From Mailhella massiliensis (GTDB lineage Bacteria; Desulfobacterota; Desulfovibrionia; Desulfovibrionales; Desulfovibrionaceae), in assembly GCF_900155525.1 (NCBI RefSeq), contig NZ_LT706952.1, positions 1,190,624-1,254,623 on the forward strand: a stretch of 64,000 nt of DNA, written 5' to 3'. The position numbers and the translations under genes were made by a program. This document shows, piece by piece, positions 1 to 64,000 of the stretch (the first letter of the stretch is position 1; each line of letters begins with the position of its first letter). Under the pieces are notes generated by a model that saw nothing but the letters and a program-made list of their open reading frames with translations, was not told the origin of the DNA and made no database searches.

Positions 1-807
1 GGCGCGGAATGGGGCGCGAAGGGCGGCCGTACCATGGGCATCGTTTCCCGCGGCGGCAGCATTCTTTCCCGCTGGATGCTGCGCAACGACAAGGAAAACC
101 CCCTGCTCACCGAATTCGACCGGCTGCTCGAGATAGCCCTGCGCTATAACGTCACCCTCTCTCTCGGCGACGGCCTGCGTCCCGGAGCCAACAGCGACGC
201 CGGCGACGCCGCCCAGTGGATGGAAGTCATCATGCTCGGCCAGCTCGCCAAACGCGGCCTGGAAAAGGGCGTGCAGTGCATGATCGAAGGTCCCGGCCAT
301 GTGAGCCTGAACGAAGTGGAAGCCCAGATCGTGAGCATCAAGAGACTGACGAACGGCGCTCCCCTCTATGTGCTCGGACCGCTGGTTACGGATGTCACGC
401 CCGGCTACGACCACATTTCCGGCGCCATCGGCGGCGCGCTTGCCGTGCGCGCGGGCGTGGATTTTCTCTGCTACCTCACCCCTGCCGAGCACCTCACTCT
501 GCCCGACGAAGATGATGTGAAGCAGGGCGTCATGGCCTCCCGCGTAGCGGCGCAGGCCGGTGAAAACGCCCTGGGCACGCCCCGGGCCAGGGCCAGGGAA
601 GCCCGCATGTCCAAGGCCCGCATGGAACTCGACTGGGATGCCATGCGTGAGATCGCCATCGACCCGGAACTTCTGGACAAGCGCCGCGAACCCCACAAGA
701 ACGAGGAAGCCTGCGCCATGTGCGGCAACTTCTGCGCCGTGCGCATGATGCGCGAGGGCAACCCCGCGGCCGTCGTTCCTTCCCACTGTCAGCATCACCG
801 CAAGTAA
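1..807 (+). CDS. thiC: Phosphomethylpyrimidine synthase ThiC, 3' part only
   Basis: This is the C-terminal part of ThiC, the radical SAM enzyme that rearranges aminoimidazole ribotide into hydroxymethylpyrimidine phosphate for thiamine synthesis. The frame is open from base 1, so the gene begins before the window; the ATG at 34 lies inside a conserved stretch (GRTMGIVSRGGS) and is not the start. Family signatures visible are ENPLLTEFDRLLEIA, TLSLGDGLRPG, MIEGPGHV and GPLVTDVTPGYDHI. The 3' end carries the CAMCGNFC cluster that binds the 4Fe-4S centre in this family. A strong hairpin follows the stop codon. Any TPP riboswitch would be upstream and out of view. Identity is very secure. Confidence 0.97.
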   Translation, partial: GAEWGAKGGRTMGIVSRGGSILSRWMLRNDKENPLLTEFDRLLEIALRYNVTLSLGDGLRPGANSDAGDAAQWMEVIMLGQLAKRGLEKGVQCMIEGPGHVSLNEVEAQIVSIKRLTNGAPLYVLGPLVTDVTPGYDHISGAIGGALAVRAGVDFLCYLTPAEHLTLPDEDDVKQGVMASRVAAQAGENALGTPRARAREARMSKARMELDWDAMREIAIDPELLDKRREPHKNEEACAMCGNFCAVRMMREGNPAAVVPSHCQHHRK

Positions 808-820
808 AGAAACGCATCCC

Positions 821-848
821 AGGCGCGGCCTCCGGGCCGCGCCTTTTC
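821..848 (+). terminator. Rho-independent terminator after thiC
   Basis: A ten-pair GC stem (AGGCGCGGCC with GGCCGCGCCT) and a small loop are followed by a short T run, 14 bases after the thiC stop. A second hairpin (AAAGGCCGC with GCGGCCTTT, 852-879) follows directly, in the leader of the next gene. Confidence 0.8.
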
Positions 849-897
849 CGAAAAGGCCGCGTCACCCGATGCGGCCTTTGTGCCGGAAGGAAAGACC

Positions 898-1530
898 ATG
901 TGCAAGAAAACGGCCGTCATACTGATGCTCATGCTGATGATGCCCCTTTTCAGCGCGGAGACTCATGCCGGAGAAAAAGGCGGAAAAGTGCTGAACGCCC
1001 GCCAGACCTTTGCCCTCATCCCCACGGAAATCTTCGACAATACGCGCTTTCCCATGGATGAGGAGGAAAAGGAACTGCTCGCGGCGGAGGGCATCAGTCC
1101 GCAGTGGATCATGACGGAAAGCGGAAGGGACGTTCTGCGCCTCGAGTCTGCGGACGGGCTTTCCCGGGTATGCCTTCGCCTGTTCCGTTCGGAAAAGGGA
1201 GCAGTGGCGGCCTTCCGCACCGAAGACGATGCCGGAGAATGCATTTCCGAGCTGTGGTACATAAGCAGCGGCGGCCACGCCGCGCCGCTTCCGCTGCCGC
1301 CGGAACCGCCGAGCGCCGATTTTTTCCGGCCCGGACGGGATCTTCCGGGCCGCCTTTCGGCAAGCTGCACCTTCTGCGTCTTCGGCATGGGGCTGGAAGC
1401 TCTGCCATCCTTCACCTCCGACGGCATTCCCTGCGACCTGAAGACGGACAACGCCGTCTACTACCTCTGGAACGGAAAGAACTTCATAAAAAAAATAAAA
1501 AGCGTTGCCGAAGAGGCGCGGGACCGGTAA
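898..1530 (+). CDS. Exported protein of unknown function
   Basis: I do not recognise this 210-residue protein. It starts with a clear Sec signal peptide (Lys-Lys, then a hydrophobic core rich in Met and Leu, and an AETHAG cleavage region near residue 24), so it should be periplasmic or surface exposed. The mature part is mixed charged with no membrane segment and holds several cysteines, including a CTFC pair near residue 160. A proline-rich stretch lies near residue 140. The ATG at 898 is preferred over a GTG at 880 because GGAAGGAAAG lies just before it and the signal peptide begins there. It appears to be a single-gene unit between terminators. No catalytic motif is visible. Confidence 0.75.
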   Translation: MCKKTAVILMLMLMMPLFSAETHAGEKGGKVLNARQTFALIPTEIFDNTRFPMDEEEKELLAAEGISPQWIMTESGRDVLRLESADGLSRVCLRLFRSEKGAVAAFRTEDDAGECISELWYISSGGHAAPLPLPPEPPSADFFRPGRDLPGRLSASCTFCVFGMGLEALPSFTSDGIPCDLKTDNAVYYLWNGKNFIKKIKSVAEEARDR

Positions 1531-1550
1531 CGCCCGCCCCCGGCAAGACG

Positions 1551-1578
1551 AAAAAAGGCGGCCTGAGCCGCCTTTTTC
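1551..1578. terminator. Bidirectional terminator between the exported protein gene and argB
   Basis: A symmetric hairpin (AAAAAAGGCGGC, CTGA loop, GCCGCCTTTTT) lies between two convergent genes. The A run before and T run after the stem allow it to end transcription from both sides. Confidence 0.85.
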
Positions 1579-1603
1579 CTCTATAGCGGGAAGAGCCCCG
1601 CAG

Positions 1604-2506
1604 CTACTTCACGATTTCCGTACCCACGCCCTGGTCGGTGAGAAGCTCCAGAAGGAGGCAGTTCTCCACGCGGCCGTCCACGATGGTCACCTTGTCCACG
1701 CCCTGGCGTATGGCGTTCATGCAGCAGTTGATCTTGGGAATCATGCCGCCGGTAAGGGTGCCGTCGGCAAGCAGACGCCCGGCGTCGGCGGAGTCGATGT
1801 GTTCGATGAGGTTGCCCTGCTTGTCCAGAATGCCCGCCACGTCGGTGAGCATGAGCAGGCGACGGGCCTTGAGCGCGCCGGCCACGGCGCCGGCCACGGA
1901 GTCGGCGTTGATGTTGTAGGTATTGCCGTCCTCATCCACGCCCACGGGGGCGATGACGGGCACGAAATCGTCGTTGATGAGCGAGCGCAGAAGCTGCACG
2001 TTCACCCCCGTGACCTCGCCCACATTGCCGAGGTCGATGATTTCCGGCGGCTGCTGTTCGCCGTGGCTGATGGTCATGGCGAGCTTGCGGGCTTCAAGCA
2101 GCATACCGTCCTTGCCGGAAAGCCCCACGGCGCGGGCCCCGGTCTTGTTGATGAGATTCACCACGCTCTTGTTCACCGAACCCACCAGCACCATTTCCAC
2201 CACATCCATGGTGGCCTTGTCGGTGACGCGGTGCCCCTGACGGAATTCCGACTTGATTTCCAGCTTGCCCAGCATTTCGTTGATCTGCGGGCCGCCGCCG
2301 TGCACCACCACGGGGTGTATGCCCACGAGCTTGAGCAGGCTGATGTTGCGGGCGAAGGAGAGCTTGAGGCTTTCCTCGGTCATGGCGTGGCCGCCGTACT
2401 TCACTACCACGGTTTTCCCATGATATTCGCGCAGATAGGGCAGGCTCTCGATAAGCACCCGCGACTGCAGGCGGGCCTGTTCCACAGGATCGGCTGACAT
2501 GGCCAT
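1604..2506 (-). CDS. argB: Acetylglutamate kinase ArgB
   Basis: ArgB phosphorylates N-acetylglutamate in the second step of arginine synthesis; it is a cytoplasmic amino-acid kinase. The 300-residue length is normal for the family. Diagnostic segments are [10 protein letters not shown] near residue 35 (phosphate-binding Lys and Gly loop), VVHGGGPQI near residue 68, and the C-terminal LTGGMIPK region that closes over ATP. The start ([11 protein letters not shown]) gives the usual short N-terminal helix. The gene stands alone on the minus strand, divergent from yajC, with no other arginine gene in view. Feedback inhibition by arginine is common in the family but cannot be judged here. Confidence 0.97.
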
Positions 2507-2729
2507 ATATGCTCCTTTGCCGGGAAGGCCCGGCCTTCATGGTTACAGCGGCCATAGTTCCCGCAATCCGGGCGAATGTCCAGCCCCTTTCCGGGAAGGC
2601 CGAAAGCCAAAAAGAATGGCCGTCTCCCCGCCTGCGGGCGCTTAAACCATTGCGTAAAAAGGCGCAACAGGTTAAGAAGGTGGGGTCAATGACGCGGACA
2701 CTTTCCGCAAAATCAACTCTGGAGAATTT

Positions 2730-3095
2730 ATGTTCACTTCCATTGCCTACGCCGCCGGCAACGCGGGCGGCGCCGCCGCTCAGAGCGGCCCCATGGGCGC
2801 CTTCGCCTCTCTGGTTCCTCTTCTGCTCATGTTCGCCGTGTTCTACTTCCTGCTGATCCGTCCCCAGCAGAAGCGCAACAAGGAACACAAGGCCATGATC
2901 GAATCCCTGGGCAAGGGTTCCTACGTCATCACCTCCGGCGGTCTGCTCGGCCGCATCGTGGACCTGGAAGGCGACATCCTCGTGATCGACCTCGGTGAAA
3001 CCAAGGTCCGTATGCCGCGCGGTTTCGTGAGCGGCACCTATGACCCCAAGGCCATCAACAAGACGGCCGAAGCCGCTCCTGCCGAAAGCAAGTAA
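2730..3095 (+). CDS. yajC: Preprotein translocase accessory subunit YajC
   Basis: YajC is a small inner-membrane protein that associates with SecDF and the SecYEG channel. This 121-residue copy has a short N-terminal tail, one membrane segment around residues 30-50 (LVPLLLMFAVFYFLLI), and the hallmark RPQQKR motif right after it. A soluble domain with the SLGKGSYVITSGGLLGRI segment follows. GGAG sits upstream of the ATG. The gene order yajC-secD-secF is the classic arrangement and supports the call. Confidence 0.97.
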   Translation: MFTSIAYAAGNAGGAAAQSGPMGAFASLVPLLLMFAVFYFLLIRPQQKRNKEHKAMIESLGKGSYVITSGGLLGRIVDLEGDILVIDLGETKVRMPRGFVSGTYDPKAINKTAEAAPAESK

Positions 3096-3122
3096 GGTTT
3101 CGGAACTCCGCATTTTCCGCTT

Positions 3123-3157
3123 CCACGCCTCCTTCATGCAGGGAGGCGTGGGGCTTT
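3123..3157 (+). terminator. Hairpin between yajC and secD, possible attenuator
   Basis: A ten-pair stem (CCACGCCTCC with GGGAGGCGTGG) lies 28 bases after the yajC stop, with only a weak T stretch after it. It could reduce readthrough or stabilise the yajC message rather than fully separate yajC from secDF. Confidence 0.5.
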
Positions 3158-3212
3158 GTATTATGTTCGGCCATAAGGTCTGATTCTATTATTGTTTTTC
3201 AAGGATACCCCC

Positions 3213-4793
3213 ATGAAAGCTCTGCGTTTGCGCCTGGCCGTCTCCTTCATCGTGCTTATTGTGGTGCTCGCGTACGCCCTGCCCAATATTCCCTTCATCG
3301 GCAATTCCGCCTTGGGCACGTTCATGCAGGACCGCATCAGTCTCGGTCTGGACCTCAAGGGCGGCATGAACCTCACCCTGGGCGTGGATGTGGAAAAGGC
3401 CATACAGAATACGCTGACGGTCACCGGTCAGGACATCAGCGACCGCGCCAAGCAGGAAAAGATCACCGTCATGAAGCCCCGTCTCAATTCCGGCGGGCTG
3501 CTTGAAGTGACGCTTCCCCGCGCCGACCAGGCCTCCTCCTTCGACGCCATGATCGGCAAATGGTTCCCCAGCCTGCATCAGGTCAGCTCCGACGAGACCG
3601 CCTCCGGCCGCGTCTACGTCTTCGAACTTTCCGCCGAAGCCCGCAAGCAGACGGAAGACATGACCATGGAACAGGTGGTGCGCACCATCCGCAACCGTAT
3701 CGACCAGTTCGGCGTGGCCGAACCCGATATCCGCAAGCAGTCGGACAACCAGGTGCAGGTGCAGCTTCCCGGCATGACCGACGCCGAGCGCGCCATCCAG
3801 ATCATCGGCCAGACCGCGCATCTGGAATTCCACATCGTGCGCGACGACGTGGATCCCTCCGCCATCATGCTGCCCCCGGGCACGGCGCGCTATCCGCTCA
3901 TCATCAAGGGCCCGAACGGCACGCAGAGCGAAAGCACCATTCTGCTGGACACGCAGGCCCTCATGGGCGGCGAGGACATCACCAACGCCCGCCCCGCCTT
4001 CAACGAATTCGGCCAGGCCTATGTGGCCCTGGAATTCAACAACCGCGGCGCGAACAACTTTGAGCGCATCACCGGCGAAAACATCAAAAAGCGCATGGCC
4101 ATCGTGCTGGACGGCAAGGTCTATTCCGCCCCCGTCATTCAGGACCGCATCGCCGGCGGCAAGGCCTCCATCACCGGCAACTTCACCACCGAAGAAGCGC
4201 AGGACCTCGCCATCGTGCTGCGCGCCGGTTCCCTGCCCACCCCTGTTTCCGTGCTGGAAGAACGTACGGTCGGGCCTTCTCTGGGCAAGGAATCCATCAA
4301 CAGCGGCATCAAGGCCTCTCTTGTGGGCGCGGCCGCCGTGGTGCTCGTCATGCCCCTGTACTACGGGCTTTCCGGGCTCATCGCCGACCTCATGCTCTGC
4401 TTCACCATCACCATTCTTCTCGCCGGCATGACGTTCTTCGGCGCCACGCTCACCCTGCCCGGCATCGCGGGCATCGTGCTCACCATAGGCATGTCGGTGG
4501 ACGCCAACGTGCTTATCTTCGAACGCATCAGGGAAGAAATCAAAAACGGCATGTCCGCCATGGAAGCCGTCAAAGCGGGCTTCAGCAGAGCCAGTATCTC
4601 CATCATCGACTCGAACCTGACGACGCTCATCACGGCCGCCATCCTGTACCAGTTCGGCACGGGTCCCGTGCGCGGCTTCGCCGTCACGCTGTCGCTGGGT
4701 ATTCTGGCATCCATGTTCACGGCCGTCTTCGTTTCGCGCGCCATCTTCGAATCATGGGTATCCCGCTCCGCCAGTCAGAAAATCAGCATCTAG
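3213..4793 (+). CDS. secD: Protein translocase subunit SecD
   Basis: SecD is a membrane protein that uses the proton motive force to pull exported proteins out of the Sec channel. The 526-residue protein has an N-terminal membrane helix (residues 3-25), a large periplasmic domain that starts with the conserved ISLGLDLKGGMNL motif, and a C-terminal block of five membrane helices. The typical TIGMSVDANVLIFERIREE signature lies near residue 430. The ATG at 3213, with AAGGAT just upstream, is preferred to the TTG at 3192. It is followed by secF after 67 bases. Confidence 0.97.
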   Translation: MKALRLRLAVSFIVLIVVLAYALPNIPFIGNSALGTFMQDRISLGLDLKGGMNLTLGVDVEKAIQNTLTVTGQDISDRAKQEKITVMKPRLNSGGLLEVTLPRADQASSFDAMIGKWFPSLHQVSSDETASGRVYVFELSAEARKQTEDMTMEQVVRTIRNRIDQFGVAEPDIRKQSDNQVQVQLPGMTDAERAIQIIGQTAHLEFHIVRDDVDPSAIMLPPGTARYPLIIKGPNGTQSESTILLDTQALMGGEDITNARPAFNEFGQAYVALEFNNRGANNFERITGENIKKRMAIVLDGKVYSAPVIQDRIAGGKASITGNFTTEEAQDLAIVLRAGSLPTPVSVLEERTVGPSLGKESINSGIKASLVGAAAVVLVMPLYYGLSGLIADLMLCFTITILLAGMTFFGATLTLPGIAGIVLTIGMSVDANVLIFERIREEIKNGMSAMEAVKAGFSRASISIIDSNLTTLITAAILYQFGTGPVRGFAVTLSLGILASMFTAVFVSRAIFESWVSRSASQKISI

Positions 4794-4860
4794 GGCAAAC
4801 GTCTGCCGCGGGCGCGCCCGCGCCTCAACGACAAACGCTCCAGAATAAGAGGGCCTCTTC

Positions 4861-5976
4861 ATGGCATTCGCAATTCTTTCCCGTCAGACCAACATCGACT
4901 TTGTGGGCTTCCGCCGCATAGCCTTCAGCATTTCCGGCTTCTTCATCATCCTCGGCCTCTTCGCCATCATCTGGAACGGCGGCCTGCGCTACGGCGTGGA
5001 CTTCGCCGGCGGCGTCATGGTGCAGATAGAGTTCGCCCAGCCCATTCCCGACGAACAGGTGAAAACCGCTCTCAAGGATGTGGATCTGCCCGGGCTCACC
5101 GTACAGCAGGTGGATACCGAAAACCGCGACTACCTGCTGCGCTTCTCCATGCCTGCGGCGGAAAATCAGGATCTGCGCGAACAGGTTTCCTCCGCACTCA
5201 GCGCCAGCATTCCCGACAACCCCTCCAGCATTCAGCGCCTGGAATCCGTCGGCCCCAAGGTGGGCAACGACCTGCGCAACATGGCCATCGAAGCCCTGTT
5301 CTACGCCGTTCTGCTCATCACCGTCTACATCTCCGGCCGCTTCGAATACAGCTGGTTCATGGCCGGCGCCATGGCCCTCGTGCTCTGGGGCGCGGTGTAC
5401 GGGGCTTCCTATCTCGACTTCAACCGGCTCTGGGGCGTGGCCATAGGCATGGTCATCACCATCATCAGCTGCTGGAAGCTCAAGCTCAACTTCGCCCTCG
5501 GCGCCATCCTCGCGCTCATCCACGACATCATCGTCACGCTGGGCCTGCTCACCCTCATGGGCGTGGAAATCGACCTCAACGTCATCGCCGCCCTGCTCAC
5601 CCTGGTGGGCTACTCCATCAACGACACCATCGTCGTGTACGACCGCATCCGTGAAAACCTGCGCGCCGTGCCTGCCGACGCCCATCCCAAACCCACCATG
5701 GGCACCATCATCAACAAGTCCGTGAACCAGACGCTCTCGCGTACCATCATGACCTCCGCCACCACGCTCGTGGCCAGCTTCTCGCTGTACCTGCTCGGCG
5801 GCAACGTCATTCACGACTTCGCCCTCACCATCACCCTGGGCATCATTTTCGGTACCTTCTCCTCCATCTTCGTGGCTTCCCCCATCCTCATCGCCTTCGG
5901 CGACGTGGATCTCTACCACGCCAAGACCAACCAGAAGAACGACTACGAACGCCCCGGCGAACACGGCATCGTGTAG
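4861..5976 (+). CDS. secF: Protein translocase subunit SecF
   Basis: SecF pairs with SecD to form the SecDF motor of the general secretion pathway. The 371-residue protein has a first membrane helix (residues 17-37), the RYGVDFAGGVMVQI motif that mirrors the SecD motif, a short periplasmic domain, and five C-terminal helices. The signature VGYSINDTIVVYDRIREN lies near residue 250. Length and topology are usual for a separate SecF. A strong terminator follows, so yajC-secD-secF appears to be a complete unit. Confidence 0.97.
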   Translation: MAFAILSRQTNIDFVGFRRIAFSISGFFIILGLFAIIWNGGLRYGVDFAGGVMVQIEFAQPIPDEQVKTALKDVDLPGLTVQQVDTENRDYLLRFSMPAAENQDLREQVSSALSASIPDNPSSIQRLESVGPKVGNDLRNMAIEALFYAVLLITVYISGRFEYSWFMAGAMALVLWGAVYGASYLDFNRLWGVAIGMVITIISCWKLKLNFALGAILALIHDIIVTLGLLTLMGVEIDLNVIAALLTLVGYSINDTIVVYDRIRENLRAVPADAHPKPTMGTIINKSVNQTLSRTIMTSATTLVASFSLYLLGGNVIHDFALTITLGIIFGTFSSIFVASPILIAFGDVDLYHAKTNQKNDYERPGEHGIV

Positions 5977-5996
5977 GTTCCGCAATCACTGCCTGA

Positions 5997-6035
5997 AAAG
6001 CCCCCGCTTCCGGGAAGGAAGCGGGGGCTTTTTTC
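5997..6035 (+). terminator. Rho-independent terminator after secF
   Basis: A perfect 12-pair stem (AGCCCCCGCTTCC with GGAAGCGGGGGCT) is followed by TTTTTT, 20 bases after the secF stop. Confidence 0.92.
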
Positions 6036-6275
6036 TGTCTCCGCCCGGAGGAAGAGAACATGCCTCCGGCAGACCGTCGTTCCCTCGCCTTTCTCCGGCC
6101 GCTTTCTCCCTCCAGATGCTTTCCCGCAAAAAGCCTTTTCTTATTATGCAGGAAACGACGCCGCCCGAAATCAGCCCCCAAAAAACGCCGGGCGTCACGC
6201 CCGCAGCCTGTTCCCTGCCCTCTCCTCCGGCACGGCCGCGCACCGTGTACAGCCCCGCCTTCCGGCATGAAACAG
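6036..6275. other. Intergenic stretch without a convincing gene
   Basis: About 240 bases lie between the secF terminator and the end of the ATP-grasp gene. The open frames here are GC-driven, lack ribosome binding sites and encode proline- and arginine-rich strings. I see no RNA gene or repeat. Confidence 0.5.
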
Positions 6276-6311
6276 GGATAAAGAAGCGGAACCCCCTTTC
6301 GGAAGTTCCGC
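6276..6311 (-). terminator. Likely terminator after the ATP-grasp gene
   Basis: Read on the minus strand, GCGGAAC and GTTCCGC form a stem with a 12-base loop, followed by a T-rich tail (TTCTTTAT). It lies 25 bases after the stop codon of the minus-strand gene. Confidence 0.55.
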
Positions 6312-6335
6312 AACACGCGCCCGGTCAGGAATATG

Positions 6336-8464
<2,129 letters not shown>

Positions 8465-8756
8465 AGGTGACCTTCAGTATCGTGAAAAAAGAAAACTTCC
8501 GTTTCGGGCAGATATCCTACCTTAGGCTTCCCCGTGCCGCAAGCGGATAAAATCTCTGGACATAGAACCATTCCGGCTTTAAGTAGGGAGGGAAGAAGAA
8601 GCTCAACATGCGTCCCGTATATGTCCCGCCCGGCCGAAACGACCTGCCCGCCTCCGCAGGCAGCCCGGGCCGTGTATGCCGAGGCGCTTTTTTCTACTGC
8701 CGGTCTCTGACGTTGTCATGGATAGAGAATCCCCAATCCTCAGGGAGTTGCTTCCT

Positions 8757-10367
8757 ATGTTTCACCGCATGATCATTTCCTTCTGTCTGCTGGCCGCCCT
8801 CTTTGCGGAACCCCTTCCCGCAGGCGCCTCGGAACCCTTCACCTTTGCCGACGTGCAGGCCAGGGCACAGGATCTTGCGGGCACGGCCTATGTACCTGCC
8901 ACCCCCGCGCCCGAGTTCCTTACCAAGCTGAACTACGACGAATGGAGCTCCATCCGCTACCTGCCGGAAAAGGCGCTCTGGGCCGAGGAGGGCCTGCCCT
9001 TCACCGTGCAGTTCTTCCATCCCGGCCTGTACTACGACATGCCCGTGCGTATGCATGTCGTCAACAGCGACGGCGTGGAGGACATTTCCTTCGACACCTC
9101 GCTCTTCCAGTACGGCAGTGAAGAGCTCTCCAAACAGGTGGCGCAAACGAAGAGCATGAACTTTGCGGGCCTGCGCCTGCATTATCCGCTCAACCGCGCC
9201 GACTACAAGGACGAGCTCGCCATCTTCCTCGGGGCCTCCTATTTCCGTGCGCTGGCCCAGGGCACCCGTTACGGCATCTATTCCCGCGGCCTTGCGCTCG
9301 ACACAGCCACGGCTCAGGGTGAGGAATTCCCGTACTTCAGAGAATTCTGGATCGTAAAACCCGAGGCTGATGCGGCAAGCATCACCATCTACGCCCTCAT
9401 GGACAGCCCGAGCATGGCCGGGGCCTACCGCTTCATCATCACGCCCGGCTCTCCCACCGTGATGGAGGTCAAGTGTGCGCTCTTCACCCGCAAGGACGCC
9501 AAGAACTTCCAGAAAATAGGGCTTGCCCCGCTCACCAGCATGTTCTTCTACGGAGAAGAGAAGAACGGCCGGCCCGGCGACTACCGCCCGGAAGTCCACA
9601 ATTCCGACGGCCTGCTCTATGTGAACGGCGACAAGCACTGGTTCTGGAGCCCCCTCGCCAATCCCAAGCGCCTCAGCGTGAACACCTTCCCGCTGTCCAA
9701 CCCCAGGGGCTTCGGTCTCATGCAGCGCGACTTCGACTTCAAGAGCTATCAGGACATCGACGCAAAATATGAACAGCGTCCCTCCCTGTGGGTGGAACCG
9801 GAAGGCGACTGGGGCCCCGGCACCCTGAACCTTGTGGAAATTCCCACCGACGACGAAATGCACGACAACATCGTGGCATTCTGGACGCCCGACAAGCCGC
9901 GCGACAAGAACAAGCCCGATCAGCCCGAAGCGGAACTGCGTTACCCCGACACGCAGATGTATTCCTGGAAGCTGTACTGGATGCCTCCGCAGAGCACGAG
10001 TCATGAACTCGGCCAGGTGACTTCCACCCGCATTTCCCGCAGCGGCGACACCATGACCTTCCATGTGGACTTCGCCGGCGGAGAACTGGCCACCCTGCCG
10101 GAAGATACGGGTCTTGCCAGCATCGTGGAAACGCCCGAGCCCATTCCGCTTCTGGAAAAGAAGCTCATCCGCAACGATGCAAGCAACGGCTGGAGACTGA
10201 CGTTCACCGTCCGTCTGCCCAAGGAGGAAGGCGTGATACAGAGCCTCATGGCCGCGCGCAAGGGCCCCGTCAATCTTCGTTTCCGCGCTCTGCTCAAGAA
10301 GGGGGAAAACCTCCCCGACCCCATTACCGAAACCTGGATATACGACTGGCAGCTCCAGCCCCAGTAG
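8757..10367 (+). CDS. opgG: Periplasmic glucan biosynthesis protein OpgG/MdoG family
   Basis: OpgG-type proteins act in the periplasm on the glucan backbone made by OpgH, producing osmoregulated periplasmic glucans. This 536-residue protein begins with a signal peptide (hydrophobic core residues 5-20, cleavage near AGAS). It then shows the MdoG features FTFADVQARAQDLA, LNYDEWSSIRYLPEKALW, FHPGLYY and AIFLGASYFRA. The ATG at 8757 is preferred because the signal peptide begins there and AGGGAG lies upstream. The homologous OpgD is similar, but adjacency to opgH favours OpgG. A short hairpin separates it from opgH. Confidence 0.93.
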   Translation: MFHRMIISFCLLAALFAEPLPAGASEPFTFADVQARAQDLAGTAYVPATPAPEFLTKLNYDEWSSIRYLPEKALWAEEGLPFTVQFFHPGLYYDMPVRMHVVNSDGVEDISFDTSLFQYGSEELSKQVAQTKSMNFAGLRLHYPLNRADYKDELAIFLGASYFRALAQGTRYGIYSRGLALDTATAQGEEFPYFREFWIVKPEADAASITIYALMDSPSMAGAYRFIITPGSPTVMEVKCALFTRKDAKNFQKIGLAPLTSMFFYGEEKNGRPGDYRPEVHNSDGLLYVNGDKHWFWSPLANPKRLSVNTFPLSNPRGFGLMQRDFDFKSYQDIDAKYEQRPSLWVEPEGDWGPGTLNLVEIPTDDEMHDNIVAFWTPDKPRDKNKPDQPEAELRYPDTQMYSWKLYWMPPQSTSHELGQVTSTRISRSGDTMTFHVDFAGGELATLPEDTGLASIVETPEPIPLLEKKLIRNDASNGWRLTFTVRLPKEEGVIQSLMAARKGPVNLRFRALLKKGENLPDPITETWIYDWQLQPQ

Positions 10368-10378
10368 CCTGACCGCAC

Positions 10379-10410
10379 AAGGCCTCCGGCGCAGCGCCGG
10401 GGCCTTTTCT
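10379..10410 (+). terminator. Terminator-like hairpin between opgG and opgH
   Basis: A GC-rich stem (AAGGCC-CCGGCG with CGCCGG-GGCCTT) is followed by a short T run, 11 bases after the opgG stop. It may tune opgH expression relative to opgG. Confidence 0.6.
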
Positions 10411-10493
10411 TCCGGGACATGCCAAAAGGCCGGAACAGGCCTTCTTCCGCCATTTCTCCCGGCGGCCCGCAACCTCCAGCCAAAGGTCTTCGT

Positions 10494-12956
10494 ATGAATT
10501 CCTATCAGGATATGGATTTCCGCGTTCGTGACCGCATACTGCTCTACGCGCGCGGCCTGAATCTTTCTCCCAGGGAAAGTGTGGAACTTGCCCTGGAAAG
10601 CCTGAAACGCTGCTCCTCCGACCACCCCGACTACGAGGAAGCCCTCGTATGCCTGCACGCCATTCTGGCGGAAAAAGGCCGTGAACTCATTCCCGGCGAC
10701 GACGCCCCCCACCTCATGTCCGCTCCGGGCATGACCCGCAGCTCCATGCTTGCGGAGGAACTGGACCGCACGCCCTGGATAAGCATTTTCAAAAAGACGC
10801 TGAGCCGTCTTTTCCGCATCTTCCCTTCCGGCATCAAGGAACGCGCCTCCTGGAAGGACAGTGCGGAACGCCAGCGTCGTCAGATGGAATGGGAACGCGT
10901 GGCGGGCCGCCGCCGCAGCCTGCTCATGACGCTGATTCTCGTGCCCGCAGTCATCGGCGCCTATCTCATGTACAGCATACTGCCGCAGCAGGGCGTGGAA
11001 GCCGTCAAAATCGTGACCGCCGTGCTCTTCGCCATCCTGTTCGGCTGGATTTCCATAGGATTCTGGATGTGCGTGGCGGGCTGCTGGGTGCTTTCCCGCA
11101 AGGTCGACCGCTTCACCCCCACCAGAGGATGCGACGAGGTGGAAATTCCCAAAGAGTCGCGCACGGCCATTCTCTTCCCCGTGTATAACGAAGATCCTCA
11201 CAGGTACATGGCCGGCATAGCCGCCACCTGGCATTCCCTGGTCCGCACGGGCGAAAGCGACAAATTCGACATCTTCATTCTGAGCGATTCCACCAGCCCC
11301 GACGCATGGGTGGCGGAAGAAGAGGCCTGGTACGAGTTCTGCCGCAAAGAACGGTGCTTCGAGCATATCTTCTACCGCCGCAGGCGCAACAACACCAAGC
11401 GCAAAAGCGGCAACGTGGCCGACTTCTGCCGCCGCTGGGGCGCGCAGTACAAGTACATGATCGTGTTCGACGCCGACAGCGTCATGCGCGGCAGCACCAT
11501 GGTACGCATGGTGAAATCCATGGAGCTGCACCCGGAAATGGGCATGATACAGACTCCTCCGCTCGCCGTGAACATGAACAGCCTCGTAGCCCGCGTGCAG
11601 CAGTTCGCCAACCACCTCTACGGCCCCGTGTTCGCCACCGGGCTGCATTTCTGGCTGCTCGGCGACGCCCAGTACTGGGGACACAACGCCATCATCCGCG
11701 TGGAACCCTTCATCCGTCACTGCCAGCTTCCCACCCTGCCCGGCCGCGGCCCTCTCGCAGGCGACATTCTGAGCCACGACTTCGTGGAATCGGCGCTCAT
11801 GCGCCGCGCGGGTTACGGCGTATGGCTGGCCTATGATCTCGACGGTTCCTGGGAAGAAACGCCGCCATCCCTCATCGACGAACTCATCCGCGACCGCCGC
11901 TGGTGCCAGGGCAACCTCCAGCACAGCCGCCTCATCTTCTCCGGCGGCATCTTCCCCACGCACCGCGCCCTGTTCATCAACGGCATCATGTCCTACGCCT
12001 CGGCGCTTTTGTGGTTCTTCTTCCTGGTATTCAGCTCCATTCAGGCCGTGACGGAAGCCTTCATTCCGCCCACCTACTTCCCGAACTCGCCCACGCTCTT
12101 CCCCATCTGGCCCACATGGTACCCCAAATGGGCGCTGCTGCTGCTCGGCAGCACCTGCATCATGCTGTTCATGCCCAAGATCTTCGCCATCATCCTCACC
12201 CTCCGCAAGGGCGGAGCGAAGAACTTCGGCGGTACGGGAAGCATGTGCATGAGCGTTCTTGCGGAAGTTCTCATTTCCACCCTGCTCGCCCCCGTGCGTA
12301 TGCTCTTCCACAGCTTCTTCGTGGTCACCACGCTGCTCGGCTGGAAGGTATCGTGGAATACGCAGAACCGCAGCGACATGGGCACGAGCTGGGGCGACGC
12401 CATACGATTCCACTGGTGGGGCACGCTCATCGGCATTCTCTGGGGCGGACTCATGTGGCTCATCAATCCCGGCTTTTTCTGGTGGTTCTCGCCCATCGCC
12501 GTGGGGCTGGCCCTGTCCATCCCCCTTTCGGTATTCACAAGCCGTGTAAGCTGGGGTCTGGCCGCCCGCCGCATGGGGCTGTTCGTCACCTCCTCGGAGC
12601 TCAGGGAAGAGCCGGAACAGGCCGACATGCACACGGAACTCGCCCGACCCGACCGCTACTCCCCCTTCACCATCGCGTCTTCCCGCGGCTTCACGCGCGC
12701 TGTGGTCATTCCCCGCGTACATGCGCTGCACATCGCGCTCATCCGTCGCCGCACATGGGAACGCCCCATAGGGGAAACCCGGGAAAAAATGCGCCGCTCC
12801 CTGCTGGCCAAGGCTCTGGACAAGGGCCCCTTCGGCCTTTCCAAACAGGAAAAGTCCGCCCTGCTCATGGACCCGCGACTGCTGCACGAACTGCACAAGA
12901 AGGTGTGGCAGCTCAATCCCGAAAAGGGACGCGACTGGGGCGTAGCTCAGAACTGA
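10494..12956 (+). CDS. opgH: Glucans biosynthesis glucosyltransferase H
   Basis: OpgH (MdoH) is the inner-membrane glycosyltransferase that polymerises glucose from UDP-glucose for periplasmic glucans. The 820-residue protein has a cytoplasmic N-terminus and membrane helices near residues 145-205. A GT2 catalytic domain follows, with ILFPVYNEDPHRYMAGI, the metal-binding DAD in IVFDADSVM, a GHNAIIR acceptor segment and a RRWCQGNLQH (Q-x2-RW type) motif. Several C-terminal helices follow. The ATG at 10494 has AAAGG upstream and opens with typical hydrophilic sequence. Together with opgG it forms a complete opgGH pair. Confidence 0.95.
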   Translation: MNSYQDMDFRVRDRILLYARGLNLSPRESVELALESLKRCSSDHPDYEEALVCLHAILAEKGRELIPGDDAPHLMSAPGMTRSSMLAEELDRTPWISIFKKTLSRLFRIFPSGIKERASWKDSAERQRRQMEWERVAGRRRSLLMTLILVPAVIGAYLMYSILPQQGVEAVKIVTAVLFAILFGWISIGFWMCVAGCWVLSRKVDRFTPTRGCDEVEIPKESRTAILFPVYNEDPHRYMAGIAATWHSLVRTGESDKFDIFILSDSTSPDAWVAEEEAWYEFCRKERCFEHIFYRRRRNNTKRKSGNVADFCRRWGAQYKYMIVFDADSVMRGSTMVRMVKSMELHPEMGMIQTPPLAVNMNSLVARVQQFANHLYGPVFATGLHFWLLGDAQYWGHNAIIRVEPFIRHCQLPTLPGRGPLAGDILSHDFVESALMRRAGYGVWLAYDLDGSWEETPPSLIDELIRDRRWCQGNLQHSRLIFSGGIFPTHRALFINGIMSYASALLWFFFLVFSSIQAVTEAFIPPTYFPNSPTLFPIWPTWYPKWALLLLGSTCIMLFMPKIFAIILTLRKGGAKNFGGTGSMCMSVLAEVLISTLLAPVRMLFHSFFVVTTLLGWKVSWNTQNRSDMGTSWGDAIRFHWWGTLIGILWGGLMWLINPGFFWWFSPIAVGLALSIPLSVFTSRVSWGLAARRMGLFVTSSELREEPEQADMHTELARPDRYSPFTIASSRGFTRAVVIPRVHALHIALIRRRTWERPIGETREKMRRSLLAKALDKGPFGLSKQEKSALLMDPRLLHELHKKVWQLNPEKGRDWGVAQN

Positions 12957-12970
12957 CCTCGTCATCAGAC

Positions 12971-13010
12971 AGAAAAGGTCCGGGGAAATGCTTCCCCGGA
13001 CCTTTTCTTA
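12971..13010 (+). terminator. Rho-independent terminator after opgH
   Basis: A 17-pair stem (from AGAAAAGGTCCGGGGAA) with a four-base loop is followed by TTTTCTTA, 14 bases after the opgH stop. The symmetric A and T arms could also work in the opposite direction. Confidence 0.92.
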
Positions 13011-13179
13011 CCTTTTTTCGCCTCTATTCGGGCCGCAGAGAGGCATTTCTTCCTTACGGCACCCCCACTGCCCTTTTCCCGGAAAGGAGCTGCACAAGGC
13101 GACAGAAGAGGGAAAAGACATCCGCCTCTCTTTCATGCTTCGTTCTTTTCCGCTTTTTCCCCTCTGGAAGATACGACTT

Positions 13180-13216
13180 AAAAGGAACGGGCGGAAAGCA
13201 TGTGCTTTCCGCCCGT
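13180..13216 (-). terminator. Rho-independent terminator after infB
   Basis: Read on the minus strand, a 14-pair stem (ACGGGCGGAAAGCA with its complement) is followed by CCTTTTAA. It ends the rimP-nusA-ylxR-infB unit 40 bases after the infB stop. Confidence 0.85.
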
Positions 13217-13256
13217 GTTTCATCTGTATGGCTCCGCCTTCCGGCGTGCCGTGCCC

Positions 13257-16200
13257 TTAGTCGAGGGAGGCCGCCTCTTCCACCATTTCGAAGGCTTCGA
13301 TGACGTCGCCGATCTTGATGTCGTGGAAGTTCTCAAGGCCCACGCCGCATTCCAGGTTGCGGACCACTTCACGGGCGTCATCCTTGAGGCGCTTGAGGGA
13401 AGCGATCTTGCCGGTGTACACCACCACGCCGTCGCGCAGCAGGCGCACATTGGCGGTACGGGTGAGCTTGCCGTCCGTAACCATGCAGCCCGCGATAAGG
13501 CCGACCTTGGGCACGGAGAAGGTCTGACGCACTTCCGCCTGACCGAGGTACACTTCCTTGGACACGGGAGCCAGAAGGCCCGCCATGGCGCTCTTGATCT
13601 CATCCACAAGCTTGTAGATGATGTCGTAGAAGCGGATATCCACCTGCTCCTGTTCGGCCACTTCCTTGACCTTGGCCGTGGGACGCACGTTGAAGCCGAT
13701 GATGATGGCGTTGGAGGCCGCAGCCAGCATGACGTCGGATTCGGAAATCGCACCCGCACCGCCGTGGATGATGTCGATGCGCACCTTCTCGGTGCTGAGC
13801 TTGCGCAGCGATTCGGTAATGGCTTCCAGAGAACCCTGCACGTCGGCCTTGAGCACCACGTTGAGCACCAGGGTTTCCTGAGCGTCCGCGCTCTGCTTGA
13901 GGAAGTTCTCCAGAGTCACGCGGGAGACCTTGGCCAGTTCCTTTTCCCTGAGCTTGGTGGCACGGGATTCGGCAATGCGGCGGGCCGTCTTTTCGTCCTC
14001 GAGGCACACGAACTCTTCACCGGCCTCCGGCACGCCCTCGAAGCCCTGGATTTCCACGGGCATGGAAGGTCCGGCTTCCTTGATCTTGCGGCCCTGATCG
14101 TTGAAGAGGGCGCGCACGCGGCCGGAGAACACGCCGCACACGAAGACGTCGCCCTGATGGAGCGTGCCTTCCTGCACCAGCACGGTGGCCACGGGGCCGC
14201 GGCCTCTGTCGAGCTTGGCTTCCACCACATGCCCGCGGGCGGGCTTGTCGGGGTTGGCCTTGAGTTCCATGATTTCGGCCTGAAGGGCGATGAGTTCCAG
14301 AAGGTCGTCGAGGCCCTTGCCGGTCTTGGCGGAAACCATGCCCACCACGGTATCGCCGCCCCATTCTTCGGGCTGGAGGCCCAGCTCGGAGAGTTCGCGG
14401 AGCACGCGGTCGGGGTTGGCGGTTTCCTTGTCGATCTTGTTCACGGCCACCAGAATGGGCACACCGGCCGCACGGGAGTGGTTGATGGCTTCACGGGTCT
14501 GTTCCATGACGCCGTCGTCGGCGGCAACCACGAGCACCACAAGGTCGGTCACCTGAGCGCCGCGGGCACGCATGGCGGTGAAGGCCGCGTGACCGGGCGT
14601 ATCGAGGAACACGATGTCGCCGCGCTTGGTCTTGACGTGGTAGGCGCCGATATGCTGCGTAATGCCGCCCGCTTCGCCGCTGGTCACGCTGGTTTTGCGG
14701 ATGGCGTCGAGCAGGGAGGTCTTGCCGTGGTCGACGTGGCCCATGATGGTCACGACCGGAGGACGGGGCTTGAGCATTTCCGGCGTATCGGCGGAAGCGG
14801 GGAGCAGATACGCTTCTTCGGAGAAGCCCACCTTTTCCACTTCATAACCGAATTCCGCAGCCACCAGCGTGGCGGTATCGATATCCAGAGCGTTGTTGAT
14901 GGTGGCCATCACGCCGAGGCCGAAGAGAATCTTGATGATCTCGCTGGACTTCACGCCCATCTGATGGGCCATGTCCGCCACACGGATGGATTCTTCCACG
15001 CGGATCTTGCGCTTGGCGGCCTTCATGGGCTGGGTGGACTGGCTGGGAGCCTGATGCTGCTGCTTCTTGGGCTTGTGCGAACGGCGGGTACGCACCATGC
15101 CTTCATCATCGTCCATGTCGGGCCCGCCGTGACGGCGGCTGAAATCATCGGAATCCTGAGGGAAGTCCACGGAACGGCGGCTCTTGTTGTTGCGCTTCTT
15201 GCGGCTCTGTTCCCCTTCCATGGGAGGCTGCTGGCCGAAGGGCGGCGTAAAGGGCGCGCCGCCGGAAGAACGGCCGCCGGAAGGACGGTTGCCGGAGGAA
15301 CGGCGGTTGTCGCGATCTCTGCCTTCGCGGTCGCGGTTGTCGGAATCGCGTCCGTCGCGGGCATCGGGACGGGAACCGCGGGAGTCGCGCATATCGCGGC
15401 GTCCGCCGTCGCGGCGGCTGTCGCCGTCACGGCCGGAGCGGCCTTCCGAAGGAGAAGCCGGGCGCACTATACGGGCCTGCGTGGGATCGGGACGGGAAAT
15501 CACGCGCACGCGGGGCGCGCCGTCCGCAACGACGGGCTGCGCCTTCTTGCGGGAATCCTCGCCTTCTCCTTCCTCAGGGGCGTGACGGCGTTCCTGCACC
15601 GGAGGCAGCAGGCTGGGCTGGGAAGAACCTTCCGGTTCCGCAGACGCAGCGGGAGCGCGACGGGGGCGATCCCCCCTGGTGGCATCGGCCTTCACTTCGG
15701 CGGCGGGCTTTTCCTCTGCGGCGGCAGGCTTCGCTTCCACAGGCGCGGGCTTCGGCGTCACGATACGGGCGGCGGGCACGTCCACCTTGCGGGCGCGGAC
15801 AGCCTTGTCCTGACGGGGTTCTTCGGCACGAGCCTCGACAACGACGGCAGCGGCCTGCACGGGCTTTTCAGCCGCTTTTTCCACAGGCTTTTCCACCTTC
15901 TTTTCCTCAGAAGCAGCGGGAGCAACCACCACGGCGGCAGGAGCGGGCTCCGGCGTCACCACGCGGGCGGGACGCACGATGCGGGCCACGGGAGCGGCCT
16001 CACGGGGGCTTCTGGCCTTTTTAGGAGCCTTTTCCGGGGCAGGAGCGGCCTTCGCCTCCACGGGCGCGGCTTCGGGAGCGGACGCGGGCGCGGCCTCGGC
16101 GGGCGCAGCCTTCTCTTCCACTACGGGCGCGGCAGGAGCTTCCGCTGCTGCCGGCTTGGAACGACGACGTATAATAACATCCTTGCGGACAACTTCCACA

Positions 16201-16358
16201 GAGGCCTCCGACTTTTTAACCTTGACTTTTTCGTATTCTTCCGGGGAGAGGGAACCTTTTACCGTCTTTTCTATCCCGGCCTCGCGCAGGCGGGCCACGA
16301 GTTCTTCGGGCTTCATGCCCTGCTCGGTTGCGGCATCCTTTATCTTTATCCTATCCAT
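13257..16358 (-). CDS. infB: Translation initiation factor IF-2
   Basis: IF-2 is the GTPase that delivers initiator tRNA to the ribosome. The 1033-residue protein begins with an IF2_N module (residues 1-50). A long Ala/Pro/Lys/Glu-rich linker and an Arg/Asp/Ser-rich stretch follow, then a second IF2_N module near 455-505. The GTPase domain contains [13 protein letters not shown] near residue 537, DTPGHAAF and NKIDK. The C-terminal beta-barrel and tRNA-binding domains are complete. The protein is longer than most because of the linker. Its start overlaps the ylxR stop by eight bases, indicating coupling. Identity is certain. Confidence 0.98.
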
Positions 16359-16593
16359 TCTTGCTCCCCTTATGAGATTTACGCCTGAACTTCATGCCTG
16401 CGAAGCGTTCCCGGCAATGCGGGTCATCGCATACATACCAGCCTCTGCCGGGCCTTGTCTGAGCTTCATCTGCTTCAAGCCCGTTCCCGGCGGCGACGCC
16501 TTCTGGGGCAGGCACATGACGCATGAGCTGCGACTTGGCAAAGCGCCGTCTGCATACGACACACATGCGGACGGGTCCCTGCCTTTCCGCCAT
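16351..16593 (-). CDS. ylxR: YlxR family RNA-binding protein
   Basis: This is an 80-residue YlxR (DUF448) protein, a small basic nucleic-acid-binding protein nearly always encoded between nusA and infB. It shows the family motif R-M-C-V-V-C-R-R-R near residue 10 and a [16 protein letters not shown] segment; the two Cys pairs may bind metal. It starts four bases after nusA and overlaps infB by eight bases. Its biochemical role is not well settled; regulation of transcription and RNA binding are proposed for relatives. Confidence 0.93.
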
Positions 16594-16597
16594 GCTG

Positions 16598-17878
16598 CTA
16601 TTCCTCTCCCGCTTCCGTTTTTTCCTCTTCCCCGGAAACGCCTTCCACCACGGGGCTGAGGAAGTTCACGGCGGCGCGCAGATCGGCGATGCGGGCGTCG
16701 GTAAGCTCCAGCTTTTCCGCCAGTTCCGCATCGGTGGCTCCGCGCAGGGCGTCCAGAGAACGGAATCCGGCTTCCATCAGCTTGTCCACCGCAATTTCGG
16801 CCACGCTGGCCACCTGTTCCAGGCCGCGTCCGGCGGCGTTGGCTTCATGGTAGCGGGATTCGGTGAAGATATCGATCTTCCAGCCGAGCAGCTTGGCCGC
16901 GAGCTTGACGTTCTGCCCCTTGCGGCCGATGGCGTTGGTGAGCTGATCGTCGGGCACGGTGACTTCCAGCAGATTGGAGGCTTCGTCCACGTTGATGCGG
17001 GAAACCACGGCCGGAGCCAGCGCGTTGCGGGCATAGGTGGCGATGTCGGGATTCCACACCACGATGTCGATGCGCTCGCCGTGCAGCTCCTGCACGATGT
17101 TCTGAATACGGGAACCGCGCACGCCCACGCACGCGCCCACGGCGTCGATGTCGCGCTCACGGGAGAGCACGGCCACCTTGGCGCGGGAACCGGGGTCGCG
17201 GGCCACGCCCATGATCTGCACGCTGCCGTCGTCCACTTCCGGCACTTCGCGGCGGAACAGGGCGGCCATGTAGTCGCGGTGCGCGCGGGAAATGATCACC
17301 TGCGGGCCGCGGCCTTCGCGGCGCACGTCGATGATGAGGGCCTGGATGCGGTCGTTGCGCTTGTAATGCTCGCGGGGAATCTGCTCCTCGCGGGGGAGCA
17401 GCGCTTCGGTGCGGCCGAGGTTGATGACCCAGCCGCCCTTGTCGCGGCGCTGCACCATGCCGCTGACGATCTCACCCACGCGGTCCTTGAATTCCTCGTA
17501 GATGAGTTCCTGCTCGGCGTCGCGCATGCGCTGGATGATCACCTGCTTGGCCGACTGGGCGGCGATGCGGCCGAGGTCCTCCACCTTGAGGCGGAAGCCC
17601 ATCTCGTCGTCGATCTGGATGGAGGGATCGTGCTGACGCGCCTCCTCCAGAGAAATCTGGGTGAGGGGGTCCTCCACCTCTTCCACCACGAACTTGAACT
17701 GGAAGACCTCAATGTCCCCGGTATCGTCGCTGTAATGTACTTCCACGTCCAGATCGTCGCCGTACTTGCGCGTCACGGAGGTGCGCACGGCTTCCTCGAG
17801 GGTGCTCACGAGCATGTCGCGGTCGAGCCCCCTGTCCTTGCTGATCTGTTCAATGGCTTTCTTCAGTTCCAGGCTCAT
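16598..17878 (-). CDS. nusA: Transcription termination/antitermination protein NusA
   Basis: NusA binds RNA polymerase and nascent RNA and modulates pausing, termination and antitermination. The 426-residue protein shows the N-terminal RNA polymerase-binding domain (1-130), an S1 domain (about 135-200, with IVSGMVQRRDKGGWVINLG), two KH domains (ACVGVRGSRIQNIVQEL; NAIGRKGQNVKLAAKLLGW), and a helix-hairpin-helix-like C-terminus ending in an acidic tail. The ATG overlaps the rimP stop codon by four bases, so translation is coupled. Confidence 0.98.
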   Translation of the reverse strand: MSLELKKAIEQISKDRGLDRDMLVSTLEEAVRTSVTRKYGDDLDVEVHYSDDTGDIEVFQFKFVVEEVEDPLTQISLEEARQHDPSIQIDDEMGFRLKVEDLGRIAAQSAKQVIIQRMRDAEQELIYEEFKDRVGEIVSGMVQRRDKGGWVINLGRTEALLPREEQIPREHYKRNDRIQALIIDVRREGRGPQVIISRAHRDYMAALFRREVPEVDDGSVQIMGVARDPGSRAKVAVLSRERDIDAVGACVGVRGSRIQNIVQELHGERIDIVVWNPDIATYARNALAPAVVSRINVDEASNLLEVTVPDDQLTNAIGRKGQNVKLAAKLLGWKIDIFTESRYHEANAAGRGLEQVASVAEIAVDKLMEAGFRSLDALRGATDAELAEKLELTDARIADLRAAVNFLSPVVEGVSGEEEKTEAGEE

Positions 17879-18507
17879 GCTTTCTTACCTCCGCCTTTGC
17901 CGGACGCTTTCTTTGCGTTCTTTCCGGCTCCGGGCTTGCTGGTGTCAGGAAAAACGGGAATGAGGCGCGCCTTCTTGACCCTGTCCCAGCGGATGGTAAC
18001 ATCCGCAGGCTCGGGCTTTTCGCCCGAAGCGGGCATGAGCGGCACCTCCATGACGAACTGTCCGTCGGAAACGGACTTGAGCGGCCCCTTGAACTTGCGC
18101 CGCCCGGGAATGTCGGGATGGGGATCCGTAAGCGTGACGTCGATGTCGCTCCCCACATAGGGAACAAGCTGGGCGGGCTCGAAAAACATGCGGTCCAGAC
18201 CGGGGGAGGAAACCTCCAGCACCCAGGCGTCGGAAAACACCTCGTCGACTTCCAGGGCCAGCCCGACCATGCGGGAGATTTCCGCGCACTGATCGACGGA
18301 TACGCCTTCCAGCACGCCGTCTTCGCCGTTGCCCTCGGTTCCGGCATCGGCGCGACCCGCCGGAGCGTCCGCATACACACGCACCACCGTGCGCCCCCCG
18401 GCCACCAGTTCAATGCCCCAGAGCATCAGGCCGAAGGAAGCGATCACGGGCTCCGCCGCCTCACGGACACGGCGGATGATCTGCTCAGCAGAAAGACCTT
18501 TTCCCAT
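17875..18507 (-). CDS. rimP: Ribosome maturation factor RimP
   Basis: RimP assists late maturation of the 30S ribosomal subunit. The 210-residue product starts MGKGLSAEQIIRRV and shows the family segments GIELVAGG, RVYADAP, CAEISRMVGLALEVDEVF and LEVSSPGLDR. It has an additional acidic insert near residue 55 and a Lys-rich C-terminal tail (about residues 190-210). An upstream in-frame start at 18600 would add a hydrophobic leader with no homology; the ATG at 18507 fits the family. First gene of the rimP-nusA-ylxR-infB operon. Confidence 0.93.
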   Translation of the reverse strand: MGKGLSAEQIIRRVREAAEPVIASFGLMLWGIELVAGGRTVVRVYADAPAGRADAGTEGNGEDGVLEGVSVDQCAEISRMVGLALEVDEVFSDAWVLEVSSPGLDRMFFEPAQLVPYVGSDIDVTLTDPHPDIPGRRKFKGPLKSVSDGQFVMEVPLMPASGEKPEPADVTIRWDRVKKARLIPVFPDTSKPGAGKNAKKASGKGGGKKA

Positions 18508-18509
18508 GC

Positions 18510-18912
18510 AATATACCTTATATAATAAAAAAAGGGAGGCCGTCGTCAGGCCACCCCACCAGACCGCCTTGCGCGGTGCATCAGGATGTAAGAAAGGCAA
18601 GATCCGAAATGGACCTTACCTTCCACTGCGTGACCATCTTTTACCCGCGACTTTTCCCCTTGTCAAGAGTGCGACGCGCCCCGTCCCCGCCCTCTTCCCG
18701 CACAAAAAATTTTTTTGGACTGCGCCGAAGCCGCGCCCTCAGTCACATCTCATGAAAAGAACTTCCCCTAACCCTCCGTTCTTTTCCGAACGACGCTTGA
18801 CCCGCTCCTTCCGGCAGGCTAGGCTCTTCTTCTCAGGGTAGGGAAATATGGGTTCCCACCCTTGGACGACGCCTGAAAACCTTGTTCTAAGAATATGGAA
18901 TTCCGGCTGTTT
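18510..18912. other. Intergenic region between rimP and nrdD
   Basis: About 400 bases between divergent genes hold the rimP leader and promoter on the left and the nrdD promoter region on the right. The composition is more AT-rich than the flanks. I see no open frame with a ribosome binding site and no RNA gene. Confidence 0.5.
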
Positions 18913-18942
18913 TTGTCAGTATAACCAATATGTTGTCATAAA
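18913..18942 (+). promoter_or_regulatory. Putative nrdD promoter with an embedded NrdR box
   Basis: TTGTCA (18913-18918) and CATAAA (18937-18942) are spaced by 18 bases and resemble a sigma-70 promoter. Between them, 18923-18938 matches the NrdR box: its core CAATATGTTG agrees with CwAtATaTwG at nine of ten positions. NrdR represses ribonucleotide reductase genes in many bacteria, and a box between -35 and -10 would block polymerase. A clear second box at the usual three-turn spacing is not evident; a weak AATATG match lies near 18891. No nrdR gene is in the window. Confidence 0.6.
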
Positions 18943-19007
18943 GCCGAATTTTCGGCGCATTCCCTGGTTCCCGCCAGGATGAAGTTTTCAGAGGTTTCAG
19001 AGAAGGT

Positions 19008-21296
19008 ATGATCCGCTTCATCAAGAAACGAGATTCGCGCGTGGTTCCTTTCGACATAGCCAAGATAGATGAGGCGATCTTTCGTGCGGCAAAAGCTCAG
19101 GGCGGCACCGACCGCGCCATGTCCCGCAATCTGGCCGATCAGGTGCTCGACATGCTCGAAGCCGAGGGCAACGACACCCCGGACGTGGAGCATGTGCAGG
19201 ATCTGGTGGAAAAGGCCCTCATCGAAGCCGGGCACGCCCGCACCGCCAAGGCGTACATTCTCTACCGCAACGAGCGCACCCGCGTGCGCGAAATGAAGAC
19301 CGGCCTCATGAACACGCTGAAGGACCTTTCCTTCACCGACGCCAAGGAGCTGGACCTCAAGCGCGAAAACGCCAACATCGACGGCGACACCCCCATGGGC
19401 ACCATGCTCCGCTACGGCAGCGAGGCGGCCAAGGCCTTCTACAAGAATTATCTGCTCTCGCCCGAATTCAGCCGCGCCCATGAGGAAGGCGACATCCATA
19501 TCCACGACCTCGATTTTCTGTCGCTGACCACGACCTGCTGCCAGATCGACATCAAGAAGCTGTTCAACGGCGGTTTCAACACCGGTCACGGTTTCCTGCG
19601 CGAGCCCAACAGCATCCAGTGCGCGAGCGCCCTGGCCTGCATCGCCATACAGTCCAACCAGAACGACCAGCACGGCGGGCAGAGCATTCCCAACTTCGAG
19701 TACGGTCTCGCTCCCGGCGTGGCCCGCAGCTTCATCAAGAACATCGACCTCGCTCTCGACATGCGCGACGCTCCAGAGGACTTCCGCAACGACGTGAAGA
19801 CCGCTCTGCGCGCCCATGCCTTCCCCACGGGGGAATACGCCTCCTTCCGTTCCATTCTTAATGAGGAAGGTCTCGCCTTCGTGCGCGGCGAACTCACGAA
19901 GCGCCTGCCTGCGGCCGAGGCCGATCATGTCATCGACAAGGCCATCACCAAGACGGACAAGGACACCTATCAGGCCATGGAAGGGCTGCTGCACAATCTG
20001 AACACCATGCACAGCCGCGCCGGCGCTCAGGTGCCCTTCAGCTCCATCAACTACGGCACGGACACCACGCCCGAAGGCCGCATGGTCATCAAGAACACCC
20101 TGCTGGCCGAAGATGCGGGGCTCGGCAACGGCGAAACGCCCATCTTCCCCATCCACATCTTCAAGGTGCGCGACGGCTACAGCTTCAACCCCGGCGACCC
20201 GAACTACGATCTGTTCAAGCTCGCCTGCCGCGTGTCCGCCAAGCGGCTGTTCCCCAACTTCTCCTTCATGGATGCGCCGTTCAACGCCCCCTACCTCAAG
20301 GGCGATGATCCCAACCATGAGGTGGCCTACATGGGCTGCCGCACCCGCGTCATGGCCAACCGCTACGACAGCGAACGCGAAACCACCTTCGGCAGAGGCA
20401 ACCTGTCCTTCACGTCCATCAACCTGCCCCGCCTGGGCCTCAAGCATCGCGGCGATGTGGAAGGCTTCTTTGAAGAATTCAACGAGAAGATCACCCTGGT
20501 CTTCGACCAGCTTCTCGAACGTCTGGAAATCCAGAGCCACAAGCGCTGCCGCAACTATCCCTTCCTCATGGGACAGGGCATCTGGCTCGATTCCGACGAT
20601 CTCGCCCCCAACGACGAAGTGGGCGAAGTGCTCAAGCACGGTACCCTGACCACGGGCTTCATCGGCCTTGCCGAATGCCTGAAGGCGCTCATCGGCGTCC
20701 ATCACGGCGAATCGGAAGAGGCTCAGGAACTGGGGCTGCGCATCGTGCGCACCCTGCGTGAACGCGCCGACGCCAAGGGAGAGGAAACCGGCCTGAACTT
20801 CACGGTCATCGCCACGCCCGCCGAAGGTCTCGCCGGCCGCTTCGTCAAATACGACCGCAAGCTTTTCGGGAACATTCCCGGCATCACCGACAGGGACTAC
20901 TACACCAACTCCTTCCATATTCCGGTGTATTTCCCCATCAACGCCTTCAACAAGCTGCGTCTCGAAGCCCCCTACCACGCCCTCACCAACGGCGGGCACA
21001 TCAGCTATGTGGAAGTGGACGGTGATCCGCTCAACAACCTCCAGGCCTTCGAGGACATCGTCAAGGCCATGAAGGAAATGGGCATAGGCTACGGTTCCAT
21101 CAACCACCCCGTGGACCGCGACCCGGTCTGCGGCTACACCGGCATCATCGGCGATGTCTGTCCCCGTTGCGGACGCCACGACGGCGAAGGCATCCCCCTT
21201 TCCGTTCTGAAACAGATCAAGGGCTACATACACGACAGCCGCACCAGCGACGAACGCAGCGAAGCCCACGACAAAATTGCCAATATCAAACTCTAA
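19008..21296 (+). CDS. nrdD: Anaerobic ribonucleoside-triphosphate reductase, large chain with a degenerate C-terminal radical loop
   Basis: NrdD reduces ribonucleotides to deoxyribonucleotides without oxygen, using a glycyl radical made by NrdG. The 762-residue chain starts with an ATP-cone regulatory domain (about 1-95, with KKRDSRVVPFDIAKIDEAIF) and a full catalytic body. Near the C-terminus the zinc-binding region reads DPVCGY and CPRCGR, so one of the four usual Cys positions is Asp. The tail then shows KQIKGY with Gly739, aligning with the family RRITGY loop, but the following residues are diverged. The adjacent small gene carries the well-conserved version. GAGAAGG precedes the ATG; the stop TAA overlaps the next Shine-Dalgarno sequence. 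Confidence 0.93.
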   Translation: MIRFIKKRDSRVVPFDIAKIDEAIFRAAKAQGGTDRAMSRNLADQVLDMLEAEGNDTPDVEHVQDLVEKALIEAGHARTAKAYILYRNERTRVREMKTGLMNTLKDLSFTDAKELDLKRENANIDGDTPMGTMLRYGSEAAKAFYKNYLLSPEFSRAHEEGDIHIHDLDFLSLTTTCCQIDIKKLFNGGFNTGHGFLREPNSIQCASALACIAIQSNQNDQHGGQSIPNFEYGLAPGVARSFIKNIDLALDMRDAPEDFRNDVKTALRAHAFPTGEYASFRSILNEEGLAFVRGELTKRLPAAEADHVIDKAITKTDKDTYQAMEGLLHNLNTMHSRAGAQVPFSSINYGTDTTPEGRMVIKNTLLAEDAGLGNGETPIFPIHIFKVRDGYSFNPGDPNYDLFKLACRVSAKRLFPNFSFMDAPFNAPYLKGDDPNHEVAYMGCRTRVMANRYDSERETTFGRGNLSFTSINLPRLGLKHRGDVEGFFEEFNEKITLVFDQLLERLEIQSHKRCRNYPFLMGQGIWLDSDDLAPNDEVGEVLKHGTLTTGFIGLAECLKALIGVHHGESEEAQELGLRIVRTLRERADAKGEETGLNFTVIATPAEGLAGRFVKYDRKLFGNIPGITDRDYYTNSFHIPVYFPINAFNKLRLEAPYHALTNGGHISYVEVDGDPLNNLQAFEDIVKAMKEMGIGYGSINHPVDRDPVCGYTGIIGDVCPRCGRHDGEGIPLSVLKQIKGYIHDSRTSDERSEAHDKIANIKL

Positions 21297-21306
21297 GGAG
21301 CGTCTC

Positions 21307-21492
21307 ATGGTTCATTGCAAATCCGATGTGGCTGCCGCCACCGACCAGATTCTCGTCGGTTCCAATGTCAAGTTCGAGCGTATCCGCCGCATCACCGGTT
21401 ACCTTGTAGGCACCCTCGACCGCTTCAACGACGGCAAGGCCGCCGAAGAACGCGACCGTGTGAAGCACTGCAGCATGGACAACTGGAAGTAA
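21307..21492 (+). CDS. Stand-alone glycyl-radical domain of anaerobic ribonucleotide reductase
   Basis: This 61-residue protein is essentially the C-terminal glycyl-radical segment of a class III ribonucleotide reductase. It has FERIRRITGYLVG with the candidate radical glycine at Gly31, then TLDRFNDGKAAEERDRVKH, which matches intact NrdD tails closely, and ends in CSMDNWK. The first 20 residues have no known motif except a Cys at position 4. TAAGGAG, which includes the nrdD stop, is its ribosome binding site, so it is coupled to nrdD. By analogy with GrcA (YfiD), the spare radical domain of pyruvate formate-lyase, it may supply the radical to the NrdD body; that role is inference. Confidence 0.85.
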   Translation: MVHCKSDVAAATDQILVGSNVKFERIRRITGYLVGTLDRFNDGKAAEERDRVKHCSMDNWK

Positions 21493-21517
21493 CCCTTCGT
21501 CCTCCGAGGCGATGAAG

Positions 21518-21556
21518 GCGGGAACGGAGCCAATCCGTTCCCGCTTTTCTTTTTCC
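21518..21556 (+). terminator. Rho-independent terminator after the nrdD unit
   Basis: An 11-pair stem (GCGGGAACGGA with TCCGTTCCCGC) and a five-base loop are followed by TTTTCTTTTT, 25 bases after the stop of the small glycyl-radical gene. Confidence 0.92.
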
Positions 21557-22070
21557 GCACCGGGCTGCCTTCCGGCAGCCGTGCGGCGGACATGAAAAAC
21601 GCCGTCATCCCATGCCGCCCCCCGTGTTCCGAATCCGGGACTCTCTGCAGCAGGGGAAAAGATATCCGTCCCCCCTTTTTTGCGTCCTGCACGCCCTTTT
21701 CCCGCTCTTTTTCTCCGTTTCCGGGCAATGAACTTCTCCCCGGAAAACGTCGTCGACACATCCTCTGACGCGCTTTTTTCCACATCCAGGAGCCGTTTTG
21801 CCAAAACTTCTCCGCTAAGGGAACCGAGGCACGGCATACGTTTTCTTTCCCGCTCCGTCTGAAACATTCCCGGACGCCTTTGCCGGAAAAGCTTCCATTC
21901 CCCGGCACACAACGGACCGGAGAAGACGTCGTGCAGACTTCCCGCACCCCGCCTCTGCTTCGTCCGCAGACACGGCATGAGGGCGATAGCCGCAACTCCG
22001 GCGCATCCGGTATGCCGACGCCCTGCTGCCGTCCCAGGAGCAGAAAACATTCCCCTTCCGCAGGGAAGCG
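21557..22070. other. Intergenic region between two convergent terminators
   Basis: About 510 bases lie between the nrdD-unit terminator and the nrdG terminator. Open frames on both strands lack ribosome binding sites and encode Arg/Ser/Pro-rich strings without homology that I recognise. I see no repeat or RNA gene. Confidence 0.5.
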
Positions 22071-22106
22071 TTAAAGACAAAGCCCGCCGCCTTTCGGCGA
22101 CGGGCT
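22071..22106 (-). terminator. Rho-independent terminator after nrdG
   Basis: Read on the minus strand, AGCCCGTCGCC and GGCGGCGGGCT pair around a GAAA loop, followed by TTGTCTTTAA. It lies 28 bases past the nrdG stop. Confidence 0.8.
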
Positions 22107-22133
22107 CACACATGCCGTCAAACCATCATACGC

Positions 22134-22664
22134 CTAGCGTATGATGGGACCGTTCAGGGCATCCGGCACGGCCTGCCAGCCGTTTTCCCGGGTGGCCGCC
22201 ATGTTCAGGATACGCTGATTGCGCGATCCCCGGAAACGAAGTTCCAGAGATTTCTGTTCCTCCACGAAAGGCCCGTCCACCAGAAGATCCAGCAGAGAAA
22301 GCAGCTCACGGCATTCCTGCCGCTGAACAAGCTGCTCCAGCGTGTAGCCGCTGAAGGCCATGAGATGATAACCGCGCCTTTTCAGCTCGGCGGCCAGGGG
22401 AAGCAGCGCCTCCGCCTGTTCGAAAGGCTCGCCGCCGCTGAAGGTGATACCGTGCACCAGAGGATCGCCCTGAATGCGGGCGAGAATATCCTCGGCGGAA
22501 ACCGGAGTCCCGCCCTCGAAATCCCAGGTCTGGGGATTCTGGCAGCCCTTGCAATGCATACGGCAGCCCTGAAGAAAAAGCACGAAACGGAGCCCGGGGC
22601 CGTCGACGATGGACTCCTCGATGACGCCCGCCACGCGCAGCACGGTATCCTTCAGTCCGGCCAT
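22134..22664 (-). CDS. nrdG: Anaerobic ribonucleoside-triphosphate reductase activating protein
   Basis: NrdG is the radical SAM activase that installs the glycyl radical on the reductase. The 176-residue protein has the CRMHCKGC (C-x3-C-x2-C) iron-sulfur motif at residues 34-41, the GGEPF motif near residue 77 that contacts SAM, and a C-terminal region (DLLVDGPFVEEQ, RGSRNQRI) typical of NrdG. It is transcribed toward nrdD from the opposite strand. Its ATG directly follows the stop codon of the upstream 295-residue gene, so the two are coupled. Confidence 0.95.
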   Translation of the reverse strand: MAGLKDTVLRVAGVIEESIVDGPGLRFVLFLQGCRMHCKGCQNPQTWDFEGGTPVSAEDILARIQGDPLVHGITFSGGEPFEQAEALLPLAAELKRRGYHLMAFSGYTLEQLVQRQECRELLSLLDLLVDGPFVEEQKSLELRFRGSRNQRILNMAATRENGWQAVPDALNGPIIR

Positions 22665-23552
22665 TTACGCATGTTCCTCTTCTTCTGCGGCGTCGGAGGG
22701 GGCCAGGCTGCCCGCCGTATCGTCGACACGGCCCTGAAGCCAGAACACCATATCCACATCATCGCCTTCCTTGGGCACATAGCCCTTGTGGCACACCTTC
22801 TCAGGGGCGTAGATGATGGCGTAGACCGGCTTTTCGGGATTACCGAAGGCTATGCCGAAACGGTATATCCTGATCTGTCCCTTCTCAGGACCGAACATGA
22901 AGCTGTCCACGTCGAAAATGGAGGCATGGCACTGATATTCGCTGTAATGCTCACCCAGATCCATAAGGGTTCTTCCCTTGAGGGGAAGCTTGAGCGGAGG
23001 CACGTCGAGGCGCGTCTTGGTGGGGTTGGCCTTCATCCATTCCAGAGCATGGCGCTCATAGGCCGGACCTTCCGTAACGGTCAGCTCGTCCAGAAGCGCT
23101 CGGCGGATGCCGAAGCAGAGGCCGGAAAGCACGAAGGTACAGGTCTTGCCCTTCACGTCGCCTTCCGTATCGCGGAAGAAGAGAGGATCGTAGAACCACA
23201 GACCGGGAAAATCTTCCGGTTCGGCCAGAATTTCGCCCGCATGTCCGCCCTTCCAGGCATAGGTGTCCCTGATGGTGAGCTGATTGGCGAAACCTTCCAT
23301 GAAGGGCGTCACCGCGGCGGCGGAAAGCTTGCCTTCCGGCTTGCCCACCATGAGCACGGACGTGCGCAGAAGCGACTCACTGGGCCAGGCCATGAGAATG
23401 CGCTCCACACTTTCGTTCTTCATGCCCCATACGGGACGGCTTCCGCCATGTTCCAGAGTGGTGGACATGACGCCGAGAATATCTTCAGAACCGACTCCGA
23501 GGACAAACCACTTGTCCCCCATGCTTTCGAGATGCTGCATATGTTTTTCCAT
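22665..23552 (-). CDS. Conserved-looking protein of unknown function coupled to nrdG
   Basis: I do not recognise this 295-residue protein. It appears cytoplasmic, with no signal peptide or membrane helix, a mixed globular composition, and a strongly acidic C-terminus (EEEEHA). Motif-like stretches include VLGVGSEDILGVMSTTLEHGG near the start, LWFYDPLFFRDTEGDVKG near the middle, and CHASIFDVDSFMFGPEKG near 215. Its stop codon abuts the nrdG start, which makes co-expression with nrdG very likely. Whether it acts in nucleotide metabolism or is only co-transcribed cannot be told from the sequence. Confidence 0.8.
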   Translation of the reverse strand: MEKHMQHLESMGDKWFVLGVGSEDILGVMSTTLEHGGSRPVWGMKNESVERILMAWPSESLLRTSVLMVGKPEGKLSAAAVTPFMEGFANQLTIRDTYAWKGGHAGEILAEPEDFPGLWFYDPLFFRDTEGDVKGKTCTFVLSGLCFGIRRALLDELTVTEGPAYERHALEWMKANPTKTRLDVPPLKLPLKGRTLMDLGEHYSEYQCHASIFDVDSFMFGPEKGQIRIYRFGIAFGNPEKPVYAIIYAPEKVCHKGYVPKEGDDVDMVFWLQGRVDDTAGSLAPSDAAEEEEHA

Positions 23553-23652
23553 GAATAAAGATTAGGCGCCGGCCCTTCTTCATCACAAGGCCCGGCGTGC
23601 CGGCCTACCATACCACAGTGCTCACCGCGAGAACAATAGGCATTTCATGCCT

Positions 23653-23688
23653 AAAAAAAATGCCGAAGGCGTCTGCCTGCGGCATTTT
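23653..23688 (-). terminator. Rho-independent terminator after the small membrane protein gene
   Basis: On the minus strand AAAATGCCG pairs with CGGCATTTT around a loop that holds a smaller stem. A run of eight T follows. It separates the transporter unit from the nrdG unit. Confidence 0.9.
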
Positions 23689-23711
23689 ACGAGGTCCCTG
23701 ACGGGACAAAG

Positions 23712-23978
23712 CTACATGGAGGAGGCCCGAAGTTCTATGGCCTTCTGCACAGCCTCGCGGGAGGCCATCTCACTTTCGAGAGAGACCGGCACATCCGTAT
23801 AGTAAATGGCTCCGGCGGAAATGTCGTACTTGGCCTGCTGATCGCGGGAATGGCGAAGCGGCGGAACCACATCATACACCCACGGCAGAAATTCACCCAG
23901 AAAAAGCCATGCGGCGGCGCTGAGCACAATGAGCTTGAGCCATGCGACCTTTCTGCTGGAAGAGGAGAGAGTTGTCAT
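23712..23978 (-). CDS. Small single-span membrane protein beside the YeiH transporter
   Basis: This 88-residue protein of unknown function has one predicted membrane helix (about residues 13-33, LKLIVLSAAAWLFLGEFLPWV) and a hydrophilic C-terminal part that probably lies outside the membrane. It follows the YeiH-type transporter gene by 61 bases on the same strand and ends at a strong terminator, so it is probably co-transcribed and may be an accessory subunit. The ATG at 23978 is chosen over one further upstream because the product then begins with a short polar segment directly before the helix. Confidence 0.7.
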   Translation of the reverse strand: MTTLSSSSRKVAWLKLIVLSAAAWLFLGEFLPWVYDVVPPLRHSRDQQAKYDISAGAIYYTDVPVSLESEMASREAVQKAIELRASSM

Positions 23979-24039
23979 TTCACGTCCAGAACCCGCACCG
24001 CTGAAAGGCGGTGCGGGCAAGGTTTCAAAGGTTCACGCG

Positions 24040-25746
24040 TTAGATGCTCGCGGTGATTTCCGGGAACACCTTGTAGAACATGATCCAGGCCATCAGGAGG
24101 GTCAGAGCCAGGTTGAAGGACTGACCGCAGACGTACAGGATGATGGGCTTGCCGCCCTTGAAGTAACCGGCGAGTTCCTTGAAGTTGGTGGCAAGACCGA
24201 TGGAGATGAAGGCCAGAGCGAAGAACCAGCCGCGCAGAGGCACGGTGATCTTGTTGGTGCCGTTGGAGATCAGGGCGTTGCCGAGATCAGCGCCGAGGTT
24301 GCCGGCGATGGTGGACAGCACGATGGAGGCGGTGAGGAAGCCGATGACGAACTTGGGGAAGCGGTTCCAGATTTCCATGGGACCGACCTTCGCGCCTTCT
24401 TCATGAGCTTCGACCTTGGTGGCGAAGTAGATGGCCACGCAGAAGGCGCTCACGCCGATGAGGACGTTCTGGATCATCTTGATGGTAGCGGCAACCTGCA
24501 GAGCCTTGGGACCGATGAAGGCACCGGCGGCGGCCACGGAGCCCGTCGCGTCGATGGTGCCGCCGATCCAGGCGCCGCCGAGCACTTCAGGCATACCGAC
24601 GGCCTTGATGAAGGCAGGCATGACGATCATCATGATGGCGGTGAACACCATGGAGAGGCCCACGGACAGGGTCAGTTCTTCCTTCTTGGCGCGGCAGGCG
24701 GCGGCCACGGCGATGGCGGCGGAGGTACCGCACACGGACATGTCGGCCGAGATGGTGATGTTCAGGGTCTTGGAGGGCATCTTCAGCACGATCTGGCCGA
24801 AGATGTAGGTGGACACGAGCACGATGGGAGTGACCACCCAGGCCACGAAGATGCCGGGAATGCCGATGGCGAGGATCTTGTTGAAGAGCACTTCGGCGCC
24901 GAGCAGCACGAGGCCGGCCTTGATGAAGTATTCCACCTGCACGGCGGGCTTCATCCACTTGGGCGTGCCGATGGTGTTGGCGACGACCATACCGACGATG
25001 ATGGACCAGATTTCAGCATTCAGGCCGTAGGTCGCCGTGGGCTTGTAGCCGCCGAGGAAGTTGGCGAACAGGCACAGCACGTACACACCGAGGAAGCCGA
25101 TGAAGTACTGCACCATGTTGAAGCCCATGACGCCCATGCCGACGGCGGTGATCACGCCGAGGGCGATGCCGAGAATGATGAGATTAGGGATCAGATTGGT
25201 GTCGGAACCGACCTTGGCCTTGGCCTTGGCGGCGGCGCTGTCGGCCTTCTGCCAGTCGGCGATGGCGGTTTCGGCGGCCTTGTTCAGGTCGGCGTTCTGG
25301 AAGGAAGCGGCGGAAGCGGCGTCCTGAGCGGCCTTGGCGGCGGTCAGAGCTTCAGCGGCGGCCTTGGCGGCAGCTTCGGCCGCAGGCTTGGCGGAGGCGT
25401 CGGCATGGGTGATGAAGGAATCAAGAGGATTCCCGGACCACTTGGCGGGCGTCTTCAGGTAGGAAATGATGGTCTTGGCGGCCGGAAGCTTGTTGCCCGC
25501 CACACCCTTCTTGGCGGCCTGAGCCTGAATGAGCTCGATGGTCTTGATGGGCTTGGCCTTCTCAGCGGTGATGATGGCGTCATACTTGCTGAGCTGAGCC
25601 TCGATGTCGGCACGACCATTCATCATGATGAGGCCGGAGATAATCAGGATGAAGAAGCCGATCCAGATCGCCCAATAGTCTTCCTTCAGCCAAAGGTCAG
25701 ACCATTTCGCACGGCCATCGTCAACGACAATGTTTTCATTTGCCAT
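24040..25746 (-). CDS. YeiH/UPF0324 family putative sulfate exporter with a long hydrophilic insertion
   Basis: This 568-residue membrane protein belongs to the YeiH (Cons_hypoth698) family, often annotated as putative sulfate exporters. The core shows the family pattern: AEIWSIIVGMVVANTIG, FIKAGLVLLGAEVLF, and SVCGTSAAIAVAAACRAKKEE with the conserved CGTSAA motif, then GGTIDATGSVAAAG and a C-terminal ISIGLATNFKEL helix pair. Between the first helix (about 24-42) and the second (about 185) lies an insertion of some 140 residues, Ala/Lys/Asp-rich and probably helical, that standard members lack. The transported ion is not proven for the family; sulfate or an organosulfonate product are guesses that fit an anaerobe of this type. 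Confidence 0.87.
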   Translation of the reverse strand: MANENIVVDDGRAKWSDLWLKEDYWAIWIGFFILIISGLIMMNGRADIEAQLSKYDAIITAEKAKPIKTIELIQAQAAKKGVAGNKLPAAKTIISYLKTPAKWSGNPLDSFITHADASAKPAAEAAAKAAAEALTAAKAAQDAASAASFQNADLNKAAETAIADWQKADSAAAKAKAKVGSDTNLIPNLIILGIALGVITAVGMGVMGFNMVQYFIGFLGVYVLCLFANFLGGYKPTATYGLNAEIWSIIVGMVVANTIGTPKWMKPAVQVEYFIKAGLVLLGAEVLFNKILAIGIPGIFVAWVVTPIVLVSTYIFGQIVLKMPSKTLNITISADMSVCGTSAAIAVAAACRAKKEELTLSVGLSMVFTAIMMIVMPAFIKAVGMPEVLGGAWIGGTIDATGSVAAAGAFIGPKALQVAATIKMIQNVLIGVSAFCVAIYFATKVEAHEEGAKVGPMEIWNRFPKFVIGFLTASIVLSTIAGNLGADLGNALISNGTNKITVPLRGWFFALAFISIGLATNFKELAGYFKGGKPIILYVCGQSFNLALTLLMAWIMFYKVFPEITASI

Positions 25747-26016
25747 AAAAAAGTCCCCTGCTTAAAAAATTAAAAACAATCTCTCCTCAGGCCCATTTGT
25801 ACCTTCAATAACAAACTCGTGCTTTATTGACAAGTATTTGTCCGGCGGCAAAACCCTCCATTCTCAAGGGCCGGAAGGCAGCTGAGCCGAAAAGCACGGC
25901 CGTTATGAACGACAAAACCGGCGACGTCGAAACCCTTTCGGGCCCGCGCGCCGGTGAAATTCTCGTGAACCTGCCCGCTCTTCCTACAGAAAAAGTCTTT
26001 TTTCCGCAAGCTCCAA

Positions 26017-26649
26017 CTAGGCTTTTTTCGCTGATTCCTCGAGCAGCTTCCAGTAATCGTCGGAAACATCGTAGCCGAATTCACACGCCTTCTGGGCGTA
26101 TTCCTTGGCTTTTTCCACATCTCCGAGTTCAAGGCAGGCAAGAGAAAGATTATTCCAGGCCGGAGCAAAGGAAGGTTCCTGTTCAAGAACCATTCTGCTC
26201 ATTTCGGCGCTCTTTTCATATTCCCCCTTCATGTAAAGGGCGGAAGCGAAGGTGGCACGTGCCTGAATGTACTTGGGATCCCATGTGAGAGCCTTGTGAA
26301 GCGCGGCGATAGCTTCGTCCACTTCGCCTCTCTGCAGGTGAACAAAGCCTATGTTGCCCCAGGCAACGGGAAACTTGGCGCGGCATTCCGCAGCTTCCTT
26401 GTTGTACTGCATGCATCCGTCGAGGTCGCCGCGGCGCAGGCACAGGCCGCCGAGCTGCACAAAGGCTTCCGCCATGTGAGCGGAGTGACGAACGGCGTTC
26501 AGAAAGCATTCCTCAGCCTCGGTGTAGTCGCCGAGCGAGAGCATGGCAACGCCGAGGTTATAGTGATGAATGGCGCATTTCGGGTCTTTTTCAATGGCTT
26601 CCTGAAGATCATGGACATATTCGTGAATGTCCGTATAGCGGTCTTTCAT
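26017..26649 (-). CDS. Tetratricopeptide repeat protein
   Basis: This 210-residue protein is built of about five TPR units (for example HHYNLGVAMLSLGDYTEAEECFLNA, written in parts as HHYNLGVAMLSLGDY and TEAEECFLNA; AWGNIGFVHLQRGEVDEA; AWNNLSLACLELGDVEKA). TPR proteins are scaffolds for protein contacts. No signal peptide is seen, so it should be cytoplasmic. Its ATG overlaps the stop of the upstream gene by one base, making a coupled trio with that gene and the YkgJ-family gene. The specific partner is unknown. Confidence 0.88.
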   Translation of the reverse strand: MKDRYTDIHEYVHDLQEAIEKDPKCAIHHYNLGVAMLSLGDYTEAEECFLNAVRHSAHMAEAFVQLGGLCLRRGDLDGCMQYNKEAAECRAKFPVAWGNIGFVHLQRGEVDEAIAALHKALTWDPKYIQARATFASALYMKGEYEKSAEMSRMVLEQEPSFAPAWNNLSLACLELGDVEKAKEYAQKACEFGYDVSDDYWKLLEESAKKA

Positions 26650-27047
26650 CAGTGATGACCTTCCTTTTTTAGGAGTTCTTGGTACCAGACGGCGAATTCA
26701 AAGGTGCCGAGAAATTTTTCCTGCTTGTTCACCACGGCCACGGCGCCTTCCATGACGCCCTGGATGAACGCTTCGCTGGGCCCCGATTCCCCGGAAAGCT
26801 GCGCTTCGCACTTCTTGTAGCGGATGAATTCCTGCATGAGCTGCTGGGCCGTGCGCTGCGTCACGTCCTTGCGGATTTCTATGGGCTCGTTGGGCTCGGG
26901 GAAGGGGTCCCAGTTCTCATAGCCGATACGGTCGATGAATTTGCGGCGGCGCGCCGGAATCTTCTCGTACAGATCGCGCTTGAGCTTTTCCTCTTCCGCC
27001 GTAAGGCTGCGGGGCTTCTCGTTGCGCAGAAGCGGAGCTATGGACAT
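26649..27047 (-). CDS. Small protein of unknown function in the YkgJ-TPR cluster
   Basis: I do not recognise this 132-residue protein. It is soluble, highly charged and helical in appearance, with an N-terminal Lys/Arg/Glu-rich part (AEEEKLKRDLYEKIPARRRKF), then GYENWDPFPEPNEPIEIRKD, and a mostly hydrophobic C-terminal helix region. It has a single Cys. AAGGAG, overlapping the stop of the YkgJ-family gene, serves as its ribosome binding site, and its own stop overlaps the TPR start. The tight packing suggests that the three proteins work together. Confidence 0.75.
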   Translation of the reverse strand: MSIAPLLRNEKPRSLTAEEEKLKRDLYEKIPARRRKFIDRIGYENWDPFPEPNEPIEIRKDVTQRTAQQLMQEFIRYKKCEAQLSGESGPSEAFIQGVMEGAVAVVNKQEKFLGTFEFAVWYQELLKKEGHH

Positions 27048-27049
27048 GG

Positions 27050-27721
27050 CTACTCCTTGGGGGCGGGCCCTATGCCGAGATAGGCATCGTCGTACTTGGT
27101 GATGAGGGCCATGGATACGGGCACATACACGCGATGCAGCTCACGGAAGCGGGAGCCCACGGCCGCGCCGATGCGGCGGCTCATGTCCGCCAGGCGGTCC
27201 TGAATGCGGTCGAGCGCCACGGTGGGGTAGGGCTGTCCCTTTCTGAAGCGGCATTCCCCGCAGACGTGGGCCTTGCCGTGGATGGAGGTGGGAATACCGT
27301 ACAGCCGGCAGGTGATGGGGCGGTGCTCATAAAGAATGCAGGTATTGTCGAGCCCGAGCAGCGGGCAGCGCACGCGCTCCTTCGCGGCCTCCACCATGAT
27401 ATCCTCATCGGACATGCCCTGGCGGGCCTGCTGGAAATAGTGCTTCTTCAGGCGGGTGAGCTGACGGTCGGCGTCGCTTGCGGCCTGAAGCACGGCGGAA
27501 CGGCGGATACCGAAATCGAACTCCCTGTTGAACGCGCGGTTCAGCGCCATGGCTTCCACGAGAGAAAGGTCGAAGGCGGCATGGCAGCAGCTGCTGCACC
27601 CCGTGGTGCAGGCCACTTCTTCGGGAAACTGTTGTTTCACACGGTCGAAAAGCTGATCGGCCTGGGCGACAAGCCGATCATACTCCTGAAATATAGCGTC
27701 CAATTCCGGGTTGATCTTCAT
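27050..27721 (-). CDS. YkgJ family cysteine cluster protein
   Basis: This 223-residue protein belongs to the YkgJ (CxxCxxCC) family, presumed to bind zinc or an iron-sulfur cluster. The signature CTTGCSSCC lies near residue 39, and the second half of the site reads CPLLGLDNTCILYEHRPITCRLYG near 115. A further Cys pair (HVCGECRF) follows near 155. The ATG at 27721 is used, with GGTGGAA upstream; the longer form would add unrelated basic residues. It is the first gene of the coupled trio and lies directly behind the terminator of the ferredoxin gene. The function of the family is poorly known. Confidence 0.88.
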   Translation of the reverse strand: MKINPELDAIFQEYDRLVAQADQLFDRVKQQFPEEVACTTGCSSCCHAAFDLSLVEAMALNRAFNREFDFGIRRSAVLQAASDADRQLTRLKKHYFQQARQGMSDEDIMVEAAKERVRCPLLGLDNTCILYEHRPITCRLYGIPTSIHGKAHVCGECRFRKGQPYPTVALDRIQDRLADMSRRIGAAVGSRFRELHRVYVPVSMALITKYDDAYLGIGPAPKE

Positions 27722-27741
27722 ACATTCCACCAGAAAACGGT

Positions 27742-27777
27742 TAAAAAACCGCCGGATGAGCAAAGCCCATCCGGCGG
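27742..27777 (-). terminator. Rho-independent terminator after the ferredoxin gene, abutting the YkgJ start
   Basis: On the minus strand CCGCCGGATG and CATCCGGCGG form a ten-pair stem followed by TTTTTT. The T run ends only about 20 bases before the YkgJ-family start codon. Confidence 0.85.
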
Positions 27778-27911
27778 TAACAGGCTCACACGGACCGCCG
27801 GAAAACGGCGGATCCGTCGGCGTTCACGGGCGACTCCGAGTCGTTACGGATTCTGCGCGGAACACGCGGAATCCGGGCGGACAAAGCCGCCCTCGCCGGA
27901 ACGGCCGATCG

Positions 27912-28100
27912 TTAGTCTTCTTCGATCGTGATGGCGTCGTGTTCGCAAACGCCGGTGCAGGATTCGCAGCCAAGGCATTCTTCAGCGTTCACGGGATCGC
28001 TCTTGCCGTCGTGCATTTCCCAGACGGACACGGGGCAGATATCCACGCACTGGCCGCAGCCGACGCACTTGTCAGCGTCAAAAGTAATCTTGTAGCCCAT
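27912..28100 (-). CDS. 2[4Fe-4S] ferredoxin
   Basis: This 62-residue protein is a small bacterial ferredoxin that carries electrons between redox enzymes in the cytoplasm. It has two cluster motifs, CVGCGQCVDICPVSVW near residue 12 and CLGCESCTGVCEHDA near residue 42, each of the C-x2-C-x2-C-x3-C type. GGAGG lies just before the ATG at 28100, which rules out the longer upstream frame. It appears monocistronic. The redox partner is not indicated by the neighbours; an oxidoreductase for organic acids or hydrogen is typical in such anaerobes. Confidence 0.95.
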   Translation of the reverse strand: MGYKITFDADKCVGCGQCVDICPVSVWEMHDGKSDPVNAEECLGCESCTGVCEHDAITIEED

Positions 28101-28232
28101 AACAGCCTCCAATGTTCGGCCGAAACAAGGTCCGGCACTAGTTAATAATTCCGAGTTGAGTCGGGATACTTGTCTGGAGTATCCGATGAATGATGGATAG
28201 CCTGTGAGACACACGCTGTCAAGCGGCTTCTC

Positions 28233-28261
28233 CGCAAACGGCCCGTATCCGGGCCTTTGCG
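28233..28261 (-). terminator. Hairpin after thrC
   Basis: A 12-pair stem (CGCAAA-GGCCCG with CGGGCC-TTTGCG) around TATC lies about 14 bases past the thrC stop on the minus strand. It lacks a T run, so it may be a message-stabilising or Rho-assisted end rather than a classic terminator. Confidence 0.4.
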
Positions 28262-28274
28262 AACACGCGCCCGA

Positions 28275-29714
28275 TCAAGCTCTGGCGTCCAGCCCCGCGG
28301 CTTCGGCCACGGCAAGGGCGGCGGCGCGGGTGAACTCCCCTTCGGGCAGGGCGGCGCGCTCCTCGGCGGTGAGCAGAAGCTTCGGATGGTTCACAAGCTC
28401 GGGACGGGCCTTCACGCCGTATTCAGCGGGGAAGGAATCCTCGAAATACATGTTCTGGAATCCCGCAAATTTCAGGGCATGGGCCGTGGAATCGAGAATG
28501 CAGAATTCCTCTCTGCCGAGCAGACCGAGTTCATCGGCCTTCAGCATACCCGCAAAGCTTTCTCCGCCCTGCGTGCAGGCGATGTGTCCGTGGCGGTTGG
28601 CGAGAATCATGGAATCCATGATGGCCTGTTCCGTCACCTGAACCACATCGAAACGGCCGCCCGCAGCTTCGAAGCGATCCACGAGATTCCTCACACGGGG
28701 GAAGGAAACGGGATTGCCTATCATGGCCGCCTGCGCCACGCTGGGCTGTACGGTCACGGGATGATATTCGCGCCTCTCCTTCGGAGTGCTGTAGTATCTC
28801 CACACGGGGTCGGCATGTTCGGACTGCACGCCCACGATGTGGGGCAGTTCCTCGATGATGCCGAGGCGGTGCATCTTCAGACAGGCGGAAATCATGGATG
28901 TGATGTTGCCCGCGTTGCCGATGGGCATGAACAGGGCCTTGCCCGCCATGTCCCAGCCGTACCACTGGGCCGCTTCATAGGCATAGGATTCCTGCCCGAG
29001 CACGCGCCAGCTGTTCTTGGAGTTGAGCAGCGCCACGCGGTAATGTTCGGCCAGGTATTCCACCACCTTCATGCAGTCGTCGAACACGCCGGGCACTTCC
29101 AGCACCTGCGCGCCGGAACCGAGAGGCTGGGAAAGCTGCGCGGGCGTCACCTTGCCGTGGGGCAGAAGCACCACGGTGCGGATGGGCGCGCCCACATAGG
29201 CCCCGTACATGGCCGCGGCTGCCGAAGTATCGCCCGTGGAGGCGCAGATGGTGAGCACTTCCTTCCAGCCGTTCCTGCGCACCAGAGACTTCAGATAGCT
29301 GTAGGCCCCGGCCATGCCTCTGTCTTTAAAAGACGCGCTGGGGTTCATGCCGTCGTTCTTGTAGGCAAAGCGGCGGCCGACTTTCTTCTCAAGCTCTGCG
29401 GAAGCCTCGATGATGGGCGTGTCGCCTTCGCCGAGGTAGACGATGTCCTCTTCCTCCAGCACGGGAGCCATGAGTTCGTAGAAGCGGAACACCCCGCGCA
29501 GGGCGGACGTGCGGGTGGCGCGGCGGGCATCGAAGAGGTCGCGCCAGTACTGAGCGCCCTTTTCCTTCATTTCATCGAAGTCAAGGTCCTCAAGCAGAAG
29601 AACGCCGCCGCAGTCGGGGCAGGTATAAAGAAGGGCGTCCACCGGATGACGGCGGCCGCAGTTCATGCAGACATATTCCATGCGCGCGCGGCGTACGGGA
29701 AAATCGTGAGACAT
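28275..29714 (-). CDS. thrC: Threonine synthase
   Basis: ThrC converts O-phosphohomoserine to threonine using pyridoxal phosphate. The 479-residue protein begins with a small zinc-ribbon (CMNCGRRHP and CPDCGG). The fold type II core has the PLP-lysine motif PSASFKDRGM near residue 105, the phosphate-binding GNAGN loop near 235, and an N-terminal LGEGDTPI segment. The ATG at 29714 is preceded by GAGGAG. The zinc-ribbon form is common in deltaproteobacteria. It stands alone here, with lysC and asd of the same pathway elsewhere in the window. Confidence 0.95.
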   Translation of the reverse strand: MSHDFPVRRARMEYVCMNCGRRHPVDALLYTCPDCGGVLLLEDLDFDEMKEKGAQYWRDLFDARRATRTSALRGVFRFYELMAPVLEEEDIVYLGEGDTPIIEASAELEKKVGRRFAYKNDGMNPSASFKDRGMAGAYSYLKSLVRRNGWKEVLTICASTGDTSAAAAMYGAYVGAPIRTVVLLPHGKVTPAQLSQPLGSGAQVLEVPGVFDDCMKVVEYLAEHYRVALLNSKNSWRVLGQESYAYEAAQWYGWDMAGKALFMPIGNAGNITSMISACLKMHRLGIIEELPHIVGVQSEHADPVWRYYSTPKERREYHPVTVQPSVAQAAMIGNPVSFPRVRNLVDRFEAAGGRFDVVQVTEQAIMDSMILANRHGHIACTQGGESFAGMLKADELGLLGREEFCILDSTAHALKFAGFQNMYFEDSFPAEYGVKARPELVNHPKLLLTAEERAALPEGEFTRAAALAVAEAAGLDARA

Positions 29715-29806
29715 GTGGGTACTCCTCGGATGATGGCGTAGGGAAGCGGCAAGCATAGGCTCTTTGCCTTCCGGCCGCAACAATGCGCGCCGGAGGCGGG
29801 GCGAAA

Positions 29807-30598
29807 CTATACCTTCCGTACCGGAACTCCGGCCTTTTCCATGTAATCTTTGAGCTCCGCGATGGTGTACTGCCCGTAGTGCACGATGGAGGCCACGAGC
29901 GCGGCGGAGGCTCCGCCCGATGTCACGGCATCCACCAGATGTCCGGGCGCACCGGCGCCGCCGGAAGCGATGACGGGAATGGTCACCGCATCGCAGATCA
30001 TACGGGTGAGCGTAAGCTCGTACCCGTCCCTGGTGCCGTCGGCATCAATGGAATTGACGCACAGTTCGCCGGCCCCGAGCTGCTCGCAGCGGCGGGCCCA
30101 GGCCACGGCGTCGATGCCCATGGGCCTGCGGCCGCCGTGTATGACGATTTCATAGCCGGAAGGACACGCCTCGCTCACGTCCACGCGCTTCACGTCCATG
30201 CCCACCACCACGGCCTGGGAACCGAAGGCGTCCGCCCCCCGGCTGATGAGCCAGGGATCCTTCACCGCGGCAGAATTCACGGAAACCTTTTCCGCCCCGG
30301 CAAGCAGCACGGCGCGCATGTCCTCCACCGAGGAAATGCCTCCGCCCACGGAAAAAGGAATGAAGATATTGCTCGCCACACGCTCCACGACATCGAGAAA
30401 AATGCCCCGCGCCTCGCAGGAAGCCGTGATGTCGTAGAAGACGATTTCGTCCGCGCCTTCCTCATAATAGCGGCGCGCGGTTTCCACCGGATCGCCGATG
30501 TCCACGTTGCCCTTGAACCTGATGCCCTTGGTCAGACGGCCGTTGCGCACGTCGAGACAGGGAATGAGCCTTTTGCTCAGACGGCTTTTCTCAGACAC
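29807..30598 (-). CDS. hisF: Imidazole glycerol phosphate synthase subunit HisF
   Basis: HisF is the cyclase half of the HisHF complex; it uses ammonia from HisH to make imidazole glycerol phosphate and AICAR in histidine synthesis. The 263-residue TIM barrel shows [16 protein letters not shown] at its start with the catalytic Asp, a VGGGIS phosphate loop, GMDVKR, the second catalytic Asp in [11 protein letters not shown], and [13 protein letters not shown]. Its start overlaps the end of hisH by eight bases. Confidence 0.97.
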
Positions 30599-31226
30599 GG
30601 GCGGCCTCCCTGCAGTAGTCGTAAAAATTCGTCAGCAGCCTCAGCCCGGGGCGGCCGCTCTTTTCGGGGTGAAACTGCACGGCCCAGAGTCCGGGGCGGC
30701 CGTACACCGCCGTGAACTCGCACCCGTAACTGCTCGTGGCAATGACGAGCTCGGGAGCAGGTTCGGTATAATAGCTGTGCACGAAATAGAAGCGCGCGTC
30801 CTTATCCACCCCCTCCAGAAGCACGGAGGGCCGCTTCACCTCCAGCGTGTTCCAGCCCATGTGAGGAATGCGGATGAGTTCGCCGCCGTCCTTCCATTCC
30901 GGCAGGAAACGGCGGCAGACGCCGGGCAGAATACCGAGAGCGCGGGTATCGTTCTCCTCGCTGTGTTCCAGAAGAATCTGGCAGCCGAGGCAGATGCCGA
31001 GCAGAGGCTTTTGCATGGCCACAACGTCTCGGAGGACCTTGTCCATGCCGGTGGAGGTGAGCTGGGCCATGGCCTGTCCGGCCGCGCCCACGCCGGGGAA
31101 GATCACGCCCTCGGCGGCAAGTATGGTCGACGGGTCGGCCGTGATCTCGGCCGGAACGCCCAGAGAACGCAGCGCACGCAGAACGCTGGTCTGGTTTCCC
31201 GCCTTGTAGTCGAGAATGGCAAGCAT
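30591..31226 (-). CDS. hisH: Imidazole glycerol phosphate synthase subunit HisH
   Basis: HisH is the glutaminase that feeds ammonia to HisF. The 211-residue class I amidotransferase has the nucleophile Cys in [13 protein letters not shown] near residue 80, and the catalytic His and Glu in [10 protein letters not shown] near 188. It begins [11 protein letters not shown], typical of the family. It lies directly upstream of hisF with an eight-base overlap. The other histidine genes in the window (hisI, hisG) form a separate unit 2 kb away. Confidence 0.97.
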
Positions 31227-31256
31227 CGGGATGACCTGGGTTGAGGATGGGGGAAA

Positions 31257-31436
31257 CTAAAAACTGATGCCGGTCCGCATCTGACCGCCACCGCCGGAAT
31301 AACCGCTGCCCGTGCCGAGCACGGTGGTCATGCTGCCGTCGACCTTCACGTCGTCGAGGCGGTCTTCGCTCAGGCAGCCGGCAAGACAGCATACGGACAG
31401 GAGCATGATCGCAAACGGGAAAAGGAATATTCTCAT
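31257..31436 (-). CDS. Small lipoprotein of unknown function
   Basis: This 59-residue protein has a lipoprotein signal: basic start MRIF, a hydrophobic core, and the lipobox LAGC with the modified Cys at position 21. The mature peptide of 39 residues is acidic at first and ends in a Gly/Ser-rich tail (GTGSGYSGGGGQ). GGAGG lies eight bases before the ATG. It lies just upstream of hisH on the same strand but is probably unrelated in function. I do not recognise a family. Confidence 0.7.
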   Translation of the reverse strand: MRIFLFPFAIMLLSVCCLAGCLSEDRLDDVKVDGSMTTVLGTGSGYSGGGGQMRTGISF

Positions 31437-31594
31437 ATCGCGTCCTCCTGCCGACATCATAACCAAGACGTAAAACATCGCAAGTCCTTCCTCTCCGGGA
31501 GGAAGAAAAATGAAGCATCCCTTCAAGTTGCCGATTTTACTTTCACTCTTGGCAAAAACTTAAAGAAAAAGAACGCATGACTTGACATGTGAGC

Positions 31595-31623
31595 AAGACA
31601 GGTGCAAAGATCCGTTTTACAAT
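31595..31623 (+). promoter_or_regulatory. Possible promoter of asd
   Basis: AAGACA and TACAAT are spaced by 17 bases and end about 53 bases before the asd start codon. This fits a sigma-70 promoter, but it is a pattern match only. Confidence 0.4.
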
Positions 31624-31675
31624 AATGCAAAACTTGCGATTTTTACGCAGGTTTGGAACAGGAGAGTTTCCCGCC

Positions 31676-32716
31676 ATGAAGAAGTCCCTTAATGTTGCAG
31701 TGTGCGGCGCTACCGGCGCCGTCGGCCGCGAGATGCTGAAAACCCTCGCCGAACGCCGTTTCCCCTGCGCTTCCATTACCGCCCTTGCGTCCGCCCGTTC
31801 CGCCGGAACCAGAGTTCCCTTCGGAGACGATGAAATCACGGTCAAGGAACTGACGAAGGACTCCTTCAAGGGCATCGATCTCGCCATTTTCTCCGCCGGC
31901 GGCAGCGTTTCCACGGAATTTGCGCCTCATGCCGTGGCCTCCGGCTGCGTGGTGGTGGACAACTCCAGCGCCTGGCGCATGGATGAGCGCTGCCCCCTCG
32001 TGGTTCCCGAAGTGAACCCCGACGATCTGGAAAAGCACAACGGCATCATCGCCAACCCCAACTGCTCCACCATCCAGATGCTGGTGGCTCTGAAGCCCCT
32101 GCACGATGCCGCCGTCATCAAGCGCATCGTGGTGACCACCATGCAGGCCGTGAGCGGAACGGGCAAGAAGGGCATCGACGAACTGGAAACCCAGGTGCGC
32201 CGTCTCTTCAACATGCAGGATATCGAACCCAAGGCCTATCCCCATCAGATCGCCTTCAACTGCCTGCCTCACATCGACGTCTTCCAGGAAAACGAATACA
32301 CCAAGGAAGAAATGAAGATGGTGAACGAAACGCACAAGATGCTCGATCCGAACATCCGCGTGACGGCCACCTGCGTGCGCGTTCCCGTGTTCTTCGGCCA
32401 TTCCGAATCCGTGAACATCGAAACGGAAAAGAAGCTCACCGCCGCCCAGGCCCGCGTCATTCTCTCGCAGGCTCCCGGAATCCAGGTGCTGGACAACCCC
32501 CGCGCCAACCTCTACCCCCTGGCCGTGAACGCCGCCGGTGAGGATGACGTGTTCGTGGGCCGCATCCGCGAAGACGAAAGCTGCGAAAACGCCCTGAACC
32601 TGTGGATCGTGGCCGACAACGTGCGCAAGGGCGCGGCTCTCAACGCCGTGCAGATTGCCGAAGAGCTCATGAAGCGGGATCTTGTTTCCGTGGCGAACCC
32701 CGGCATGTTCCTGTAA
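31676..32716 (+). CDS. asd: Aspartate-semialdehyde dehydrogenase
   Basis: Asd reduces aspartyl phosphate to aspartate semialdehyde, the branch point to lysine, methionine, threonine and peptidoglycan. The 346-residue protein has the NADP-binding motif VCGATGAVGREM near residue 9, the catalytic Cys in NPNCSTIQM near residue 130, TTMQAVSGTGKKG, and the catalytic His region RVPVFFGHSES near 240. AGGAGAG precedes the ATG at 31676; an earlier in-frame ATG would add an unrelated tail. A strong terminator follows, so it is a single-gene unit. Confidence 0.97.
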   Translation: MKKSLNVAVCGATGAVGREMLKTLAERRFPCASITALASARSAGTRVPFGDDEITVKELTKDSFKGIDLAIFSAGGSVSTEFAPHAVASGCVVVDNSSAWRMDERCPLVVPEVNPDDLEKHNGIIANPNCSTIQMLVALKPLHDAAVIKRIVVTTMQAVSGTGKKGIDELETQVRRLFNMQDIEPKAYPHQIAFNCLPHIDVFQENEYTKEEMKMVNETHKMLDPNIRVTATCVRVPVFFGHSESVNIETEKKLTAAQARVILSQAPGIQVLDNPRANLYPLAVNAAGEDDVFVGRIREDESCENALNLWIVADNVRKGAALNAVQIAEELMKRDLVSVANPGMFL

Positions 32717-32733
32717 GCTTCTCCCTTACCATG

Positions 32734-32771
32734 AAAAGGCCGCCGTTTCCTGCGAAACGGCGGCCTTTTTT
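32734..32771 (+). terminator. Rho-independent terminator after asd
   Basis: A 16-pair stem (AAAAGGCCGCCGTTTC with its complement) around a short loop is followed by TTTTTT, 17 bases after the asd stop. Confidence 0.93.
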
Positions 32772-33270
32772 GCAGCCTTCTGCTCCATGGCGGAGCAGGA
32801 ATCTCCCCGCATCCATACGCGGACAGACGTTTCCGCAGGATGAAAAAGCCTGCGGTCAGGATGCGCCCGCGGAAACAAGGCCCGCGTTGTCCCGCTTCTG
32901 CCGAAAAAACGATGCGCCAGGCTCTGACGGACCATCACCCTTTCCCGGAGGCTTCCGCTCCAAAGCGGCGACGCACATGCCGGGCAGAAAACTTCCCCTG
33001 GCGCACCGCAGAAGGCCTGTATGCGGCAAAAAACGGGATCCTGCAGGCCGAAGGAAGGCTCCTTCCGTGCGGCCCCGCCCGGCAGCGCCTCCTTGTGCTC
33101 ATGAAGGGCCGGTATCGAAGCGCCTTGGTGTTCCGGTACGAAACACACTCTGCCGCCTGCGCCGCATATTCTCCGGCGCCTTCCTTTTTGCCATATGCCG
33201 GAGCAAAAGGCCGTCCTGCCCCGGCAGGACTTCCGCAGCACGGAGATAGTTACGGCGGAGTATGCGCAAC
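32772..33270. other. Intergenic region between asd and hisG terminators
   Basis: About 500 bases between two terminators contain open frames on both strands, but none has a ribosome binding site or recognisable product. The translated strings are Arg/Pro/Cys-rich, typical of noncoding GC-rich DNA. No repeat or RNA gene is evident. Confidence 0.5.
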
Positions 33271-33313
33271 AAAAAAGGCCGGAGTACGAAAAACACGCAC
33301 TCCGGCCTTTTTT
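33271..33313. terminator. Bidirectional terminator after hisG
   Basis: A 15-pair stem (AAAAAAGGCCGGAGT with ACTCCGGCCTTTTTT) and a 13-base loop lie 15 bases past the hisG stop. Confidence 0.9.
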
Positions 33314-33327
33314 GTCAAAGAAAAAAA

Positions 33328-34233
33328 CTAGATGACCTTGTTGAGGCTGTATTCCAGAATGCCTTCTGCCCCCAGTTCATGCAGCTGAGGAATAAGGTCG
33401 CGCACCACATGGGTATCCACCACGGTTTCCAGAGACACCCAGGCCGGATCGCGCAGCGCGGCCACGGTGGGAGAATTCAGGGCGGGCAGAAGCGCGAGAA
33501 TGGCGTCCAGACGGGCGGTGGGAGCGTTCATCTTGAGGCAGACAAGGCTTTCCGCACGAAGCGCACCCTGCAGAAGCAGGTCGATCTGCTCGATCTTGCG
33601 GCGGCTTTCCGGGTCGTTCCACACGTCGCGGTTGGCGATGAGCACGGTATTGCTGGCCATGACCTCGTCGATGACGCGCAGGCCGTGGGCACGGATGGTG
33701 GTTTCCGTTTCCGTCACTTCCACAATGGCGTCTGCCAGGCCTTCCACCACCTTGGCTTCCGTGGCGCCCCAGGAATAGTTGATCTGGACGGGAACGCCCT
33801 TTTCCTCGAAGTAACGACGGCTCACGCCCACAAGTTCCGTGGAAATACGCTTGCCTTCAAGGTCGGCCGCGCACTGATAGGGAGAATCCCCGGCCACGGC
33901 CAGCACCCAGCGGGCCTTGCGGTTGGAGACCTTGGAATACACGAGATCGGAAATCACCACCACGGGAGCGTCGCTGTCTTCCTTGCCGCCGTAGGAAACG
34001 CCGCGTTCCTCCAGCCAGTCCTTACCGGTGAGGGCCACATCCAGAATACCGTTCTGGATGTATTCGGGAATTTCCTGGACTCGGCACAGTCTGGCCGTCA
34101 GTTCCGGGTCGTTGATGTCGGGAAAATAGTTGCGGACATGCTTATGGATTTTCCATCCTGCCTTGTCGAAAAGGGCGATGGTGGCTTCTTCCAGAGATCC
34201 CTTGGGGATACCGAGCTTGAGCTGAGCTTTCAT
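33328..34233 (-). CDS. hisG: ATP phosphoribosyltransferase, long form
   Basis: HisG joins ATP and PRPP in the first step of histidine synthesis. At 301 residues it is the long form, with catalytic domains (LGIPKGSLEEATIALF, DVALTGKDWLEE and the PRPP loop EVTETETTIRAHGLRV) and a C-terminal regulatory domain (about 220-301) that senses histidine in homologues. No HisZ partner is needed for this form. It follows hisI by 11 bases with GAGG as ribosome binding site. Confidence 0.97.
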   Translation of the reverse strand: MKAQLKLGIPKGSLEEATIALFDKAGWKIHKHVRNYFPDINDPELTARLCRVQEIPEYIQNGILDVALTGKDWLEERGVSYGGKEDSDAPVVVISDLVYSKVSNRKARWVLAVAGDSPYQCAADLEGKRISTELVGVSRRYFEEKGVPVQINYSWGATEAKVVEGLADAIVEVTETETTIRAHGLRVIDEVMASNTVLIANRDVWNDPESRRKIEQIDLLLQGALRAESLVCLKMNAPTARLDAILALLPALNSPTVAALRDPAWVSLETVVDTHVVRDLIPQLHELGAEGILEYSLNKVI

Positions 34234-34244
34234 GCTTTGAGCCT

Positions 34245-34646
34245 CTACTTCTTATACACTTCTGCAGGATCGAAGACCTGCGGGCAGCAGAGGGATACTT
34301 CCCCGCTCCCGGGCGTGATCCGGCGGTAAAAACAGCTTCTTCTGCCGGTATGGCAGGCGGAACCGCCCACCTGCTCGATTTCCAGCACCACGGCGTCGGA
34401 ATCGCAGTCGAGACGGATGGCCAGCACCTTCTGTACGTTGCCGGAGCTTTCCCCCTTGTGCCACAGCTTCTGGCGGCTGCGGCTCCAGTAATGCGCCTCG
34501 CCTGTGGCAAGGGTGGCTTCCCAGGCTTCCCGGTTCATCCAGGCGAGCATGAGCACTTCGCCGGTGGCGGCGTCCTGAGCTATGGCGGCCACAAGGCCTC
34601 CGGCTTTGGAAAAATCAGGCGTAAAATCGGAAGGGGCTTGGAACAT
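34245..34646 (-). CDS. hisI: Phosphoribosyl-AMP cyclohydrolase
   Basis: HisI opens the adenine ring of phosphoribosyl-AMP in histidine synthesis. The 133-residue protein covers only the cyclohydrolase domain, with no HisE fusion. It shows [31 protein letters not shown] and [13 protein letters not shown] with the metal ligands, then [12 protein letters not shown] containing the conserved Cys pair. The ATG at 34646 is preferred over one nine bases earlier because AAGGA is then correctly spaced. It is coupled to hisG. Confidence 0.95.
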
Positions 34647-34715
34647 GGAACGCATCCTTATGGAAAAACGATGAACGCGGCCATGATAAGCCGCGTTCAT
34701 AACAACGGTATGAAG

Positions 34716-36278
34716 CTACTTGGCAAAGCCCACGGCGCGGCGTTCGCGGATGACGGTCACGCGGATCTGGCCGGGGTAGGTGAGGTTTTCCTCAATCTTG
34801 GCAGAAATGTCCTTGCAGAGCAGATAGGTGCTGTCGTCGTCCACATTGTCGGAATTGACGATGACGCGCAGCTCGCGGCCCGCCTGTATGGCATAGGACT
34901 TGGCCACGCCCTCGAAGGAATCGGCAATGTTCTCCAGATCCTCCAGACGCTTGACATAGTTCTCCAGCAGTTCCTTGCGCGCGCCGGGGCGTGCGCCGGA
35001 AAGGGAGTCCGCGGCCTGCACCAGCACGGCAAGCGCCGTTTCGGGGTGCACATCCTCGTGATGGGCGGCAATGGCATGTACGATATCCTTGCCTTCGCCG
35101 TATTTCTTGGCGATATCCGCGCCGATGAGAGCATGGGAACCTTCCACCTCATGATCCACGGCCTTGCCGATATCGTGCAGCAGGCCCGCGCGCTTGGCGC
35201 GCTTGATGTCCATGCCGAGTTCCGCGGCCATCATGCCGCAGAGGGCGGAAACTTCCAGCGAATGCTGCAGCACGTTCTGCGTGAAGCTCGTGCGGTACTT
35301 GAGCTGACCGAGCAGACGGATGATGTCGGGATTGATGCCGTGCACGCCCGCGTCGAAGGTGGCCTGTTCGCCCACTTCACGGATCTGCACTTCCAGTTCC
35401 TGCTCGCATTTGTGCACGATGTCCTCAATGCGGGCGGGGTGAATGCGGCCGTCCTGAATGAGGCGCTCCAGAGCCATGCGGGCCACCTGACGGCGGATGG
35501 GGCTGTAGGCGGAAAGGATGACGGTTTCCGGCGTATCGTCGATGATGAGGTCCACGCCCGTAGCCGCTTCCAGAGCACGGATGTTGCGGCCCTCGCGGCC
35601 GATGATGCGGCCCTTCATGTCTTCGCTGGGCAGGGTTACGGCCGTCACCGTCTGCTCGCCCACATAATCGCCGGCATAGCGCTGTATGGCGCAGGCCAGA
35701 ATTTCCTTGGCCTTGCGGTCCGCCGTCTCCCGGGCTTCCGTCTCGATGACGCGCATCATCTTGGCGGCCTCGTGACGCGTGCGGGACTCTATTTCCTCAA
35801 AAAGTCGGGCCTTGGCTTCTTCCGCCGTAAGGCCGGAAACTTCCTGAAGGCGGCGTTCCTGCTCATCCAGCGTAGCCTCGACCTGAAGCTCCTTTTCGGC
35901 CAGCACGCGTTCGCGCTGGGTCTGCTCCTTTTCCTGAGCGAGAATGTCGTGCTCCTTCTGCGTGATGCGCTCCATCTTCTCTTCCATGCGGTCGCTGATG
36001 TCCTGGAGCTTTTTCTCACGGTTCTTGAGCGCGCGTTCCTGATCCTTGCATTCCGCCTCGAAGGCATGTTTCTGGCTGAAAATCTCGTTCTGCCCCTGAA
36101 GGAGGATTTCCTTCTTCTGGGCCTGAGCTTCCTTGCGCGCTTCTTCCACGATGCGCTGGGCCAGTTCGTTGGCCTCGCCGATACGTTTGCTGGTCACATG
36201 CCGCTGTATGAAGACGCCGAGGAGCGCGCCGGCCACAAGGCTGACCAGCGCGAAGGCGTAATAAATGATGTCATCCAT
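34716..36278 (-). CDS. rny: Ribonuclease Y
   Basis: RNase Y is a membrane-anchored endoribonuclease that starts mRNA decay. The 520-residue protein has an N-terminal membrane helix (residues 3-24) and a long Glu/Lys/Arg-rich coiled coil (about 30-180). A KH domain follows ([22 protein letters not shown] near 215). Next is an HD domain with the metal-binding HDIGKA near 365, and a C-terminal region ending AVGFAK. The ATG at 36278 with AGGAA upstream gives the membrane anchor; a longer frame adds no homologous sequence. It lies downstream of the 6S RNA gene. Confidence 0.97.
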
Positions 36279-36423
36279 GGTAGTTCCTGTGATATGTTGA
36301 CGGGCAACGCCCGATATGATCCGCCCGTGCGCTGGGCACGACGGACTTTGCGCGGCCGGACCGCGCTCCTGAGAGGAGTGTCTGGAAGCCCGCCGAAGAA
36401 GGTGGGCAAGATACGAAAGAAGG

Positions 36424-36606
36424 AAAAAAGAACCCGGGATGCCGTGAAAAGCTGCTGGCACGAGACCTGGTGGTCTCCAAGTGGGCGCCTGTCCGAAACT
36501 TCAGGCTGCCTCGCACAAAGCGGGTATGCACACCATTTCGGAGACTGGCTCCCTGCTAACGCTAGTGAGGCCGGCGCAAGCTAGCTCCCCACGCACATCC
36601 CAGGGA
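36424..36606 (-). ncRNA. ssrS: 6S RNA
   Basis: 6S RNA binds the housekeeping RNA polymerase and dampens transcription in stationary phase. About 180 bases directly after the zapA stop fold in the 6S manner. The 5' end CCCTGGGATG pairs with the 3' end GCATCCCGGG. An inner arm pairs CCGAAA with TTTCGG. The 3' side has a GAGACC-ACCA-GGTCTC hairpin, followed by GTGCCAGCAGC and then a T run (CTTTTTTCC). The zapA-ssrS gene order matches that in many proteobacteria. Ends are estimated to within a few bases. Confidence 0.83.
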
Positions 36607-36613
36607 ATATGGG

Positions 36614-36934
36614 CTACCGGGAAAGAGTTTTCTCCTCTTTTTCGGCGGGTTGCTCCTCCCCACCTTCGCCCGGCGTGTTTTCCTTCAAACTCTGCAGCAG
36701 CTCATCAAGCCGGGAATCCGCCCGGCTGGTGCGCTCCCGCAGTTCCAGCAGATCGTCCGCCATGCTGAGAAGCAGCATGGCCATCAACCTGTCTCTGCCG
36801 TACTGGCCGCCCTGCGCCTTTACCCTGGCATATCGTTCTTCCACATACTTCCTGGCCTTTTCCACCCTGTCGGGGTCGGCCTCGGTACGGAAGGCGACAT
36901 GCGTTTCGCAAAGGTCAACCTGATAACTGTGCAT
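36614..36934 (-). CDS. zapA: Cell division protein ZapA
   Basis: ZapA bundles FtsZ filaments at the division site. This 106-residue protein has the short N-terminal ZapA domain (YQVDLCETHVAFRTEADPDRV) followed by helices (ARKYVEERYARVKA; RDRLMAMLLLSMADDLLEL) and an acidic, coiled-coil tail. It follows the coiled-coil gene by 15 bases on the same strand, and the 6S RNA gene follows its stop codon. Confidence 0.93.
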   Translation of the reverse strand: MHSYQVDLCETHVAFRTEADPDRVEKARKYVEERYARVKAQGGQYGRDRLMAMLLLSMADDLLELRERTSRADSRLDELLQSLKENTPGEGGEEQPAEKEEKTLSR

Positions 36935-36949
36935 GGCGGCCGCCTGCCG

Positions 36950-37213
36950 TTAGCCGTTCTGCTGCTGTTCCGCGGCAGGAAGCGTGCTCTGGATGCGGCT
37001 GATGAGTTCGTCGACTCTGTTGCAGGCCTCATCGCGAACGCTGCGTTCACGGTTGAGCTGCTCCTGAAGCTCCTCGGAGGCCATCTGCCCCAGTTCCAGA
37101 TCTTCACGGAGACGCTTGCCTTCCTCACGGAGCTGATGATTTTCCTCGCGGAGGCGATCCAGTTCCTGAATGAGGCCATCTATACGCTGAGCCAGCAGAT
37201 CCAACTTTTCCAT
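36950..37213 (-). CDS. Short coiled-coil protein, possibly ZapB-like
   Basis: This 87-residue protein is almost entirely a coiled coil (MEKLDLLAQRIDGLIQELDR, then REENHQLREEGKRLREDLEL), with a polar tail ending in QQQNG. The size, heptad pattern and placement immediately before zapA suggest a ZapB-like cell division factor, but coiled coils resemble each other and no specific motif proves it. AAGGAG precedes the ATG at 37213. Translation into zapA follows after 15 bases. Confidence 0.75.
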   Translation of the reverse strand: MEKLDLLAQRIDGLIQELDRLREENHQLREEGKRLREDLELGQMASEELQEQLNRERSVRDEACNRVDELISRIQSTLPAAEQQQNG

Positions 37214-37741
37214 AACTCTTCTATCTCCTTGAAGAACCGGGGGCAGAGACGGCAGCCGGTTCAGAGCGTTTTTGTACAAGCCGGATGTATCCGGCCTTTC
37301 TTCTCAAAGGCGCAGGAAGCATGGATATGACGGCTATGTTTCCTCTCGCGCCCTTTCCTTATTGATAAGCTATGGAGGCCGGATGAGCAAGTAGATAGAA
37401 CGCCCATTATCGACAAACTTCGCAGAAAAAACAAAAAAGACCGGTTTACTGCCGTTTCCCGTCCCCGCAAGGCGGCATCTCTGCCGAAGACGGACGGAAA
37501 AACGCACAGGAAAAGACGAAACCTCCGCCCGTCAGAGAAAAACCTTGCGGCAGCGCGTGAGAACGGAAAAATCTCATGCGGGCGGGGGGAGGGGGAAGGC
37601 GGAAGCCGGGCCGAGAGCCTTTTTCCGAAGGTCGGGTCCGTCCAGCCCTGACGATAAGACGCCCGCGCCGAAAGGCGCATCGCTGCTTCCGGCTGCTTTT
37701 CCGCCGCCGTGCAGAACAGGAAACGGAAGTTCGCCGGAGTC
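37214..37741. other. Intergenic region between the zapA unit and the insertion sequence
   Basis: About 530 bases contain the leader of the coiled-coil gene, including a small hairpin (GCCGGAT-AC-ATCCGGC, 37276-37293), and A-rich stretches near 37428. Open frames lack ribosome binding sites. I see no RNA gene. Confidence 0.5.
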
Positions 37742-37745
37742 AGGA

Positions 37746-37764
37746 CCACCCGTAAAACGGGTGG
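37746..37764. repeat. End hairpin of the IS200-type element (right end)
   Basis: CCACCCGT-AAA-ACGGGTGG forms an eight-pair stem. Two further small hairpins lie just inside it (37772-37786 and 37798-37813). Confidence 0.75.
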
Positions 37765-37803
37765 CTTGACCAGCCCTGTAAGGGCTTGTTACTTACTCGC
37801 GCC

Positions 37804-38364
37804 TTAAGGGCGCCGGCTTGAACTTCTCTGGTCGGCGCCCTGCCTTTTTTTCAACAGTTCAAGCCCCCATGTACTTTGACTCGTAGCCTGCTCCTCAAGG
37901 AGCTTTCCCTGCTTTGGACTGAACGGATCCGTATATTCCCTGCACGTCCTCTTATCAAGCATGATATCTTCTCTATCCTGATCCCGTATATATTTCCTGA
38001 TCGTTGCTTCGTTCAAACCTGCTGTGCTGACGTAATATCCCACGCTCCAGAATCTCCGATTGCCATACCGGTATTTCAGCTGGGAAAATTTATCAAAAAT
38101 CATCAGTGAACTTTTACCCTTTATATACCCCATAACCGACGATATCGCATACTTTGGCGGTATCATGACAAGCATATGCACATGGTCTATCATCATATGT
38201 CCCTCAATAATTTCGATTCCCTTGTAATTACAAAGCTGTCGTATTATTTTTCCTATTTCTTCACGGTATTGCCCGTAAATCACTTTTCTCCTATACTTCG
38301 GAGTGAAGACAATATGGTACCTACACAGCCATTTCGTATGTGCCAGATTTTGTTCTTTCGCCAT
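37804..38364 (-). CDS. tnpA: IS200/IS605 family transposase TnpA
   Basis: TnpA is a Y1 HUH transposase that cuts and joins single-stranded DNA at the element ends. The 186-residue protein has YHIVFTPKYRRKV near residue 20, the HUH metal motif DHVHMLV (His-x-His) near residue 62, and the catalytic Tyr in the segment GYYVSTAGLNEATIRKYI near 120. The C-terminus is about 30 residues longer than in many relatives and ends in a Ser/Arg-rich tail that runs into the end hairpin region. The start at 38364 is preceded by AAGGTG inside a strong hairpin. All key residues are present, so it may be active. Confidence 0.93.
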   Translation of the reverse strand: MAKEQNLAHTKWLCRYHIVFTPKYRRKVIYGQYREEIGKIIRQLCNYKGIEIIEGHMMIDHVHMLVMIPPKYAISSVMGYIKGKSSLMIFDKFSQLKYRYGNRRFWSVGYYVSTAGLNEATIRKYIRDQDREDIMLDKRTCREYTDPFSPKQGKLLEEQATSQSTWGLELLKKRQGADQRSSSRRP

Positions 38365-38431
38365 AAAAAAACACCTTTTCGATGTGGACGGGAGCCTGAA
38401 CAACTCCGTCTTATCGAAAAGGTGTTTTTTT
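38365..38431 (-). promoter_or_regulatory. Long inverted repeat sequestering the tnpA ribosome binding site
   Basis: A perfect 19-base inverted repeat (AAAAAAACACCTTTTCGAT with its complement) flanks a 29-base loop and ends in a T run directly before the tnpA ATG. The only Shine-Dalgarno-like sequence, AAGGTG, is inside the stem. The structure would stop transcription arriving from outside and hide the ribosome binding site, as described for IS200 of enterobacteria. Confidence 0.75.
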
Positions 38432-38451
38432 AGGTATAACCATTTTGTGGT

Positions 38452-38470
38452 CCACCCGCTAAGCGGGTGG
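38452..38470. repeat. End hairpin of the IS200-type element (left end)
   Basis: CCACCCGC-TAA-GCGGGTGG forms an eight-pair stem matching the one at the other end apart from its last pair and loop. Confidence 0.75.
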
Positions 38471-38516
38471 TTTTCTGTTTCGGTCGCTTCCGCTCCCTCA
38501 ACTGCCTAAAGGCCTT

Positions 38517-38550
38517 AATAAAAAAGCCGCCCGTTTTTGACGGGCGGCTT
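38517..38550 (-). terminator. Rho-independent terminator after rex
   Basis: On the minus strand GCCGCCCGT and ACGGGCGGC form a stem around CAAAA, followed by TTTTTTATT, 27 bases after the rex stop. Confidence 0.92.
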
Positions 38551-38577
38551 CGGGCGGCGACGCAGGCGCCGGAAAAA

Positions 38578-39222
38578 TCAACGCTGCTTCGTGGAGATGT
38601 TGAACGTCAGAGAGTAAATCTGATGGAAGAAGTTGACGTATTCCACAAACACATGATCGGGCACCGTGATGCGGGCGGCGGAATAGTTCAGAATGCCCTT
38701 GATGCCGGCGTCCACAAGCTGGGTGGCCGCGCGCTGTGCGCGTTCCGGCGGAACGGTGATGATGCCGATTTCAATGCCCAGTTCGGGCACCTTTTCCATG
38801 AGCGTCTTGGTGCAGTAGACTTCCAGCCCGTAGAGCTTTTCGCCGATTTTGAACGGATCGCAATCGAACGCGCCCACGATGGTGAAGCCGTGCCGACGAA
38901 ATTCCTGGTAATTGAGCAGAGCCCTGCCCATGTTGCCCACACCCACGAGGGCGGCGCGCCATTCGCGGTTGGCGTTGAGGCAGGCTTTGATGACTTCCAG
39001 CAAATAAGACACATAATAGCCTACGCCGCGAACGCCGAATTCGCCGAAGTAGGCAAGATCCTTACGAACCTGAGAGGCGTTCACATCGCACGCCCGGGAA
39101 AGGGGTTCGGAAGAAATGACCTGGACGCCATCCTTGTCCATGGCTTCAAGAACCTGAAGATAGGTGGCGAGCCGCTGAATGGTAGCGCGGGGGATATGTT
39201 CGTATTTGGGAGTCTGGTTCAT
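38578..39222 (-). CDS. rex: Redox-sensing transcriptional repressor Rex
   Basis: Rex senses the NADH/NAD+ ratio and represses genes of energy metabolism. The 214-residue protein has an N-terminal winged-helix domain (about 1-80, with IPRATIQRLATYLQVLE and VNASQVRKDLAYFGEFGVRGVGY in parts) and a C-terminal Rossmann domain with the NADH-binding GVGNMGRALL near residue 93. The swapped C-terminal helix is present. It lies directly after atpE on the same strand, the arrangement known from Desulfovibrio, so Rex is likely co-transcribed with ATP synthase genes. I did not find a convincing Rex operator in the window. Confidence 0.96.
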   Translation of the reverse strand: MNQTPKYEHIPRATIQRLATYLQVLEAMDKDGVQVISSEPLSRACDVNASQVRKDLAYFGEFGVRGVGYYVSYLLEVIKACLNANREWRAALVGVGNMGRALLNYQEFRRHGFTIVGAFDCDPFKIGEKLYGLEVYCTKTLMEKVPELGIEIGIITVPPERAQRAATQLVDAGIKGILNYSAARITVPDHVFVEYVNFFHQIYSLTFNISTKQR

Positions 39223-39236
39223 GTTTTTTGCCGGTT

Positions 39237-39276
39237 AAAAGAATAAGGGGCGGAAAGGAATATATCCTCCCCGCCC
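39237..39276 (-). terminator. Hairpin and T-rich tail between atpE and rex
   Basis: On the minus strand GGGCGG-GG-AGGA pairs with TTCCT-TT-CCGCCC around a small loop, followed by TTATTCTTTT. It could partly terminate transcription so that rex is made at a lower level than the F0 subunits. Confidence 0.5.
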
Positions 39277-39287
39277 GATAAATGCAA

Positions 39288-39605
39288 CTACATCTTCACG
39301 AAGAGCAGGATGAGCGCCACGAGAAGGGCGTAGATGACCAGAGATTCGATGAAGGCGAGGCCCAGGATGAGGGACTGGGAGATCTTGCCGGAAGCGTCGG
39401 GGTTGCGGGCGATGCCTTCGCAGGCGGCCTTGATGGCGGAACCCTGGCCGAGAGCGCCGCCGGTAGCGGCGAGGCCGATGCCGAGGGCGATGCCGGCGGC
39501 GGCGAGACCGAAGCTGCTGGAGGCGGAGCCGTCAGCGGCGAAGGCCACGGCGGCAACGGCGAGGAGCATGAGGGTGGTCAGCGTGGAAAGAACGATCTTG
39601 CGCAT
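39288..39605 (-). CDS. atpE: ATP synthase F0 subunit c with an N-terminal leader
   Basis: Subunit c forms the membrane rotor ring that carries the coupling ion. The 105-residue protein has a signal-like leader (1-23, ending AVAFAAD) that ordinary c subunits of about 80 residues lack. Two membrane helices follow. The first contains Gln54 in ALGQGSAIK; the second contains the ion-binding Glu87 followed by Ser88, with Tyr92 (AFIESLVIY). This Gln/Glu-Ser set resembles sodium-binding rings. The loop IARNPDA is conserved. It lies between atpB and rex. Confidence 0.96.
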
Positions 39606-39670
39606 GGTAAAACTCCATTACAATTATGAATGTTGAGGCCGTAAGGCCATTCCCCCGAAGGTGAGCCGGC

Positions 39671-40393
39671 TTAGTGGGCGTGTTCCACGGATCCCTGGAT
39701 GTAGATCATGGACAGGATGAACAGGATGAAGGCCTGCAGAACCTTGCCGAGCAGGAACAGGAAGTACATGGGAACCGTGCCGAGGAGCACGCCGATGTAG
39801 ATGCTCGCGCCGAAGCCGAAGAAGATGATGAGCGTCATTTCCTCGGCGAAGATGTTGCCGAAAAGACGCAGAGACATGGAAAGCGGACGGGCCAGATGGG
39901 AAATGACCTCAATGGGGAACATCAGCGGAATCAGCGGCTTGCTGGAACCGGTGAAGTGGTGGATATACCCGAATCCCCAGGTGCGGATGCCCACATAGTT
40001 GTAATAGATGAACACGCACAGAGCGATGGAGATGGTGGTGTTCAGGTTCGCGGTGGGAGCGTCGCAGCCGGGCACGAGACCCAGCAGGTTCATGGTGAGC
40101 ACATAGATGAAGATGGAAACGAGCAGGGGCACGAAACGGCGGCCCTTCTCGCCGAGATTGGTGAGGATGAACTTTTCCAGTCCGTCCACCAGCACCTCGA
40201 AGAAAAGCTGAAGTCTGCCGGGAACGGTGCTGATGTTTCTGCGCAGCACAAGCCCGGTGACGAGAAGAATGGCCATGCCGAGCCAGGTGAAGAACACATA
40301 CTTGGTCTCGATGGTCATGCCCGCGACCGTGATCTCATCCATGTGGAAAACGGTCGAAAGCAGAAGAGGGTGCGCCAGTCCTGATGCAGCCAT
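39671..40393 (-). CDS. atpB: ATP synthase F0 subunit a
   Basis: Subunit a forms the ion half-channels of the F0 motor. The 240-residue protein has about five or six membrane helices. The essential Arg lies in SMSLRLFGNIFAEE near residue 175, with conserved LLGLVPG near residue 105 and a helix rich in IYIQGSVEHAH at the end. The genes for F1 and the b subunit are not in the window; in relatives they lie in a separate operon. Confidence 0.96.
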   Translation of the reverse strand: MAASGLAHPLLLSTVFHMDEITVAGMTIETKYVFFTWLGMAILLVTGLVLRRNISTVPGRLQLFFEVLVDGLEKFILTNLGEKGRRFVPLLVSIFIYVLTMNLLGLVPGCDAPTANLNTTISIALCVFIYYNYVGIRTWGFGYIHHFTGSSKPLIPLMFPIEVISHLARPLSMSLRLFGNIFAEEMTLIIFFGFGASIYIGVLLGTVPMYFLFLLGKVLQAFILFILSMIYIQGSVEHAH

Positions 40394-40425
40394 GGAAACC
40401 TCCTGTATGTGCCCTGGCTTATTCG

Positions 40426-40857
40426 CTACCGGAAAATCAGAGAGACCGGTATGATGATGACCGCCGAGGAAAGCCCCGCCGCAAGAGCGGCCGGACTCGC
40501 CTGAAAAACGACTAATGCTATATACACGAAAATTCCGGTAATGAAAAGCCTCAATTGCGTTCTGATGAGCAAACCTTTTTTCACAATGCGTCCGCTCGCT
40601 TCACCGCGTCTGTCCTCCTCGGGAATGACCGCGGGCAGGGCGCGCTGGATGAAAAGCGCAAGAGTATAAAAATTCCAAAAGGATAAAAGCGCCATCACCC
40701 CGCACCAGAAGACGTTCGCTCCCCATGGAAGCGCGGCGGTTCCCGCCAGAAAAAGCAGCAGGGAAAAGAAAAAAAGATTTCTCACGGCGCACCGGATCGG
40801 GGCATGGACGAAGCCCTTCCTCCACAGCCGCCGGTCCGCTTGTTCAATTATGTTCAT
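40426..40857 (-). CDS. atpI: ATP synthase subunit I-like membrane protein
   Basis: This 143-residue protein has four predicted membrane helices (around residues 28-45, 50-68, 97-115 and 120-140) and lies directly before atpB, the usual place of AtpI, which assists c-ring assembly or ion supply in other bacteria. Sequence identity to AtpI cannot be judged by eye because the family is very divergent; position and topology are the main evidence. The ATG at 40857 lies within the end of the upstream gene (14-base overlap). Confidence 0.75.
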   Translation of the reverse strand: MNIIEQADRRLWRKGFVHAPIRCAVRNLFFFSLLLFLAGTAALPWGANVFWCGVMALLSFWNFYTLALFIQRALPAVIPEEDRRGEASGRIVKKGLLIRTQLRLFITGIFVYIALVVFQASPAALAAGLSSAVIIIPVSLIFR

Positions 40858-41380
40858 GTTTCTCCCCGCTGCCGGAAACACCGCGGTCTTTTTTCTCCTC
40901 AAGGGCGCGGCGTATGGCTTCCAGAGATTCCTCAAGTTCGTCGAGTTCCCTGTCTCCGGGCGTGGCGGTTCCCGCAAGCACGGACGCCGTGAACGCATCG
41001 TCGGCCGGGGCGTCCCGCCCGGCCTCATCGTGCGCGTCATCGGCGGTCAGAGCCTTCCGGTCTTTCCTTTCCTCCCGGAAAGGAACCTTTTCCCGCTCCC
41101 GAAGTTCCTTTTCGCGCCGGGCCTTCTCCTCTGCATCCTGCGCGGCGTTCTTCCGTGCAAGATAGCGGGCGTCGATCCATACGTTGCGGAACCCCGCGGC
41201 CAGCCCGAGAAGAAGCCCTACGGCCGACCCCACGGGCCAGGAACCGAGCCACTCGTCGACAAGCCAGCCCAGTCCGCCCCCCACCACGGGACCGGAAACC
41301 ATGTGCAGCCCCATGGTGCTCGCCGTGCCGAGAAGGCTGAACTGTCCCGGCTGCGCGCCGTCTTTCTTTTCGGGTGTCAT
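40844..41380 (-). CDS. atpZ: AtpZ/AtpI-type protein with a long charged extension
   Basis: AtpZ-type proteins have two membrane helices and may move magnesium or help F0 assembly. The 178-residue product shows the family pattern GLHMVSGPVVGGGLGWLVDEWLG, in parts, with a second helix (GSAVGLLLGLAAGFRNVW) by residue 75. The last 100 residues are a strongly charged, Lys/Glu/Arg/Asp-rich extension that relatives lack. The ATG at 41380 has GGAGG correctly spaced; the in-frame ATG at 41395 does not. First gene of the atpZ-atpI-atpB-atpE-rex unit. Confidence 0.8.
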   Translation of the reverse strand: MTPEKKDGAQPGQFSLLGTASTMGLHMVSGPVVGGGLGWLVDEWLGSWPVGSAVGLLLGLAAGFRNVWIDARYLARKNAAQDAEEKARREKELREREKVPFREERKDRKALTADDAHDEAGRDAPADDAFTASVLAGTATPGDRELDELEESLEAIRRALEEKKDRGVSGSGEKHEHN

Positions 41381-41551
41381 ACCGCAGGCCTCCATCCATT
41401 AAATGCGCTTGGAGTTGGACGATCTCTGTGTTAGGTATCGTCCTGTGCCGATGCCGTCAATCGGAAAGCATCTTTCCGGCGCACCGTTCCGTCCGACACG
41501 GGAAACGGCACGCGCGCGTCCTTTTTTCAACACTCTTCCCCAGAGGTTCCC

Positions 41552-41974
41552 ATGCCCATTAAACCCGGCGACACTGTTTCTGTCCATTATGTTGGCACCT
41601 TGAACGACGGTTCCGAGTTCGACCGTTCCCGCGAAGGCAGCCCCCTGCGCTTCAAGGTCGGCTCCGGCCAGGTCATTCCCGGCTTCGACAAGGCCGTCAT
41701 GGGCCATGAAGTCGGCGACAAGTTCTCCGTGACCATTCCCGCGGCGGAAGCCTACGGTGCCAGACAGCAGCAGCTTCTCTTCCCCGTGCCCCTGGAACAG
41801 GTGCCGCCGACCATCAAGCCGCAGGTGGGCATGATGCTGCACGTTTCCACCGATCAGGGGGAACTGGAAGTGACCATCTGCGAAGTGAACGACAAGCACA
41901 TCGTACTCGACGCCAACCACCCCATGGCGGGCAAGGACCTCACCTTCGCCCTGGAAGTGGTTTCCATAGACTGA
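41552..41974 (+). CDS. FKBP-type peptidyl-prolyl isomerase
   Basis: This 140-residue protein is an FKBP-type isomerase of the SlyD/FKPA-short class that speeds proline isomerisation in protein folding. It begins KPGDTVSVHYVGTLNDGSEFD. The isomerase core shows FKVGSGQVIPGFDKAVMGH, followed by an insert-in-flap domain (LLFPVPLEQVPPTIKPQVGMML). The C-terminus returns to the FKBP core (ANHPMAGKDLTFALEVV). There is no His-rich metal tail of the SlyD kind and no signal peptide, so it is cytoplasmic. Confidence 0.93.
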   Translation: MPIKPGDTVSVHYVGTLNDGSEFDRSREGSPLRFKVGSGQVIPGFDKAVMGHEVGDKFSVTIPAAEAYGARQQQLLFPVPLEQVPPTIKPQVGMMLHVSTDQGELEVTICEVNDKHIVLDANHPMAGKDLTFALEVVSID

Positions 41975-41998
41975 CCCGGGGACATCCCCAACGCCGAA

Positions 41999-42032
41999 AG
42001 GCCCGGTTCTCCGGGCCTGTCATCATTTTTTT
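41999..42032 (+). terminator. Terminator after the FKBP gene
   Basis: AGGCCCGG and CCGGGCCT pair around TTCT; a T run follows 9 bases later, just before the glnN ribosome binding site. Confidence 0.6.
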
Positions 42033-42044
42033 GAAGGAGTTCGC

Positions 42045-44264
42045 ATGAGTTCCGCCAACGCCAGCCGCAGTCATGCCGTGCTTTCCGTCGCCACGAGACG
42101 CCATGACGCGGAATACATAGCGGGGGGCCGCCCCGCAGCGGCCGAAAGCCACACCGATCCCACGGAATATTACGGCTGCAACGTCTTCGACGACAAGGCC
42201 ATGCGGCGTTACCTGCCCAAGGCCGTGTACAAATCCCTGCGCACCACCATCGACCTCGGCCGTCGCCTCGACCCCGCCGTGGCCGACGTGGTGGCCAACG
42301 CCATGAAATCCTGGGCCATGGAACGCGGCGCGGACCATTACACCCATGTCTTCTATCCTCTGACCGGCCTTACCGCGGAAAAGCACGACAGCTTCCTCGA
42401 TCCCGACGGCAAGGGCGGAGCGCTGGCCCAGTTCAGCGGCAGCGCCCTCGTGCAGGGCGAGGCCGACGGTTCGAGCTTCCCCTCCGGCGGGCTTCGCTCC
42501 ACCTTCGAGGCTCGCGGCTATACCGCGTGGGACGTGACCAGCCCCGCCTACCTCATGGAAAGCCCCGCGGGCATGGTGCTGTGCATCCCCACGGTGTTCC
42601 TTTCCTGGACGGGCATCGCCCTCGACAAAAAGACGCCCATTCTGCGTTCCAACCAGGCTCTGAACCAGCAGGCCGCCCGCGTGCTGCGTCTGTTCGGCAT
42701 GAATCCCACCATGCCCATCATGTCCAACGGCGGCCTTGAACAGGAATATTTCCTCATCGACGGCACCTTCGTTTCCGCAAGGCCCGACCTGCTCATCGCA
42801 GGCCGCGCCCTCTTCGGCGCGCGTCCTCCCAAGGGGCAGGAATTCGAAGACCAGTACTACGGCGTCATTCCGAGCCGCGTGCTCGGCTTCATGGCCGATG
42901 TGGAACGCCAGCTCTACCGCCTGGGCATACCGGTGAAGACGCGCCACAACGAAGTGGCCCCCAGCCAGTACGAAATCGCTCCCACCTTCGAGTCGGGCAA
43001 CCTCGCCTGCGACCACAACCAGCTCATCATGACGGTGCTCAGGAAGACGGCCCGCCGCCACGGCATGTCCTGCCTGCTGCATGAAAAGCCCTTCGACTGC
43101 ATCAACGGCTCGGGCAAGCACCTCAACTACTCCATAGGCAGCCCGGAAGTGGGCAACCTCTTCGCGCCGGGCGACAACCCCCATGAAAACGCCCAGTTCC
43201 TCGTGTTCCTGTGCGCCGTCATCCGCGGCCTGCACCGCCATGCCGGGTTCCTGCGCGCGGTGGTGAGTTCCGCCTCCAACGACAGGCGTCTCGGCGCCAA
43301 CGAAGCGCCGCCCGCCATCATGTCCCTGTTCCTCGGCGACCAGCTCACCGACGTGCTCGAACAGTTCCGCGTGGGCCAGGTCGTGGGCGCTCAGGGCAAG
43401 CGCATGATGAACGTGGGCGTGGACACCCTGCCCCCGCTTCCCGCCGATCCGGGCGACCGCAACCGCACGAGTCCCTTCGCCTTCGTGGGCAACCGCTTCG
43501 AATTCCGCGCCCTCGGTTCCTCCATGTCCGCCGCGGACGCCCTCGTGGTGCTCAACACCATGATGGCCGAATCTCTGGACTATGCCGCCACCTTCCTGGA
43601 AAACGCCCTGCAGGAGGAACACCTCAGCCTGGGCGAGGCCGTGCAGAAGTTCATCGAGAACGTGATGGAGGAAAACAGCGCCGTCATCTTCAACGGCAAC
43701 GGCTATTCCGAAATCTGGCAGAAGGAGGCCGAACGCCGCGGTCTGCCCAACTATCCGGCCACGCCCGACGCCGTGCCGGTGTTCTCCTCGCCCGAAGTGG
43801 TGGAACTGTGCGAACGCTACCAGGTCTTCTCCCGGCAGGAACTCAAGGCCAGAGAGGACATACAGCTTGAGCAGTATCTGAAGACCGTGCATACCGAAGC
43901 CTGCCTCGCCGTGCGCATGGCCCGCACCCAGATCTATCCCGCGGCCGTCCGCTACCGCCAGGAACTCGCCTCCTCCGCCACCGCCTGCACCGCGCTGGGA
44001 GTGCCCGCCTCGCTTGACTCCCTCAAGGATCTGGCCGAGGTCATCGGGCATTTCGAGACTTCCCTGCGCACGCTTGAGGAACGCGTGCTCGAGCTCGACT
44101 GGTCGCCCTGCGAGGAACATCTGCTCAAGAGTGCGAAACAGTGCCTGCACAGCGTGCTTCCGGCCATGGAAGAGCTGCGTCAGTGGGCCGACAGGCTGGA
44201 AAACATGGTGGCCGACGATCTCTGGCCCCTGCCCAGCTATCAGGAAATGCTGTTCATGAAATAG
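42045..44264 (+). CDS. glnN: Glutamine synthetase type III
   Basis: This 739-residue enzyme makes glutamine from glutamate and ammonia. It is a type III synthetase, much longer than GlnA (about 450-470). Features are GADHYTHVFYPLTGLTAEKHDSF near residue 95 (given in parts), TSPAYLME, GGLEQEYFLID with the metal-binding Glu residues near 228, RHNEVAPSQYEIAP near 300, CLLHEKPFDCINGSGKHLNYSI in parts, and a C-terminal helical extension rich in Glu and Leu. There is no adenylylation region of the type I class. It stands alone; no regulator is adjacent. Confidence 0.95.
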   Translation: MSSANASRSHAVLSVATRRHDAEYIAGGRPAAAESHTDPTEYYGCNVFDDKAMRRYLPKAVYKSLRTTIDLGRRLDPAVADVVANAMKSWAMERGADHYTHVFYPLTGLTAEKHDSFLDPDGKGGALAQFSGSALVQGEADGSSFPSGGLRSTFEARGYTAWDVTSPAYLMESPAGMVLCIPTVFLSWTGIALDKKTPILRSNQALNQQAARVLRLFGMNPTMPIMSNGGLEQEYFLIDGTFVSARPDLLIAGRALFGARPPKGQEFEDQYYGVIPSRVLGFMADVERQLYRLGIPVKTRHNEVAPSQYEIAPTFESGNLACDHNQLIMTVLRKTARRHGMSCLLHEKPFDCINGSGKHLNYSIGSPEVGNLFAPGDNPHENAQFLVFLCAVIRGLHRHAGFLRAVVSSASNDRRLGANEAPPAIMSLFLGDQLTDVLEQFRVGQVVGAQGKRMMNVGVDTLPPLPADPGDRNRTSPFAFVGNRFEFRALGSSMSAADALVVLNTMMAESLDYAATFLENALQEEHLSLGEAVQKFIENVMEENSAVIFNGNGYSEIWQKEAERRGLPNYPATPDAVPVFSSPEVVELCERYQVFSRQELKAREDIQLEQYLKTVHTEACLAVRMARTQIYPAAVRYRQELASSATACTALGVPASLDSLKDLAEVIGHFETSLRTLEERVLELDWSPCEEHLLKSAKQCLHSVLPAMEELRQWADRLENMVADDLWPLPSYQEMLFMK

Positions 44265-44385
44265 CGCGTTTTCTCCGTCCCCGTCCGGCGCGTTCCGGGC
44301 GGGGACGGAACCGGAAAGCCGCCTTTGCACAGTGAGGCTTCCGGCAAACGAGCCTTTGAGAACCATGAATTTAAGGAAGGATAGT

Positions 44386-45669
44386 ATGCGCATACTCATC
44401 GTAGGTTCCGGCGGACGAGAACACGCCCTGGCCTGGAAGCTCAGCCAGCGGCCGGACGTGACGGACATCTTCGTTGCTCCCGGCAACGGCGGCACGGCCT
44501 CCGTGGCCGTCAACGTGCCCATCAGGGACAGCGACATTCAGGGCCTTGTGGCCTTTGCCAGAGAAAAGGCCGTCGATCTCGTGGTGCCTGGCCCCGAACT
44601 TCCCCTCACCCTCGGCATAGTGGACGCCATGCAGGAAGCGGGCATAGCCTGCTTCGGCCCTTCGGCCGCCTGCGCGAAGCTTGAAGGCAGCAAGTCCTTC
44701 GCCAAGGAAGTCATGCAGAAGGCGGGCGTGCCCACCGCCGCGGCGGGCGTGTTCACCAGCCGCGCGGATGCCGAGGCCTTTGTGGAAAGGCACGGCGCGC
44801 CGCTGGTGGTCAAGGCCGACGGCCTTGCCGCGGGCAAGGGCGTCGTGGTGGCCATGACCATGGAGGAGGTGCACGCCGCCCTCGACCTCATGTTTGAAAA
44901 CAGCGCCTTCGGCGAAGCGGCCAGCACCGTGCTCATCGAGGAATTTCTGGAAGGGGAGGAAGTTTCCCTCCTCTGCTTCTGCGACGGCAAAACCGCCCTG
45001 CCTCTGCCCTCGGCTCAGGATCACAAGGCCGTGTTCGACAACGACAAGGGCCCCAACACCGGCGGCATGGGCGCGTACAGCCCGGCTCCCGTTCTTCCCG
45101 ACGCCGAACTCTCCGCCATGGCCGACGTGGTGGCGCGCCCCATTCTTGCGGAAATGGCGCGCCGCGGCGCCCCCTTCAAGGGTATTCTGTACGCCGGACT
45201 CATGATGACCAAGGACGGCCCCAAGGTGCTGGAATACAACGTGCGCTTCGGCGACCCGGAATGCCAGCCCCTGCTCATGCGCCTGAAAAGCGATCTGGCG
45301 GACATCATGCTCCACTGCATCGACGGCACGCTCGACACCGTGAGTCTCGAGATTGAAGAGCGTTCCGCCCTCGGCGTGGTGCTCACGGCCGAAGGCTACC
45401 CCGACTCCTACCCCAAGGGTATGCCCATCTCGGGCATAGAAAAGGCCGAAGCTCTGGAAGACGTGCGCGTTTTCCAGGCGGGTACGAAGGCCGGGGAAGG
45501 ACGCATCCTTGCCAACGGCGGCCGCGTGCTCTGCGTCACCGCCCTCGGAAGCGACCTGAAGCACGCCCAGACGCGCGCCTATGAAGGGCTGGCCCTGCTT
45601 GCCATGGAGCACAGCCAGTTCCGCACCGATATCGGCAACAAGGGCCTGAAGAGACTGCATCTCGCCTGA
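44386..45669 (+). CDS. purD: Phosphoribosylamine-glycine ligase
   Basis: PurD joins glycine to phosphoribosylamine in purine synthesis. The 427-residue ATP-grasp enzyme begins MRILIVGSGGREHALAWKL, has LVVPGPELPLTLGIVDAM, the ATP-grasp segments LVVKADGLAAGKGV and EEFLEGEEVSLL, the metal-binding YNVRFGDPECQ near residue 285, and a C-terminal lid. AAGGAAGG precedes the ATG at 44386; an earlier in-frame ATG lacks one. It is followed by purE after 76 bases. Confidence 0.97.
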   Translation: MRILIVGSGGREHALAWKLSQRPDVTDIFVAPGNGGTASVAVNVPIRDSDIQGLVAFAREKAVDLVVPGPELPLTLGIVDAMQEAGIACFGPSAACAKLEGSKSFAKEVMQKAGVPTAAAGVFTSRADAEAFVERHGAPLVVKADGLAAGKGVVVAMTMEEVHAALDLMFENSAFGEAASTVLIEEFLEGEEVSLLCFCDGKTALPLPSAQDHKAVFDNDKGPNTGGMGAYSPAPVLPDAELSAMADVVARPILAEMARRGAPFKGILYAGLMMTKDGPKVLEYNVRFGDPECQPLLMRLKSDLADIMLHCIDGTLDTVSLEIEERSALGVVLTAEGYPDSYPKGMPISGIEKAEALEDVRVFQAGTKAGEGRILANGGRVLCVTALGSDLKHAQTRAYEGLALLAMEHSQFRTDIGNKGLKRLHLA

Positions 45670-45745
45670 AAGCCCATGTGAACCCCGCGCGGCCCGCCCC
45701 AAGGACCGCTGCAATCCGGACTATTCCGGGAAAAGGATATTCGCC

Positions 45746-46240
45746 ATGACTCAAGTCGCTATCTTCATCGGTTCCGCCTCCGACGATCCCGTCGTGCGCG
45801 GCTGCGCCGACGTGCTCAAAAAACTCGGCATTTCCTACCGCTACACCGTCACTTCCGCGCACCGCACGCCCGAGCGTACCGAAAAGCTCATGGAAGAGCT
45901 GGAAGCGGACGGCTGCAAAGTGTACATCTGCGCCGCCGGCATGGCCGCCCACCTTGCGGGCGCCGTGGCCGCCCGTACCATAAAGCCCGTCATCGGCATT
46001 CCGGTGGCCGGTTCCTCCATCGGCGGACTGGATGCGCTGTATGCCACCGTGCAGATGCCCTCCGGCTTCCCCGTAGCCACGGTGGCCCTGAACGGCGCGA
46101 AGAACGCCGCCTGGCTGGCCGCCCAGATCATCGCGCTGCACGATGAACGCGTGGCCGCCCTGCTGCGCGCCGAACGCGAAGGCTACAAGGCCGCCGTGGA
46201 AAAGGCCGCCGCCGAACTGGAAGCCGCTCACAGGGCCTGA
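45746..46240 (+). CDS. purE: N5-carboxyaminoimidazole ribonucleotide mutase, class I PurE
   Basis: PurE moves the carboxylate of N5-CAIR to C4 in purine synthesis. The 164-residue protein begins VAIFIGSASDDPVVRGCADVL, with the substrate-binding GSASDD and SAHRTPER motifs and the AAGMAAHLAG segment that distinguish the PurE family. The class I form normally works with PurK; no purK is in the window. It follows purD on the same strand. Confidence 0.95.
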   Translation: MTQVAIFIGSASDDPVVRGCADVLKKLGISYRYTVTSAHRTPERTEKLMEELEADGCKVYICAAGMAAHLAGAVAARTIKPVIGIPVAGSSIGGLDALYATVQMPSGFPVATVALNGAKNAAWLAAQIIALHDERVAALLRAEREGYKAAVEKAAAELEAAHRA

Positions 46241-46303
46241 TCCGTTTCCGGCGCGCCCGCCGCGCCGGCCCAGAACCGTTCTACCCGTACAGGAGAGACA
46301 AGC

Positions 46304-47335
46304 ATGGACGCATCCATCAAACAGCTGGCCCGTGAACGCATGAAGGGCCATTGCCGCGTCTGCCCGCAGTGCGACGGCCGCGTTTGCGCCGGGGAAGTGC
46401 CCGGCATGGGAGGACTCGGCACCGGTTCCTCCTTCCGCGCCAATGTGGAGGCTCTGGCCCGCGTGAAGCTGGCCATGCGCTGCCTGCACACCGCGGCCCA
46501 GCCCGACACCTCCACCGAAATCCTGGGTCTGAAGCTCGCCCTTCCCCTGCTCGCCGCCCCCATCGGCGGCGTGGCCTTCAACATGGGCGACGCCTCGCAG
46601 AATCCCGTGGATGAAGCCGCCTATGCCGAAGCCGTCATCTGCGGTTCCAAAAAGGCCGGCATCATCGGCTGCGGCGGCGACGGCGTGGGTTCCCTCATTC
46701 CCGACTGCGCCTTTGCAGCCATCCGCAAGGCGGAAGGCTGGGGCATTCCCTTCATCAAGCCGTGGGAAGGCGATTTTCTGTGGAACAGGCTCGAATCCGC
46801 CACCGCCACGGGCTGCCCCGTGGTGGGCATGGACGTGGACGCCGCGGGCCTTGTGACCCTGCGCCTCCAGGGCCGTCCCGTCGCCCCCAAGAGCGCTGAG
46901 GAACTTGCCGAAATCGCCCGCTTCGTGCATGAACGCGGCGCGAAGTTCATGATCAAGGGCGTGATGACCGTCATCGACGCCCGCATCGCCATCGACGCCG
47001 GTGTCGACGCCATCGTGGTATCCAATCACGGCGGCCGCGTGCTCGACGGCACCCGCGGCGGCGCGGAAGTGCTGCCCGCCATAGCCTCGGCCGTGGGCGA
47101 CAGAATTCCCGTACTGGCCGACGGCGGCGTGCGCTCCGGCACGGACATGCTCAAGCTCCTCGCCCTCGGTGCGAAGGCCGTGCTCATCGGCCGCCCCTTC
47201 TCCGTGGCCGCCATCGGCGGACAGACCGACGGCGTGGCCGCCTATGTGGCCGACATCAGGGGCCAGCTCACCTCGGCCATGGCCCTCACCGGCTGCGCCG
47301 ACATCGCCTCCATCAACTCCGACATTCTGGCCTAG
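46304..47335 (+). CDS. FMN-dependent alpha-hydroxy acid dehydrogenase with an N-terminal cysteine cluster
   Basis: This 343-residue TIM-barrel enzyme belongs to the FMN-dependent alpha-hydroxy acid oxidase/dehydrogenase family (lactate, glycolate or mandelate type). It has the conserved Lys in FMIKGVMTV, the catalytic His and Arg region VVSNHGGRVLDGTRGG near 250, and the FMN phosphate loop in LADGGVRSGTDMLK and VLIGRPF. The N-terminus has Cys17, Cys20, Cys23 and Cys28 (C-x2-C-x2-C-x4-C), not part of the classical fold; it could bind an iron-sulfur cluster or zinc. The substrate is unknown. A hairpin without a T run (47343-47368) follows. Confidence 0.88.
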   Translation: MDASIKQLARERMKGHCRVCPQCDGRVCAGEVPGMGGLGTGSSFRANVEALARVKLAMRCLHTAAQPDTSTEILGLKLALPLLAAPIGGVAFNMGDASQNPVDEAAYAEAVICGSKKAGIIGCGGDGVGSLIPDCAFAAIRKAEGWGIPFIKPWEGDFLWNRLESATATGCPVVGMDVDAAGLVTLRLQGRPVAPKSAEELAEIARFVHERGAKFMIKGVMTVIDARIAIDAGVDAIVVSNHGGRVLDGTRGGAEVLPAIASAVGDRIPVLADGGVRSGTDMLKLLALGAKAVLIGRPFSVAAIGGQTDGVAAYVADIRGQLTSAMALTGCADIASINSDILA

Positions 47336-47411
47336 CGCCTCAGACCGGCCCGGAATACCGGGCCGGTCCCGCCGCTTTCCCGGCAGGAGCATTCCTGCCG
47401 CACACGCTGTT

Positions 47412-48212
47412 ATGACCATTCTTCTGCTCTACCTTCTCTGCGGCGCCACCGCAGGCTTTCTCTCCGGGCTCATCGGCATCGGCGGGGGGCTCGTGGTCGT
47501 GCCGCTTCTGAACATGATTTTCCGGCTGCAGAGCAACATTGCGCCGGAACTCATCATGCATCTGGCCGTGGGTACGTCGCTCTCCAGCATTCTGTTCACG
47601 GCCGTGTCGAGCACGCGTTCTCATGCCCGCATGGGCGGCGTTCTGTGGAAATACGTTCTCGGCCTTTCCCCGGCCATCGTCATCGGCACGCTCTGTGCCT
47701 CATGGCTGGCCTCGCGCATGTCCACTTCCGGCCTGCGGGGCTTTTTCGTCGTGTTTCTCGTGTGCATCGCCACGCAGATGCTGCTTGATTTTTATCCGCA
47801 TCCGCGAAAGACCATGCCCGGCAGGGCCGCTCTTGCGGCGGCGGGCTTCACCATCGGCGGCGTGTCCAGCCTCGTGGGGCTCGGCGGCGGGAGCATGTCC
47901 GTGCCTTTTCTGCGCTGGTGCGGCGTGGAGATGCGACAGGCCGTGGGTACCTCTGCCGCCATAAGCTGGCCCATAGCCATATCGGGCACCGTGGGCTTCA
48001 TCATCGTGGGCTGGGGCGACCCGCTGCTTCCCGCCTGGAGCCTCGGCTACATCAATCTGCCCGCCACGCTGGGCATCGCCTGTTCCAGCGTCTTCTTCGC
48101 GCCCCTCGGCGCGAAACTCGCCCATACCCTGCCGGTACCCGTGCTGCGGCGATTCTTTGCCGTGTTTCTCTACGTAACCGCCGGGGAAATGCTCTGGAAC
48201 ATTCTGCACTGA
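47412..48212 (+). CDS. TauE/SafE family sulfite exporter-like permease
   Basis: This 266-residue membrane protein belongs to the TauE/SafE (DUF81) family, of which some members move sulfoacetate or sulfite and many are unassigned. About eight hydrophobic helices are visible. The two family repeats are LSGLIGIGGGLVVVPLL near residue 16 and VSSLVGLGGGSMSVPFL near 150. It starts at 47412 after a GC-rich leader. AcpS starts 7 bases after its stop. The ion cannot be inferred; sulfur-oxyanion export is a family possibility. Confidence 0.9.
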   Translation: MTILLLYLLCGATAGFLSGLIGIGGGLVVVPLLNMIFRLQSNIAPELIMHLAVGTSLSSILFTAVSSTRSHARMGGVLWKYVLGLSPAIVIGTLCASWLASRMSTSGLRGFFVVFLVCIATQMLLDFYPHPRKTMPGRAALAAAGFTIGGVSSLVGLGGGSMSVPFLRWCGVEMRQAVGTSAAISWPIAISGTVGFIIVGWGDPLLPAWSLGYINLPATLGIACSSVFFAPLGAKLAHTLPVPVLRRFFAVFLYVTAGEMLWNILH

Positions 48213-48219
48213 GGACGCC

Positions 48220-48600
48220 ATGATACAAGGCACGGGGTTCGACCTTACGGCTCTGCCGCGCATACGGACCATGCTGGAAAAGTACGGCGAACGCTTTCTT
48301 GCCCGCCTGCTCACCGAGAAGGAACGCAGCGCCCTGCCCGCAGCTTCTGCGGCCCGCGTGGCCTACGCGGCGGGAAGATTCGCCGCCAAGGAAGCCGCGG
48401 TCAAGGCTCTCGGCACGGGGTTCGCCCACGGTATAGGCATGCATGACGTGGAAATACTCACCCTTGCCTCAGGCCGGCCCGAACTTCATTTTCACGGTGC
48501 GGCCAAAGTCAGAGCAGAAGAAATGGGCGTGCGAGCCGTGCACGTTTCCATTTCCCATGAACGCGACGTGGCCGGAGCCGTGGTGATTCTCGAATCATGA
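48220..48600 (+). CDS. acpS: Holo-[acyl-carrier-protein] synthase
   Basis: AcpS transfers phosphopantetheine from CoA to acyl carrier protein. The 126-residue protein is typical in size. It has IQGTGFDLTALPRI at the start with the metal-binding Asp, the FAAKEAAVKALGTGF motif near residue 55 with the catalytic Glu and Lys, and the C-terminal VHVSISHERDVAGAVVI. It starts 7 bases after the permease stop and precedes nnr, a frequent pairing. Confidence 0.95.
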   Translation: MIQGTGFDLTALPRIRTMLEKYGERFLARLLTEKERSALPAASAARVAYAAGRFAAKEAAVKALGTGFAHGIGMHDVEILTLASGRPELHFHGAAKVRAEEMGVRAVHVSISHERDVAGAVVILES

Positions 48601-48675
48601 CCGTTCCTTTTCGCGCAGCTGCCTGCGCGGAGGAGGCAACGGAAAAGCGCGGCCCTGCCGCGCGGAGGAAAACTC

Positions 48676-50334
48676 ATGTTCGTTCCTGTTCCCACACCGG
48701 AAGAAATGGCGCGCTGGGATGCCGGGGCCATAGCCTCGGGCCTGGCGGAAGAAACGCTCATGGAAAACGCGGCGCGCGCCGCCATGGACGCGCTGCGCCG
48801 TGCCGTGCGGGAGCGGGGGCTCAGACTCGCCTCCTGCCGCGTGCTGCTTGTGGCCGGAAAAGGCAACAACGGGGGCGACGCCTTCTGCATGGCGAGGCAT
48901 CTTCTGGATGCGGGAGCGCATCCTCTGATTCTGAGCACCCGCTGCGCCGACGACAGACACGGGGCTGCGGGGCACTGGCTGGATGTCGCCCTGCGGCTCG
49001 GCGTTCCCTTTCTTCCCGCAGAAGCGTGGGACAAAGCCCTTTCCTTTGCGCCTGACATTCTTGTGGATGCGCTGCTCGGCACGGGATTCCGCGGAGAGCT
49101 GAGGGAAAAGGAAAAAGCGCTGGTGGAAAACATGAACGCGCTTTCCGCCCGGCTTGTTTTTGCCGTGGACGTGCCTTCCGGGCTTGACGCGCGCACGGGC
49201 CTCCCCTGCCCGGACGCCGTGCGCGCCCACGTCACGGCAACGTTTCAGGCGGCAAAGCCCGGCCTGCTCATGCCCTGGGCCGCAAAGTTCACGGGAGACG
49301 TGGAGGTGCTTCCCATCGGCATGCCCCGCGCCGTGGAGGAAACGAACCCGCCCTCCTTCCGCACCTGGCTTGTTCCGGGGCAGAGAGATGAAGACCGCGG
49401 CTCTCCCTACAGAGTGGAACACGGAATCTCCCCCCGCATGAAGAGCATTCTCGAAACTCCGGCCCTCCCCATGGAAGAGGGCCCTGCGCACAAGGGAGAC
49501 GCCGGGCGCGTGCTCATTGCCGGAGGCTGCTCCTCCTATACGGGAGCTCCCTGCCTTGCCGCATGGGCGGCGCTGCGTACGGGTGCAGGCCTTGTCACCG
49601 TGGCGGGCCCGGAAGGCGTGCTTGACGTTGCGCGCCATACCATGCCCGCAGTCATCACCCGGGCTCTGGCCGATACGCCGTTCCAGAGCTGGAGCGCGGA
49701 ACACGCCTCTCCCCTTGCCGAAGCGGCAGAAGGCTGCGGCGCGCTGGTGTTCGGCCCGGGGCTCGGCAGAAGCGAAGGCGCATCCTCGCTTGTGGAAAGG
49801 CTGCTGAACATTCCCGGCCTGCCCCCGATGGTGATCGACGCCGACGCGCTCTTTGCCCTGGCGAAAAAGCCGGAACTTCTTTCCCTGCTGCGGCCCTGCG
49901 ACGTGCTTACGCCGCACCCCGGGGAAGCAGCCTGTCTTCTCGGCATATCCGTCCGTGAGGTGCAGGAAAACCGCTTCTCCGCACTGGAAAAACTTGCCCG
50001 CCTGGCTCCTGCCGTATGGGTACTGAAGGGGGAAGGCACGCTCATTGCCGTTCCGGGCGAACCTGCCGTCATTTCTCCGTGGAACGTGCCGCAGCTTGCC
50101 GTGGCCGGTTCCGGCGACACTCTTGCCGGCATCATAGGGGCGCTTGCGGCTCGCGGACGGAAGGCCGCACTTGCCGCCACGCTCGGCGTATGGCTGCATG
50201 CTCTTTCCGGCATGCTTCTTTGCCGGGAATTTCCCCTGCGCGGCAACGACCCGCGCGACCTTGCGGACGCTCTGCCCCGCGTCGCGCATCTGGCGGGAGA
50301 ACCCCGCAAGGAGGATATATGCACCTTGTTCTGA
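48676..50334 (+). CDS. nnr: Bifunctional NAD(P)H-hydrate epimerase/dehydratase
   Basis: Nnr repairs hydrated NADH and NADPH. The 552-residue fusion has an N-terminal YjeF_N epimerase (1-215, with VLLVAGKGNNGGDAFCMARHL and DALLGTGFRGEL) and a C-terminal ribokinase-like dehydratase (about 255-552, with GDAGRVLIAGGCSSYTGAP, DVLTPHPGEAACLLGI and the active-site VAGSGDTLAGIIGAL). It lies between acpS and tsaE, a common order. The stop overlaps the tsaE start by 16 bases. Confidence 0.95.
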   Translation: MFVPVPTPEEMARWDAGAIASGLAEETLMENAARAAMDALRRAVRERGLRLASCRVLLVAGKGNNGGDAFCMARHLLDAGAHPLILSTRCADDRHGAAGHWLDVALRLGVPFLPAEAWDKALSFAPDILVDALLGTGFRGELREKEKALVENMNALSARLVFAVDVPSGLDARTGLPCPDAVRAHVTATFQAAKPGLLMPWAAKFTGDVEVLPIGMPRAVEETNPPSFRTWLVPGQRDEDRGSPYRVEHGISPRMKSILETPALPMEEGPAHKGDAGRVLIAGGCSSYTGAPCLAAWAALRTGAGLVTVAGPEGVLDVARHTMPAVITRALADTPFQSWSAEHASPLAEAAEGCGALVFGPGLGRSEGASSLVERLLNIPGLPPMVIDADALFALAKKPELLSLLRPCDVLTPHPGEAACLLGISVREVQENRFSALEKLARLAPAVWVLKGEGTLIAVPGEPAVISPWNVPQLAVAGSGDTLAGIIGALAARGRKAALAATLGVWLHALSGMLLCREFPLRGNDPRDLADALPRVAHLAGEPRKEDICTLF

Positions 50335-50864
50335 AAAGTCCCGAGGACACCATGGAACTCGGAGCCATGCTGGCCCGCGCCATGAGCGCCTCGAGCGTAC
50401 GCAATCTGTACCTCTTTGCGGATCTCGGCGGAGGCAAGACCACCCTTGCGCGCGGCTTTGTTTCCGCGCTGCCCGGCGGAGACTGCGCCGAGGTGGCGAG
50501 CCCCAGCTTCACGCTGTGCAACGTGTACCCCACCCGGCCGGAAGTGCTGCACGCCGATCTGTACCGCCTTTCGGAAGGAGCCTCCCTGCCGGAGGAAATG
50601 GAAGAAATGCTGGAAGAAGGCGACCCGTTCCTGCTTCTGGAATGGCCGCAGTATCTTGCTCCCGGCCGACAGGCGGAGGAAAGGCTCGACGTGACTCTCC
50701 GCCCCGTGGACGGAGACGGGGCAAAAGCGCTGGACAACAGTGACAAATCATGCAAAGCTTTCCGGCTGGCAAGCATCGAAGCCCGGGGAGAAAAGGCGGC
50801 TGCGCTCCTGCAGGGCCTGCGTCCCGCGCTTCAGATGCGTTTTTTGCCTGCTGATGAGGCTTAA
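50319..50864 (+). CDS. tsaE: tRNA threonylcarbamoyladenosine biosynthesis ATPase TsaE
   Basis: TsaE is the small ATPase needed with TsaB and TsaD for the t6A modification of tRNA. The 181-residue protein has the P-loop FADLGGGKTTLARGF near residue 38 with a modified Walker A, ASPSFTLCNVY near residue 65, and the Walker B-like HADLYRL and FLLLEWPQ. It is longer than E. coli TsaE (153 residues), with an extra C-terminal tail of about 40 residues. AAGGAGG lies 5-11 bases upstream of the ATG, inside nnr. Confidence 0.93.
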   Translation: MHLVLKSPEDTMELGAMLARAMSASSVRNLYLFADLGGGKTTLARGFVSALPGGDCAEVASPSFTLCNVYPTRPEVLHADLYRLSEGASLPEEMEEMLEEGDPFLLLEWPQYLAPGRQAEERLDVTLRPVDGDGAKALDNSDKSCKAFRLASIEARGEKAAALLQGLRPALQMRFLPADEA

Positions 50865-50896
50865 CCGTTCCTTATCTCCTTTTTTCAGGATGTGCT

Positions 50897-52102
50897 ATGC
50901 GTATTCTTGTGCAGAAATTCGGAGGATCTTCCGTCGCCGACCTGGAGTGCATGAAAAAAGTGCGCGCCAAGGTGCTTGCCGCCCTTGAGGAAGGCAACAA
51001 GGTGGTGGTGGTCCTCTCCGCCCGTTACGGCCAGACCAACAGCCTGCTGGAAAGGGCCTACCAGTGGTCGGACGAACCTGATCCCGCGGAACTTGACGTT
51101 CTGCTTACCACCGGCGAGCAGGAATCGGTGGCGCTGTTTTCCATGCTCCTGCGCGACTCGGGCGTGAAGGCGCGCTCCTTCCTGGGTTTCCAGATTCCCA
51201 TCGTCACCGACGACGCCTTCGGCAGCGCCCGTATCGACTCCATCAGCGCCGAGACCATCCGCGAAGCCTTCCAGACGTATGATGTGGTGGTCATGGCCGG
51301 CTTCCAGGGCCGCACTCCCGACATGCGCCTCACCACGCTGGGGCGCGGCGGTTCCGACACCTCCGCCGTGGCCGTTGCCGCCGCTCTCGGCGAAGGCACC
51401 ATATGCGATATCTACACCGACGTGGACGGCGTGTACACCACCGATCCGCGCATGTGCAAGGACGCCCACAAGATGGAGCGCATAAGCTACGACGAGATGC
51501 TGGAAATGGCCTCCATGGGCGCCAAGGTTCTGCAAATCCGCTCCGTAGAAATCGCCGAAAAATATAATGTTCCTGTCCGGGTGCGTTCCACCTTCTCAAA
51601 CGATCCGGGCACGCTGGTCACCAAGGAGGACAGTATGATGGAGTCCGTGCTCGTTTCGGGCATTGCATTTGACAAGGATCAGGCCAGGGTCACGCTCCGC
51701 GACGTGCATGACCGCCCGGGCTCCGCGGCCGGCATCTTCAGCCCGCTGGGCAACGCAGGCATCGTGGTGGACATGATCATCCAGACGGCCAGCCGCGACG
51801 GTGTGACCGACATGGCCTTCACCGTGTCCCGCAAGGACCTTAAGCGTACCCTGGAGGTGCTGGAAAAGGCCGCTCCTTCGTGCAGCAGCATCGAACATTC
51901 CTCCAATATCGCCAAGGTCTCCGTGGTGGGAGTGGGTATGCGCAACCACAGCGGCGCCGCCAGCCGCGCCTTCGACGCCCTCTACAAGGCGGGCATCAAC
52001 CTCATCATGATCAGCACCTCGGAAGTGAAGATTTCCTGCCTGGTGGACGAAGCCGATCTGGAACTGGCGGTGAACGTCCTGCACAAGGAATTCGATCTGT
52101 AG
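50897..52102 (+). CDS. lysC: Aspartate kinase
   Basis: Aspartate kinase phosphorylates aspartate, the first step to lysine, threonine and methionine. The 401-residue protein has the catalytic domain (ILVQKFGGSSVADLECMK; GRGGSDTSAVAVAAAL; DVDGVYTTDPR) and two C-terminal ACT domains (about residues 265-401) that bind the feedback amino acid in homologues. It is the monofunctional form. It follows tsaE by 32 bases. Together with asd and thrC it covers three steps of the aspartate pathway found in this window. Confidence 0.97.
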   Translation: MRILVQKFGGSSVADLECMKKVRAKVLAALEEGNKVVVVLSARYGQTNSLLERAYQWSDEPDPAELDVLLTTGEQESVALFSMLLRDSGVKARSFLGFQIPIVTDDAFGSARIDSISAETIREAFQTYDVVVMAGFQGRTPDMRLTTLGRGGSDTSAVAVAAALGEGTICDIYTDVDGVYTTDPRMCKDAHKMERISYDEMLEMASMGAKVLQIRSVEIAEKYNVPVRVRSTFSNDPGTLVTKEDSMMESVLVSGIAFDKDQARVTLRDVHDRPGSAAGIFSPLGNAGIVVDMIIQTASRDGVTDMAFTVSRKDLKRTLEVLEKAAPSCSSIEHSSNIAKVSVVGVGMRNHSGAASRAFDALYKAGINLIMISTSEVKISCLVDEADLELAVNVLHKEFDL

Positions 52103-52134
52103 TCTCCGGGCCGCGCCCGGCGACATCGTTCATC

Positions 52135-52162
52135 AAAGGGGAGCATGCTCCCCTTTCTTTTT
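52135..52162 (+). terminator. Rho-independent terminator after lysC
   Basis: The perfect palindrome AAAGGGGAGC-AT-GCTCCCCTTT is followed by TCTTTTT, 33 bases after the lysC stop. Confidence 0.92.
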
Positions 52163-52304
52163 CGGACAGGCCCCGTCCGTGCCGCGTACGGGCGGGGCAA
52201 TACGCAAAAACGCAGGCCCCTGTTCCGCCGCGTAAAGCCGTATGCGCCGCCCTTCCGGCACACGGGGCTCCTCCCGTTCCAGGGGCGCACACCGGAGAGC
52301 CGCC

Positions 52305-52655
52305 ATGACGCTTCATCTCCCCATTCCTCTCATCACCGTCGTCCTGCTCATAGGCTCCAACATCTTCATGACCTATGCCTGGTACGGACATCTGCGCCAC
52401 CATTCCCTGACCTTCATCGGCGCCATTCTCGTCAGCTGGGGCATAGCCTTCTTTGAATACTGCCTGCAGGTACCCGCCAACCGCGTGGGGTACGGCTATT
52501 TTTCCGCCGCGGAGCTCAAGACCATACAGGAAGTCATTTCCCTGACCATCTTCGGCATCTTCTCCACGGTATACCTCGGAGAAAGCCTCACCTGGAACCA
52601 TGCCATAGGCTTTGCCCTCATCGTGGCCGGGGCCTTCTTCGTGTTCAAGGGCTGA
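52305..52655 (+). CDS. DUF486 family small membrane protein
   Basis: This 116-residue protein has four predicted membrane helices and belongs to the DUF486 group, distantly related to small multidrug-resistance/DMT transporters. Segments include SNIFMTYAWYGHLRH, LVSWGIAFFEYCLQVPANRVGY (in parts) and NHAIGFALIVAGAFFVFKG. The ATG at 52305 has CGGAGAG just upstream; a longer frame would add an Arg-rich leader with no homology. Its substrate is unknown. It stands alone between lysC and priA. Confidence 0.9.
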   Translation: MTLHLPIPLITVVLLIGSNIFMTYAWYGHLRHHSLTFIGAILVSWGIAFFEYCLQVPANRVGYGYFSAAELKTIQEVISLTIFGIFSTVYLGESLTWNHAIGFALIVAGAFFVFKG

Positions 52656-52752
52656 ACCGGGCGGCTCTGCCGGAAACGCCCTTTTCCCCTGAGGCGGTGC
52701 CTGCGCCGCCTTTTTCCGCCGCGTCGCACGTTCTCAGGATAAGGACCAACGC

Positions 52753-55206
52753 ATGATCTGCCACGTCGCCCTGTGCTCCCCCCCCTATGCCACGCTGAGC
52801 TATCTCACCCCGGAGGAATTTCCGGGCTTTTCCTGGCAGCCGGGCATACGCGTGGCCGTTCCGCTCGGAAACGGAGCCATACGCGCGGGAGTCATCGTCG
52901 CCGTCTTTTCCGAAGACGACGAAAACGCGGAACACGGCGTCTTCTCCGGGCAGCACGCCATGCCCCGGAAAGAAGGCATCACGCTGCGCCCCCTTACCTG
53001 GCCGCTGGAAAAAACGCCGCTTCTTCCCGCCGACTACATGGATACCGTGGCGCAGCTTGCCGCCCGCCAGTACTCCTCGCCGGGGCGCATTCTCGGCAAT
53101 CTTCTGCCCCAGGGGCTGCGCATCACGGCGCGTATCCGCGTGCGCCAGTACCTGCCCGACCTGAACGGCAAGGGCCGCAGGCCGAGACTTTTCGCCCTGC
53201 GGGACATTCCTTCCATGCCGCAGGCCGAACGCGCATCGCTGGCGCAGGACTTCATGAACGGCCGGGCGGAACTTCTCATGCTGGCGGAAGACGCGGCGCA
53301 GGGCGAACTGTGCGCTCTTGCCTGCGATCCGCCCTGGCCCGTGCGGCCTCATGCGGCCAGACAGCGCGAAGTGCTGGACTGGCTGCTGAAGAACGGCGTC
53401 TGTTCCCGCAAAAAACTGCGCGAGGCCCTGCCGGACAGCGGCCCTGCGCTGACGAGTCTTGTCAAGAACAAGCTGGTGGAGCTGCGCCCCTGCGATACGG
53501 AGGAGGACGAAGCCGAACCCGGGGAAGACCTGCTTCCGCCGCCGGAGGCTCCCTTTACCCTCAGCGAGGAACAGCAGGCCGCGCTCGACGGCTACTGCAG
53601 GGAAATGGATGCGCTGGCGGAAGGGCAGGAGCGCCCCTCCCCTCACCTTCTTTTCGGCATCACGGGCAGCGGCAAGACCGCCGTGTATCTGGAACTTGCC
53701 CGGGCCTGCCTCGCGCGGGGACGCTCGGCCCTCATTCTCGCGCCGGAAGTGGCCATCGCCCTCAAGCTCAGGCGCGACGCCGCGGAGCGCTTTCCCGGCA
53801 CGCCGCTGTTCTTCTATCACGGCTACCAGAGTCAGCAGCAGAGGGAACGCACCTTCCGCCGCCTTGCCGCACGCAAGGAGCCGTGCCTCATCATCGGCAC
53901 GCGCTCGGCTCTTTTTCTGCCCATGCCTCCCCTCGGCGCGATCGTGCTGGATGAAGAGCACGACGGTTCCTTCAAGCAGGAAGACCGTCTGCCCTATCAG
54001 GCCAAGGAGGTGGCCTGGGAAAGAGCGCGCAGGCACAGGGCCCTGCTTATCCTGGGTTCCGCCACACCGGACATCAAAACCTTCCACGCCGCCATGGAAG
54101 GGGCCTTTCCTCTGGCAAGACTGACGCACCGCGCGGGAGGGGGGAGCCTTCCCGTCATAGAACTGGTGGACATCAGGGAACAGCCCTCTTCGCGCCTGCT
54201 GTCTCCGCGAGCCGTGGAGGCGCTGCGGGAAACGGTGCAGAAAGGGGAGCAGGCCGTCGTTCTGCTCAACCGCCGCGGCTATTCCCCCCTCATGTACTGC
54301 CTGGACTGCGGTACCGTGGCCAAATGCCCCCACTGCGACATCGCCCTCACCTACCATAAGAAGCGCGAACAACTGGTCTGCCATTACTGCGGCCATACCC
54401 GTCCCTACCCCTCGCCCTGTGAAAAATGCGGAGGCATGAACTTTCTGCCCATGGGAGAGGGAACGGAAAAACTGGAAGAAAGCCTGGCCGGCGAAGAACT
54501 GGCCGGCGCGCTCCCCCCCGGAGGACGCGTACTCCGGCTCGACCGCGACAGCACGGCAAGGCCCGGCCGCATGGAGGAAATCCTTTCCGCGTTTGCCAGG
54601 CAGGAGGCGCAGGTACTCGTGGGCACGCAGATGCTCTCCAAGGGGCATCACTTTCCCAACGTCACCCTTGCCGTGGTGGCCGACGGCGACATGGGGCTGA
54701 ACATGCCCGACTACCGTTCGGCGGAACGCACCTTCCAGCTTCTGGTACAGTCCTCGGGACGCGCCGGGCGGGGCGAAAAGCCGGGACGCGTGCTCATCCA
54801 GACGCGGGACATTCATCATTACTGCTGGAAGTTCGTGGAAAACGGCGACTATGAAGGTTTTTACGAACACGAGATAGCCCTGCGCAGACAGCGGCGCTAT
54901 CCCCCCTTCGTCAAGCTTGCCCTCATACGTCTTTCCTATCCCTGGGACTGGAACGAAGGCCAGAAATATGTGAACGCCTTCGCCTCCGCATTGAGAAAGC
55001 ACGGCAGGGAGCTCGGGCTTACCGTACTCGGCCCGGCCCCCGCTCCGCTTGCCCGCATACAGGGCCGTTCGCGCTTCCAGTGCCTCATCAAGGCGGGCGC
55101 ATGGCACGTCGTGCGGCAGGCCTACGCCCTGGCGCTCAGAGACATGGGGAACCTTCAGCACGACTTGCGCATCTCGCTGGACCTCGACCCGGTGAACATG
55201 CTCTGA
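52753..55206 (+). CDS. priA: Primosomal replication protein N' (PriA helicase)
   Basis: PriA restarts stalled replication forks. The 817-residue protein has an N-terminal DNA-binding domain (1-110). The helicase core begins near residue 270 with Walker A GITGSGKTAVYL near 300 and the DEEH box in VLDEEHDGSF. Zinc-binding Cys pairs follow (CLDCGTVAKCPHCD near 517 and CHYCGHTRP...CEKCG near 545), then QSSGRAGRGEKPGRV near 680 and the C-terminal domain. It is somewhat longer than E. coli PriA (732), with an extra acidic linker near residue 250. Confidence 0.96.
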   Translation: MICHVALCSPPYATLSYLTPEEFPGFSWQPGIRVAVPLGNGAIRAGVIVAVFSEDDENAEHGVFSGQHAMPRKEGITLRPLTWPLEKTPLLPADYMDTVAQLAARQYSSPGRILGNLLPQGLRITARIRVRQYLPDLNGKGRRPRLFALRDIPSMPQAERASLAQDFMNGRAELLMLAEDAAQGELCALACDPPWPVRPHAARQREVLDWLLKNGVCSRKKLREALPDSGPALTSLVKNKLVELRPCDTEEDEAEPGEDLLPPPEAPFTLSEEQQAALDGYCREMDALAEGQERPSPHLLFGITGSGKTAVYLELARACLARGRSALILAPEVAIALKLRRDAAERFPGTPLFFYHGYQSQQQRERTFRRLAARKEPCLIIGTRSALFLPMPPLGAIVLDEEHDGSFKQEDRLPYQAKEVAWERARRHRALLILGSATPDIKTFHAAMEGAFPLARLTHRAGGGSLPVIELVDIREQPSSRLLSPRAVEALRETVQKGEQAVVLLNRRGYSPLMYCLDCGTVAKCPHCDIALTYHKKREQLVCHYCGHTRPYPSPCEKCGGMNFLPMGEGTEKLEESLAGEELAGALPPGGRVLRLDRDSTARPGRMEEILSAFARQEAQVLVGTQMLSKGHHFPNVTLAVVADGDMGLNMPDYRSAERTFQLLVQSSGRAGRGEKPGRVLIQTRDIHHYCWKFVENGDYEGFYEHEIALRRQRRYPPFVKLALIRLSYPWDWNEGQKYVNAFASALRKHGRELGLTVLGPAPAPLARIQGRSRFQCLIKAGAWHVVRQAYALALRDMGNLQHDLRISLDLDPVNML

Positions 55207-55332
55207 AGTTTCCGGGCGGAAGGCGCTCCCGCTGCCGGCAACAGAAAGATTTCCCCAGAACGGCGGGGGACGCCCGTCTTCCCCCGGCCGTTCATGCCGG
55301 AATGGGGCCCCCTGCCCCGGACAATGCGCGCA

Positions 55333-55369
55333 GAAAAGGCCGGGCCTCCCGGCAGGGAGGCTCCGGCCC
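55333..55369 (-). terminator. Rho-independent terminator after the exported protein gene
   Basis: On the minus strand GGCCGG-GCCTCCC pairs with GGGAGG-CCCGGCC and a TTTTC tail follows, 33 bases past the stop at 55402. Confidence 0.8.
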
Positions 55370-55401
55370 TTCAAAGGTCCGTCCGGGAACCTGAAACAGG
55401 G

Positions 55402-55830
55402 TTAGAACTTATACACATCCAGCGAAATGGCCGAAGAAGGTTCTCCGTCCTCGCCGGGGAACACGCGGGCGCGCACCTTGTCGCCCTTCTTCAGATCGGC
55501 GATGCCCTTCTTGGTTTCCCAAGTGAAGATGTCGGCGTACACGTTTTCAACAAGCGTGTTGTCCGTCACCTTGATGGTGGAAAACCCGCCTTCCTTGTCC
55601 TTGAGGGAGAAGGTGCCGTTCTTCATGTCCACGCTCTCCACCACGCCGCGTTCCACAAGGAACAGCGGGAAGGTGACCACGATTTCCTCACTGGGGGCCA
55701 CGATCACGAAGGGAGTATCGGCCACGGTCTGCTTCGCCTTGGGAGCGGGAGCGTTGTCGGCGGCAAAGGCCAGCGCGGGAGCCAGGATGATACCACAGCA
55801 AAAACCGGTGAACAGAGTTTTGATGCGCAT
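55402..55830 (-). CDS. Exported protein of unknown function
   Basis: This 142-residue protein has a signal peptide (basic MRIK, hydrophobic core, cleavage at ALAFAAD near residue 24). The mature part looks like a small beta-rich domain: PFVIVAPSEEIVVTFPLFLVERGVVESVDMKNGTFSLKDK, in parts, and KKGDKVRARVFPGEDGE. The alternation of charged and hydrophobic residues and the KGDKVRARV segment resemble a small OB-like fold, but I do not recognise a family. It follows the aminotransferase gene by 18 bases on the same strand, so it is probably co-transcribed. Confidence 0.78.
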   Translation of the reverse strand: MRIKTLFTGFCCGIILAPALAFAADNAPAPKAKQTVADTPFVIVAPSEEIVVTFPLFLVERGVVESVDMKNGTFSLKDKEGGFSTIKVTDNTLVENVYADIFTWETKKGIADLKKGDKVRARVFPGEDGEPSSAISLDVYKF

Positions 55831-55848
55831 GAGTTCCTCACTTGTTGA

Positions 55849-56799
55849 TCATTCGAGGAACGGCACGCCTCCGGTCACAAGAGCGTCATGCAGCAGATGG
55901 CGCAGCCTGTCCGCAATGGGACCGGGGCGGCCGTCGCCTACGGGCTTGCCGTTGTAGTGCGTGACCGCCACGCACTCGCATGTAGTACCAAGTACCAGAA
56001 TCTCGGAAGCCTGTTCCAGTATTTCTTCCGTGATATCGGTGAGAACTACGCTCATGAACGCCTTTGCCAGATCCATGGCCAGAATGGCCGTGGTGCCGGG
56101 CAGCGCATGACGGAAGTTGGGAAGCAGCAGCCTTCCCTCCCTGTCCACCATGGCCACGTTGGCAATGGCCGCTTCGGCAAGGTATCCCCGCTCGTCGAAG
56201 GAGAAGGTGAGGTCCACGCCCTTTTCCCTGGCCTCCATGGCCATGAGGGCGTTGGCAAGATAGTTGGTGGATTTGATCTGCGCGAGCCACTCCTGCTTGG
56301 CGGGCACGTCGCTTTTCGCCGCGGTAAGCCCCTTGAGCCAGAAGGATTCCTGAAGGGGGGCGCCCTTGGTGGCCACGACGTACAGGCTTGTTTCCGGGCA
56401 TTCGGCAGGGTCCACGCCGAGGCCGCCGCAGCCGCGCCCGAGCAGCACCTTGAGCCCGCCGGAAGCTTCGCCGCCGGCCTTCGCCACGGTGAGCATGATG
56501 TCCCGGAGCTGTTCCCACGAACAGGGGGGCGCAAGCTTCAGCCTTTCGGCGGAATGCCTCATGCGGGCAAGGTGCGCGTCAAGCTGCACTATGCGTCCTT
56601 CCAGAAAGGACAGACTTTCGAAAATGGCGTCGCCGCGGTGCACCATGTGGTCGTCCAGCGGCACCAGAAGGAACCTTGCATCCCTGCACACGGCTCCCAT
56701 GCGGTGTTCATAGAACGCCGTGACCTTTGCCGCGCCGTGACGCGGCAGTTCCATAAGCTTTGCCGTCCAGGCGGCGGCATCAAGAACGGGAACGGACAT
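55849..56799 (-). CDS. Class IV aminotransferase
   Basis: This 316-residue PLP enzyme belongs to fold type IV, which includes branched-chain aminotransferase, D-amino-acid aminotransferase and aminodeoxychorismate lyase. It has VPLDDHMVHRGDAIFESL near residue 47, the PLP-binding lysine in QIKSTNYLANAL near 183, EAAIANVAMVDREG near 213 and LPGTTAILAM near 235. Which of the three activities it has cannot be told from the sequence, and no pab or ilv neighbours are present. The start at 56799 is used since GAGG is correctly spaced. Confidence 0.9.
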   Translation of the reverse strand: MSVPVLDAAAWTAKLMELPRHGAAKVTAFYEHRMGAVCRDARFLLVPLDDHMVHRGDAIFESLSFLEGRIVQLDAHLARMRHSAERLKLAPPCSWEQLRDIMLTVAKAGGEASGGLKVLLGRGCGGLGVDPAECPETSLYVVATKGAPLQESFWLKGLTAAKSDVPAKQEWLAQIKSTNYLANALMAMEAREKGVDLTFSFDERGYLAEAAIANVAMVDREGRLLLPNFRHALPGTTAILAMDLAKAFMSVVLTDITEEILEQASEILVLGTTCECVAVTHYNGKPVGDGRPGPIADRLRHLLHDALVTGGVPFLE

Positions 56800-56920
56800 G
56801 ATCACCTCTCACATCTGGCCGCACGGCCAGGATTTTCCCCCGGAAAAAGCCGGAGGACGCGCCTTAGGCTATAACGCAAAAAAAACAGGGAGTACAGCGC
56901 GCCGCCCTTTTCCCGGACAA

Positions 56921-56946
56921 GAAAAAAGGCCCGCCGAAGCGGGCCC
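56921..56946 (-). terminator. Rho-independent terminator after the HU/IHF gene
   Basis: On the minus strand GGCCCGC and GCGGGCC pair around TTCG, followed by TTTTTTC, about 20 bases past the stop. Confidence 0.92.
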
Positions 56947-56966
56947 CTTCAAGCTGTATGCGGCGT

Positions 56967-57272
56967 TTATGCTTCTTCGCCGCCGTTGAGCTCCATGCGG
57001 AACTTGCGGGAGAGGCGGAACACCACGACCTTGCGCGGAGGCAGGGTGATGGATTCGTCGGTCTGGGGGTTGCGCCCCTTGCGGGCGTTCTTGTCGTAGG
57101 CTTCAAACTTGCCGAAACCACTGATCAGAAGCGCGTCGTCCTTCTTGATGGCCTGCTTCATCAGCAAAAGCAGATTTTCAACGATATTCTTTACTTCCGC
57201 ACGGTTGCGGCCAAGATTCTTGTCGTTGTACACCGCTTCCACAATGTCTGCCTTGGTAAGAGCCTTATTCAT
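56967..57272 (-). CDS. HU/IHF family DNA-binding protein
   Basis: This 101-residue basic protein belongs to the HU/IHF family of nucleoid proteins. It begins MNKALTKADIVEAVYN, has the GFGKFEAYDKNARKGRNPQT arm motif near residue 52, and ends with VVVFRLSRKFRMEL. The K-x-GRNPQT arm and the Arg-rich C-terminus look more like IHF alpha than HU. A strong terminator follows it. Confidence 0.93.
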   Translation of the reverse strand: MNKALTKADIVEAVYNDKNLGRNRAEVKNIVENLLLLMKQAIKKDDALLISGFGKFEAYDKNARKGRNPQTDESITLPPRKVVVFRLSRKFRMELNGGEEA

Positions 57273-57305
57273 ATGTTCCTCCTGCCACTCCTTCCTGAAG
57301 ACGGA

Positions 57306-57728
57306 TTATTTTTCCAGGTACGAAGCCACCTTGGCGGCCATGTCCTGCATGGCTGCGGCGTCGGGATACTTCCCCTGCTCCCATACGCCGAGACCGTCCC
57401 CGTCGAAACGGGGAATAATATGCCAATGGATATGAAACATGGTCTGCCCGGCGGATAATCCGTTATTCTGCATGACGTTGAATCCCGAAGCGCCGGTAGC
57501 GCCCATCACGGCGGCGCCCACCTTCTTCAGAGCCGAAAACACCGCCGTCCCGAGTTCGCAGGGCACATGAAGCATATCCTTGTAATGCTCCTTGGGAATG
57601 ACCAGCGTATGCCCGGGATGGACAGGAGAAAGATCCAGAAACGCCAGGACACTATCATCCTCATATACTTTCGCACAGGGAATTTCTCCCTTTGCAATGA
57701 GGCAGAAAATACATTTTTCTTCAGACAT
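57306..57728 (-). CDS. HIT family hydrolase
   Basis: This 140-residue protein belongs to the histidine triad family of nucleotide hydrolases (HINT-type), which remove groups from AMP conjugates. The signature HIHWHIIPR lies near residue 103, with SEEKCIFCLIAKGEIP at the start, whose Cys pair may bind zinc in relatives, and LVIPKEHYKDML near residue 43. The ATG at 57728 is chosen; GGAGG is somewhat far upstream (11 bases). It precedes the HU/IHF gene by 33 bases on the same strand. Confidence 0.93.
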   Translation of the reverse strand: MSEEKCIFCLIAKGEIPCAKVYEDDSVLAFLDLSPVHPGHTLVIPKEHYKDMLHVPCELGTAVFSALKKVGAAVMGATGASGFNVMQNNGLSAGQTMFHIHWHIIPRFDGDGLGVWEQGKYPDAAAMQDMAAKVASYLEK

Positions 57729-57835
57729 GACAGTACAGACCTCCAAAGACCTCCCGAGTTTTTAACACGGGGGATACCTTGCCATCCTAAACGCTAGCGA
57801 TTAGAACATCAAGAGCTTTCTTCCGAGGCGAAAAA

Positions 57836-58906
57836 ATGTCGACATTCTTTTTTACGCCCGCCGTTCACCATGGTCGGAGCGTCCGTTTCCATACAGGGGA
57901 AAGACAATACAGAGCCGGGCGCATATTTCCGGTTTTTCTGCCTTTTCTCGGCTGCCCCGGTCAATGCGTCTACTGCGCGCAGGACAAGCAGACCGGGCAT
58001 GAAGTACCTTCCGGCACAAAGGAAATTCTTGCCGAAGCCCGTATTCTTCTGGAAAAAGCATCTCCCTGCACGGCACGGGAAGAGAGAGAACTCGCCTTTT
58101 ACGGCGGGACCTTCACCGCTCTGCCGGAGTCGGAGCGTGCCCTCTGCCTTGAATTTCTGCAGAACATGCGTTCCTGCGGGCGCGTCACCCGTGCCCGCTG
58201 TTCCACCAGACCCGACGCGCTTTCCCCCGCCGTACTGAAGGAACTGCTTATTGCCGGCGTCGATCTTGTGGAACTCGGGATACAGAGCTTCGATGATGAA
58301 GCCCTCGCCCTTTCCCGCCGCGGCTACTCGGGAAGCGGGGCCGAGGCCGGATGCAGGGCCGTTGCCGGGGCCGGTCTCTCGCTCGGCATACAGCTTCTTC
58401 CCGGAATGCCGGGAAGCACGCCCGAGGTCTTTCTGGCCGACGTGGAAAAGGCGCTCTCTCTTTCTCCCGCCTGTCTGCGCTTCTATCCCTGCCTTGTGCC
58501 CGAGGGGACGGTGCTTGCCCGGTGGTACCGCGAGGGCAGCTACCGCCCCTGGAGCGTGGAAGATACCGTCCGTACTCTGGGAACGGCGCTGCACATGGCC
58601 TGGAAGGCGCGCGTGCCCGTCATTCGTCTGGCCGTGGCGCCGGAACCGGCCTTCGACAGGGCGCTTATTGCCGGCCCCCGTCACCCCGCCCTCGGAGCGC
58701 TCATCCAGGCCGAGTCCCTGCTTTCCGCCGCGAAGGAAGCCCGGGACGCGCTGGGCAGAGAACCGGAACGGCTGGTGCTTCCCCGTTTCTGTCAGGGATT
58801 TCTCTACGGCGACAGGGGAGCGCTGAAAAAGCGCTGGAGTATGCTCGGCCTGGGGCCTGAGCGCATCGTGTTCGACGCTCACGCCCATGAGGCGGAACTG
58901 TTCTGA
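57836..58906 (+). CDS. Radical SAM protein, Elp3-like
   Basis: This 356-residue protein is a radical SAM enzyme with the cluster motif C-x3-C-x2-C in FLGCPGQCVYC near residue 37, and the segments YGGTFTALPESERALCLEFL (SAM-binding GGT) and GIQSFDDEALALSRRGYS. These match the Elp3/oxygen-independent coproporphyrinogen-like group. It lacks the GNAT acetyltransferase domain of true Elp3, and the C-terminus is only about 100 residues of unrecognised sequence. The reaction is unknown. It stands alone upstream of topA. Confidence 0.85.
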   Translation: MSTFFFTPAVHHGRSVRFHTGERQYRAGRIFPVFLPFLGCPGQCVYCAQDKQTGHEVPSGTKEILAEARILLEKASPCTAREERELAFYGGTFTALPESERALCLEFLQNMRSCGRVTRARCSTRPDALSPAVLKELLIAGVDLVELGIQSFDDEALALSRRGYSGSGAEAGCRAVAGAGLSLGIQLLPGMPGSTPEVFLADVEKALSLSPACLRFYPCLVPEGTVLARWYREGSYRPWSVEDTVRTLGTALHMAWKARVPVIRLAVAPEPAFDRALIAGPRHPALGALIQAESLLSAAKEARDALGREPERLVLPRFCQGFLYGDRGALKKRWSMLGLGPERIVFDAHAHEAELF

Positions 58907-59115
58907 AAAATCCGCCCCGGGAAAAACGCATAAGGGCGAGTCTCCCGCGTCGCCGTCATGTCCGCCCCGGAAAAACGGCCGCCGCACGGCGTTTTACCGG
59001 GGGGAATGACGCGAAACCGGCTCTTTTCTCCTTCCGGGGCTTGACGCTCCCCCCTTTTGACGTATGTTCCTTGAGGCGGGAAATTTCCCTCCAAATTCCT
59101 ATCTGCGAGCGTTGT

Positions 59116-61428
59116 ATGGGCAAGGATCTCATTATTGTGGAATCACCGGCCAAGGTGAAGACCATCAAGAAATTTCTGGGCGGCAAGTACATGGTGCAGG
59201 CCAGCGTGGGGCATATCCGCGACCTGCCCACAAAGGAAATAGGCGTGGATGAAGCCCACGACTTCGCCCCCCGTTATGAGATCATCAAAGGCAAGGAAAA
59301 GGTCGTGCACGACCTGCAGGAGGCCGCTTCCAAGGCCGATACCGTCTACCTCGCCCCCGACCCCGACCGCGAAGGGGAGGCCATTGCCTGGCACATCGCC
59401 GAAGTCATCAAAAACAAGGCGAAGAACATCAAGCGCATACAGTTCAACGAAATCACGGCCCGCGCCGTGAAGAACGCGCTCGACAATCCGCACGACATCA
59501 ACCCCGACCTCTTCAACGCCCAGCAGGCCCGCCGCGTGCTCGACCGGCTCGTGGGCTACAAGATCTCCCCCCTTCTGTGGAAGACCGTGAAGCGGGGCAT
59601 TTCCGCAGGCCGCGTGCAGTCGGTGGCGCTGCGCCTCATCGTGGAACGGGAAGAGGAACGGCTTGCCTTCGTCCCCGAGGAGTTCTGGACCTTCCGCGCC
59701 CTGCTTGCCGGGGCCACGCCCCCGCCCTTCAAGGCGGAACTTGTCAAGGTGGAAACGAACTTCGCCAGAACGCTGAAGCAGCTTTCCGGGGAAGACGGCG
59801 AGAGCAAGGCCGCCCGCAAGATACTCATCGCCAGCAAGGCCGCGGCCGACGCCATGGAACAGGCCATGGCCGGGCAGCCCTTCGTGGTGACGCAGGTGGA
59901 GGAAAAGGAACGTTCCCGCAGCCCTCTGCCCCCCTTCACCACCTCCACCCTGCAGCAGACGGCCAACCAGCGCATAGGCTTCACCTCCAAACGCACCATG
60001 AGTACGGCCCAGCGCCTTTACGAAGGCATCGAACTCGGCGAAAGAGGGACCACCGCCCTCATCACCTACATGCGTACCGACTCCGTGCGCATCGCCGACG
60101 AGGCGAAGAAAAGCGCAGCGGAATACATAGAATCGCGCTTCGGCAAGGACTACATGGCCCCGGGCGGCAAGGGCCGTTCCTTCAAGGGCAAGACCAGCGC
60201 GCAGGACGCCCACGAAGCCATACGCCCCGTGGACGTCGCCCTCACCCCTCAGGACGTGAAGGAATTTCTCTCTTCCGACCAGTACCGGCTCTATAGTCTC
60301 ATCTGGTGCCGCTTCGTGGCCTCGCAGATGGCCGCCGCCACCTATCACGACACCTCCGTCACCCTTACCTGCGGCCCCGGACAGTGGAAGTCCAGGGGCG
60401 AAAGACTGCTCTTCCCGGGCTTTCTCGCCGTCATGCCCCGTTCCGTGGACGAAGAGGAAAGCGCGCTTCCGCCTCTTCGCGAAGGCGAAGTCGTCACCTT
60501 GCAGAAGCTGGACAAGGAACAGAAGTTCACCCAGCCTGCGCCGCGCTATACCGAAGCCTCGCTGGTTCGCGAGCTGGAAGAAAAAGGCATAGGCCGCCCC
60601 TCCACCTACGCCACCATCATTTCCACCATTCAGGACCGCGAATATGTGCGCCTGGAAGACAAGCACTTCATTCCCACGGATCTGGGCAATGTGGTCTGTT
60701 CCCAGTTGCGCGACCATTTCAAGAGACTCATGGACGTAGGCTTCACCGCCGAAATGGAAAACAATCTCGACAAGGTGGCCGACGGAGAACTGGGCTGGGT
60801 GGACCTCATGAAGGACTTTTCCAGGGACTTCACCCCCACGCTCGAAGCGGCAGCAAAGAACATGGCCCCCGTGAAGGGCGGTCTCACCACCGATGTGCCC
60901 TGCCCGGAATGCGGCAAGCCTCTGGTGGTGAAATTCGGCAAGAGCGGTGAATTCCTGGCCTGCACGGGCTACCCCGAATGCCGCTACACCACCAACTTCA
61001 CCCGCGACGAAAAAGGCCGCATCATTCCGCAGGAAAGGCAGAAGGAAGAACACAAAAAGGTGGGCACCTGTCCCAAGTGCGGCGGCGACGTCATTCTCAA
61101 GCAGGCCCGCACGGGAAGCCGCTTTTTAAGCTGTGCCAACTACCCCAAATGCGACTACGCCGCGCCCTTCTCCACGGGCGTGGCCTGCCCCAGGTGCGGC
61201 AAGGGAATGCTGGTGGAAAAAAGCTCCCGCAAGGGCAAGCTCTTCTATTCCTGCGACCAGTACCCTCAGTGCGACTATGCCGTATGGGACTGGCCCGTGG
61301 CCGAGGCCTGCCCGGAATGCGGATCGCCCATTCTCGTCATCAAAAGCACCCGGGCGAAAGGCAGACACATCGCCTGTCCGAATCCCAAGTGCCGCTATAC
61401 GCGGGAGCTTGATGAGGAGCAGGCCTGA
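59116..61428 (+). CDS. topA: DNA topoisomerase I
   Basis: TopA relaxes negative supercoils. The 770-residue protein begins MGKDLIIVESPAKVKTIKKF with the TOPRIM domain, has LAPDPDREGEAIAWHI near residue 80 and the active-site Tyr in TTALITYMRTDSVRI near 320. The C-terminus has four zinc ribbons in a row: CPECGKP, CPKCGGD, CPRCGKG and CPECGSP, each followed by a second Cys pair. The ATG at 59116 is used although its ribosome binding site is weak; upstream sequence is not homologous. A terminator follows. Confidence 0.97.
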   Translation: MGKDLIIVESPAKVKTIKKFLGGKYMVQASVGHIRDLPTKEIGVDEAHDFAPRYEIIKGKEKVVHDLQEAASKADTVYLAPDPDREGEAIAWHIAEVIKNKAKNIKRIQFNEITARAVKNALDNPHDINPDLFNAQQARRVLDRLVGYKISPLLWKTVKRGISAGRVQSVALRLIVEREEERLAFVPEEFWTFRALLAGATPPPFKAELVKVETNFARTLKQLSGEDGESKAARKILIASKAAADAMEQAMAGQPFVVTQVEEKERSRSPLPPFTTSTLQQTANQRIGFTSKRTMSTAQRLYEGIELGERGTTALITYMRTDSVRIADEAKKSAAEYIESRFGKDYMAPGGKGRSFKGKTSAQDAHEAIRPVDVALTPQDVKEFLSSDQYRLYSLIWCRFVASQMAAATYHDTSVTLTCGPGQWKSRGERLLFPGFLAVMPRSVDEEESALPPLREGEVVTLQKLDKEQKFTQPAPRYTEASLVRELEEKGIGRPSTYATIISTIQDREYVRLEDKHFIPTDLGNVVCSQLRDHFKRLMDVGFTAEMENNLDKVADGELGWVDLMKDFSRDFTPTLEAAAKNMAPVKGGLTTDVPCPECGKPLVVKFGKSGEFLACTGYPECRYTTNFTRDEKGRIIPQERQKEEHKKVGTCPKCGGDVILKQARTGSRFLSCANYPKCDYAAPFSTGVACPRCGKGMLVEKSSRKGKLFYSCDQYPQCDYAVWDWPVAEACPECGSPILVIKSTRAKGRHIACPNPKCRYTRELDEEQA

Positions 61429-61449
61429 TTCCGGCCCTTCCCTTTTTCA

Positions 61450-61473
61450 GGATGCCTTCGGGCATCCTTTTTT
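61450..61473 (+). terminator. Rho-independent terminator after topA
   Basis: GGATGCC and GGCATCC pair around TTCG and are followed by TTTTTT, 22 bases after the topA stop. Confidence 0.92.
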
Positions 61474-61776
61474 GTGCCGCGCGCCCGGCCGCCTCGCTCC
61501 ACGGACCGGGTGCTTTTAAATCCTTTCCCGGTTCCGTACCGGCGGTACATGTCCGCACCGCCTCTTCCAGTACGAAAAAACGCGCGTGCCTCAGGCCTTT
61601 TCCAGAAAAAAGCATCAACGCCCTTCCCCCCGGCAGCACGAAAACGTGCCGACAGCCGGCGCATGAATTATTTATCTTACTGACATATCAAAGAAAATCA
61701 TCACGGCATGTTCCTTGCACAGGGGCAGGAAAACAGATGGACAAAGTTCCATAAACCCTTACCCTGAGGAGCAGGC
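61474..61776. other. Intergenic region upstream of the gamma-glutamyltransferase gene
   Basis: About 300 bases hold the leader of the next gene. A more AT-rich stretch near 61664-61690 could hold its promoter. No open frame with a ribosome binding site or known product is present. Confidence 0.5.
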
Positions 61777-63519
61777 ATGCCACCTTTTTTCACGCGGGCC
61801 GCTGCCGGAGCGCTGACGCTCTGCGCCGCGCTTCTCTGCCCCGCCGACGGAGCCCTTGCCGTGTCTTCTTCCTACTGTGCCACCCCCTCCATGAGCGCCA
61901 ATCCTCTGGCCGTCAACGGCATGGTGACCAGCCCCCATCATCTGGCCACGCAGGCCGGACTGGACATCCTGCGCCGCGGCGGCAATGCCGTAGACGCCGC
62001 CGTCGCCGTCGCCGTCACCTTGGCCGTGGTCTATCCGCAGATGTGTACGCCGGGCGGAGATAATTTCTGGCTCATCTACGACGCCGGGGCAGGCAGGCTT
62101 CTGGGCCTGAACGCCAGCGGCCGCTCGGGCGAGAATGCCACCATCGACTTCTATACCTCGCGGGGCTTCCCAAAGATTCCTTCCCGGGGCTATCTCGCGG
62201 CCAACACCGTCCCCGGCGCAGTCTCCGGCTGGGACGAGGCCTACCGTTTCAGCCGCTCCGCCCTGCACACGCCCATGGCATGGAAGGATCTCTTCGCCTC
62301 CGCCATCGGCTACGCCGAAAACGGCGTTCCCGTATCGACCTCCCTTGCCCGCTGGAGCGCCATCAACGCCGATGTCCAGGATTCCACATTCCGCAACCTT
62401 CAGCGCTTCCCGGAATTTGCAAAAGTCTTCATGAAAAACGGCGCGCCCCTTGCCGAAGGCGACATGTTCCGTCAGCCCGACCTTGCGCGCACGCTGAAAA
62501 CCATCGCGGAAAAAGGCGCGGCGGAATTCTACACGGGTTCCATAGCCCGAAAGATCACCGCCGACATGGAAAAGCACGGCGGCCTGCTCACCATGAAGGA
62601 CTTCGCCTCGCACAAGGTCGACTGGGTGGAACCCGTCAGCGTCGAGTACCGGGGGCTTACGGCCTGCAACCTGCCGCCCAGCACACAGGGCATGGCTTCG
62701 CTGGAAATTCTGAACATTCTTAATAATTTCAATATAAAAGATATGGGCGAGAGCAGCGCGGACTACTACCACGCCATCATTGAGGCCACCAAGGAGGCCT
62801 TCCTCGACCGCGACCGCTATCTCTCCGACCCCGACTTCGTTTCCATTCCCCTGAAGGAACTGCTCTCCAGGGAACACGGCAGGGCCCAGGCCGCCCGCAT
62901 ACGCATGGACAGGGCTGCGACGTCGAAAAAGCCGCTCGATCCCAAAGGCGATACCGTATGGCTGGGCGTGGTGGACAAGGACGGCAACGCCGTTTCCCTC
63001 ATCCAGAGCATCTATCACGACTTCGGCTCCGGCATCGTGGCCGAAGGCACCGGCGTACTGCTTCAGAACAGGGGCAGCTTCTTCTCGCTCGACCCGGCGC
63101 ACGTCAACAGCCTCATGCCCAAAAAGCGCACCATGCACACCCTGAATCCGGCCATGCTCCTGAAAAACGGCAGGCCCCTGCTCGTGTACGGTACCATGGG
63201 CGGCGAAGGTCAGCCCCAGACGCAGGCCGCCGTCGTCACGCGCGTGGTGGACTTCGGCATGACGCCGCAGGAGGCCGTCACCGCCCCGCGCTGGCTCTAC
63301 GGCCGCACCTGGGGCGCGGAATCCAACGATGTGAAGCTGGAAGGCCGTATTCCTCCCTCCGTGACGCAGGAACTGGCAAAGCGCGGGCACCCCGTGAACG
63401 TGGTGGAAGACTATACCGATACCATGGGCCATGCCGGGGCCATTCTCATTCATCAGGATACGGGAATTCTTCAGGGAGCAGCCGACCCGAGAAGCGACGG
63501 ACTCGCCGCCGGATACTGA
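61777..63519 (+). CDS. Gamma-glutamyltransferase family protein
   Basis: This 580-residue protein is a gamma-glutamyltransferase-type N-terminal nucleophile hydrolase, likely exported: a signal peptide of about 28 residues precedes SSYC. The chain self-cleaves before Thr393 in KGDTVWLGVVDKDGNAVS, which becomes the nucleophile. Other motifs are RRGGNAVDAAVAVAVTL near residue 67, NLPPSTQGMASLEIL near 295 and YGTMGGEGQPQTQ near 470. The D-T-V-W nucleophile context recalls YwrD-type members rather than E. coli Ggt. Physiological substrate (glutathione or gamma-glutamyl peptides) is not shown by the sequence. Confidence 0.93.
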   Translation: MPPFFTRAAAGALTLCAALLCPADGALAVSSSYCATPSMSANPLAVNGMVTSPHHLATQAGLDILRRGGNAVDAAVAVAVTLAVVYPQMCTPGGDNFWLIYDAGAGRLLGLNASGRSGENATIDFYTSRGFPKIPSRGYLAANTVPGAVSGWDEAYRFSRSALHTPMAWKDLFASAIGYAENGVPVSTSLARWSAINADVQDSTFRNLQRFPEFAKVFMKNGAPLAEGDMFRQPDLARTLKTIAEKGAAEFYTGSIARKITADMEKHGGLLTMKDFASHKVDWVEPVSVEYRGLTACNLPPSTQGMASLEILNILNNFNIKDMGESSADYYHAIIEATKEAFLDRDRYLSDPDFVSIPLKELLSREHGRAQAARIRMDRAATSKKPLDPKGDTVWLGVVDKDGNAVSLIQSIYHDFGSGIVAEGTGVLLQNRGSFFSLDPAHVNSLMPKKRTMHTLNPAMLLKNGRPLLVYGTMGGEGQPQTQAAVVTRVVDFGMTPQEAVTAPRWLYGRTWGAESNDVKLEGRIPPSVTQELAKRGHPVNVVEDYTDTMGHAGAILIHQDTGILQGAADPRSDGLAAGY

Positions 63520-63544
63520 TCCGGCCGCATCTAACGACAGCAGG

Positions 63545-63582
63545 GGCCGGGAAGACGCATGTTGCGTCTTCCCGGCCCTTTT
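63545..63582 (+). terminator. Rho-independent terminator after the gamma-glutamyltransferase gene
   Basis: A 15-pair stem (GGCCGGGAAGACGCA with its complement) and a three-base loop are followed by CTTTTT. Confidence 0.93.
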
Positions 63583-63662
63583 TCCGTCATACCGGCACGG
63601 AAGAAACAGCGTCTCGTTCTCCCTCACGGGACGCCGGCCCGCCCTTCATGCCGTAAAAGATT

Positions 63663-64000
63663 CTAAAGCGACACGCTGTTTTCCCGCTTCGGCGCGGGAG
63701 AACGACGGGGCATCACCTCCTCAAGGGATTCCCCCAGACCGCGCATGGCGTCGTCCATCTTGCGGCCGAGTTTCTCTCCCAGTTCCGCAGCGCTGTCCCG
63801 GGCGTCGTCCCATGCACGGGACACCCTGCTCTTCGTATCCTGCCGCGTCAGCCGCTCAAAAACCCGCAGACCGAGATCGTTCAGCTTCCCGTCGAGTTTC
63901 TGCATACGTTCCCGCGTGACTTTTCCGTCCACAAAGGCCTCGCGCAAAAGAGGAAGCACCTTTTCCTCATAGTCTCCGGCGGAATAAAGCTCCCTCAGAG
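63663..64000 (-). CDS. 3' end of a protein of unknown function, cut by the window end
   Basis: The frame is open from the right window edge to a stop at 63663, so only the last 111 codons are seen. The residues are highly charged and probably helical (KLDGKLNDLGLRVFERLTRQ, then DAAELGEKLGRKMDDAMRGL in character), ending in a Pro/Arg-rich tail PRRSPAPKREN. I do not recognise the family; the rest of the gene is needed. Confidence 0.65.
   Translation of the reverse strand, partial: LRELYSAGDYEEKVLPLLREAFVDGKVTRERMQKLDGKLNDLGLRVFERLTRQDTKSRVSRAWDDARDSAAELGEKLGRKMDDAMRGLGESLEEVMPRRSPAPKRENSVSL

Follow-up and report, generated by a model that had tools for sequence, protein, structure and literature searches.

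In glycyl-radical enzymes oxygen cuts the protein chain at the radical. The small proteins GrcA (YfiD) of E. coli and Y06I of phage T4 are spare glycyl-radical parts for pyruvate formate-lyase (PFL): small stand-alone radical domains, phage-borne as well, which are expected to act in trans together with the activase. According to the accessible portion of PMC12338860, formate production by E. coli with the PflB variant G734A is intermediate in the presence of GrcA and nil in its absence. The available text of Andorfer et al. 2021 (PMC8683613) describes spare parts as validated only for pyruvate formate-lyase, adding that they may exist for other enzymes. The anaerobic (class III) ribonucleotide reductases NrdD of P. 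copri, T4, S. thermophilus and T. maritima share with the locus described here the catalytic chain, the ATP-cone, the active-site region, the cysteine cluster and a nearby activase gene. In contrast to these enzymes, the radical loop and the tail following it are placed here on a separate gene, and the built-in copy appears decayed or is missing. In the P. copri structure an active-site network is bound by Tyr712 and Arg719 (PMC11226230, extracts). A reductase in two chains, the second one with C-terminal domains, is also known from class II as NrdJa/NrdJb (PMC9669993, extracts); however, that is a B12 enzyme from which no glycyl-radical site has been split off. A solo NrdD radical domain was not described in the literature searched, which comprised the accessible parts of PMC9531940 and PMC12288474 among others and lay mostly outside subscription journals.

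The window (the whole stretch of 64,000 nucleotides that was analysed) carries the following features:

19008–21296, + strand: nrdD, large catalytic chain of a class III ribonucleotide reductase, 762 amino acids (Pfam and fold match)
21129–21170, + strand: presumed zinc-site cysteines C708...C718-x-x-C721 on the large chain, invariant in 30 aligned NrdDs
21177–21293, + strand: probably decayed glycyl-radical domain (GRD) tail of the large chain, HDGEGIPLSVLKQIKGYIHDSRTSDERSEAHDKIANIKL, with Gly739; 1.3 bits against the GRD profile, collinear with intact GRDs
21294–21300, + strand: TAAGGAG, the nrdD stop overlapping the Shine–Dalgarno sequence of the small gene (sequence)
21307–21492, + strand: gene of a solo glycyl-radical domain, 61 amino acids, Gly31 (Pfam, P. 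copri match, dN/dS)
21385–21402, + strand: radical loop RRITGY of the small protein (sequence, loose motif scan)
21518–21556, + strand: perfect 11-bp inverted repeat (21518–21528 and 21534–21544) followed by TTTTCTTTTT, terminator-like (pairing checked)
22134–22664, − strand: NrdG-like radical SAM activase, convergent with nrdD (Fer4_12, 1.4e-40; Radical_SAM, 6.4e-8)

The large chain belongs to the catalytic family of class III NrdD (Pfam NRDD, PF13597, E 2.3e-187; ATP-cone, 8.6e-23) and has the barrel fold and the active-site cysteines of this class. Its fold matches that of P. copri NrdD with Z 42.4 and an rmsd of 2.4 over 534 residues, a match that places the body of the protein and barely covers the tail. 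C177 and C444, which we take to be the active-site cysteines, are invariant across 30 NrdDs, and C708, C718 and C721 presumably serve as the zinc site, as in known NrdD structures. The chain thus comprises an ATP-cone, a barrel and a cysteine cluster; a functional-looking radical loop is absent. The C-terminus reads ...VLKQIKGYIHDSRTSDERSEAHDKIANIKL and includes Gly739, and in place of an intact radical loop on the same chain (at least 91.9 bits against the GRD profile) there is a stretch scoring 1.3 bits. The activase of class III enzymes is encoded in the genome by the gene at 22134–22664, which is named NrdG here because its homologues adjoin nrdD at other loci. Directly upstream of this nrdG-like gene lies an open reading frame of 295 residues (22665–23552, − strand) for which Pfam gives no match at 0.001.

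The small protein supplies the end of the family model that the large chain lacks: the Pfam NRDD profile has 562 positions, of which the large chain reaches 546, and the small protein spans 530–562. The open reading frame at 21307–21492 encodes 61 amino acids including FERIRRITGYLVGTLDRFNDGKAAEERDRVKH. Its match to the radical domain is not due to chance, given E values of 5e-8 against Pfam and 2.4e-7 against residues 707–740 of Prevotella copri NrdD. It corresponds to the P. copri GRD over loop and tail and has the equivalents of both Tyr712 and Arg719, namely Tyr32 and Arg39. A loose scan of the window for the radical-loop motif returned RRITGY at 21385–21402 and two matches in unrelated frames. 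The TAA stop of nrdD (21294–21296) opens the sequence TAAGGAG, 10 bases separate this stop from the ATG at 21307, and the terminator-like inverted repeat stands directly 3' of the small gene. Coordinates and sequence therefore confirm the 61-residue gene with RRITGY and Gly31 ten bases past the nrdD stop that had been reported in an earlier note on this DNA, as well as the location of the stop within the Shine–Dalgarno sequence; from this shared sequence we infer that the translation of the two genes may be coupled. As in GrcA/YfiD, the glycyl-radical loop is located on a small stand-alone protein (61 amino acids, RRITGY). However, a Pfam search with E up to 0.1 returned only NRDD and no match to PF01228 (the Gly_radical family of PFL), which puts the small protein outside the GrcA/Y06I family; it is a member of the NrdD family instead. 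Unlike GrcA/YfiD and Y06I, solos of the present kind often stand beside a chain without the domain, in the nrdD operon. The loop core of the small protein is under strong purifying selection: dN/dS, calculated from mutually non-independent pairs of 14 same-genus genomes, is 0.022 for the solo core versus 0.098 for the catalytic part (last 380 codons) and 0.138 for the tail of the large chain.

The tail of the large chain was compared with radical domains using a GRD profile built from 33 intact NrdDs. The latter score 92–101 bits (being the training set of the profile), and the solo GRDs have a median of 90 bits (185 open reading frame instances, corresponding to 140 distinct cores). The tails of 57 split chains score from −2.1 to 11.4 bits, in a set that contains four fragments, some near-identical pairs and three tails that gave no profile match and were scored 0. 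When the profile of 18 long tails is compared with that of 14 intact GRDs, a collinear alignment with probability 81.5 results, and phmmer aligns the large chain along P. copri NrdD as far as the C-terminus of the latter. Judging by these two alignments, the tail is probably a worn-out GRD. The alignment of Gly739 with the family radical loop proposed in the earlier note is thus upheld as homology, with the qualification that the loop would be a decayed copy. The absence of an arginine three residues before the glycine applies to KQIKGY of the present chain and does not hold as a general trait, since several same-genus chains have KRLKGY or KRIKGY. Of the equivalents of Tyr712 and Arg719 the Mailhella tail has the tyrosine only, the position of P. 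copri Arg719 being occupied by Ser747 in an ungapped count. In the AlphaFold2 model residues 737–762 of the large chain have pLDDT below 50; the control, an intact relative from Ruminiclostridium sufflavum (L215) with the same alignment rows, is equally poor in its GRD (residues 740–770), so that the low values do not set the split chain apart from an intact one.

If Gly739 carried the normal radical, the small protein could be a spare part only, which just repairs oxygen-cut NrdD in the manner of GrcA. The loop around Gly739 is near background against the GRD profile, it has Ser747 where P. copri has Arg719, and the radical position (found by an ungapped count from the CGR motif) is occupied by glycine in 15 of the 57 split tails and by another residue in 42, all of which speaks against this reading. 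In its favour, Gly739-Tyr740 (KGY) is retained in 19 of 19 genomes of the Mailhella-type clade. This retention, together with the dN/dS of ~0.14, makes a role for the tail possible, even one as the radical site. Conservation of the glycine in relatives, which the earlier note had proposed to look at, is accordingly seen in these 19 genomes and breaks down in the other three of the 22 family genomes (G019, G026 and G029), whose large chains have no glycine at the radical position. Taken over the 57 tails, the case for Gly739 as the working radical site is weakened, and within the Mailhella-type clade it may still apply. The opposite reading, with the small protein as the radical carrier, gains from the relatives whose large chains have no glycine at this position.

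The pairing of the two genes was followed in a family survey of 59 genomes, with the large chain defined by at least 55% identity. Both genes are found in 22 genomes and neither in 36; the large chain never occurs alone, and the solo occurs alone in a single genome (G010, 76% complete). Most of the 36 genomes with neither gene carry another type of NrdD with ~32% identity. In one same-genus genome of 99% completeness (G011) both the large chain and the solo GRD were not found. In all 22 genomes with the large chain a solo GRD lies no more than 900 bp downstream; absence of the small gene from close relatives, which the earlier note had named, in combination with a radical formed on Gly739 alone, as fatal to its idea, is thus not seen. 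The GRD profile, this 22/22 pairing and the glycine-less relatives agree with its claim of a separate radical domain, putatively the functional one, on the small protein.

Both open reading frames together make a complete NrdD, and introns or inteins are known to interrupt phage nrdD genes (PMC3653736, in part), which raises the question of a single broken or recoded gene, produced by a sequencing error, a frameshift, stop readthrough, an intron or an intein. The relatives are difficult to reconcile with such an origin. The spacing from stop to ATG among same-genus genomes is 10, 11, 12, 13 or 15 bp and covers all three frames, which also disposes of the one continuous frame considered in the earlier note. 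In the viral and genome scans described below (best 80 matches each), 44 split genes have a same-strand solo in their locus; for 40 it lies no more than 600 bp downstream, and these 40 solos are distributed over the frames as 18, 13 and 9. The stop codons of the 57 split chains are mixed (TAA 36, TAG 16, TGA 5), and in many of these chains a purine-rich ribosome site and an ATG follow immediately after the stop; by a loose rule applied without a chance control, a stretch resembling a ribosome site precedes a start codon in 122 of 127 solo frames. The large chain often has a tail of its own, and solos are also found well away from nrdD and in viral records that lack a catalytic match. Frameshift, readthrough and intron were rejected on the three frames and the mixed stops, and assembly error because 22 genomes agree. 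A broken gene in any of these forms is hardly credible.

The split arrangement is not confined to the genus. Among the best 80 of at least 560 relatives in the genome scan there are 54 solos and 26 full NrdDs, and an NrdD catalytic segment is present in the same locus for 40 of these 54 solos and absent for 14. Among the matches listed, Bacillota and Succinivibrionaceae also have the split pair, in most cases with nrdG as the following gene; a same-strand nrdG is the next gene in 32 of the 40 close split–solo pairs (L195, where nrdG is convergent, is not counted among the 32). In Succinivibrio, Anaerobiospirillum, Butyricicoccus, Oscillospiraceae and several Bacilli the large chains end past the cysteine motif and the radical loop is unrecognisable. 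A tree built from 86 catalytic chains (53 split, 33 full) requires 8 changes of the split/full label, at least 5 of them forced by starred branches; the tree was made by a quick method and carries a long-branch warning, its full chains come from the same scan and are not a fair sample, and it does not separate gains from losses. A class sample of 79 genomes was taken around a Butyricicoccus genome chosen for being split. It has an NRDD match in 67 genomes, and the split pattern was found in none of the 78 genomes besides this centre (the matches in G104 and G130 are cut off and allow no verdict). Split NrdD is therefore uncommon in the one class sampled. In one genome of this sample, G180, a solo is present together with an intact NrdD at a different site. 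Solos of a second architecture, extended at the N-terminus by ~50 residues ahead of the loop, were observed in bacterial and viral loci (L248 9896–10162, L275 2342–2617, L246, L250, L271, L134, L153, L167 and L183), and Pfam recognises only the NRDD end in two such extended solos.

Phages carry the domain as well. The best 80 of 193 relatives in the viral scan comprise 73 solos and 7 full NrdDs, the ranking by match length possibly favouring solos; a second short match in L163, chance by eye, is not counted among the 73. In 27 of 30 hand-picked viral records the solo is present without a catalytic match and in 3 both are present (29 records of 33.8–165 kb and one of 21.6 kb, possibly fragments; the three with both were known beforehand). 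A search of annotated records with the small protein returned 26 phages and 29 plasmids; in two of these 55 records, a C. difficile plasmid and a Vibrio phage, a long NrdD gene accounts for the match, which falls inside it or at its end. In the genus, several prophage-like copies are preceded by what resembles a tail gene by eye, with an integrase nearby. At L113 (5995–6138) a phage solo GRD is situated between a small holin-like membrane protein and an endolysin-like gene, both named by eye. The small protein of the window is thus one case of a wide family that is also present in phages. Phages often interfere with host metabolism, and the 27 of 30 records without a catalytic match could be taken to mean that the phage copies are decoys, which would tie up NrdG or NrdD and hold back DNA synthesis in the host instead of helping it. 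Against this, the phage solos keep the whole loop and tail, all 185 solo instances have a lysine 13 positions past the glycine (a residue not demanded by the search pattern), and in one viral record (L174 5484–6168) nrdG overlaps the solo GRD, with no NrdD catalytic match in 48 kb, an arrangement that fits supply. We consider decoys quite improbable.

Further solos are located among genes of oxygen defence. In 15 of 19 same-genus genomes an additional solo is part of a cluster with desulfoferrodoxin, rubredoxin and flavodiiron genes (at two of these loci, L072 and L093, the cluster is cut by the contig edge). In R. flavefaciens ATCC 19208, which has an intact NrdD, a solo with an N-terminal extension stands immediately before rubrerythrin, and a short solo has the same position in Ca. 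Crickella equi. The solo of G180, a genome that likewise has an intact NrdD, comes after genes for rubredoxin and a flavodiiron protein. When 204 loci were searched for homologues of the R. flavefaciens rubrerythrin, the R. flavefaciens and Ca. Crickella equi cases were the only ones obtained. By eye and within ~2.5 kb, oxygen-defence neighbours are absent around the second solos of two Succinivibrio genomes and around two further solos of an Anaerobiospirillum genome. The oxygen-cluster solos look as a spare part for an oxygen-cut enzyme would look, and a repair function, the other role suggested in the earlier note, gains from them, two having an intact NrdD in the genome. A spare-part role is likely for solos in genomes with intact NrdD and unlikely for the copy linked to nrdD; as a full account of the small protein, with Gly739 as the normal radical, it is improbable.

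Mailhella massiliensis, a gut bacterium, has a genome of 3.47 Mb (99.37% complete) with one NRDD catalytic chain and five solo GRDs. A search of this genome for two families, PF02867 (class I/II catalytic) and NRDD, gave no PF02867 match. PF02867 is also absent in 13 of 14 further genomes, all of which were picked for holding a solo and some of which, being drafts, may miss genes. Succinivibrio dextrinosolvens DSM 3072 and S. faecicola each have one GRD-less NrdD, of the split type only, with two solos and no class I/II match. A full-length NrdD besides the split one is found in five of the 14 genomes (G061, G062, G066, G067 and G070), and R. flavefaciens (G072) combines its intact NrdD with a solo. 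In the family survey a second NrdD of the other type (~32% identity) occurs in G019 and G026, both without the radical-position glycine in the large chain. Given their second NrdD, G019, G026 and these five genomes may depend mainly on a reductase other than the split enzyme. Further solo copies were noted at L063 (4980–5324, − strand) in the window genome and at L068 (4971–5225, − strand) in G018.

Most probably, and with considerable confidence on our part, the locus encodes a two-chain NrdD, in which NrdG would place the radical on the small protein, and the small protein would work in trans and could be replaced after oxygen damage. The large chain would keep the nucleotide-binding, active-site and cysteine-cluster parts and would have lost its own working radical loop, and the 61-residue protein would be the glycyl-radical subunit. 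The latter may dock at the usual site of the built-in domain, where NrdG would abstract hydrogen from Gly31 and the radical would pass in trans from the small protein to the active-site cysteine. After a cut by oxygen at Gly31 only the small protein would have to be replaced, a new protein of 61 residues being cheaper than a new chain of 762, and the extra solo copies of oxygen-defence clusters and phages may supply the replacements. Docking, radical transfer and replacement are proposed here from sequence comparison. The accessible text of PMC11226230 describes the GRD of P. copri as disordered with dATP, which makes a detachable domain mechanically plausible. For the family as a whole we incline, by a narrow margin, to a broader picture: the NrdD GRD would be a mobile, exchangeable radical subunit, borne by phages and oxygen-defence clusters and acting on host NrdD in trans, which has repeatedly let hosts lose the built-in domain and so produced obligate two-chain reductases with a radical part that is disposable after oxygen damage.

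The family is a concrete spare-part candidate for an enzyme of DNA-precursor synthesis, in the case of the window in a genome that yielded no further ribonucleotide reductase. The case goes further than repair, as the built-in part is gone in many relatives. In phages it would be a very small gene that directly feeds DNA synthesis.
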